DNA from: Bacteroidales bacterium
GTDB lineage: Bacteria; Bacteroidota; Bacteroidia; Bacteroidales; UBA932
Length of the DNA stretch: 33,373 nt
Reading direction: 5' to 3'
NCBI GenBank assembly: GCA_017398125.1
Contig: JAFQHE010000050.1
Location: 1-33,373, forward strand
The position numbers were made by a program, and so were the translations under genes. The notes under the pieces were generated by a model. That model was not told the origin of the DNA. It worked only from the letters and a program-made list of their open reading frames with translations, and did not search any database. Positions within the stretch are counted from its first letter, which is position 1; each line of letters starts with the position of its first letter. Below, piece by piece: positions 1 to 33,373 of this stretch.

Positions 1-1239
1 AAGCACAGGATTTGACTCCTCATTGAGTTCTGCAGCAACCTCCTGCATAGCCTTTGAGCCGGTTGACTCTGCACGTTCAATGAACTCATACGCATTCACA
101 AGTTGGTACATTTTGTCTCCTCTTATACAGATCGGGTGGAAGAGCATACCTCCATCCAGATCATTATCAAATCCACAAGCCTTATATGGGGTACCCGACA
201 TATACTCTTCATTGACCGGAAGCCTTGTACTCTTGCCTGTTGACTTGTCATACAGACACAACGCTACTCTGTCTTTTACTTCCAAATTCGGATATCCGGT
301 TTTACTGAATACCGCCCTATACAGTACAAATTGCGGAGTTTCAACAAAGAAAGCTCTTACCTCAACACAATCCTCATTCCTATGATATTTGCCATACTTC
401 AACAGATACTCCTGAACAAGGGTGCCGTCAGCAGGATTTATTGAGTATAGGGTATCTCCATATCCGAGAAGAATAGCCTTGTCATTGTTCTGGTATATCA
501 TAGGATTGGTGCTTCTTGCCATTATAGGAGTCATTGACCCGTCTCCGGTAACATCACGCATATATGTCACCATCTCGAATTTGCCCAGACTCTTCTGCAA
601 TCTCACATTATAATTGCTGTCCTGTATGGTAATTATATCCTCACCCTTTTCGGCATCCTCCATTATATATATGAACTCCCCATTTATATATGCATATCTG
701 CCTAAAAATTTGAAACTGTTACCATCCAAAGGAAATGAATTCAGATAATTGCCCTCCTTGTCATACTTTAAAACGGAAGTCCAGTCAATCATGTATACAT
801 TATCTCCATCAGGTACAAGATTAAGGCCCTGCGTATACTCACCCTCTGCCCTGCCGCTTTTTGCCTTGAACGGCAAGTTCTTTCCGGTATAGTCAAAACT
901 GTATATATCGCTGGCCCCCACACGCCTGGTACTGCTTATATAAATGCGGTCATCAGAGGGAAAAATGTTGGTCATACTGACATCTGTAACCAGGACATCG
1001 GCCGATGTTTCAAGAGGTATATATTCTATATCTGAAAAATATCTGCTCATTTTTACCGGAGTGCTGTTTTCCATTGCCTGCCCAATGTCAAGCACCGGAA
1101 GTGATTGTACGCCTGCATTGCCATTACCGCTGCCACAACCTGAAGCAAACCACATTGCCACAGTAACTGCAACTGAGGCAAGTCCAAATTTCAAACTTTT
1201 CATTTTAATTTTCATTTTAATTTTCATTTTAATTTTCAT
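1..1239 (-). CDS. 6-bladed beta-propeller lipoprotein (copy 1), 3' end cut by window edge
   Basis: This open frame runs uninterrupted for 413 codons and leaves the window at its 3' end. The protein begins with three Met-Lys-Ile-Lys units, then Met-Lys-Ser-Leu-Lys, a hydrophobic segment and a lipobox ending FASGC, so a lipid-anchored envelope protein is expected. The body resembles the 6-bladed beta-propeller proteins common in Bacteroidota (motif YIPLET near residue 75, repeated short beta-rich segments). Its C-terminal part (MYQLVNAYEFIERA, then ELNEESNPVL) matches the next gene closely, so the two are tandem paralogs. By comparison with that gene only about six codons plus the stop are missing. 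No separate promoter was found in the 96-bp gap to the upstream paralog, so co-transcription is likely. The ligand is unknown; the family lies near envelope or polysaccharide functions in other genomes. Any of four in-frame ATGs (first bases at 1239, 1227, 1215 and 1203) could start translation. Confidence 0.85.
   Translation of the reverse strand, partial: MKIKMKIKMKIKMKSLKFGLASVAVTVAMWFASGCGSGNGNAGVQSLPVLDIGQAMENSTPVKMSRYFSDIEYIPLETSADVLVTDVSMTNIFPSDDRIYISSTRRVGASDIYSFDYTGKNLPFKAKSGRAEGEYTQGLNLVPDGDNVYMIDWTSVLKYDKEGNYLNSFPLDGNSFKFLGRYAYINGEFIYIMEDAEKGEDIITIQDSNYNVRLQKSLGKFEMVTYMRDVTGDGSMTPIMARSTNPMIYQNNDKAILLGYGDTLYSINPADGTLVQEYLLKYGKYHRNEDCVEVRAFFVETPQFVLYRAVFSKTGYPNLEVKDRVALCLYDKSTGKSTRLPVNEEYMSGTPYKACGFDNDLDGGMLFHPICIRGDKMYQLVNAYEFIERAESTGSKAMQEVAAELNEESNPVL
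1204..1239 (-). repeat. Start-codon tandem repeat, 3 x 12 nt
   Basis: Read on the minus strand, the unit ATGAAAATTAAA occurs three times perfectly and is followed by a fourth ATGAAA that enters the unique signal peptide sequence. Each unit carries an in-frame ATG, and the period is a multiple of three, so copy-number change keeps the frame. The repeat adds Met and Lys residues to the positively charged n-region of the lipoprotein signal peptide. Confidence 0.95.
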
Positions 1240-1335
1240 TTCAACAACTCCGCCTTTACCGCAGATTTTTACATCATCTGATCTGTTTCCAAAGATGGAT
1301 AAAAAGGTTTGGGTCACAACTGTCGGGAAGAGGAT

Positions 1336-2604
1336 TTATTTGAGCGTTGCCACCACAAGCACAGGATTGGAGTCCTCATTCAGTTTTGAGGCAATCTCCC
1401 GCATTTTCACGGAACCTGTAGCATCTGCCTGTTCTATAAACTTGTATGCATCCACCAACTGGTACATCTTGTTGCCGGAAATGTGATACGGGAAGAAAGG
1501 CATGCCGCCATCGATGTCATTCTTGAAATATGGATCATTTTCATCATTCTTTGCAAACTTAATTGTCCTGCCCGCAGCCTTGTCAAAAAAGATATAATTC
1601 ATTCTCTCTGATGTTTGCAAATTATCAAAATACTTCATGGGGTGTACAGTCTGTAAAATAAGAAAGTTTGGAGCCTCATAACAATATCCACCCATAGAGA
1701 CTTTCCTTTTGTAACCATCCTTAAGGTTGCCCATATCAAGTACATATGCAACCTCCGCACTGCCTGTACCTCTATATGAATAGATTGAATCCGTAAATTT
1801 GTGCAGCAACAGATAATTTTCTGAAGATTTTGAAATTACCTCCACACTACTCCTTACAGACGGATCTGTCCAATACTCCTGAGGAAAAGTGCTGTAATCA
1901 ATCAATACATTGTCTGAAACAACATTACCATTGTCATCAACGTCCAAGGCATACGTACTATATCCTTCTTTGGCACTCTTCATAAATTGCACCTTGCCTC
2001 CCACATACATAACAATAGTAAAAAAGCCATAATCAGGGAGATCCAAATTAATGGATTTTACAAACTCACCTTGCGGAGTATAAAACTTTACAACGGTCTC
2101 TTCGTTTACAATCAATTGGTCATTAGCCTTATCCAGTACAACACCCACAGGGATAACCCATTCATTCTCCGCCCTTCCTACGTGTTTGAAATGAGAAAGC
2201 AATTTACCATCTGCCGAAAAACGGAATATTGGAGAGTTGGGAAAATTCGGTTTCGGGAAAAAATAGATTGAATTTTCATCAACAGCCATCTCCAAAAAAT
2301 GATAGCCTGGCAAAAACTCCCCACCCATATCAAGAGGTATATACTCAACAGAAGTAGCCACCTCGCTCAATGCAATCTCCTGTGGATTTGAAGCCAGAGC
2401 CTTTGCCATCTCAATTACCTTTATTTCATCTGACTCCCCCGAACCGACCCCGAAAGAACATGCCCCCAAAACAGACGCAACAAAGGCCACTCCACATAAC
2501 AGCAACATACTGCAAGAAAATTTGATTACACTTTTGACTACTTTTTTCATTTTGACTACTTTTTTCATTTTGACTACTTTTTTCATTTTGACTACTTTTT
2601 TCAT
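1336..2604 (-). CDS. 6-bladed beta-propeller lipoprotein (copy 2)
   Basis: This is a 422-residue protein and a tandem paralog of the gene at 1-1239. It begins with four perfect copies of Met-Lys-Lys-Val-Val-Lys, followed by a hydrophobic core and the lipobox LGAC near residue 49, which predicts export and lipidation. The mature part has the features of Bacteroidota 6-bladed beta-propeller proteins: YIPLDMG near residue 90, alternating short strands, and a conserved end (MYQLVDAYKFIEQ, then LNEDSNPVLVVATLK). No enzymatic motif is visible, so a binding or scaffold role at the cell surface or periplasmic face is the most that can be inferred. A well-formed promoter lies about 60 bp upstream. Start choice is ambiguous because all four ATGs (first bases at 2604, 2586, 2568, 2550) give a plausible signal peptide; the shortest form is of normal length for a lipoprotein signal. 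Confidence 0.9.
   Translation of the reverse strand: MKKVVKMKKVVKMKKVVKMKKVVKSVIKFSCSMLLLCGVAFVASVLGACSFGVGSGESDEIKVIEMAKALASNPQEIALSEVATSVEYIPLDMGGEFLPGYHFLEMAVDENSIYFFPKPNFPNSPIFRFSADGKLLSHFKHVGRAENEWVIPVGVVLDKANDQLIVNEETVVKFYTPQGEFVKSINLDLPDYGFFTIVMYVGGKVQFMKSAKEGYSTYALDVDDNGNVVSDNVLIDYSTFPQEYWTDPSVRSSVEVISKSSENYLLLHKFTDSIYSYRGTGSAEVAYVLDMGNLKDGYKRKVSMGGYCYEAPNFLILQTVHPMKYFDNLQTSERMNYIFFDKAAGRTIKFAKNDENDPYFKNDIDGGMPFFPYHISGNKMYQLVDAYKFIEQADATGSVKMREIASKLNEDSNPVLVVATLK
2533..2604 (-). repeat. Start-codon tandem repeat, 4 x 18 nt
   Basis: The minus-strand unit ATGAAAAAAGTAGTCAAA is repeated four times without a mismatch, starting at the annotated ATG. Each unit encodes MKKVVK. The unit differs in length and sequence from the 12-nt repeat in the neighbouring paralog, so the two expansions arose independently at the same functional position. 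Confidence 0.97.
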
Positions 2605-2660
2605 GGCTTAATTGATTACTTTATAATACGCATTACCTGCATTTACCAATGCGGGATACA

Positions 2661-2692
2661 CAAAAATAATAATTAAGTGATATAATCACAAA
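2661..2692 (-). promoter_or_regulatory. Bacteroidota-type promoter of beta-propeller genes
   Basis: On the minus strand TTTG (2692-2689) is followed after 20 bp by TATTTTTG (2668-2661), matching the Bacteroidota consensus TTTG-N19-21-TAnnTTTG. Transcription would begin near 2655, leaving a leader of about 50 nt before the first ATG. Confidence 0.75.
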
Positions 2693-2789
2693 ATTTACGT
2701 TCTAATCGCCGATTCTATAACTAATTGATTTTCAGTATATATTTAATACAAAAATCTCATCATGCGACATTTGTGGCTACTACATCATC

Positions 2790-2818
2790 TGTTGCGCCTC
2801 CCATTTTTTTTGTTGCGC
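2790..2818. promoter_or_regulatory. Direct repeat TGTTGCGC, 21 bp apart
   Basis: Two identical 8-mers TGTTGCGC lie at 2790-2797 and 2811-2818, exactly 21 bp start to start, which is two helical turns. They are about 100-130 bp upstream of the beta-propeller promoter and downstream of folP. The spacing is compatible with a pair of regulator binding sites, but this is inference only. Confidence 0.3.
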
Positions 2819-2879
2819 ACTAAAAATCATAGCCATAAAATCCTCAAACTTAGCAGAAAGGACTTTCGGACCGGTTTTC

Positions 2880-2905
2880 TCCACAAAAAGAGGGTGTTTT
2901 GTGGA
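2880..2905 (-). terminator. Hairpin downstream of folP
   Basis: TCCACAAAA (2880-2888) pairs perfectly with TTTTGTGGA (2897-2905) across an 8-nt loop, 18 bp past the folP stop. No clear T-tract follows on the minus strand, so termination is uncertain; it could instead stabilise the 3' end. Confidence 0.4.
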
Positions 2906-2922
2906 TGACAGCTTGCGGAAGA

Positions 2923-4089
2923 TTATTTTTTGAGCAGTTGGTAGAGTTTTACGCACTCAACCGCCTCCTTTACATCGTGGACACGCAAAATATCTGCACC
3001 AAGCATGAGTGCCTGCAGATTGAGCGCGGCTGTTGCGCACAATGAACTTTCGGGGGTTATGCCAAGAGGCTTGTATATCATTGACTTGCGTGAAATACCC
3101 ACAAGCAGCCGCCTTCTGTTGCTGCTACTGATGCCTCTGGCATTGCTGCAACTGCTATTGCTGCTGCCGTTACTGATGCTGCCGCATTTTCCGGTATTCC
3201 CGCCATTACTGATGTTACCGATACTATTTATACCTGCTGGAGTATGGTCGGATTGGGTCGCATCGCCCGAAACTATATCCATAAGTTGCGGCATTCCCAT
3301 AAAGAGTTCGTAGTTCTGCTCCACACTCTTTGCAAAGCCAAAACCGGGATCAACAATATAATTGCCTATACCGCACTCCGCTGCACGCTTCTCAAACTTA
3401 AGAAAGTACTCTGCAACCTCCTGCACCACCCCACGAGGATAATCGCAGAGTTGCTGCATTGTTGAAGGAGTGCCCCTCTTGTGCATTGCAATATATTCCA
3501 ATCCAAGTCTTCCCACCACAGGCAACATCTGCGGATCATCTTCTCCGGCAGAAATGTCGTTTACAATAAAGTCTCCTATTGTATCATAAGCCCTGCGGAC
3601 AATCTCACTGCGGAATGTATCTATGGATATACGCGGCGGGCAAACGCCCGCCGCAGCCGCACATAAACCCGATTTTGCAACATGCTCAAGCGGTTCTTTC
3701 AGCAGTTTCCACTCCTGATCCAGAGTAATTGGAGTACTGCCCGGACGGGTGGAACAGGCACCTATATCAATTATACCTGCACCGGACGAAAGCATTTGTT
3801 CCAGCTGTCGGGAAAAGGATTGGAGGCTGCTGCACCTGCTCGCGGAGTAGAATGATTCCTCATTCACATTTATGATACCCATGACAACCGGCATGTTGCA
3901 CATGTCCCCTTTTGCCTCTCCTTCTGCCGGAAAGTCGTGTATGCTGCCGTTTGCCAACAAGTTGTGCATGCTGCCACACGCCGGTCCTTCAGCCGGCTGC
4001 ATGTTTGACAATAATGTTCTGTTCCTCTGCATTCTTTTGATTTTATGGCCGTTATTTATCCTCTTCCCAATAATGGACACCTGCCCCAC
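2923..4089 (-). CDS. folP: Dihydropteroate synthase with low-complexity insertions
   Basis: The protein joins pABA to dihydropterin pyrophosphate in folate synthesis and is the sulfonamide target. Family motifs appear in order: MGIINVNEESF (about residues 70-80; the usual TPDSF reads NEESF), IIDIGACSTRPG, ISIDTF, VNDIS, MHKRGTPSTMQ, DPGFGFAKS, GISRKS and RVHDV at the end. At 388 residues it is roughly 100 longer than the usual ~280. The excess is an N-terminal extension of about 65 residues and a Ser/Asn/Gly-rich stretch at about residues 278-325 (3115-3258), just before the GISRKS strand. The frame stays open and all catalytic segments are present, so it is probably functional. A promoter -7 box at 4097-4104 puts the transcript start almost on this ATG; a start at a later Met (residues 20, 30 or 41) is therefore quite possible. 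Confidence 0.88.
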   Translation of the reverse strand: MGQVSIIGKRINNGHKIKRMQRNRTLLSNMQPAEGPACGSMHNLLANGSIHDFPAEGEAKGDMCNMPVVMGIINVNEESFYSASRCSSLQSFSRQLEQMLSSGAGIIDIGACSTRPGSTPITLDQEWKLLKEPLEHVAKSGLCAAAAGVCPPRISIDTFRSEIVRRAYDTIGDFIVNDISAGEDDPQMLPVVGRLGLEYIAMHKRGTPSTMQQLCDYPRGVVQEVAEYFLKFEKRAAECGIGNYIVDPGFGFAKSVEQNYELFMGMPQLMDIVSGDATQSDHTPAGINSIGNISNGGNTGKCGSISNGSSNSSCSNARGISSSNRRRLLVGISRKSMIYKPLGITPESSLCATAALNLQALMLGADILRVHDVKEAVECVKLYQLLKK

Positions 4090-4096
4090 AGGGGAA

Positions 4097-4104
4097 CAAA
4101 GATA
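4097..4104 (-). promoter_or_regulatory. Candidate -7 box upstream of folP
   Basis: TATCTTTG on the minus strand fits TAnnTTTG. No TTTG lies at the right distance upstream, so this is a partial match. Transcription would start around 4090, making the first folP ATG nearly leaderless. Confidence 0.4.
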
Positions 4105-4166
4105 TAAAACTTGAGATTTTTAAACCCGTTTCTCCAAAATAAAATTTCCAACTCACATTTAATTTT

Positions 4167-4174
4167 TAAATTTG
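4167..4174 (+). promoter_or_regulatory. Candidate -7 box upstream of tmk
   Basis: TAAATTTG fits TAnnTTTG, with only an imperfect TTTC 18 bp upstream. It lies 66 bp before the preferred tmk start at 4241, and a transcript starting near 4180 would exclude the longer TTG-initiated frame from 4172. Confidence 0.4.
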
Positions 4175-4240
4175 TGTCGGTTTGCGGGAGTGGTTTGTGG
4201 GCATTTTAAAATTTCATTCATTGCAAAAAACAGAGATTGT

Positions 4241-4921
4241 ATGCTTATAGTATTGGAAGGGCTCGACGGAGCAGGAAAGAGCACTCAGGTTAAACTACTT
4301 AAAGAATATATTCAAAGCAAGGGCAAAAGGCTTGAGTATCTCCATTTTCCACGTTTTGACGCTCCCGTTTACGGAGATTTGATTGCAAAATTTCTAAGAG
4401 GGGACTTTGGAGCCATTGACCAGGTTCATCCACAATTGGTGGCACTGCTTTTCGCTGAGGATAGAAGAGATGCATCCAAACAGATACGTGAGTGGCTCAA
4501 TGACGGCCGTTGCGTTCTGCTCGACAGATACGTCTACTCCAACATTGCATACCAATGTTCCAAGATCAAGGATAAAGAGAGGGCGAGGGAGTTGAGAAAC
4601 TGGATCTTTGAACTTGAATACAACATCTACAAGATTCCAAGACCCGATGTAAACCTTTTCCTTGATGTCCCTATCTCCTTTGTTGATAAAAAACTCAAGG
4701 AGAACCGCGAAGGCGAAGACAGGGAGTATCTGCAGGGAAAAGAGGACATTCATGAAGCCAACATCCAGTTCCAGATTGATGTGAGGGAACTCTATCTTGA
4801 GCAGACTGTTTTTGACAATAATTTTGTAAGGGTTGAATGTAGCGGAGAAGATGGCCAGATGCTTCCACCTCAAAAGATTTTTGCAAACATAGAAAAAGCA
4901 CTTGAGCCGCACTGGAAATAG
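4241..4921 (+). CDS. tmk: Thymidylate kinase
   Basis: It phosphorylates dTMP to dTDP with ATP, the last specific step of dTTP synthesis. The P-loop LEGLDGAGKSTQ is at residues 5-16. The DRYVYSNIAYQ segment carries the DR(Y) nucleotide-binding motif near residue 90, and a charged LID-like segment rich in Glu, Arg and Lys follows near residue 155. The length of 226 residues is slightly above the common 205-215. The ATG at 4241 is chosen because MLIVLEGLDG starts the conserved fold; the upstream TTG at 4172 would add 23 unconserved residues and overlaps the putative promoter. It is divergent from folP, and the 96-bp gap to the DoxX gene contains no evident terminator. Confidence 0.93.
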   Translation: MLIVLEGLDGAGKSTQVKLLKEYIQSKGKRLEYLHFPRFDAPVYGDLIAKFLRGDFGAIDQVHPQLVALLFAEDRRDASKQIREWLNDGRCVLLDRYVYSNIAYQCSKIKDKERARELRNWIFELEYNIYKIPRPDVNLFLDVPISFVDKKLKENREGEDREYLQGKEDIHEANIQFQIDVRELYLEQTVFDNNFVRVECSGEDGQMLPPQKIFANIEKALEPHWK

Positions 4922-5017
4922 CAGTTTCAGCCTCCCGTGCAGCAGTGCCTGATTGAGGTCAAATTAAGTAACAGAACTATTCCCACACAATCCTATTAAG
5001 GGACAATATTTTGTAAT

Positions 5018-6280
5018 ATGATTATAATCAGAGCAATCAGCAGGTTTGTAATTGGAGTGACATTTATACTGTCGGGGTTTCTTAAGGCAATGGATCCGGT
5101 AGGAGGTGCGCTTAAAATTGACGAATATCTCAAGGCATTCCATTTGGGATTCCTTGACTTTATCTCCATGCCTTTTGCTGTTTTACTTGCCTGCATGGAG
5201 TTCCTGATTGGTGTATGTGTGCTTAAGGGTATAAAAATGAGATTTTTCTCTACTGCCTCTCTCATTTTCACATCATTTTTCACACTCCTGACTCTCTACT
5301 CAGCCATCTTCAATCCGGTACAGGATTGCGGTTGTTTTGGCGAGGCCATACATCTCTCCAACTGGCAGACCTTCTATAAGAATATTGTTCTTCTTGCATG
5401 TGCGCTCATAATCTGTTTCCAACGCGACAAATTTAAGCCAATTGCTGCCCATATATGGGAAAAGATATATATAACGGCCTACACCTCATTCATTTTTGCA
5501 ATAATTACCTATGCCCTCATCTTTCTTCCACAGATTGATTTCGGCCAATTCAAGCCTGGCACCGACCTTATGGCTGAACTTGATTCAAGTGCACAACCCG
5601 AGTACCAAAGCACCTTCATCTACAGCAAAGATGGCATTGAGCGGGAGTTCACACTTGAGAATCTGCCTGATTCAACCTGGAATTTTGTGGAGACCAGAAC
5701 TATCATATCAAATGGTTCAGAATCAGATGCAGGCACACTCAATTTTATAGTAAGGGACTCACAAGGCCAGGATGTCACACATCATATTATCGGCACAAAC
5801 CAACCCACTTTTCTTCTCTCCATTTATAATCCCGACAATCTGGAGATGAGAAAGATGGAATCCATAAACCGCCTTGGAGACTCGCTTGCAGCATCCGGAG
5901 CATTGCTCTATCTGCTTAACGGAACATCTGAAGAGATTGGAGGTGCTGCATATCCTCTATTTCAGACCGATTATAAAACAGCAATAGCCCTTAACCGTTC
6001 AAACTGCGGAATTACATACCTCAATGACGGCATAATTGCAAAGAAGTGGAGTGCCAACAGCTACCCGTTCACAAAAATTGGCAAAATTCTTTCAGAAGAT
6101 GCAGAGATCCTTACTGCAAATGTCATAATGAAGGAACAACTCTTTGCAGAACTATGCATTGTCATCATTCTCTTTATGATTCTGATAGTCCGCTTTATCT
6201 CAAAGCGTGTATACTTCAAGTATCTGTCGGGAAAAGTCATGGAAACATCTGCTGAACAAAATGGGAATGAACAAAAATAA
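5018..6280 (+). CDS. DoxX/MauE-like membrane protein (BT_3928-like)
   Basis: This 420-residue protein has an N-terminal four-helix DoxX/MauE-like membrane domain (about residues 1-135). It carries the motif CGCFG at residues 104-108 after the third helix, the cysteine pair typical of MauE-type proteins linked to disulfide or thiol chemistry. A fifth helix follows at about residues 150-170, then a roughly 200-residue region expected to face the periplasm, and a last helix near the C-terminus. The architecture matches a conserved Bacteroidota protein family (BT_3928-like) of unknown exact role. It sits between tmk and purB. A redox or respiratory envelope function is inferred only from the domain. 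Confidence 0.75.
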   Translation: MIIIRAISRFVIGVTFILSGFLKAMDPVGGALKIDEYLKAFHLGFLDFISMPFAVLLACMEFLIGVCVLKGIKMRFFSTASLIFTSFFTLLTLYSAIFNPVQDCGCFGEAIHLSNWQTFYKNIVLLACALIICFQRDKFKPIAAHIWEKIYITAYTSFIFAIITYALIFLPQIDFGQFKPGTDLMAELDSSAQPEYQSTFIYSKDGIEREFTLENLPDSTWNFVETRTIISNGSESDAGTLNFIVRDSQGQDVTHHIIGTNQPTFLLSIYNPDNLEMRKMESINRLGDSLAASGALLYLLNGTSEEIGGAAYPLFQTDYKTAIALNRSNCGITYLNDGIIAKKWSANSYPFTKIGKILSEDAEILTANVIMKEQLFAELCIVIILFMILIVRFISKRVYFKYLSGKVMETSAEQNGNEQK

Positions 6281-6292
6281 TAACTGTCACTA

Positions 6293-6323
6293 TTTGAATA
6301 TATTGCCGATTATTGTATTTTTG
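6293..6323 (+). promoter_or_regulatory. Promoter of purB
   Basis: TTTG (6293-6296) is followed after 19 bp by TATTTTTG (6316-6323), a full match to the Bacteroidota consensus. The predicted transcript start near 6330 leaves a leader of about 28 nt and excludes the longer reading-frame start at 6313. Confidence 0.75.
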
Positions 6324-6357
6324 CCTTTTGTTCCTAAATATTAATATAGATTACGAT

Positions 6358-7701
6358 ATGTCAAACAATTCATTGATGGCGGTATCACCTATTGATGGCA
6401 GATACCAGAAACAAGTGGCTGAACTTGGACAATATTTCTCTGAATATGCACTTATCAAATATAGAATAAGAGTGGAGATTGAATATTTCATCTCCCTATG
6501 CAATATTCCGCTTCCTCAACTGGAGGGCTTCAATAAAGATAATTTTGCAGCACTAAGGGATATATACAACACTTTCACTCCTGAGAATGCAGAGGAGGTA
6601 AAGGAGATTGAGAAGGTGACTAACCATGATGTGAAAGCTGTTGAGTATTATATAAAAAAGAAATTCAAAGAACTTGGCATTGAGCAGTTCAGCGAGTTTG
6701 TACACTTTGGCCTTACATCACAGGATATAAACAACACCTCTGTTCCGTTGAGCCTGCTTGAGGGCATCAGAGATTGTTATATGCCACTTTTGGATGAGAT
6801 AATTGATATTCTCAAAGGCCTTGCCAAAGAGTGGGAGAATGTTCCTATGCTTGCCCATACACACGGACAGCCGGCATCCCCTACCCGCCTCGGCAAAGAG
6901 ATCTATGTATTTGTAGCAAGACTTGAGGAGCAGAAGAGATTGTTGGCTACCGTTCCATATTCTGCAAAATTCGGTGGCGCAACCGGTAATTTCAATGCCC
7001 ATAACTTTGCATATCCACAGTTTGACTGGAATGCTTTTGCAGCCTCTTTTGTTGAGGGTACATTAGGTTTGAAACGTTCATATCCTACAACACAGATTGA
7101 GCACTATGACAATCTTGCTGCCCTTTTCCACAATCTTGAGCGCATAAACACAATCCTTATTGACCTTGCCCGCGATATGTGGACATACATCTCAATGGAG
7201 TATTTCAGACAGAAAGTGAAAGCCGGAGAGGTTGGTTCATCTGCAATGCCGCACAAGGTAAACCCTATTGATTTTGAAAATGCTGAGGGCAACTTTGGTG
7301 TAGCAAACGCACTATACGCCCACCTTGCTTCCAAACTGCCGGTTTCAAGGTTACAGAGAGACCTTACAGACTCGACAGTTCTCAGAAACGTCGGTGTTCC
7401 ATTGGCGCACAGCATGATTTCATTCAGATCGTTGAAGAAGGGACTTGGCAAACTTATCCTTAACGAGGCAGCCCTTGACAGGGATCTTGAGGCAAACTGG
7501 GCTGTTGTTGCAGAGGGTATCCAGACAGTATTGCGCAGAGAGGGCTATCCTAACCCTTATGAGGCACTTAAGGCTCTCACCCGCGGTAACGCAGGCATTA
7601 CCAAAGAGAGTATACAGGAGTTTGTAAAGGGACTTGAGGTCTCTGATTCAGTTAAGAATGAAATTCTTGTAATTACTCCACAGAACTACGTGGGAAAGTA
7701 A
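6358..7701 (+). CDS. purB: Adenylosuccinate lyase
   Basis: It cleaves SAICAR to AICAR and adenylosuccinate to AMP, each with loss of fumarate, in de novo purine synthesis. The sequence has the E. coli-type PurB start SPIDGRYQ, the TSQDINNTS segment, the HTHGQPASPTR segment with its catalytic His, GGATGNFNAH, and the superfamily signature SSAMPHKVNPIDFENAEGN. The length of 447 residues is normal for this subgroup. ATG at 6358 is preferred over 6313 because the promoter overlaps the extra 15 codons and the residues before MSNNSLMAVS are not conserved. It is followed after 52 bp by the M64 peptidase gene on the same strand. Confidence 0.96.
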   Translation: MSNNSLMAVSPIDGRYQKQVAELGQYFSEYALIKYRIRVEIEYFISLCNIPLPQLEGFNKDNFAALRDIYNTFTPENAEEVKEIEKVTNHDVKAVEYYIKKKFKELGIEQFSEFVHFGLTSQDINNTSVPLSLLEGIRDCYMPLLDEIIDILKGLAKEWENVPMLAHTHGQPASPTRLGKEIYVFVARLEEQKRLLATVPYSAKFGGATGNFNAHNFAYPQFDWNAFAASFVEGTLGLKRSYPTTQIEHYDNLAALFHNLERINTILIDLARDMWTYISMEYFRQKVKAGEVGSSAMPHKVNPIDFENAEGNFGVANALYAHLASKLPVSRLQRDLTDSTVLRNVGVPLAHSMISFRSLKKGLGKLILNEAALDRDLEANWAVVAEGIQTVLRREGYPNPYEALKALTRGNAGITKESIQEFVKGLEVSDSVKNEILVITPQNYVGK

Positions 7702-7753
7702 TCCTACCCATCCCCATTTAGAGGAACACTATAGAACTGAAGAAACAGATCAG

Positions 7754-9151
7754 ATGAATCATATTCTACAAAAACTATTCTGCCCGCTTTTGATGTTGTT
7801 GCCGTTTACGGTTTCTGCACAATGCGGGCAGAATTGTGCAGGAGCCGCATACCAAACTGCACAAAATGTCGTGGAAACACCTTACAAAGGTGCAATTACC
7901 AAACAGGAGATTGCTGACAATCCTCAATATTACAGCCATTTTACCGATGGTCAATTACGTCTTGACCTGACCTTTGCAGGCAACGGGAAGGAACAGAATG
8001 TATATTTGTCGGGATTAAAGGCAGAACCAATTTGGGCAGGCACAAGAAACAGACTGGTACCGGATTTCGTATATGGTGAGTACCGCCTCGAAGTACGTGA
8101 TGCGGCAGACAACAAACTGCTTTATGCTACCGGTTTCAACACACTTTTCCAGGAGTGGCGCACAACTGAAGAGGCTCTCAATACCACTACATCGAGGGCT
8201 TTCAACAGCTCATACAGAATACCTTTTCCAAAACACAGTGTCAAGGTTATCATTTATGAGCGCTTGAGGAAGGATGGCAGCTACAATGAACTTGCCCTAT
8301 TTGAAATTGACCCTCAGGACAAGCTCATCAACCGTGAACAGGAGAACAGTTTTGCTGTTACCCCAATTCTCAACAACGGCCACCCGCAGAATAAGGTAGA
8401 CATTGTTTTCATTGCTGAGGGATATACAGCAAATGAGATGGAAAAGTTCCGCAATGACGTAAAAAGACACGTAGGCTATCTGTTTGACATTGAGCCATAC
8501 AAGAGCCGCAAAGATGATTTCAACATCTGGGCAGTTGAATCGGTTTCACTTGAATCTGGCACTGATATTCCGCACCACGACATCTGGAAACAGACAGCTG
8601 CAAATTCCAACTTCTACACATTCCGTTCCGACAGATACCTCACAGCAGAGAATCAGACTCTTGTATGTAAGCTATGCTCAAATGCCCCCTGTGATGCAAT
8701 GTATGTGATTGTAAACACCGAGAAATATGGAGGTGGAGGAATCTTCAATTTCTATGGTCTTGGAATGAGTGACCACCGTACAACACCAATGGTCTTTGTG
8801 CATGAATTCGGCCACAGTTTTGCAGGTCTTGCAGATGAATATTTTGTAGACTCCGACAATACTTTCCTTGAGATGTACAACACCAAAGTTGAACCTTGGG
8901 AGCCAAATATCACCTCATTGGTTGATTTTGACAGCAAATGGAGATCAATGCTACCGGAAGGGACTGCAATTCCTACTGAACCTGTAAAGGAGCAACCCCT
9001 TCAGCTTGGAGTTTACGAAGGGGCAGGATATATGTCAAAGGGGCTGTACCGTCCGGCAGACAACTGCAGGATGAGGACCAATGAAGCCCCGGGATTCTGT
9101 CCGGTATGCCAGAGGGCCATAAACCGTATGATCGACTATTTTACAAAATAG
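7754..9151 (+). CDS. Secreted M64-family (IgA peptidase-like) metallopeptidase
   Basis: The protein (465 residues) has an N-terminal signal peptide ending around SAQ (residues 20-23). An N-terminal beta-rich domain (about 40-190) resembles the M64 N-terminal domain. A catalytic domain begins near KVDIVFIAEGYTANEM and contains the zinc motif HEFGH at residues 350-354, followed by AGLADEY (358-362) as in peptidase family M64, whose founding member cleaves human IgA. Late Cys residues (CRM, CPVC near the C-terminus) are also visible. The natural substrate in this organism is not known, and many gut Bacteroidota carry such proteins without proven IgA activity. It probably acts outside the cell or in the periplasm. 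No promoter match was found in the 52-bp gap after purB, so read-through is possible. Confidence 0.9.
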   Translation: MNHILQKLFCPLLMLLPFTVSAQCGQNCAGAAYQTAQNVVETPYKGAITKQEIADNPQYYSHFTDGQLRLDLTFAGNGKEQNVYLSGLKAEPIWAGTRNRLVPDFVYGEYRLEVRDAADNKLLYATGFNTLFQEWRTTEEALNTTTSRAFNSSYRIPFPKHSVKVIIYERLRKDGSYNELALFEIDPQDKLINREQENSFAVTPILNNGHPQNKVDIVFIAEGYTANEMEKFRNDVKRHVGYLFDIEPYKSRKDDFNIWAVESVSLESGTDIPHHDIWKQTAANSNFYTFRSDRYLTAENQTLVCKLCSNAPCDAMYVIVNTEKYGGGGIFNFYGLGMSDHRTTPMVFVHEFGHSFAGLADEYFVDSDNTFLEMYNTKVEPWEPNITSLVDFDSKWRSMLPEGTAIPTEPVKEQPLQLGVYEGAGYMSKGLYRPADNCRMRTNEAPGFCPVCQRAINRMIDYFTK

Positions 9152-9187
9152 CGCATAATCTCACAGTTATACAGCAAGCCGACTAAT

Positions 9188-9973
9188 ATGGTAAAGGAAT
9201 ACAAATATTATCTTTTTGATATTGACCGCACTCTTTGGGCATTTGACCTGAATGCCAAGAATGCAATCTTTTACCTTATTGATAAATTCAATCTCGCAGA
9301 GAGAATTGGTGTTACCGACAAAGAACTGTTTTTCAAGAGGTATGAAGATATAAACAAAGTGCTGTGGCAACGCTATGAACGTGGGGAGATTACAAAAGAG
9401 AAGCTCCGTTCGCAGCGTTTTCAGGAGACATTCATGCTCTTTTGCCTGGAGAACGGTAAAGAGAGCAGCTTTGGCCATAACACTGCAGAGCAACAGAAGA
9501 ATATCACCGCATTCTCCGAATTATTTGGCGAATCCTATCTTGAACGGATGATATATGAAACCGCCCTTGAACCCAATGCCAAAGAGGTTCTTGAAACATT
9601 GAAGGCCCGCGGTTGTAAAATAGCTGTAATAAGCAACGGTTTCAAGGAGGTCCAGTACCGCAAGTTGCGCAATTCAGGAATAATTGGCTATATCGATGCC
9701 TTTTTCATTTCTGAAGAGGTGGGTATACACAAGCCTTGCCCAATAATATTCAAGAGGGCACTTGAAGCCCTATGCGGAGAGAAGATGTATGCCAATAAAG
9801 AAAAGAGGCCTGAGATCAGATCACAGGCCCTTATGGTTGGCGATGACTTCACGAATGATATTGAAGGGGCACAAATTTTTGGAATAGACCAGTTTTACTA
9901 CAATCCATACCACAAACCCTGTGATGGAGGCCCCACATACGAGTCAGACAATCTGATTGACCTTATCTTCTGA
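9188..9973 (+). CDS. HAD-family hydrolase, YjjG-like nucleotidase
   Basis: The protein (261 residues) is a haloacid dehalogenase phosphatase. Motif I is YLFDIDRTLW, with the nucleophile Asp at residue 10 and the acid/base Asp at 12; motif II is VISNG; the motif III Lys lies in GIHKPCPIIF; motif IV is MVGDDFTNDIEGA. A helical cap lies between motifs I and II. The pattern fits the YjjG subgroup, which removes phosphate from pyrimidine nucleoside monophosphates, including non-canonical ones. A house-cleaning role is inferred, and other small phosphate esters are possible substrates. It lies 36 bp after the M64 gene. Its 3' end overlaps the convergent PMI-like gene by 11 bp, and no terminator separates them. 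Confidence 0.85.
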   Translation: MVKEYKYYLFDIDRTLWAFDLNAKNAIFYLIDKFNLAERIGVTDKELFFKRYEDINKVLWQRYERGEITKEKLRSQRFQETFMLFCLENGKESSFGHNTAEQQKNITAFSELFGESYLERMIYETALEPNAKEVLETLKARGCKIAVISNGFKEVQYRKLRNSGIIGYIDAFFISEEVGIHKPCPIIFKRALEALCGEKMYANKEKRPEIRSQALMVGDDFTNDIEGAQIFGIDQFYYNPYHKPCDGGPTYESDNLIDLIF

Positions 9974-11306
9974 AAAACCTCTCATTGGAGTTGTCGGCTC
10001 CCCTCTCCTTCTCCTCCCTGTGGATCTTTTCGAGATCAAACATATCATCATTTGACTGTTTTTGAGTGAATGGGCCCATATTGGGATTTTGAGCAAAATA
10101 GTTGTCGGTGGTATGATGATGGTGGTGCTCATGATGGTGCTCATGGTGGTGACCGTGACATTCATGGTGTTCTGAGCCACAACCGCAATCATGCTCATCT
10201 GAGCAATCATCATCACAACAGCAGTCGTCATCACACTCATCATCTTCAGGATCAAGACCGCTTCCTTCAGGATAACCGCTCTCATCCTCATAGTAGTTCA
10301 TATATAGATCTTCCTGATCGGCGAACTGAGGCATATATGCCTGAAGAACAAGTGTCTGCCCATTATTGGAAGTTTCGGGTCCGCTACAGGTTACAGCAGA
10401 AACAGCTACCTGCTCCATATTGGCAGGAAGCAGTACAAACTCACCTGAAGCAAAATCATATTCTGAACCGTCGGGAGCCTTGACAGTTGCCCTCCCCTTC
10501 AAACAGAGCAAAGCAACAAAACTCTCCAGACTCTCAGGGGAGATCTCCACCTGTGCGCAATCGCCTCCAACTTTGCCAACACCGCTCCCAAGAAGGTTCA
10601 TCTTTACAATAAAATCTGAGGTGTCCGCTATTGTAATATTTCCGTTTATATTACGGAAAAGGTATCTGTCGGTATCAAAAGGGGCATAATCCACCACATC
10701 TATAGCCTCAGCTACCTCCATCTGATAATCACTCTCCGCATTGCCTCTTAGAGCAGCCTTACCTGAACTCTTTTTGGCCATATCATAAAGATGGTATGTT
10801 ACACGTGAATTCTGTGCAATCTCCACCACTTTTATCTTCCCGACAGCAGCATAAACAGTTCCCGGTTTTATATATATGCAATCACTAGGAAGCGGAGTTA
10901 TAAAATTAAGGTCATCATCAAGTGTACCATTGATACACCCCTCATAAAAACGGCTGGCATCCATCTCCTTGTTGAATCCTACACATATTCTGGCATTTGC
11001 GTCGGCTTCAACCACATACCATATTTTGGCACAGCCCAATGCATCATACCTCTCGAGTGCGGTCATATCATTGGGATGAGCCTGGAGCGGCATATCCACA
11101 TCTGGAGTGATATATGATACTTTCAGAGGGAATTCACCCTTATAGTATTGGAAGATATCGTTACCAACGAGATCTCCAAGATATGTATCAATTATGTCAT
11201 CTACTGTATTCTCTGCAAGAAAACCATTTGTTACAACGGCATTCTCATCAAGAACCTCTGTTCCTTGCTCAAACTTAAGCGGATATATTTTTTTTGATTT
11301 TTCCAT
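9963..11306 (-). CDS. Type I mannose-6-phosphate-isomerase-like protein with altered metal ligands and Cys/His-rich tail
   Basis: The N-terminal two-thirds (about residues 1-330) align with class I phosphomannose isomerases: the YPLKF start, DMPLQAHPND, a WYVVEAD strand, KPGTVYAAVG and VEIAQNSRVTYHLYD. In characterised members zinc is held by Gln, His, Glu and His. Here Gln75 and His77 are kept, but the Glu of the KTE motif is Lys94 (GCAKIW) and the His of GT(V/L)HA is Tyr152. Isomerase activity is therefore doubtful. Residues 353-398 (10113-10250) form an Asp/Glu, Cys and His tail with 8 Cys and 15 His, followed by a 49-residue polar end. ATG at 11306 is chosen (MEKSKKIYPLKF), giving 447 residues; an upstream ATG at 11345 adds 13 residues inside the previous gene. 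Its start overlaps the CPBP gene by 32 bp, so translation is probably coupled. It may be a sugar-binding or metal-binding relative rather than an enzyme. Confidence 0.8.
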   Translation of the reverse strand: MEKSKKIYPLKFEQGTEVLDENAVVTNGFLAENTVDDIIDTYLGDLVGNDIFQYYKGEFPLKVSYITPDVDMPLQAHPNDMTALERYDALGCAKIWYVVEADANARICVGFNKEMDASRFYEGCINGTLDDDLNFITPLPSDCIYIKPGTVYAAVGKIKVVEIAQNSRVTYHLYDMAKKSSGKAALRGNAESDYQMEVAEAIDVVDYAPFDTDRYLFRNINGNITIADTSDFIVKMNLLGSGVGKVGGDCAQVEISPESLESFVALLCLKGRATVKAPDGSEYDFASGEFVLLPANMEQVAVSAVTCSGPETSNNGQTLVLQAYMPQFADQEDLYMNYYEDESGYPEGSGLDPEDDECDDDCCCDDDCSDEHDCGCGSEHHECHGHHHEHHHEHHHHHTTDNYFAQNPNMGPFTQKQSNDDMFDLEKIHREEKERGADNSNERFFRR

Positions 11307-12165
11307 TATCAAGATTTTTATGAAAATAATATAGTATGGCAACAAAAACTGCTACCGATAACGTAAAGATGGCAATGTACGCCTCAATGCCCCATGAATC
11401 GGTTATAATATCCATAAGTGTAGTCTCCACATCTATCTCAGGATTGAGAACCGTAAACAGGACACTTGAACCGTTATTTACAAAATGTATCAGAACAGCG
11501 AGCCATAGAGTTCCTGTTTTGTAGTAGATCCAACCGATGAACAGTCCCATAAGGAACGCCCCCAATGCCTGATAGAGATTCATGTGAATAAGTGCAAAAT
11601 AGAATGCGCTCCATAAAATGGCCTTTAAAGGTGTAGAATGGTAAAGCATTCCCCTCAAGATTGTTCCGCGCAGAAGAAACTCTTCCGCCAAAGGCGCAGC
11701 AACAGCAACACTCAAAGAGGTCCAAACCATATTTGAGAGCATATTTGCATATATCTGTTTTACACTGTCAGGCATAGGCACAATGGAATTGAGAGGCTCA
11801 AGTGCCACCATCAGTGCAAGTGTTGCCACAAATACCAGCAGAAAAACAACCGGTGAGGAGATATTTCCAAAAGTGTATGTATTGAACGGCACCGGCTTGA
11901 CTATCCTGTCAAAAAGCCCCTTTTCAATCAGGCGGCCATTCTCCTTTACCGTATCGGATCCCTTATAGAGAATATAAATGAATGGTGGTACAAACTGGCA
12001 CAGATACATCACGAGCGGATTGATGTCGGCCATAGCAATACCCGCTGCACCATAGCAGACAGCCAGCAATACTCCCATACCAATACCTCCTGCTATTATC
12101 AGAAGCAGGACAATAAGAAGCGACTGGTTGAATGAGGGAAGAAAATATTTAAGATTTCTGAACAT
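11275..12165 (-). CDS. CPBP-family intramembrane metalloprotease
   Basis: This 296-residue multi-helix membrane protein carries the four conserved motifs of the CPBP (Abi/CAAX-protease-like) family: EEFLLRG with Glu161-Glu162 and Arg166, FALIHMN with His194, and HFVNN with His227 and Asn230/231. It probably cleaves or binds a membrane-embedded substrate, and its real target is unknown. In this family roles range from prenyl-protein processing to bacteriocin self-immunity. It is the middle gene of a minus-strand group after the nucleotidyltransferase and overlaps the start of the PMI-like gene by 32 bp. A GC-rich hairpin lies just before its start. Confidence 0.88.
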   Translation of the reverse strand: MFRNLKYFLPSFNQSLLIVLLLIIAGGIGMGVLLAVCYGAAGIAMADINPLVMYLCQFVPPFIYILYKGSDTVKENGRLIEKGLFDRIVKPVPFNTYTFGNISSPVVFLLVFVATLALMVALEPLNSIVPMPDSVKQIYANMLSNMVWTSLSVAVAAPLAEEFLLRGTILRGMLYHSTPLKAILWSAFYFALIHMNLYQALGAFLMGLFIGWIYYKTGTLWLAVLIHFVNNGSSVLFTVLNPEIDVETTLMDIITDSWGIEAYIAIFTLSVAVFVAILYYFHKNLDNGKIKKNISA

Positions 12166-12179
12166 CTTTATAATGATTA

Positions 12180-12200
12180 GAGGGCGGTAACTCCGCCCTC
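12180..12200 (-). terminator. GC-rich hairpin between nucleotidyltransferase and CPBP genes
   Basis: GAGGGCGG (12180-12187) pairs perfectly with CCGCCCTC (12193-12200) over a 5-nt loop, between the nucleotidyltransferase stop and the CPBP start. The sequence after it on the minus strand is AT-rich but not a clean T-run. It may terminate or attenuate transcription, or process the mRNA between the genes. Confidence 0.55.
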
Positions 12201-12212
12201 AATTTACACTCT

Positions 12213-13115
12213 TCAGAATAGCGGACTCGGATATAGTCCTTCATCTGTCATCTGTTTTAACCTGCCAATGACAACAGGCCTGTCCTCCTGGTATGTAACT
12301 CCAAACCACTTGTCGGGACTGTTCAGTACCTTTACACTTGAAAGGCCGGTATTTATGGTTGTATTCACAATAAATGGAATATAGAACTCCTTTTTGAGGT
12401 CATTCTCATTCTCCTTAAGAAAATCTATGAACATCTGCTGCCCATACTCAAACACATCGGGAGTAAATCCCCACATATTCATTGAAGCATAGGCATTTCC
12501 ATCAAGGACTCTCTCTTCTCCATTCATTCCGACACCTGTAATTGTACCATTGCTCTCCTTCACCTTGTGGTGCTCCTCAACAGTGGTAAGGTAATTCTCA
12601 CCATTTACAGAACATATTCCGCGGGAAACCTCGCCACTCTCAGACAAAGTCTTGTTGAGATAAAAGCCGACCATACAATATTTGCCTCTTTGGCCAACCT
12701 GTTCCTTAAGGAAATCAGCAAGTACCTGAAAAGATTTGGCACCATAGAAATCATCTGCATTTATTACGGCAAAAGGTGTATCAATAACCGGAGCTGCCAT
12801 CATAGTGGCATGACCTGTACCCCAAGGTTTCTCCCTCTCAGGATTGAGTGTGAATCCCTCCGGCAGTTTATCCATCTCCTGCTCAACAAGCTCCACCTCT
12901 ATCAGATTCCTGTATTTAGATACAACTTTCTGTTCAAACTCATTCCTGAAATGGTTTCTTATCACAAAAACAACCTTTCCAAAACCTGCACGGGCCGCAT
13001 CGTATACCGAATAGTCCATAATTGTCTCACCACATGGACCCACTCCATCAAGCTGCTTCAGTCCTCCATATCTACTTCCCATTCCAGCAGCCAATACCAA
13101 CAACGTAGGTTTCAT
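12213..13115 (-). CDS. Sugar-1-phosphate nucleotidyltransferase
   Basis: The protein (300 residues) has the NDP-sugar pyrophosphorylase start LAAGMGSRYGGLKQ (residues 8-21), which binds the nucleotide. The Mg-binding segment NADDFYG is at residues 119-125, and PWGTGHATM precedes it. Such enzymes make NDP-sugars from NTP and a sugar-1-phosphate; the exact sugar and nucleotide cannot be read from the sequence. A conserved uncharacterised Bacteroidota subgroup begins like this one. It heads a minus-strand group with CPBP and a PMI-like protein, and it is divergent from the DivIC-like gene, sharing a short promoter region. Confidence 0.85.
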   Translation of the reverse strand: MKPTLLVLAAGMGSRYGGLKQLDGVGPCGETIMDYSVYDAARAGFGKVVFVIRNHFRNEFEQKVVSKYRNLIEVELVEQEMDKLPEGFTLNPEREKPWGTGHATMMAAPVIDTPFAVINADDFYGAKSFQVLADFLKEQVGQRGKYCMVGFYLNKTLSESGEVSRGICSVNGENYLTTVEEHHKVKESNGTITGVGMNGEERVLDGNAYASMNMWGFTPDVFEYGQQMFIDFLKENENDLKKEFYIPFIVNTTINTGLSSVKVLNSPDKWFGVTYQEDRPVVIGRLKQMTDEGLYPSPLF

Positions 13116-13162
13116 AATCTACAAGTTTACTGTTTGATTAATATTTATAATTGATAACCATA

Positions 13163-13191
13163 CAAAGGTACAAAAGTTTTTACTATTTTTG
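13163..13191. promoter_or_regulatory. Divergent -7 boxes for nucleotidyltransferase and DivIC genes
   Basis: Minus strand: TACCTTTG at 13170-13163, 48 bp before the nucleotidyltransferase ATG. Plus strand: TATTTTTG at 13184-13191, 24 bp before the ATG at 13216. Both fit TAnnTTTG, but neither has a perfect TTTG at the -33 position. The cores lie only 13 bp apart, so the two polymerases may compete. Confidence 0.5.
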
Positions 13192-13215
13192 TTGAAATTT
13201 CGTAAGCTCTGTATA

Positions 13216-13563
13216 ATGTCGGTAAAAACATCCTTAAAAAAGTTTTTTGCATCAAAAATCTTCAGGATAATAAAGAACAAATACTTTCTGGCAACATTGT
13301 TCTTTATTGTCTGGATTCTCTTTATAGATACCAACAATCTGATAAGATGGTACTCCGACATGAAAGATGTTGCCGCCCAGGAGCGTCAGAAGAGATATTA
13401 TAAGGAGGCCATAAAGGAGACCGACGAACAGCTCAAAGAGCTGCGTTCCAATCTTGACAGCCTGGAAAAATTTGCCCGCGAGCAATACTATTTCCACAAG
13501 GCAGATGAGGAGATCTTCATAGTGGAGGATGCATACAGAAGGAACAACGAAGTTGAGAGATAA
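13216..13563 (+). CDS. FtsB/DivIC-like septum formation initiator
   Basis: This is a 115-residue bitopic membrane protein: a basic cytoplasmic N-terminus, one membrane helix (about residues 29-46, FLATLFFIVWILFI), and a coiled coil (about 55-95) with the ending LEKFAREQYYFHKADEEIF typical of FtsB/DivIC proteins. It would link divisome proteins in the periplasm during septum assembly. ATG at 13216 is preferred over an upstream TTG because the promoter -7 box ends at 13191 and the longer start adds only nine residues. It lies 5 bp before the S4-domain gene and is likely co-transcribed. Confidence 0.85.
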   Translation: MSVKTSLKKFFASKIFRIIKNKYFLATLFFIVWILFIDTNNLIRWYSDMKDVAAQERQKRYYKEAIKETDEQLKELRSNLDSLEKFAREQYYFHKADEEIFIVEDAYRRNNEVER

Positions 13564-13568
13564 TCTTT

Positions 13569-13994
13569 ATGACACCAAAAGAGTTTGCCCCAGAGGTCAG
13601 GATAGATAAGTTTTTATGGTCAATAAGGGTATTCAAGACCCGTTCTGATGCAGCTGAAGCTTGCCGTACAGGCAAGGTCCAGGTGGGTGGTTTTGAGGCA
13701 AAATCATCAAAAGGCATCAAGGCAGGAGACATAATTACAGTCAGAAAAGGGCCCATAAGATACCAGTACCTTGTGGTGTGTCCCATTGACAAACGCCAGG
13801 GAGCACAGGCTGTTCCCCAATTTGCAACCAATATAACTCCCCAATCAGAACTTGACAAGTTGGTTGCCCCAAATGAGACACTCTTCCTTAAAAGGGAGCG
13901 CGGAGCAGGCAGACCAACCAAAAAGGAGCGAAGAGAAATCGAGACTCTTCTTGACGGATTTGAGATGCCGTTTGAAGATGACTGGGATGAATAA
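13569..13994 (+). CDS. S4-domain RNA-binding protein, Hsp15/HslR-like
   Basis: The protein (141 residues) has an N-terminal S4 fold from about residue 9 (RIDKFLWSIRVFKTRSDA) to 60, with the GKVQVGG and GDIITVR strands, then a basic C-terminal tail ending in acidic residues. Hsp15 (HslR) binds stalled 50S subunits carrying a nascent chain and helps recycle them. That function is inferred from similarity, because the length and the tail order (basic, then EDDWDE) match Bacteroidota homologs. It follows the DivIC-like gene after 5 bp, and a bidirectional hairpin ends the unit. Confidence 0.85.
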   Translation: MTPKEFAPEVRIDKFLWSIRVFKTRSDAAEACRTGKVQVGGFEAKSSKGIKAGDIITVRKGPIRYQYLVVCPIDKRQGAQAVPQFATNITPQSELDKLVAPNETLFLKRERGAGRPTKKERREIETLLDGFEMPFEDDWDE

Positions 13995-14000
13995 TCAAAT

Positions 14001-14022
14001 AAGGCCGGATAATTCCGGCCTT
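14001..14022. terminator. Bidirectional terminator between S4 gene and pth
   Basis: AAGGCCGGA (14001-14009) pairs with TCCGGCCTT (14014-14022) over the 4-nt loop TAAT. It lies between the convergent stops at 13994 and 14041 and is followed by a T-rich stretch on the plus strand. Confidence 0.8.
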
Positions 14023-14040
14023 TGTATATCTTAGAGTTAC

Positions 14041-14622
14041 CTATTTCTCTTCTGGTTTGGGCTTGGTATTGCAAACATTCATAGCCCTGTCGGGACCCAT
14101 AAAGGCATAGGCCTTCACAGCATCAATTGCACGGTCAAGAATAAAAGGCAACTCCTTCTCCTCCTCACTTTTCCATTTGCCCAAAACATAATCGACCTGA
14201 TGTCCCTTTGCAAAAGCATCACTTATCCCCACACGCAGACGGGCATAATTGCTATGACCGAGAAGGGCTGTAATATTCTTAAGGCCATTATGTCCACCGT
14301 CACTTCCCTGCTTGCGCATACGCAAAGAGCCGAACGGAAGGGCAAGGTCATCAACAATCACCAACAGGTTTTCAGGCTTGATCTTAAGTTCCTGCATCCA
14401 GTAGTTCACAGCTTTACCACTGAGGTTCATATATGTAGAGGGCTTCAACAATGTAAGTTTATGACCTCTGTATGATACTTCTGCAGTTGACCCGTACCTA
14501 CCGGATATAAAAGTGGTGCCGGACTCCTTTGCAAAGGCATCCAGCACCATAAATCCAATATTGTGACGGGTATTGGCATATTCTGCGCCTATATTTCCTA
14601 ATCCTGCGATTAAAAAATTCAT
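14041..14622 (-). CDS. pth: Peptidyl-tRNA hydrolase
   Basis: It releases tRNA from peptidyl-tRNA that has dropped off the ribosome. The sequence begins MNFLIAGLGNIGAEY with Asn10 and continues NTRHNIGF with the catalytic His20. The VIVDDLALPFG strand carries the catalytic Asp, and GGHNGLKN follows. The length of 193 residues is normal. It follows rplY on the same strand after 22 bp, an arrangement common in Bacteroidota and other bacteria, so the two are probably co-transcribed. Confidence 0.95.
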   Translation of the reverse strand: MNFLIAGLGNIGAEYANTRHNIGFMVLDAFAKESGTTFISGRYGSTAEVSYRGHKLTLLKPSTYMNLSGKAVNYWMQELKIKPENLLVIVDDLALPFGSLRMRKQGSDGGHNGLKNITALLGHSNYARLRVGISDAFAKGHQVDYVLGKWKSEEEKELPFILDRAIDAVKAYAFMGPDRAMNVCNTKPKPEEK

Positions 14623-14644
14623 ACCCTTATATTGTTGTTAAAAA

Positions 14645-15232
14645 TTATTTCTTAGCAGCGGCAGCAGCAGCGGCAGCACCAAGAGCAGCACGTGTCATCT
14701 TAACAGCACATACGATAGTGCTCTTAGGAGAAACCATCTGAACGCCCTCGAATGACAAATCACCAGCTACGATAGTTTTACCCAACTGCAAGTTTGTGAT
14801 ATCAACTACCAACTCGTTAGGAAGGTTCTCGATAGGAGCGCAAACTTTAAGTTTTCTTGAAGAAACCATTAGTTTACCACCCTGTTTTACACCCTCTGAG
14901 TTACCTGTGATAACTACAGGAATATCAATTACAACTGGTTTGTCAGTAGAGATTGACAAGAAATCTACGTGAAGAGCCTCGTCAGTTACTGGATGATATT
15001 GAGCCTCGTGGAATACGCAAAGATGCTCAGTACCTTCAATCTCCATATTGATAATATATGATTTTGGAGTATGAGTGATTCTCTTAAGATCTTTTTCATT
15101 GATAGAGAAGATCAAGTTGTTCAAGTTGTGACCATACATCACGCAAGGAACCTCTCCTTGTCTGCGAAGTTGTTTTAGGGTCTGTTTGTTGCCGATTGTT
15201 CTGGCAGTACCTTTAATTTTAATTGAATCCAT
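14645..15232 (-). CDS. rplY: 50S ribosomal protein L25 (general stress protein Ctc)
   Basis: The protein (195 residues) is of the longer CTC type. It has an N-terminal 5S-rRNA-binding L25 domain (about 1-90, with RRQGEVPCVMYGH and the FHEAQYHP segment) and a C-terminal TL5/Ctc beta domain (about 95-180, with VCAPIENLPNELVVDI). The end is an Ala-rich run before two Lys, a tail seen in many Bacteroidota Ctc proteins. It binds 5S rRNA on the large subunit. A strong promoter and a leader of about 75 nt with two hairpins precede it, and pth follows. Confidence 0.95.
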   Translation of the reverse strand: MDSIKIKGTARTIGNKQTLKQLRRQGEVPCVMYGHNLNNLIFSINEKDLKRITHTPKSYIINMEIEGTEHLCVFHEAQYHPVTDEALHVDFLSISTDKPVVIDIPVVITGNSEGVKQGGKLMVSSRKLKVCAPIENLPNELVVDITNLQLGKTIVAGDLSFEGVQMVSPKSTIVCAVKMTRAALGAAAAAAAAKK

Positions 15233-15258
15233 TGTATAAAAATTTAAAAAATGTGTTA

Positions 15259-15310
15259 CTCAGTCCGGATTTTCCGGACCCCATTGCACCAAAAAAGATG
15301 CTTTTTTGAG
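15259..15310 (-). promoter_or_regulatory. Structured 5' leader of rplY
   Basis: The leader between the promoter and rplY contains two adjacent hairpins: CAAAAAAG (15290-15297) with CTTTTTTG (15301-15308), and GTCCGGA (15263-15269) with TCCGGAC (15273-15279). TGAG at 15307-15310 and CTCA at 15259-15262 could close the whole element. Autoregulation by L25 is possible but not shown. Confidence 0.4.
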
Positions 15311-15315
15311 AGGCG

Positions 15316-15347
15316 CAAAGATATATCTTTTTGCTCAATTGACCAAA
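15316..15347 (-). promoter_or_regulatory. Promoter of rplY-pth
   Basis: On the minus strand TTTG (15347-15344) is followed after 20 bp by TATCTTTG (15323-15316), a full consensus match. The predicted start is near 15310. Confidence 0.78.
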
Positions 15348-15424
15348 ATTATCTCAAATTCAATCCATTCATTCCCATTTAAGGGATATTGATTTGCTTT
15401 TTTGGCCTATTTTTTCAAAATTTG

Positions 15425-15455
15425 TTTGGAAGTTGAGAATTTATTTTTAACTTTG
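15425..15455 (+). promoter_or_regulatory. Promoter of rubrerythrin gene
   Basis: TTTG (15425-15428) is followed after 19 bp by TAACTTTG (15448-15455), with predicted start near 15461 and a leader of about 75 nt. No oxidative-stress operator could be identified. Confidence 0.75.
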
Positions 15456-15535
15456 TATCAACAAATAATTATTATAATCTTCCCAACAGGGAAACAGAAT
15501 GAAATAAATCAATAAACAATTAAAAAATAGAAATT

Positions 15536-16093
15536 ATGAAAAAGAAATTTATCTGTACAGTATGCGGTTATGTTCACGAAGGAAATGAGGCTCCTGAGAA
15601 GTGCCCTCTATGCAAAGTTCCAAGAGAGAAATTCAAAGAGGTAGTTGAGACTGAGGGTGAGACAGCTTGGGCTGACGAGCACAGACTTGGTGTTGCACAA
15701 GGTTGCGATCCTGAGATCATGGAGGGTCTTAAAGCGCACTTCACAGGCGAGTGCACAGAGGTTGGCATGTACTTGGCAATGAGCCGTCAGGCAGACAGAG
15801 AGGGTTATCCTGAGGTTGCTGAGGCCTTCAGAAGATATGCATTTGAGGAGGCTGAACATGCAGCAAGATTTGCAGAACTTATAGGAGAGGTTGTATGGGA
15901 TACCAAAACAAACCTTAAGAAGAGATGGGAAGCTGAGGCTGGTGCTTGCGAAGACAAGAAACGCATTGCAACTCTTGCAAAACAGCAGAATCTTGACGCC
16001 ATCCATGACACCGTTCATGAGATGTGTAAAGATGAGGCTCGCCACGGACAAGGCTTCAAAGGCTTGTACAACAGATACTTTGGTAAAGAATAA
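15536..16093 (+). CDS. Reverse rubrerythrin (rubredoxin domain first), peroxide reductase
   Basis: The protein (185 residues) reduces hydrogen peroxide using electrons from NADH through redox partners. The N-terminal rubredoxin domain binds iron with Cys7, Cys10, Cys23 and Cys26 (CTVC and CPLC). A ferritin-like four-helix bundle follows with diiron ligands in [19 protein letters not shown] and DEARHG. The rubredoxin-first order is that of reverse rubrerythrins, often annotated as NADH peroxidase. It fits a strict anaerobe and functionally complements the superoxide reductase at 32.5-32.9 kb. It is a single-gene unit with its own promoter and a strong terminator. Confidence 0.93.
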
Positions 16094-16120
16094 TTAAAGA
16101 TTTGAATTGAATTGATGTTA

Positions 16121-16154
16121 AAAAGAGGCGGAGCACAATTGCTTCGCCTCTTTT
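16121..16154. terminator. Strong bidirectional terminator after rubrerythrin
   Basis: Arms 16121-16134 and 16141-16154 form a 14-bp stem (one G-U pair) over a 6-nt loop. The A-run at the left arm and the T-run at the right arm give a U-tract in both directions. It also lies downstream of the minus-strand triple-TonB gene. Confidence 0.88.
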
Positions 16155-16223
16155 CCATTCCTTACGGCAATCCCATTGAAAATGGAACAATACGTCCAAA
16201 AACAAATAAGCCTATGAAACCGA

Positions 16224-17450
16224 TTATCTCAACTGGAATACAATAGGGAATGTATAAGTTACAGGAACGGCCACATCATCAATTCTCGCAGGCACCCAGT
16301 CCGGTGATGATTTGATAACCCTTACAGCCTCCTCATCAAGCACTTTGTGGCAACCTTTTACAACATTCACATTGGTAACCTTTCCTTTTTCATTTACCAC
16401 AAACGAAACAATGACACGTCCCTGAAGTTTCTCTTTTCTCGCCTCATCGGGATAGTCTACATTATTGAATACCCACACAGTGAAATTGTTTTGGGTATTG
16501 GGAGTATAAATACCCGAATTTGAACCAATAGTAAACAATGGAGAGACCATTGTCCCTTTTGAATAGATAAAAGCGCTCTCATCACTGCCTTGTGCAGCAG
16601 CCTTTACCGGCTGGAAAACGATTGGAATTGTAACCCTTGACTTGACACGTTGGCCATCCCTCTCACCGGCAGTCCACCTTGGCGAATTTGACACGACACT
16701 GAGGGCAGCACTGTCAAGAAAGCGGTTAGAGGAACTCCTTATAATCCTTGGATAACTCAACCACCCATCTTCATTGATGACGAACGAAACCAAAACCCGT
16801 CCTCCAACATTACTTCCAATGCACTGTTCGGGGTATCTTATATTTGAATATATCCATTTGAGAAACTCATTGCTGCCTCCTCCGGCAAACCCGGGCATTT
16901 TGGAAAGGAAATATGAATTGGCCAAATAGACCCCATCACCCAATGAGGCAAATCTTTCACCTGCCACAAAAGCCTTTGCCCCCGTCAACTGGAAAATGAC
17001 CGGAAATACAACTCGTGTAGCACACGTCCTGCCACTTACGTCAACTCCCGGCGACTCCCACTTTGGAGAGGATTTTACAAGCCTCAAGGCCTCCGCATCA
17101 AGTTCAGGGTGCACTCCCCTGAGAACTTTTGCTCCAGTCACATCACCCTCTGCAGTCACAATGAAACTGAGCATTACACGCCCCTGAATACCCTCTTTTT
17201 TACAATTCTCGGGATATTTCATGTTATCATAGACCCATCTTGTAAACTCGTTCAATCCGCCATTCTTCTTGAATTTGATATTCTTTGCAACAAAAGCCAA
17301 TGGCACAGGATGATCATCTGAAACTGAATCCACCCTATTGTGGGCAACCGTATACGCTTTATATTGGGAAAACAGATTGGAACTCAAAAGGAGGGTACAC
17401 AAAAGTACCAGACACCTGATGCATGAAAAACAGCATTTTTTTCTATTCAT
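16224..17450 (-). CDS. Exported protein with three TonB C-terminal domains
   Basis: The 408-residue protein has a Cys-rich signal sequence (residues 1-28, ending LFSQ) and three successive TonB C-terminal domains at about 68-156, 195-282 and 322-407. Each has the block W(V/I)x(D/S/N)Nxx(Y)P, then (G)RV(M/L/I)(L/V)SFxV, (L)DxxAxxxVxxSPxW and a terminal P(I/V)(I)FQ. TonB C-terminal domains normally pass energy to outer-membrane receptors by binding TonB boxes. Here there is no Pro-rich spacer, and the hydrophobic N-terminus looks more like a cleavable signal peptide than a TonB anchor, so energy coupling is not assured. A periplasmic multivalent binder is an alternative. It follows the membrane HTH regulator by 19 bp and is probably in its operon. 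Confidence 0.85.
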   Translation of the reverse strand: MNRKKCCFSCIRCLVLLCTLLLSSNLFSQYKAYTVAHNRVDSVSDDHPVPLAFVAKNIKFKKNGGLNEFTRWVYDNMKYPENCKKEGIQGRVMLSFIVTAEGDVTGAKVLRGVHPELDAEALRLVKSSPKWESPGVDVSGRTCATRVVFPVIFQLTGAKAFVAGERFASLGDGVYLANSYFLSKMPGFAGGGSNEFLKWIYSNIRYPEQCIGSNVGGRVLVSFVINEDGWLSYPRIIRSSSNRFLDSAALSVVSNSPRWTAGERDGQRVKSRVTIPIVFQPVKAAAQGSDESAFIYSKGTMVSPLFTIGSNSGIYTPNTQNNFTVWVFNNVDYPDEARKEKLQGRVIVSFVVNEKGKVTNVNVVKGCHKVLDEEAVRVIKSSPDWVPARIDDVAVPVTYTFPIVFQLR

Positions 17451-17469
17451 AATAAACCTGTTTTTATTG

Positions 17470-18195
17470 TTATTTCAATATTTTGAATTTTCTTTTACTC
17501 TTTATGGAATCTCCATTTTGGGCCATCTTGTTCCTGATCCGGGTCTTTATTGCCCTTACAGAGTTATCTGAAATGCCCAAATGGAGGGCAATCTCAGCTG
17601 TTGTAAAACTCTCTTCACTCAATATGAGCACAAGTTTTTCCTGTGGCGTAAGGAATTGGAGTTCCTTTATATACGGGTAACTCGACAGAAATTCATTATC
17701 ATTTACAATCTCCACTATACCGCTCTTTCTCGCCCCCTTAACCATATCTATTGCCTCCTGGAATTCATCATACAGAGATGAGGAGAATTTGATGCTCTTT
17801 CCGCTCAACTTGTTCACTTTATCAGTAAATACCGGCAGGGTGGCGGCCTGCTGTGAGAGGAGTTTCTTTGCAAAATTCTCTTTTTTCATTTTTGAACTCA
17901 CTCTCCGGTATATATAGTATGCCAAAGCAGATACCAAAACCACAATCAGAAGAATGAGTGATACCAGAATGGTATTCTGCTTCTGTATATCTGCCAACTT
18001 TACAACAACGGCATCAAGTTCATACTTGTATACCATAACCGGTTTGACCGTATCGGGAACATTTCCATATATCTGATCCCAACCTTCCATAAATTCCAGG
18101 GTGGTCTCCTCATATTCGTAATACTCCACCGGCATTTTAAGGCAGGTTGAGTCCTGCGGCGTCAAGTCTGTTTCTTGGTTAAATATATTTTCCAT
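17470..18195 (-). CDS. Membrane-anchored HTH transcriptional regulator
   Basis: The 241-residue protein has a hydrophilic N-terminal region (1-72), one membrane helix (about 75-97), a basic juxtamembrane segment, and a C-terminal LuxR-type helix-turn-helix at about 183-225 (LTPQEKLVLILSEESFTTAEIALHLGIS). This topology places the N-terminus in the periplasm and the DNA-binding domain in the cytoplasm, so it can sense envelope signals directly. Larger Bacteroidota relatives carry TPRs before the helix, as does the gene at 28573-30342 here; this one lacks them and may be a reduced version. It precedes the triple-TonB gene by 19 bp, which suggests that it controls or senses through that partner. 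Confidence 0.75.
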   Translation of the reverse strand: MENIFNQETDLTPQDSTCLKMPVEYYEYEETTLEFMEGWDQIYGNVPDTVKPVMVYKYELDAVVVKLADIQKQNTILVSLILLIVVLVSALAYYIYRRVSSKMKKENFAKKLLSQQAATLPVFTDKVNKLSGKSIKFSSSLYDEFQEAIDMVKGARKSGIVEIVNDNEFLSSYPYIKELQFLTPQEKLVLILSEESFTTAEIALHLGISDNSVRAIKTRIRNKMAQNGDSIKSKRKFKILK

Positions 18196-18220
18196 TTTAA
18201 AATTCAGGGTTCTTGCAACA

Positions 18221-18228
18221 CAAATATA
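18221..18228 (-). promoter_or_regulatory. Candidate -7 box of regulator/TonB operon
   Basis: TATATTTG on the minus strand fits TAnnTTTG and lies 25 bp before the regulator ATG. The expected TTTG 19-21 bp upstream is absent (one lies at 13 bp), so the promoter is probably weak or activator-dependent. Confidence 0.4.
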
Positions 18229-18308
18229 GAATTGATTTCATCAAAATGCACACCCCATTCCCAATGTTGCGGGCATATAACCGACAATACGCTAATTCAC
18301 AAACAAAT

Positions 18309-18339
18309 AAGCGCACAGAGTTGCATACTCTGTGCGCTT
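18309..18339 (-). terminator. Terminator of the Gate-domain transporter gene
   Basis: AAGCGCACAGAGT (18309-18321) pairs perfectly with ACTCTGTGCGCTT (18327-18339), a 13-bp stem over a 5-nt loop, followed on the minus strand by TTATTTGTTTG. It lies 22 bp past the transporter stop. Confidence 0.9.
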
Positions 18340-18361
18340 CAAAATATCCTTTTTATTCAAA

Positions 18362-19501
18362 TTACAACAATGAGACAAGTACAAAAACCCAGTGCGCAAC
18401 AATGGCGGCCACCAGACCCCCTATTGTATGTGCAAGTATAGCCTTTGATGTAAGTTCCCTATATCCCAAAGAATCGAGCATGGCTGTATGAGTACTCAAA
18501 TAACCGCTCCAGCACATTCCTATTGCTGTACATACTGCAATTGCGTTACCATCCATCCAACCCTGGGCAACAAAGTTTGGAACAACTCCCAAAGCAGCAC
18601 CTACAGCACCCAATGCGGTAATTGGGAAAGCAATTACATGAGGATCTGTAAAGCCGAAGAGGTACTCAAATATGAATCCTACCTTGTTGGCAAGATATGG
18701 AAGCAATGCCACACCTTCATAGGCAGCACCTGTATACTCACCGCTCTCCGAAGGACCAAAAGTTAGGATCATGACAAATGTGGAGATGATCAGCACTCCA
18801 GGAATGATTGCAATTCCCACATCAACACCAGATTTTCCACCATCAAGCAGAGAGTTCAGAATTCTCAAGAAGAGTGATTTTTCCTCAACTTTAGTCTCTA
18901 CTTCATCAACCTCAGGCAACTCAGCGGCACACTCCTCTTTGTATTGAGGATATGCCTTTAATACAAAGCGCTGCATCAGGCGTGTAGATACAATACAACC
19001 GCACATTGCAGCCACAAGACCAATTACCGGCTCCTTGAAGAATCCCTGGCCCATCATAAATACCATAACAAGGAGACCCATTCCAAAGGCTGTTCCAAAG
19101 TTTGTAAGGGAGATGAATTGATACTTCTTGAAATATCTTGCGAAACTCTTGTCCTGAGCCAATGAGATGATTGCCGGATTGTCTGACAAAAATGTAACAA
19201 CAGCACCCAATGAAGCAACACCCGGCATATTGAACAGCGGGCCCATCAAAGGTCTCAAAATCTTCTCAAGCAGCTTTACAACACCGAACTCTATAAACAA
19301 TTTGCCCAAAGCTCCTGTTATGACACATATCGCCATTAGGTAGAATACAGTGTTCAACAGAAGATCATGCCCTGTTTTCATTATGGTATTGAGCATATTG
19401 GGCGTACCCATCTTGGCGCCCAAATAGTAAAATATACCACCCACAATAAGCAGACACGGAACACCTGTCGGGATATATTTTGAGATAGATGTTTTTTTCA
19501 T
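18362..19501 (-). CDS. Gate-domain (nucleoside recognition) membrane protein, putative transporter
   Basis: The 379-residue polytopic protein has two halves with Gate-domain character: about residues 45-200 (GALGKLFIEFGVVKLLEKILRPL, then SDNPAI) and 235-379 (GIAIIPGVLIISTFVMIL, then DPHVIAFPITALGAVGAALG), joined by an acidic loop near residues 190-215. Gate-domain proteins include nucleoside transporters and sporulation membrane proteins; no substrate can be read here. It lies 46 bp after a porin-like gene on the same strand, which suggests that outer and inner membrane transport of one solute are coupled. A strong terminator follows. Confidence 0.8.
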   Translation of the reverse strand: MKKTSISKYIPTGVPCLLIVGGIFYYLGAKMGTPNMLNTIMKTGHDLLLNTVFYLMAICVITGALGKLFIEFGVVKLLEKILRPLMGPLFNMPGVASLGAVVTFLSDNPAIISLAQDKSFARYFKKYQFISLTNFGTAFGMGLLVMVFMMGQGFFKEPVIGLVAAMCGCIVSTRLMQRFVLKAYPQYKEECAAELPEVDEVETKVEEKSLFLRILNSLLDGGKSGVDVGIAIIPGVLIISTFVMILTFGPSESGEYTGAAYEGVALLPYLANKVGFIFEYLFGFTDPHVIAFPITALGAVGAALGVVPNFVAQGWMDGNAIAVCTAIGMCWSGYLSTHTAMLDSLGYRELTSKAILAHTIGGLVAAIVAHWVFVLVSLL

Positions 19502-19547
19502 TATTTTGATTTGAATTAGGTTATCAGGTTAAAATCAATTGCCGGCA

Positions 19548-20588
19548 TCACCTCTTTTTGGGCACTGACAATATATTCATCTTCCACTTTACGCCCACAT
19601 CAAGTATAGTGCGCTTGTCGAGCATAGTACCGTCAGGATTGCCATTTGTACCTTTTGAATGGAAGCAGTTTGCATGAAAACGGAGGTTCTTTGACTTTTT
19701 CAACGGGAAAAACTCAAATCCGCCACCATACATTGTAAGTTCCGTTCCGGGCAGAACACAGAAATCAGCCATACGGTCTGTTTTGTTCACATCATAAGTA
19801 ACCTTTGCAAATATGTTTACCCAATGGGCAGGTGAGAATGATAGTTCACCCATTACCGAACAATCCTTGAAAAGGAATGTCTGATGCGATGTTGCTCTGT
19901 TCATAAAATCAAGGTTGAGACTAAAATCTCCGAACCTGAAATTATTGCCAAGAGCTATATAGTTGATGAATTTGCCTGTGCTGTACTCTATCATGTTCAC
20001 AGACCAGATTGAGTTATACCAACCATGTGATCCGTACCACATGAAGTTATATGCATATGTATCCTCCCCATATACATCCCTGAAAGGGCTCTGGCAAACC
20101 TGAAAAAGCAACTGATCCTTTGACTCGTTGAATTTGTATCCTGCATTCACTCCAAACTGGTAACAAGGTATATTGTTCCAGAACTCTGAACAGCTGTATA
20201 GGTCTATCGGTGCCCTGTCATACTCATATCCGCCAATTCCCACAACCAGTTTTCCTGCCGAGAAGTTCCAATGGTCATCGGGTGTGTATGTCAGATAGAT
20301 CCAGTCTGTTGCATCAAAGAAGCTTTGGGAAGAGTGAGCCTTGTTGAGCCTTTGTCTGTATGAGTAAGAAAATGACTTGCTTATATTGCCGTTAAGGATT
20401 ACATTCAGATATTTTCCTTTAAATCCTGTGTTGTCTGTAACCTTTTCTCCATCTATCCCCTCATATTGGTAATCTACCCTTACCTCAGCTTGAAGGTTGA
20501 CTATATTTTTATCTTGTGCAGAAGCGCTGCCGGAGAGAATCATGCACAAAGCAAAGGTTGAAAGCAACAAGGTTAATATTTGTCTCAT
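19548..20588 (-). CDS. Outer-membrane beta-barrel porin, phosphate-selective porin O/P-like
   Basis: The 346-residue protein has a signal peptide (1-24, ending ASAQ) followed by alternating aromatic-rich amphipathic strands, for example the segments beginning SYSYRQRLN, WNFSAGKLVVG and NFRFGDFSLNLDF. The pattern, including FDATDWIYLTYTPDDHW followed by GKLVVGIGGYEYD, is that of the OprO/OprP porin family of Bacteroidota. It would form an outer-membrane channel. It precedes the Gate-domain transporter with which it probably forms an operon. The final residues (KKR) differ from the Phe/Tyr end usual for barrels, so a late extension is possible. Confidence 0.75.
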   Translation of the reverse strand: MRQILTLLLSTFALCMILSGSASAQDKNIVNLQAEVRVDYQYEGIDGEKVTDNTGFKGKYLNVILNGNISKSFSYSYRQRLNKAHSSQSFFDATDWIYLTYTPDDHWNFSAGKLVVGIGGYEYDRAPIDLYSCSEFWNNIPCYQFGVNAGYKFNESKDQLLFQVCQSPFRDVYGEDTYAYNFMWYGSHGWYNSIWSVNMIEYSTGKFINYIALGNNFRFGDFSLNLDFMNRATSHQTFLFKDCSVMGELSFSPAHWVNIFAKVTYDVNKTDRMADFCVLPGTELTMYGGGFEFFPLKKSKNLRFHANCFHSKGTNGNPDGTMLDKRTILDVGVKWKMNILSVPKKR

Positions 20589-20664
20589 CTTTTGGGTAGG
20601 TTCTTACAATTTGTCAGAAATTATGTGATTTAAATTTAAAATTTGTCTTTTTTGTTAAAAGCAC

Positions 20665-20683
20665 GCAAATATAATTTATTTGC
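20665..20683 (-). promoter_or_regulatory. -7 box of porin operon inside an inverted repeat
   Basis: TATATTTG (minus, 20673-20666) fits TAnnTTTG and lies 77 bp before the porin ATG. It overlaps the inverted repeat GCAAATA (20665-20671) / TATTTGC (20677-20683), which could be an operator. No clear -33 TTTG is present. Confidence 0.4.
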
Positions 20684-20698
20684 ACCTATTAAAAAAAT

Positions 20699-21955
20699 TT
20701 ATCTTACTTTAGGAAAATCCTCTTTTCTTGTGGTATAATGGGGGGATTCATGCTCATGGGTATTTTTAATAAGTCCACTCCCCAAAGAGCCGAGTTTTAC
20801 CGTACCCTTTCCATAACATCCGTTTATTGCATCCATTGCCTTCATCAGCTTGTTATCCTGCTCATAAAGTGCCACATCTTCGAATAGGGAGCCGGTAACA
20901 CCATCTTCGGGTATTATTCCGGATGCTGTAACGCCAGCCTTTTTGTATCCGCACCCCTTTACAAATATTCTACGCAGACCATTAATGGCAGCCTCCACTA
21001 TCTTGTTGGTACTGTTGGTAGGTATCAGGAATGTGATCAGTTCATTGGCATAAACCTGCTCTATATCATCCTTGAAACGGTTTGTGCGTACAAATACTGC
21101 AAGATCTGAACATACTGAGTGCTGTTTCCTGAGTTTTTCCGCAGTCATAGTTGCAAATGTTGCCACCTGCTCTGTAAGCTCCTCAATATTGTAAATCTCT
21201 TTGGAAAAACTTCGAGTATTGCTTATGGACTGATTAGCAACAACAACATCTTCAAACCTTATGGCAGGAATACCTCTGAGCTCCTTCCAAGTCCTTACCC
21301 CAATTATGCCAAAGAGATACTGCACCCTCTGCTCCTCCATGAGTGTAAAATCATAAGCAGTGCGTATTCCCAAACTATGCAGCTTTGCCGCTGTGCGTCT
21401 TCCTACACCCCAGACATCCTCAATAGGGAAACGGCCAAGCACCTTTTCTATATCCTCCCGACGGTACATATAGCAGCCGCCTCGGAGTTTTGGATACTGC
21501 TTGCAGAGTTTGGCTGCTATCTTTGCCAATGTTTTCGTATGGGAAACGCCAACGGAAACAGGTATGCCGGTAAAGCGTCTGCACCTATACGAAAGACTCT
21601 TGGCAAAGGCATCAAAATCCATCGCCATCCCGTTCAAATCAAGGAAAGCCTCATCTATGGAGTATACCTCTATTGCCGGAACTGCAGAACGGAGAACCTG
21701 CCTCACCCTATTTGACATATCTCCATATAGCGACATATTCCCGGAAAAAATTGTCACACCATATCTCTTCACAAGGTGCTCTATCTTGAAGAGAGGATCT
21801 CCCATCTTTATCCCGATAGCCTTGGCTTCATTGCTTCTGGCTATGGCACAACCATCATTGTTGGACAAGACAATAACAGGCTTCCCCTCAAGATCGGGAC
21901 GGAAAACCCTTTCGCAGGAGACAAAGAAGTTATTGCAGTCGGCCAATGCATACAT
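20699..21955 (-). CDS. umuC: DNA polymerase V catalytic subunit, Y family
   Basis: UmuC (418 residues) performs translesion synthesis after activation by cleaved UmuD. The start YALADCNNFFVSCERVFRP carries the first metal-binding Asp, and YSIDEAFLDL has the catalytic Asp-Glu pair near residues 104-105. The helix-hairpin-helix region (LGRFPIEDVWGVGRRTAAKL) and the Y-family finger/little-finger domains follow, so the length is normal. It is the last gene of a minus-strand run and begins 29 bp after umuD. No hairpin terminator is visible after it. Confidence 0.95.
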   Translation of the reverse strand: MYALADCNNFFVSCERVFRPDLEGKPVIVLSNNDGCAIARSNEAKAIGIKMGDPLFKIEHLVKRYGVTIFSGNMSLYGDMSNRVRQVLRSAVPAIEVYSIDEAFLDLNGMAMDFDAFAKSLSYRCRRFTGIPVSVGVSHTKTLAKIAAKLCKQYPKLRGGCYMYRREDIEKVLGRFPIEDVWGVGRRTAAKLHSLGIRTAYDFTLMEEQRVQYLFGIIGVRTWKELRGIPAIRFEDVVVANQSISNTRSFSKEIYNIEELTEQVATFATMTAEKLRKQHSVCSDLAVFVRTNRFKDDIEQVYANELITFLIPTNSTNKIVEAAINGLRRIFVKGCGYKKAGVTASGIIPEDGVTGSLFEDVALYEQDNKLMKAMDAINGCYGKGTVKLGSLGSGLIKNTHEHESPHYTTRKEDFPKVR

Positions 21956-21984
21956 AACAGAAAAGTGTATCTGAAAATGTAAAA

Positions 21985-22410
21985 CTACATCTTTTTTATG
22001 ACGTATGTAACGATTCCCCAGATTGCAAATTCATCTTCCGGAGATACCACTATGGTCTTGTATCTTGGATTGGATCTGTTCATTGGGACAAGACGTATCT
22101 CTTCATTGCATATCTCTACATGCTTTACAGTAAACTCGCCGTCTATGTAACAGATTGCCTTGCATCCGTCATATGGATGAAGGCTTTTGTCAACTATGAT
22201 TATGTCGCCATCCTCCATTCCTGCATCAACCATGGAAAAACCGTCAACCTTAAAATAGAAGGTAGAGGCAGGATGTCTTACAAGCATTCCTTTGAGGTCA
22301 AACTCCTCCCTTACCTCCTCTGCTGGAGAGGGGAATCCGGCCTTTACATCTCCCAGAAGAATGCCATCCCAGGCTGAATCATCTATTGCTTTAGGTTCAA
22401 AAGTACCCAT
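21985..22410 (-). CDS. umuD: UmuD-like S24 peptidase, translesion polymerase subunit
   Basis: The 141-residue protein has the self-cleavage site KAGFPSPAEE (Ala-Gly, residues 23-25 region), the nucleophile Ser in GFSMVDAGM, and the general-base Lys in FTVKHVEI. RecA-bound filaments trigger its self-cleavage; the product joins UmuC. ATG at 22410 is selected because MGTFEPKAIDDSAWDG precedes the cleavage site at the usual distance; a longer frame to 22575 would overlap the MFS gene by 160 bp and gives no conserved sequence. It starts 2 bp after the MFS stop and precedes umuC. No LexA-like operator was recognised. Confidence 0.92.
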   Translation of the reverse strand: MGTFEPKAIDDSAWDGILLGDVKAGFPSPAEEVREEFDLKGMLVRHPASTFYFKVDGFSMVDAGMEDGDIIIVDKSLHPYDGCKAICYIDGEFTVKHVEICNEEIRLVPMNRSNPRYKTIVVSPEDEFAIWGIVTYVIKKM

Positions 22411-22412
22411 AA

Positions 22413-23609
22413 TTACCTTAATCTGTTTTTCAGAAAATCTCTTCGGGAGTAGAGGTAAAACAACACAACTCCCAACATATTTACTCCAAATGCGGTCCAG
22501 AAGGCCTGATGGTAACCTAAATGCTCCGCCACACTTCCACCGACAAGAATACCCAATCCCACACCTATATCCCAAGAGACAAGAAGGGTTGAATTTGCCG
22601 TTCCCCTCTGTTCATTTGAGGCAAGGTTTATGAACATTGTCTGAAAAGCAGGGAACATATGTCCGTTGCCCAACCCTATTACAAGAGCCGCACCATAATA
22701 CCCCCAATGGTTATGTAATGCTGCAAATATAAGGTATCCGACAAGTGCCACAACCACACCTCCGGAAGCATTCTCAACAATCTTGCCCTCCCTTAGTGAT
22801 CTGTTGCCAATTAGACGCGACAATATCAGGCCTATTGACAGCAGCATGAAGAAAAGTCCTGTTCCACCGGTAATCCCCAGCTCATTCTTGCCATATATTG
22901 CTATGTATGTTGCCAATACACCATAGGAGAATGCATAGCATATCATACACAGGCCCTGGCTCCAACCCTTGAGAAGTATGAACCTATCCAGAGAGACCGG
23001 TGCCTTATCCTTGACCGTCTCTCTCGGTTTCAGGTCAAGTGTGCTGTTTATAACCAGACCGGCAGCAGCTACAAGCAGGGCAATCACAAAAAGCACATCA
23101 TAACTCTCACATACGCCATAAATCATAAGGGCCACCGTAGGTCCTATAGCTGTTGCGATATTATTGCTCAAGCCATAATAACCTATGCCTTCAGCCCTTC
23201 TTGAGGGGTGGAGAACATCAATCGCCACAGTACTGTTAGAAACTGTAGATGCCCCAAAAGGAGCTCCGTGCAAAGTACGTATTATTGCAAAAAGCACCAG
23301 AGAACCGGCTACCAGATAGCCTGCAAAGAGCAGTGTAAAAAGGAAATAACTCACCAGCAAGACTGTACGTCTTGGGAAACTGTCAACCAAAAAGCCACTG
23401 AATGGCCTTATTATAAGGGCAGTAAGCGTATAACCCGACAATACTATACCGATCATCTGCTTGTCTGCCCCGAATGTTTCACTCAAATACAAGGGCAACA
23501 GAGGAGTGAGGAGCATGAACGAAAAGAATATCATGAAGTTCGCGCTCCACACCTTCAAATAGTTGCTGTTCCACAACTTTGGCCTACTCAAATGAGTATT
23601 TTGCACCAT
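22413..23609 (-). CDS. MFS transporter, sugar/drug efflux-like
   Basis: The 398-residue protein has 12 predicted membrane helices and the MFS signatures GYTLTALIIRPFSGFLVDSFPRR between helices 2 and 3 and a central loop near residue 195 (LKPRETVKDKAP). It resembles the AraJ-like/efflux group of Bacteroidota; the substrate is unknown. Its ATG lies 26 bp inside the 3' end of the DPP III gene, and its stop is 2 bp before umuD, so it is embedded in a tightly packed operon and its translation is probably coupled to both. Confidence 0.88.
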   Translation of the reverse strand: MVQNTHLSRPKLWNSNYLKVWSANFMIFFSFMLLTPLLPLYLSETFGADKQMIGIVLSGYTLTALIIRPFSGFLVDSFPRRTVLLVSYFLFTLLFAGYLVAGSLVLFAIIRTLHGAPFGASTVSNSTVAIDVLHPSRRAEGIGYYGLSNNIATAIGPTVALMIYGVCESYDVLFVIALLVAAAGLVINSTLDLKPRETVKDKAPVSLDRFILLKGWSQGLCMICYAFSYGVLATYIAIYGKNELGITGGTGLFFMLLSIGLILSRLIGNRSLREGKIVENASGGVVVALVGYLIFAALHNHWGYYGAALVIGLGNGHMFPAFQTMFINLASNEQRGTANSTLLVSWDIGVGLGILVGGSVAEHLGYHQAFWTAFGVNMLGVVLFYLYSRRDFLKNRLR

Positions 23610-25608
23610 ACTCCAACATCTGTTTCAAGAAATCACTGTTGTAAACCACTTTGTAATCTACAACTTTACCATTCTCCTCAACAGGGACAATATCAGGATT
23701 GATAAAGCCTTTGTATGATTTTAGCTGCAAAGATGCGTAACGCTCCCTCACCTCCTTATGTAGCTGAGGGTCAATATTTATCGCATAAGTTTCAATCAAT
23801 TCTTTACCTGCAGCATAATCACCTTCAGATTTTATGCGCTGGATTTCGGCAAGAAGTCTTCCAAACAGACCTCTCAATGCCACATAATCATTGATCACGA
23901 AGTATGTCTTGCCATCTCTCACTATCTTCTCAATCACATCCTTCTCTGCACCAGGATTGTTCTCCTTCAGACCCTTCTCATAGCACCAGTCTGCAATAAG
24001 TTTCCTATCCTGCATGTGCGCCTCGGTATTGGTCTTGCCCAACTCAACCCTGTTGAACTGAGTGAACAGGCCGTTCACTATCTGGCCAAGATACTCGGCT
24101 TTATAAGCCTCCGCATCAGGCACAATGCCCAATTCAACCAGTTTCTCATCTGCAAGGTAATATAGTGCAAACAGATCTGCACGTGCCTCCTCCAATGCCG
24201 AATTGTACTCACCCAATGCATTTGATGATACACCAGGCAACAACTGTCCGGAGCCATGACCAAGGCACTCATGCAAATCGGTATGCAAATCACCAGTAAT
24301 GCCTTTATACTTCTTTATCAAGGCCTTATCGGTATCAGACCAATAGAATTCATCAGTAGCACTCTTTGGAGCCTCCTCAGCCGCCTTATTGTAGGCATCA
24401 GTAATATTGGCAATTGTAACCGATTTTGAACCATAATCCTTTCTGATCCAGTTTGCATTAGGCAAGTTGATTCCAATGGCTGTGTAAGGGAAGCAATCAC
24501 CACCCAGACTTGCCACTGTAATGACTTTTGCCGATACACCCTTAACTGTCTCCTTCTTGAAACGGTTGTCAATAGGAGAGTTATCCTCAAACCATTGTGC
24601 ATTTTCACTTATGGTCTCGGTTCTCTCCGAGGCCTTCATATCCTTGAAGTTCACAACAGACTCCCATGTAGCCTTGCGACCAAGAGGGTCATTATAATCC
24701 TCAATGAAACCGTTTACAAAATCTACCTGAGAGAGAGTATCCTGTACCCAAGCAATATTGTACTCGTCCCAAGTCTTGAGGCAACCTGTCTCATAATACT
24801 TGACAAGTTTTGCAATATAATCTTTCTGAACATCATTCTCAGCAAATTCAGAGGCATTCTTCAGATGTTTTATAATCTCCCTGATACTGTTGCCATAAAG
24901 GCCGTCTGCTTTATATACAAGCTCCTTTATCACACCATTCTCCTTTACAAGCTTGCTGTTCAAGCCGTATGATACAGGTGTGGTATCTTTAGGATTCTCC
25001 ATCTTCTGATAGAATGCATTCGCCTCATCCTTTGTAATGTTTCCACAATAGAAATTGACTGCAGAAGCCTGAAGAAGATCCTTATCCTTGCCGGTATATT
25101 TACGCTGAGCATAAAGTTCAGCATCAAAAATTACAGGAAGAAGTTCAGCACACGCATCACCCTGTCCGGTAGCCTCCATAAGTCCCTTGAAATACTCCTG
25201 AGAACATTGCGGAATAATCTTGTCCTCGGCATAGTGGTGATGGATACCATTGCTGAAGAATACCCTCTTGGCATATACAAGAAAATTCTTGTACTCATCA
25301 CACTCCTTATCTCCACTGTAATTGTTGATTATATTTTCAAGACTCTTTCTGATTTGCAGGTTATACTTGCAGTTCTGGTCAAAAAGAATATCCCTGCCAC
25401 ATTTGCCGGCCTCACTCAAATGATATATGAATGCCTTCTGATTGAATGTCAAATCATCCCATCCAGGGATCTGATAACGGAGAATCTGCAGATCAGCAAA
25501 TTCATCAACAACATACTTGAACGGTTCCTCTTTTGTCTGGGTAGTGCCGGAACATGATGCAGCAATCATCCCCAAACTGCATAAAAATGCCATAGTCTTC
25601 AATTTCAT
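23584..25608 (-). CDS. Dipeptidyl-peptidase III, M49 lipoprotein
   Basis: The 674-residue protein has a lipobox (MIAASC, Cys19), indicating an envelope-anchored enzyme, and the M49 zinc motif HECLGH at residues 446-451, followed by EEARAD (about 473-478), which supplies the third zinc ligand. DPP III removes dipeptides from the N-terminus of short peptides. The length is typical of the Bacteroidota family. In this window it is followed by an MFS transporter whose start overlaps its 3' end, so uptake or export of peptide products is conceivable. The gene upstream is an unknown 127-residue protein 37 bp away. Confidence 0.93.
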   Translation of the reverse strand: MKLKTMAFLCSLGMIAASCSGTTQTKEEPFKYVVDEFADLQILRYQIPGWDDLTFNQKAFIYHLSEAGKCGRDILFDQNCKYNLQIRKSLENIINNYSGDKECDEYKNFLVYAKRVFFSNGIHHHYAEDKIIPQCSQEYFKGLMEATGQGDACAELLPVIFDAELYAQRKYTGKDKDLLQASAVNFYCGNITKDEANAFYQKMENPKDTTPVSYGLNSKLVKENGVIKELVYKADGLYGNSIREIIKHLKNASEFAENDVQKDYIAKLVKYYETGCLKTWDEYNIAWVQDTLSQVDFVNGFIEDYNDPLGRKATWESVVNFKDMKASERTETISENAQWFEDNSPIDNRFKKETVKGVSAKVITVASLGGDCFPYTAIGINLPNANWIRKDYGSKSVTIANITDAYNKAAEEAPKSATDEFYWSDTDKALIKKYKGITGDLHTDLHECLGHGSGQLLPGVSSNALGEYNSALEEARADLFALYYLADEKLVELGIVPDAEAYKAEYLGQIVNGLFTQFNRVELGKTNTEAHMQDRKLIADWCYEKGLKENNPGAEKDVIEKIVRDGKTYFVINDYVALRGLFGRLLAEIQRIKSEGDYAAGKELIETYAINIDPQLHKEVRERYASLQLKSYKGFINPDIVPVEENGKVVDYKVVYNSDFLKQMLEYGAKYSFE

Positions 25609-25645
25609 TATATTAGTTTTTTAAGTTAAATCTTTTTCCCGACAG

Positions 25646-26029
25646 TCACTCCTTCACGCCTCGTCCTGCCTCTTCTGCCACGGCCCCATCAGCCTCCATA
25701 GTGCCACCACTCTGTCCCGACGGGCCTTGATGTTCATGGTAGTACTCCTCCCTTTTGCCGTTGAACCAATTACGCACAAAATCATATCCCTGCAGAAAAT
25801 ATTTCACAAGATGGTCAAGGGAGTAGAGTTTTGTAATGAGTCTGTTTATATATGTTACAGGATTCAAAGCCTCCTTGAATGCCCTTACATCACCTTCAAA
25901 CTCATACTCCTTCAATTCGATCATATTACGGAGCCTCTCCCTGGCGGCATGCAGCTGCTCAATATTCGAGATTGAGCTATAGTCTATACCACTGCCATAT
26001 TTCTTCGTGAACAATCTATTTTTTTCCAT
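25646..26029 (-). CDS. Uncharacterised protein after holin-like gene
   Basis: The 127-residue protein has no recognised family. Residues 1-100 are mostly helical and charged, with a probable coiled coil around LHAARERLRNMIELKEYEFE. The tail from about residue 100 is Gly/Glu/Gln rich (HQGPSGQSGGTMEADGA). No membrane helix or signal peptide is visible. ATG at 26029 is preferred over TTG at 26035. It overlaps the holin-like gene by 14 bp, so translation is probably coupled, and it precedes DPP III by 37 bp. It often accompanies YtxH/holin-like genes in related genomes, so an envelope-associated accessory role is inferred. Confidence 0.6.
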   Translation of the reverse strand: MEKNRLFTKKYGSGIDYSSISNIEQLHAARERLRNMIELKEYEFEGDVRAFKEALNPVTYINRLITKLYSLDHLVKYFLQGYDFVRNWFNGKREEYYHEHQGPSGQSGGTMEADGAVAEEAGRGVKE

Positions 26030-26378
26030 CGTCAAAGAAGAGTTTAATGAATATCCTTATCAGCTGGTTTACAAAAAGTCTCTTTCTGAACAGGCAAAGT
26101 ATAGAGACTGCAATAATGAACAGCACGCCCATGACTGTGAAGCCAAGTGCTGTGGAGCCTGTAGCCTCCCCTATTGCATACCCGGCAGCAAGCCCCAGCA
26201 TCTGCAGCGCAACTCCGGCAATTATTGCAGCAATAATTATAAACAACACTGTATTGAAGAGCGTGGAGAGCCCTTCGACTCCCCTCAACTTGTACTCATC
26301 CATCTTGAGATTCACATACTCCTTGGCAGAGTCTGTTATCTCCTCAAATGGATTGTTCTGTCTGATATTTTCTTCCAT
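26016..26378 (-). CDS. Phage-holin-family-like membrane protein (Holin 3_6 type)
   Basis: The 120-residue protein has two membrane helices (about residues 44-66 and 80-98) after an acidic amphipathic start (EEITDSAKEYVNLKMDEYKLRG), then a basic end (RLFVNQLIRIFIKLFFDD). This layout is that of the Phage_holin_3_6 family, which in Bacteroidota and other groups is chromosomal and unrelated to prophages. No phage genes are near. It lies between YtxH and an unknown gene, and is probably a membrane-stress or envelope protein. The function is unproven. Confidence 0.78.
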   Translation of the reverse strand: MEENIRQNNPFEEITDSAKEYVNLKMDEYKLRGVEGLSTLFNTVLFIIIAAIIAGVALQMLGLAAGYAIGEATGSTALGFTVMGVLFIIAVSILCLFRKRLFVNQLIRIFIKLFFDDGKK

Positions 26379-26427
26379 AACTAAAAAAGTTACCGGTAAA
26401 ACAATTTGTCAAATCAGGTAAAAGAGA

Positions 26428-26453
26428 GGTCTGCCGGCTCCCGCAGACAGACC
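26428..26453 (-). terminator. Weak hairpin between YtxH and holin-like genes
   Basis: GGTCTG (26428-26433) can pair with CAGACC (26448-26453), or GTCTGC (26429-26434) with GCAGAC (26443-26448); the two alternatives overlap. CTCTTTTACC follows on the minus strand. It could attenuate the downstream genes. Confidence 0.35.
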
Positions 26454-26470
26454 ATCAAACTTCAGAATTG

Positions 26471-26671
26471 CTACTCTGCCGCAGATTCCTCCTTGGCTGT
26501 ATGACAGCACTCTTCCCCTTTCATCTTGGTTCTTAAGCTGTTATACTCATCTTCTGCCCTCTCCTTGATCTTTCTGCGAATATTCTCCCCTTTGTCGGGA
26601 GCATACAGTAAGGCAACCACTGCACCAGCAAGTGCTCCTCCAATAAATGCCAATAATGTGTTTGGTCTCAT
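26471..26671 (-). CDS. YtxH-domain protein
   Basis: The 66-residue protein begins MRPNTLLAFIGGALAGAVVALLYAPDKGENIRRKI, the glycine-rich short membrane helix followed by LLYAPxxGxxxR that defines YtxH/DUF883-like proteins. The rest is a charged helix ending in acidic and Cys residues (EECCHTAKEE). Members are linked to general stress in other bacteria. ATG at 26671 is chosen because the longer frame would cross the promoter and the preceding residues are not conserved. It heads the minus-strand group with the holin-like gene, an unknown gene and possibly DPP III. Confidence 0.8.
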   Translation of the reverse strand: MRPNTLLAFIGGALAGAVVALLYAPDKGENIRRKIKERAEDEYNSLRTKMKGEECCHTAKEESAAE

Positions 26672-26709
26672 AACTTTGTGCTTTATTAAAACTTTGTAGG
26701 GAGCAAAAG

Positions 26710-26738
26710 CAAATATATGCTTTTTTTTCCTACTTTTG
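26710..26738. promoter_or_regulatory. Divergent -7 boxes for YtxH and DMT genes
   Basis: Minus: TATATTTG at 26717-26710, 39 bp before the YtxH ATG. Plus: TACTTTTG at 26731-26738, 88 bp before the DMT ATG at 26826. Neither has a perfect -33 TTTG. Confidence 0.4.
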
Positions 26739-26825
26739 TCGTTTGTTGTAAAATTCCTTACAACACTAACCACTAAATTGACCAATTGTTTATTTAAGAA
26801 GAGCTTTTTCAGAAAAGAAATAATT

Positions 26826-27197
26826 ATGGGAAAAGGGGCACTTACAATACTTCTACTGATAATTTCAAACAGTTTCATGACAATGGCCTGGTATGGTCAT
26901 CTCAAGTTCAATACAGACAAGCTCCTTCCAAAATGGGGATTGCTGGGTTTTATCATAATAAGTTGGCTTATAGCCTTCTTTGAGTATTGTTTTCAGGTAC
27001 CTGCCAATAGAATAGGATTCAAATCATTTGGTGGCCCCTTCTCACTGATGCAGCTAAAAATCATTCAGGAGGTAATTACACTTGTGGTTTTTGTCCTCTT
27101 CTCCCTGCTCTTCTTCAAGACAGAGACATTCAGGATGAACCATCTCATAGCCTGCGTATTCCTTGTGCTCGCCGTATACTTCATTTTCAAGCCATAA
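26826..27197 (+). CDS. DMT-family protein (DUF486)
   Basis: The 123-residue protein has four membrane helices and the conserved LLLIISNSFMTMAWYGHLKF start, FFEYCFQVPANRIG in the second half of the first repeat, and a FRMNHLIACVFLVLAVYFIF end. It is a small drug/metabolite-transporter-like protein of the DUF486 family, of unknown substrate. ATG at 26826 is preferred because the longer frame from 26736 adds residues overlapping the promoter. An 84-bp gap separates it from the clostripain-family gene. Confidence 0.85.
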   Translation: MGKGALTILLLIISNSFMTMAWYGHLKFNTDKLLPKWGLLGFIIISWLIAFFEYCFQVPANRIGFKSFGGPFSLMQLKIIQEVITLVVFVLFSLLFFKTETFRMNHLIACVFLVLAVYFIFKP

Positions 27198-27281
27198 GCA
27201 TACACAATACAGGCATAAATTTTGAAACAATCCACGCAGGTGACAATCTGCAAATAGAAAAGACAAACAACAACTAAAGCA

Positions 27282-28556
27282 ATGGCAAAACAAATCCAAT
27301 ATCTGCTCATATCCATTCTGGCAATTATGTTACTTCCCTCTTGCGAGGAGGTCAAGGGCTCACCGGAAGAGTTCCAGAAAAAGAGAAAAACAATTCTGGT
27401 TTACATGGCGGCTAACAACAATTTGAGCGAAGATGCCAAGAACAATCTGGCCGATATGCAGAAGGGATATATTCCTGAAGATGACGGCAACCTTGTTGTA
27501 TACTACCACTATCCCAACCAGAATCCGCTGTTGCTTAATATAACCCATAATGAAACGGGAGCTGTAGCTGTAGATACAATATACCGCTTCCCACCACGCA
27601 ACTCTGCAACGGCGTCATCACTCAAAAGTGCAATAAATGTGACTGCAACATATTTTCCTGCAGAGGAGTACGGTCTCATACTCTGGTCGCATGCCACTGG
27701 TTGGTTGCCTGTAAACTACTATGCCACAAACCCGCAGAGATCATTGGCTTCAGACGGCAGCTACCCACTTGACAATATGCAGCAGAACAGCCATACCAAT
27801 CCATTCCAAGAATACATCAATGGTGAAGATCCCTACGCAGAGATTGTAAAAATGGTAAAGGGGAACAACAATGGAATACTTTCACGCAGTTTTGGCAGCG
27901 AAGAGGGGTCTGAAATTGACATTAAAGAGTTGGTGAATGCCCTCCCATTCAAATTCTCATTTATGATATTTGACGCCTGCCTTATGGGTGGAATTGAGGT
28001 TGCATACCAGTTGAAGGACTCTACTGACTATCTGCTCTTCTCCCCTACCGAAACTCTTGCCAACGGAATGCCCTACTCGCTTATAATGCAGCATCTGTTC
28101 AGCAACCCTACAGATTTGACAGCCACCGCAAAGGAGTATTACAACTTCTACAATAGCCAGACCTCGCTCAGATATGCAACTGTTTCTGTTGTAAAGACAT
28201 CAGAACTTGAGAATGTAGCAACTGTTGCCAAAGAGATATTTGACACAGGAAGAGATAAGATCAGTTCTATTGACATAAAAGGGATACAACAATACTTCAG
28301 AAACAACAAGCACTGGTTTTATGACATTGAGGACTTTATTGGAAAGATTGCAACGCAGGAGCAGGCTGCCAAATTCAATGAGGCAATAAATAAGGCAGTC
28401 ATATACAAAGCAGCCACTCCATACTTCATCAGTATTCCGATTAACAGTGAGAAATTCAGCGGATTGAGTACATATATTCCATATTTCAACGAGAGCGAAC
28501 TTGACCGCTACTACAAGACCCTTGAATGGAACAGTGCCTGTGGTATGATTCAGTAA
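27282..28556 (+). CDS. Clostripain-family (C11) cysteine protease lipoprotein
   Basis: The 424-residue protein has a signal peptide with lipobox LLPSC (Cys21) and a caspase-like C11 fold. LVYMAANNNLSEDA begins the domain, the catalytic His137 lies in LILWSHATGW, and the catalytic Cys233 in FMIFDACLMGG. Family members are usually activated by self-cleavage and prefer basic residues at P1. Anchored in the envelope, it may process surface or periplasmic proteins or peptides. The TPR/HTH regulator gene starts 16 bp after its stop, so the two are probably co-expressed. The substrate is unknown. Confidence 0.92.
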   Translation: MAKQIQYLLISILAIMLLPSCEEVKGSPEEFQKKRKTILVYMAANNNLSEDAKNNLADMQKGYIPEDDGNLVVYYHYPNQNPLLLNITHNETGAVAVDTIYRFPPRNSATASSLKSAINVTATYFPAEEYGLILWSHATGWLPVNYYATNPQRSLASDGSYPLDNMQQNSHTNPFQEYINGEDPYAEIVKMVKGNNNGILSRSFGSEEGSEIDIKELVNALPFKFSFMIFDACLMGGIEVAYQLKDSTDYLLFSPTETLANGMPYSLIMQHLFSNPTDLTATAKEYYNFYNSQTSLRYATVSVVKTSELENVATVAKEIFDTGRDKISSIDIKGIQQYFRNNKHWFYDIEDFIGKIATQEQAAKFNEAINKAVIYKAATPYFISIPINSEKFSGLSTYIPYFNESELDRYYKTLEWNSACGMIQ

Positions 28557-28572
28557 TACAAATATATACCGA

Positions 28573-30342
28573 ATGAATAGACTCATAAAACATATCCTGC
28601 TGATTTCATTATCATTGTTTGCATTATCATCATGCTCGACCGGTGCAGACAACAATAAATTTGGAGAGGACTCTCCCCTCAAAGACTATAATTTAATGGA
28701 ATCGGAGATCAGGACTTTCTCTGAAGATACACTGCAGAGATATAATCCTTACTATTTCCACCCCAACTACAAACCAAGCCTTCCTTTGCTCATATCTGAA
28801 CCGGACATTACAAAAGCCATCTTATCTAAAGACAGTCTGGGATATGACATAAGGCTTTCCGTTCCAAATGATGAAGGGTCAACACTACTCAGGGGCGCCA
28901 TATTCTCATCTCCACAAACAAAAAATGAGAAAAGGAGCATAAGACAAGAACTTCATCCTACCGAACATTACAATCATAATGCATTAAGACTGCTAGTCGC
29001 CGGCAACAACTATGCCTCAAACGGAATGTACTTTGAAGCAATGAAAGCATATAAGGAGGCTGAAGCGGGACTTGCACTCACACCCGGTGACGACAATACT
29101 GCACTACTGGTAAGTATAAAGGAGAGCATCGCCCAACTCCACTTATATATATATTCCAATCACGATGCAGTGATATCCAAATTCACTGAAGCGATAGAAG
29201 AGTGTAAAAGAGGAGGCAACAAAGCAAGACTGCCTTTGCTGTATACCAATCTTGCAACAGCATATATGTTTACCAAATATACCGATAGTGCCCGCTTCTG
29301 TCTGAGGGAGTCAATCAGACTTACAAAAATAAATTTCTCCAGGAACAATACTATTGAGACCATAAACCTTACACTTCTGATGGCCATCAACAATCTTGAG
29401 GGCAAATATGACAAGTCTCTGCTGCTCGGAGTGAGGATCAAGGACCAGATATACGAGCCAAATGTAACATACAGGCTTGCAGAGAGCCACCTTGGAATTG
29501 GCAACCTTGTGGAGGCGCGTGCTTATTATGACAAATACAGCAAAGATTGGAGCAAGATCAAAGAGTATGTATTCCTCTCTGACTATTACTCCAAGACCGG
29601 AGAGTTTGAAAAGGCTCTTGAATATGAATTGCTTGAAATCAGATTTACAGACTCTGTAAGATTGTCCAGGACCTCGCAGAATATTGCCAACCTTGAAGAG
29701 GTATATAACCATCAGAAGGCTGTAATTGAAAAACAGAAAGCAGACATAAAGGCCAACTCAAGACTTTTCATTATAGTAGCCATGATTCTTGTTCTGGTTC
29801 TGACAATTTCTGTAATTATCATATTTGTACAAAAGAGAAGAAGGGAGAATGAGAAATATGACTCACTCATTGAGCAGATGCATAATGAGAAATCCTCTCT
29901 CCAGTCGCTCATACAGTCCCTTTCTGACAACAAGGCACACAATGACGGGAAACTCATGGAATCACTCCAACGCAGGCTTGACACCACAAACAAACTTCTC
30001 AGCAGCTCATATCAATTCATTGACTACCCCGAGAAATTTGTCAAGCATTTCAAGGAGGCAATGGAACTTGACAAGGCCACAACATCAAACATTGATGACA
30101 TCTGCGCCATCGTAAACCTTCAGTACAATGATATAATAGGCCGCATAAGAGAAGACCACCCGACCATCACTCATGATGAAGAGCGCCTTTTGGCTCTGAT
30201 CTGCGCAAAATACTCAACAATGTCGATTGCAGTACTCTTCAATACCACCAACCTTGGTACCATCTATAACAAAAAATCAAGGCTACTGAAGAAACTTGGC
30301 ATCCAGATACCGTTGGAGCAATTCATAGAGAGCTATAAATAG
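28573..30342 (+). CDS. TPR, membrane-spanning, HTH-tailed regulator with lipobox
   Basis: The 589-residue protein has an N-terminal signal with lipobox-like LSSCS (Cys21), a long periplasmic helical region of TPR-like repeats (about 130-390), one membrane helix (about 398-419), a coiled coil (about 425-475), and a C-terminal HTH-like domain (about 530-575, EERLLALICAKYSTMSIAVLFNTT). The order periplasmic TPR, membrane helix, cytoplasmic DNA-binding is that of Bacteroidota one-component envelope sensors. The lipobox together with a membrane helix is unusual; the Cys may not be processed. It lies 16 bp after the C11 protease, suggesting that proteolysis provides its signal. Confidence 0.82.
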   Translation: MNRLIKHILLISLSLFALSSCSTGADNNKFGEDSPLKDYNLMESEIRTFSEDTLQRYNPYYFHPNYKPSLPLLISEPDITKAILSKDSLGYDIRLSVPNDEGSTLLRGAIFSSPQTKNEKRSIRQELHPTEHYNHNALRLLVAGNNYASNGMYFEAMKAYKEAEAGLALTPGDDNTALLVSIKESIAQLHLYIYSNHDAVISKFTEAIEECKRGGNKARLPLLYTNLATAYMFTKYTDSARFCLRESIRLTKINFSRNNTIETINLTLLMAINNLEGKYDKSLLLGVRIKDQIYEPNVTYRLAESHLGIGNLVEARAYYDKYSKDWSKIKEYVFLSDYYSKTGEFEKALEYELLEIRFTDSVRLSRTSQNIANLEEVYNHQKAVIEKQKADIKANSRLFIIVAMILVLVLTISVIIIFVQKRRRENEKYDSLIEQMHNEKSSLQSLIQSLSDNKAHNDGKLMESLQRRLDTTNKLLSSSYQFIDYPEKFVKHFKEAMELDKATTSNIDDICAIVNLQYNDIIGRIREDHPTITHDEERLLALICAKYSTMSIAVLFNTTNLGTIYNKKSRLLKKLGIQIPLEQFIESYK

Positions 30343-30391
30343 TTATAGCTCCCTATCGGCCCAATCCCTGCAGTCATGCTCCTTTGACTGC
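30330..30391. other. Two hairpins at the end of the regulator gene
   Basis: GAGCTATAA (30330-30338) and TTATAGCTC (30343-30351) form a 9-bp stem whose loop contains the last base or two of the stop codon TAG (30340-30342). GCAGTCA (30370-30376) and TGACTGC (30385-30391) form a 7-bp stem. Neither is followed by a T-run. They lie between convergent genes and could limit read-through. Confidence 0.4.
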
Positions 30392-30457
30392 TGCCACATT
30401 CCAAATAGCTTTCCCGAACCTATCCGATGCTGTGCAAAACAGATACGGGCCTTAATG

Positions 30458-30898
30458 TCAGTCGTCTATCTCAACAAGTTCGAATGAACTGTTGAATTTG
30501 AGGTCCAGTCCATTTGAGAGTTCCACTTCATACGCGCCTCTCCTCTCCTTGTCAAGCTTTCTTATTGTTGCATCCTTGCAGTTATTGTTCACGTAATCAA
30601 CGATCTGCTTTGGAACTACTGCATCAGGAACCGCTGTAGCCTTACATTCGATGCTGGTCCATACTCCATTCTTGTCAAATTCAAGGTTATCGCCATTGCT
30701 GAATAAAACTTCATAGCTATTACCGGCCCAATCCTTCTCTGATTTTACCAAAGAGATGGTTCTGTCACCAAAATATTTGTTTACAAACTGCTGAGCGGTC
30801 TGCGGCAACTGGTCAAATGTTATTGGTTTGTCATCTGAGGCTTTTGCCGTAAAGGTAAATGCAAACAGAGAAGCCAGTACAATCATGATTTTTTTCAT
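30458..30898 (-). CDS. PepSY-like (DUF2874) exported protein
   Basis: The 146-residue protein has a signal peptide (1-20, ending AKAS) and two repeats of the PepSY-like fold: about 25-75 (LPQTAQQFVNKYFGD, YEVLFSNGDNLEFDKNG) and 90-146 (VPKQIVDYVNNNC, YEVELSNGLDLKFN). Such proteins are common in Bacteroidota and are thought to act in the periplasm, possibly as peptidase inhibitors. It is convergent with the regulator gene and divergent from asnA. No TAnnTTTG promoter box was found upstream. Confidence 0.9.
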   Translation of the reverse strand: MKKIMIVLASLFAFTFTAKASDDKPITFDQLPQTAQQFVNKYFGDRTISLVKSEKDWAGNSYEVLFSNGDNLEFDKNGVWTSIECKATAVPDAVVPKQIVDYVNNNCKDATIRKLDKERRGAYEVELSNGLDLKFNSSFELVEIDD

Positions 30899-31061
30899 AG
30901 CACCTATATTTTTATTAACAACTATTAATTAGGATCTGATTGGAATAATCATTCCCCAAATTTTCACTGCAAAAATTGAGCAAAACCCGTAAAAAGATCT
31001 ATTTTAAAACACCTCGCAGAAAGAAATGTTCTTAAAGAATTACGAATTATCCTTTTTTTTA

Positions 31062-31069
31062 TAGATTTG
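31062..31069 (+). promoter_or_regulatory. Candidate -7 box of asnA
   Basis: TAGATTTG fits TAnnTTTG, 35 bp before the ATG at 31105, but no TTTG lies at the -33 position. The rest of the 206-bp gap back to the PepSY gene is AT-rich with no other recognisable signal. Confidence 0.45.
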
Positions 31070-31104
31070 CAGATTCAAATGAACCAGAAATAATTTGCAC
31101 CACT

Positions 31105-32184
31105 ATGAACAGAGTCTTTATCCCCGAAGGATACGTTTCAAAACTTGATGTTTGGCAGACTGAGAGAGCCATCAAATTCATTAAAGATACATTCCAGCAA
31201 CAACTTTCGGCCCAACTCAAATTGAGAAGGGTAACTGCCCCTATCATTGTAGAGGCTGGCAAAGGTCTGAATGATAATCTGTCGGGATCAGAGGCTCCAG
31301 TATCATTTGATGTAAACGCTCTTGGTGAGGGCTCAAAGGTTGAGATTGTGCAGTCTTTGGCAAAATGGAAACGCTATACCCTATGGAGGCACCATATTGA
31401 GCCAGGCAAAGGTATCTACACCGATATGAATGCTTTGAGGCCATGTGAAGAGCTTGACAATATCCACTCAATTTATGTTGACCAGTGGGACTGGGAAAAG
31501 GTTATGCTCGACAGCCAAAGGAGTGTTGAGTACCTGCACGAAACCGTTGACAGCATATATAAGGCTCTTAAGCAGACTGAATATCTGTTATCTGAGCAAT
31601 ATCCTGTATTTTCACCATTTCTCCCCGACAGCATCTTTTTCATACATTCGGAAGAGTTGAGACTCATGTATCCGGGACTCACTCCAAAGGAGCGTGAGAA
31701 TGAGATCTGCAAAAAATATGGAGCGGTCTTTATCAGAGGAATTGGCGGTCTGCTTGGTGACGGAACAAAGCACGACGGACGCTCTTCGGACTATGATGAT
31801 TGGTCTACTCCAACAGGTGAAGATACATTTACCGACTGTACCGGACAACTGGTACGCAAGAGTCTTGAGGGGCTGAACGGAGATATTCTCATATACAATC
31901 CGGTTCTTGAAAGTGCATTTGAAATATCATCAATGGGTATCAGGGTAAACCGTGATGCACTTGAAAGACAGCTCAAGATTTGTGGAAATGAAGAGCGCAA
32001 GAGTCTTATGTTCCACAAACTCCTTCTTGAAGGCAAACTTCCACAGACAATTGGCGGAGGTATAGGACAGAGCCGACTCTGTATGCTGCTTATGGGCAAA
32101 TGTCATATCGGAGAGGTTCAGAGTGGTGTTTGGGATGAACAGACCCGTACGAAATGTGCAGAGGCAGGGGTCTATCTGCTATAG
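31105..32184 (+). CDS. asnA: Aspartate-ammonia ligase
   Basis: It makes asparagine from aspartate, ammonia and ATP (AMP-forming), a class-II aminoacyl-tRNA-synthetase-like fold. Conserved segments are VTAPIIVEAGKGLNDNLSG, VEIVQSLAKWKR, GIYTDMNALRP, HSIYVDQWDWE and the end GGGIGQSRLCMLLMGKCHIGEVQ. The 359-residue length exceeds the E. coli enzyme (330) but agrees with Bacteroidota versions, which carry the HDGRSSDYDDWS insert. It is a single-gene unit and is followed directly by an 11-bp tandem repeat. Confidence 0.96.
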   Translation: MNRVFIPEGYVSKLDVWQTERAIKFIKDTFQQQLSAQLKLRRVTAPIIVEAGKGLNDNLSGSEAPVSFDVNALGEGSKVEIVQSLAKWKRYTLWRHHIEPGKGIYTDMNALRPCEELDNIHSIYVDQWDWEKVMLDSQRSVEYLHETVDSIYKALKQTEYLLSEQYPVFSPFLPDSIFFIHSEELRLMYPGLTPKERENEICKKYGAVFIRGIGGLLGDGTKHDGRSSDYDDWSTPTGEDTFTDCTGQLVRKSLEGLNGDILIYNPVLESAFEISSMGIRVNRDALERQLKICGNEERKSLMFHKLLLEGKLPQTIGGGIGQSRLCMLLMGKCHIGEVQSGVWDEQTRTKCAEAGVYLL

Positions 32185-32238
32185 CCTTAATTCACCAACC
32201 GTCATTATACGCAATTAGATTAGGTTGAGAGGCTTGCA

Positions 32239-32301
32239 TTGTGTTGGTGTTGTGTTGGTGTTGTGTTGGTGTTGTGTTGGTGTTGTGTTGGTTGTGTTGG
32301 G
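32239..32301 (+). repeat. 11-bp intergenic tandem repeat
   Basis: TTGTGTTGGTG occurs four times perfectly (32239-32282) followed by two truncated copies (32283-32291 and 32292-32301) and a GT-rich fade. It begins 55 bp after the asnA stop. No coding frame crosses it. The period of 11 bp is about one helical turn, and the unit is not a multiple of three. Confidence 0.95.
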
Positions 32302-32388
32302 TTGGGTTATATAGGGTAAAAAGAGATGCAGTGAAGTCCATCCATCCCCGGATACACATTAGCTTGTAAATCTATTTAATAATAAAAA

Positions 32389-32417
32389 CCCGGCCGTATG
32401 AAGACCATACAGCCGGG
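32389..32417 (-). terminator. Terminator of the superoxide reductase gene
   Basis: CCCGGC (32389-32394) and GTATG (32396-32400) pair with CATAC (32406-32410) and GCCGGG (32412-32417), leaving one mismatch. The minus strand continues with TTTTTATTATT, a proper T-tract. It lies about 100 bp past the gene's stop. Confidence 0.8.
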
Positions 32418-32515
32418 AGAAAATACACTATCTATCAATACGCAGTTATTTAACTACTCAACTTAAAACTAAAACACCTACTTAAAAACCTTACTATTGA
32501 ACTAAACAAATTCTA

Positions 32516-32890
32516 TTATAATTCAGTCTTCCACAATCCGTGGAGATTGCAATACTCATAAACTGCAACAACCTTCTCACTTCCCACAAAAATCTCAGCC
32601 TCTGGTTTCTCTTTCAAATTGACGCGGATTCCGCCATTCTCAGTCTCAACATAGACAAATGCTATAAAATGTTCAGGAACCATTGGATGAGCCACGCTGC
32701 CAACCTCTACTTTAATTCTGTTCTCATCTACACGGGTAACAACAGGAACATGTTTCTCACCACTTGCATCAACTGTATTAGGAATAAGCTCCTCCATCTT
32801 CTCTCCACAACAAACAACAGGAACTTTTGAATCTACCACTTTCTCAATAACGTTACCGCAATGGCGGCATTTATAAAATTTAGTTGCCAT
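32516..32890 (-). CDS. Desulfoferrodoxin, superoxide reductase
   Basis: The 124-residue protein reduces superoxide to peroxide without making oxygen. The N-terminal desulforedoxin-like centre has Cys8, Cys11, Cys27 and Cys28. The active iron site has the EKHVP motif with His47 and its Lys, His68 in AHPM, His74 in PEHFI, and Cys114 and His117 in YCNLHGLW. This is the two-centre (2Fe) type of strict anaerobes. The peroxide it makes would be removed by the rubrerythrin at 15.5 kb. It has its own promoter and terminator. Confidence 0.95.
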   Translation of the reverse strand: MATKFYKCRHCGNVIEKVVDSKVPVVCCGEKMEELIPNTVDASGEKHVPVVTRVDENRIKVEVGSVAHPMVPEHFIAFVYVETENGGIRVNLKEKPEAEIFVGSEKVVAVYEYCNLHGLWKTEL

Positions 32891-32995
32891 AATCTTTTTC
32901 TTATTTAATTGTTTATATTTCGTTTACTTTAATAACAATGGGAAGATAATTTTGTTCATCAATATCTTTAAAATTTTTCTTCCTTGTTTCTGATA

Positions 32996-33027
32996 CAAAG
33001 ATATATTTTATTTTTAAATTTTCCAAA
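32996..33027 (-). promoter_or_regulatory. Promoter of superoxide reductase gene
   Basis: On the minus strand TTTG (33027-33024) is followed after 20 bp by TATCTTTG (33003-32996), a full consensus match with the same -7 octamer as rplY. The leader would be about 95 nt. Confidence 0.78.
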
Positions 33028-33373
33028 TAAATATTTATTAAAATTTTAAAATATTTTTACTTTATTACATATCTTATTCATGTTCAAGGCTTTAATTTTA
33101 TAAAGAATTATATATATTATTTGATAATAACATTTTGTTCGGGAAAAAGATAAATTTAATATCACCTGAAGTTAAATTCGCCACCCACGCCGCTAAATGA
33201 TCATTTGCAGATTACGCAAGAAGCATTGTTCAGTTGGCCCTGATCAATATATAGACACAGGGTTGCCAATGGCCATTTCCGGAGTCGGCATTTTGCATTA
33301 CAAGATAATATCATGTAAAAAATGAAAATTCTTAACTTTTTATTGCATAATTAAAAAAAATATCTAACTTTGC
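33028..33373. other. Gene-free AT-rich end of window
   Basis: No reading frame, RNA gene or mobile element was recognised. Its left part (33028-33160) is extremely AT-rich, its middle (33180-33300) is mixed in composition with a short palindrome AAATGATCATTT, and the right end contains a promoter. Confidence 0.6.
33342..33372 (+). promoter_or_regulatory. Promoter at window edge, pointing right
   Basis: ATTG (33342-33345) is followed after 19 bp by TAACTTTG (33365-33372), one mismatch from the full Bacteroidota consensus. The transcript would start beyond the window. Confidence 0.55.

Follow-up and report, generated by a model that had tools for sequence, protein, structure and literature searches.

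The window, i.e. the whole 33,373-nt stretch of Bacteroidales DNA that was analysed, begins at a contig edge with two adjacent paralogous genes on the reverse strand, gene B and gene A (copies 1 and 2 of an earlier note on this DNA), each of which opens with tandem copies of a short unit that carries the start codon. The features of the locus are as follows.

1..1239, reverse strand: gene B (copy 1), a DUF5128 6-bladed beta-propeller lipoprotein gene, 3' end lost at the contig edge
1204..1239, reverse strand: gene B start array, three perfect 12-nt units ATGAAAATTAAA (MKIK)
1240..1335, reverse strand: A-B spacer of 96 nt, a homolog of which precedes gene C on contig C15
1336..2604, reverse strand: gene A (copy 2), encoding a 422-aa propeller-type lipoprotein, complete
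2533..2604, reverse strand: gene A start array, four perfect 18-nt units ATGAAAAAAGTAGTCAAA (MKKVVK)
2661..2692, reverse strand: match to a presumed Bacteroides-type promoter motif upstream of gene A, TTTG-N20-TATTTTTG, containing the palindrome-like GTGATTATATCAC

Both arrays run in frame from the first ATG, and Tandem Repeats Finder reported 12 nt x 3.8 for gene B and 18 nt x 4.1 for gene A. In gene B the first ATG lies at 1239, the start region reads MKIKMKIKMKIKMKSLKF, and a fourth ATG (ATGAAAAGT) stands immediately after the array at 1203-1201; the array of gene A, at 2604-2533, is followed by AGTGTAATCAAA. The starting observation of the earlier note, that neighbouring paralogs (E 1.5e-43, 32% identity) carry different in-frame start arrays, was confirmed (4 x 18 nt and 3 x 12 nt, 100% matches in each), with the correction that gene B is truncated by the contig edge. 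A third paralog, gene C, lies near the end of contig C15 and has a start array of its own (MKSK x 3); judging from the synteny in a sister species and from the two contig ends, gene C probably follows gene B in this genome. When the genome was searched for three closely spaced ATGAAR, seven matches fell at four places, namely A, B, C and one unrelated site, a count that is not proof on its own, since the backwards control gave four.

Gene B is a member of PF17170 (DUF5128), which it matches at E 1.7e-12 and 47.6 bits against a gathering cut-off of 22.9. No Pfam family, PF17170 included, was matched by gene A at E ≤ 1, and genes A and C are placed with the DUF5128 / 6-bladed beta-propeller lipoproteins as paralogs of B. 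A lipobox cysteine is present in both A and B; in A it is Cys49, invariant in a 24-sequence family alignment, which makes the product a predicted lipoprotein. A structure model of gene A built from this alignment (mean pLDDT 79.3, with residues 1-34 and 47-58 below 50) had as its best PDB match the Bacteroides fragilis exported protein 4raa (TM 0.56 by query length), followed by NHL domains. The 2.2-Mb genome of the window holds about 35 propeller-family ORFs and that of the sister 38; in the other 37 genomes of the genus, gene A as query returned 0-7 candidates each, which is not a count of family members.

The match upstream of gene A resembles a Bacteroides-type promoter; the window has seven matches to the motif against 2.25 expected, and seven were reached in 1 of 100 shuffles. 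No known structured RNA was found in the window at gathering thresholds. Near its far end, at 32239-32308, lies an intergenic 11-nt tandem repeat (TTGTGTTGGTG x 6.6).

Unit turnover and shared leaders in the sister species

In the sister species (genome G007) genes A, B and C are consecutive, all three bear start arrays, and the cluster is flanked by genes that we recognise as folP and infB. A relative of gene A at E ≤ 1e-60 is present in 2 of the genus's 39 genomes, one of the 39 being that of the window, and a scan of 84,980 species genomes, a set from which the window's genome is possibly absent, returned one record, the sister's SUYU01000006.1 (MAG Bacteroidales bacterium isolate SIG158). 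Close to its C-terminal end, the product of the window's folP-like gene (2923-4089, reverse strand) contains a low-complexity insertion rich in Ser, Asn and Gly, of which the sister has a longer version.

The arrays differ between the two species, both of which are represented by draft genomes. Gene A, with four identical units here, has five in the sister, the first of them with GTG and the last with two bases changed, so that ATG is not kept in every unit. Gene C has three units here and four in the sister. Gene B has three in both, with the variable codon reading ATT in all three units here and AGT, AGC and AGT in the sister, a parallel change of all three units that points to array turnover or to sequence exchange with gene C. 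The coding sequence downstream of the array shows 29 differences in 1197 nt for A, 27 in 1203 nt for B and 38 in 1296 nt for C, i.e. 2.2-2.9%, with no internal indel in 3,696 nt and a 21-nt end gap in B at the contig edge as the sole gap. The length changes in these genes are therefore whole array units, and the arrays turn over fast relative to the sequence that follows them. In both species the units of A, B and C are multiples of 3, free of stops and Lys-rich. The earlier note had expected that slipped-strand changes in copy number would preserve the frame; the whole-unit, in-frame differences in A and C fit this, with B equal and with sister species rather than strains as the units of comparison. 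Slippage may be the mechanism of these changes.

Errors of short-read assembly in repeats could in principle produce such differences, given that both genomes are drafts, that one contig break falls in the cluster and that the sister contig has a coverage of 6.5. The arrays are, however, at most 90 nt long, and two separate assemblies place them at the same starts with unit-specific base differences, and we regard an artefact as very improbable.

Simple-sequence-repeat contingency loci of Neisseria and Haemophilus switch the reading frame through changes in repeat length near the gene start. The start arrays resemble them in being tandem repeats near the gene start that change in length, perfect arrays at a gene-control position whose unit number differs between related genomes (two compared). 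They differ in that the units, at 12 and 18 nt, are all multiples of 3, which does not fit an on/off frame-shift switch.

The leaders of B and C are also related to each other. In the sister, the sequence that runs from the final codons of the gene before to the end of the start array is nearly the same at the A-B and B-C junctions (three mismatches in about 170 nt), although the proteins are only 26-33% identical. The 96-nt spacers before B and C differ at 10 sites here and at 1 in the sister. Because the leader of B is almost the same as that of C and their units are related, the three array genes amount to two origins, one for A and one for B/C. The claim of the earlier note that two expansions had arisen independently thus stands for A against B/C, with the reservation that B and C share one leader and that a third gene, C, also carries an array; we count A and B/C as two probable origins, though units of 12-18 nt are too short to decide on a common unit origin, e.g. 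through a 6-nt deletion.

Further orthologous pairs of propeller genes (L017/L134, L034/L148, L011/L127 and L030/L129) have aligned bodies that are 89-98% identical between the two species and signal peptides or upstream leaders that differ, which looks as if 5' ends had been exchanged among paralogs.

It is conceivable that the shared leader and array serve mainly as a recombination handle, with near-identical direct repeats of about 170 nt flanking gene B, such that exchange would convert leaders or would remove or duplicate propeller genes in frame. The junctions described above, with so few mismatches between genes for such divergent proteins, are what this explanation would lead one to expect, the contig break in the window's genome falls at the shared-leader repeat, and other propeller orthologs have replaced 5' ends. 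The array of gene A, however, has a different unit and lies outside the shared leader, no A-C fusion was seen in the two genomes that carry the cluster, and the arrays of unrelated genes such as L179, L191 and L248 (see below) would go unexplained. We consider a handle of this kind unlikely as the main role of the arrays.

Start-codon context and a proposed mechanism

According to one study (PMC6847099), Bacteroidetes mRNAs are without Shine-Dalgarno sequences, AUG is underrepresented near the start codon across Bacteroidetes, and low structure together with A at -3, -6 and -12/-13 promotes initiation in Flavobacterium johnsoniae. In genes A, B and C of the two species, every array ATG after the first has A at -3 (19 of 19); at -6, all 12 later array ATGs of B and C have A and all 7 of gene A have G. 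The frequency of A at -3 is 14 of 30 among family starts and 231 of 544 among background first ATGs, and an extra ATG just past the array of the sister gene C has G at this position. Mean pairing probability is 0.40-0.53 in the region of the first start codon of the six genes and 0.09-0.41 at the later start codons, below the first start in every gene; the 30 family starts have a mean of 0.52 (range 0.23-0.70). Since the later array ATGs have A at -3 within weakly folded, A-rich RNA, each unit appears to be a portable start site, and each provides the ATG that follows with a favourable context.

In six of six genes there is no A at either -3 or -6 of the first start codon. We dropped the notion that it is unusually poor, given that about one third of background first ATGs would be expected to lack A at both positions (A is found at them in 231 and 232 of 544, if the two are independent) and that B and C are not independent of each other. 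The poor context of the first start nevertheless argues against a simple view in which every ATG counts, as does the GTG in the first unit of the sister gene A.

Our preferred reading, to which we give roughly an even chance, is that these arrays are start-codon minisatellites, i.e. in-frame units that would add complete start sites and so tune the amount of a lipoprotein, with the mature protein held constant. Each 12- or 18-nt unit consists of an ATG together with the A-rich, unstructured sequence that Bacteroidota ribosomes favour in place of a Shine-Dalgarno site, and the units follow directly on one another at the starts of all three genes in a cluster for beta-propeller lipoproteins. As a whole start site there fits within 12-18 nt, slippage could add or remove complete start sites in frame: whole units would be gained or lost by slippage or unequal recombination, every extra unit would be another complete start site with the frame unchanged, and the leaders of B and C would in addition swap sequence. 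The residues that the arrays add belong to the Lys-rich n-region of the signal peptide.

The cut made by signal peptidase II lies in front of the lipobox cysteine. The array should for this reason be absent from the mature lipoprotein, and cleavage should yield an identical mature protein for any unit number and whichever ATG is used, while the rate of initiation, perhaps at several ATGs, and the efficiency of the signal peptide would be free to vary and with them the amount of lipoprotein. The rheostat that the earlier note had in mind is, on these sequence features, plausible; the effect of charge that it added is possible, but the extra residues sit in a portion of the signal peptide that is expected to be removed.

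If only the most downstream ATG were used, the upstream units would be an untranslated, unstructured, A-rich leader that boosts initiation at that site. The first methionine of the family aligns with the fourth ATG of gene A (residue 19, invariant in the family alignment), a result that is partly built in because the starts of most aligned paralogs were chosen by the analyst, and both the poor context of the first start and the weak pairing of the array RNA would suit a single downstream start. An untranslated leader, on the other hand, needs no units that are multiples of 3, stop-free and Lys-rich, yet A, B and C keep these properties in both species, and the contexts of the upstream array ATGs match that of the last one in quality. 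We judge exclusive use of the last ATG to be improbable.

Start arrays in the propeller family and across the order

Tandem duplications that include the start are rare at ordinary gene starts. None was found among 544 background ORFs of at least 150 aa (40 stretches of 20 kb from six genomes), nor among the neighbouring non-family ORFs in the two species (0 of 32 and 0 of 38). In the propeller family of the window's genome, 34 genes are complete and reach 200 aa; three of these have one, namely A, C and a gene on contig C29, and the truncated B is a fourth; the C29 gene (L029, approximately 475-545) has a perfect 33-nt tandem duplication of leader and start that is absent from its sister ortholog L159. 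The sister's family has start duplications in 3 of 37 complete genes. The arrays thus set these genes apart from most members of the DUF5128 family in both genomes, which have one ordinary start (31 of the 34 complete genes tested here and 34 of the 37 in the sister). Among the 25 ortholog pairs with an identity of 80% or higher, start arrays are found in two, those of A and C; B is missing from this set because it is truncated. A regional or genome-wide proneness to repeats, which we also considered, found no support: a scan for arrays of period 9-45 (at least 2.5 copies, 90% match) gave 0 in 200 kb here, 1 in the same length of the sister genome and 7 in 400 kb from four other genomes.

These counts bear on the main rival of the minisatellite reading, which is neutral tolerance and which we hold to be credible, at somewhat under an even chance. 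On this account the arrays are by-products of slippage in A-rich gene starts, harmless in-frame additions to the n-region of exported proteins persist and out-of-frame ones are removed, and unit number has no selected effect. Signal-peptide n-regions tolerate change, A and B/C do not share a conserved unit sequence, unit number and sequence drift between the species, and the cases found elsewhere are spread over unrelated protein families and are in several instances degenerate. Neutral drift may well explain much of the pattern. Independent start duplications are nevertheless concentrated in one family (3 of 34 against 0 of 544, Fisher p 1.9e-4; p 0.007 against the 138 background ORFs of the window's genome) in a genome that is not generally rich in such arrays, and such a grouping of separate origins within a single gene cluster and family is an argument against pure neutrality. 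Under the minisatellite reading, the arrays may be under selection for tunability.

The earlier note had also proposed a search for similar starts in other Bacteroidales. Exact three-copy ATGAAR was matched at period 12 in 41 of 393 genomes (backwards control 31) and at period 18 in 34 of 386 (control 23); out of frame, the matches were 7 of 386 at period 13 (control 3) and 10 of 386 at period 11 (control 13), the backwards-control genome counts being our own tally. These totals were dropped as evidence, as they lie little above the controls and ordinary coding repeats also favour in-frame periods, and only inspected gene-start cases therefore carry weight. Inspection yielded ten further genes with start arrays away from the A-B-C locus. 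The period is 12 in six of them and 18 in the other four; each is an ORF of 100 aa or more, preceded by a short stretch in the same frame, and each array is in frame by choice of period. By eye, eight appear to encode exported proteins (L164, L179, L191, L192, L193, L240, L248 and L259) and two do not (L197 and L261), L261 passing the hydrophobicity threshold at 2.01 and being scored as not exported on its cytosolic appearance. A hydrophobic segment near the start occurs in 224 of 544 background ORFs (p 0.015 for 8 of 10), a comparison that is indicative only because the segment windows differed (60 and 42 residues).

Several of the ten arrays are degenerate; the cleanest are those of L179, L191, L192, L197 and L248. 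L192, with MKRK units, is a DUF5128 protein from a different bacterial family, L179 has a Por secretion tail at its C-terminus, L191 is AsmA-like and L164 is a DUF4292 protein. L248 (reverse strand, 871-1560), which appears to be secreted and had no Pfam match, has MKK x 7, the longest start array among the inspected genes; the genus has one other genome, in which the ortholog (64% identity) has a single MKK start. We count this recurrence, including the seven-unit L248 with its single-start ortholog and the DUF5128 gene L192, as tending to favour the minisatellite reading.

Candidates excluded from the ten were L187 (period 12) and L262 (period 18), with a stop inside the array; L196 (period 12), with a likely spurious frame and the array 57 codons upstream; and L263 and L264 (period 18), with ORFs below 100 aa. 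Four further period-12 sites (G347:C623, G536:C19, G294:C54 and G210:C336) were left out for an in-frame stop within the matched string. Two more degenerate lipoprotein starts, L057 and L105, were seen among the matches listed and stand outside the count, and the 36-nt pattern of the A array had 0 matches in viral contigs. No perfect out-of-frame start array at 11 or 13 nt was found in the 386 genomes searched; L224 and L227 (11 nt, degenerate ATG triples) and L213 (13 nt) lie at gene starts and were judged to be chance, imperfect low-complexity matches. A preference of start arrays for in-frame periods is only suggestive, since gene-start cases also occur at periods 11 and 13 and the in-frame state of the ten was set by the choice of period.

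Graded repeat systems and implications

Two reports describe systems in which repeat length has graded or leader-based effects. In Helicobacter pylori sabA, the length of an intergenic, promoter-proximal mononucleotide T-tract grades transcription (PMC4081817); the start arrays are alike in that repeat length would grade expression rather than switch it, a grading that is here proposed only, and unlike in that their 12- and 18-nt units hold the start codon within the coding frame. In Streptococcus gallolyticus pil1, GCAGA repeats lie in a separate leader peptide and a change in length acts by attenuation (PMC3894217); both systems have repeats in a translated leader, whereas the units of the start arrays are in frame with the lipoprotein gene itself. 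No description of start-codon arrays was found in the titles and abstract beginnings of the open-access literature among the matches listed, which is weak evidence of novelty. That start-codon minisatellites form a distinct class of genetic dial, belonging to bacteria whose ribosomes do without Shine-Dalgarno sites and setting how much of an exported protein is made while the mature protein stays constant, is a tentative and rather doubtful proposition.

Genes that stack four or five AUGs break the reported Bacteroidetes trend towards fewer start-proximal AUGs than expected (PMC6847099), and this stacking against the trend makes start-site choice testable. The arrays are natural constructs for studying the choice that ribosomes make between equivalent AUGs in the absence of a Shine-Dalgarno site. 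Should output depend on unit number, they would be a mutational dial of expression that always leaves the mature protein unchanged and that screens for frameshifts would miss.
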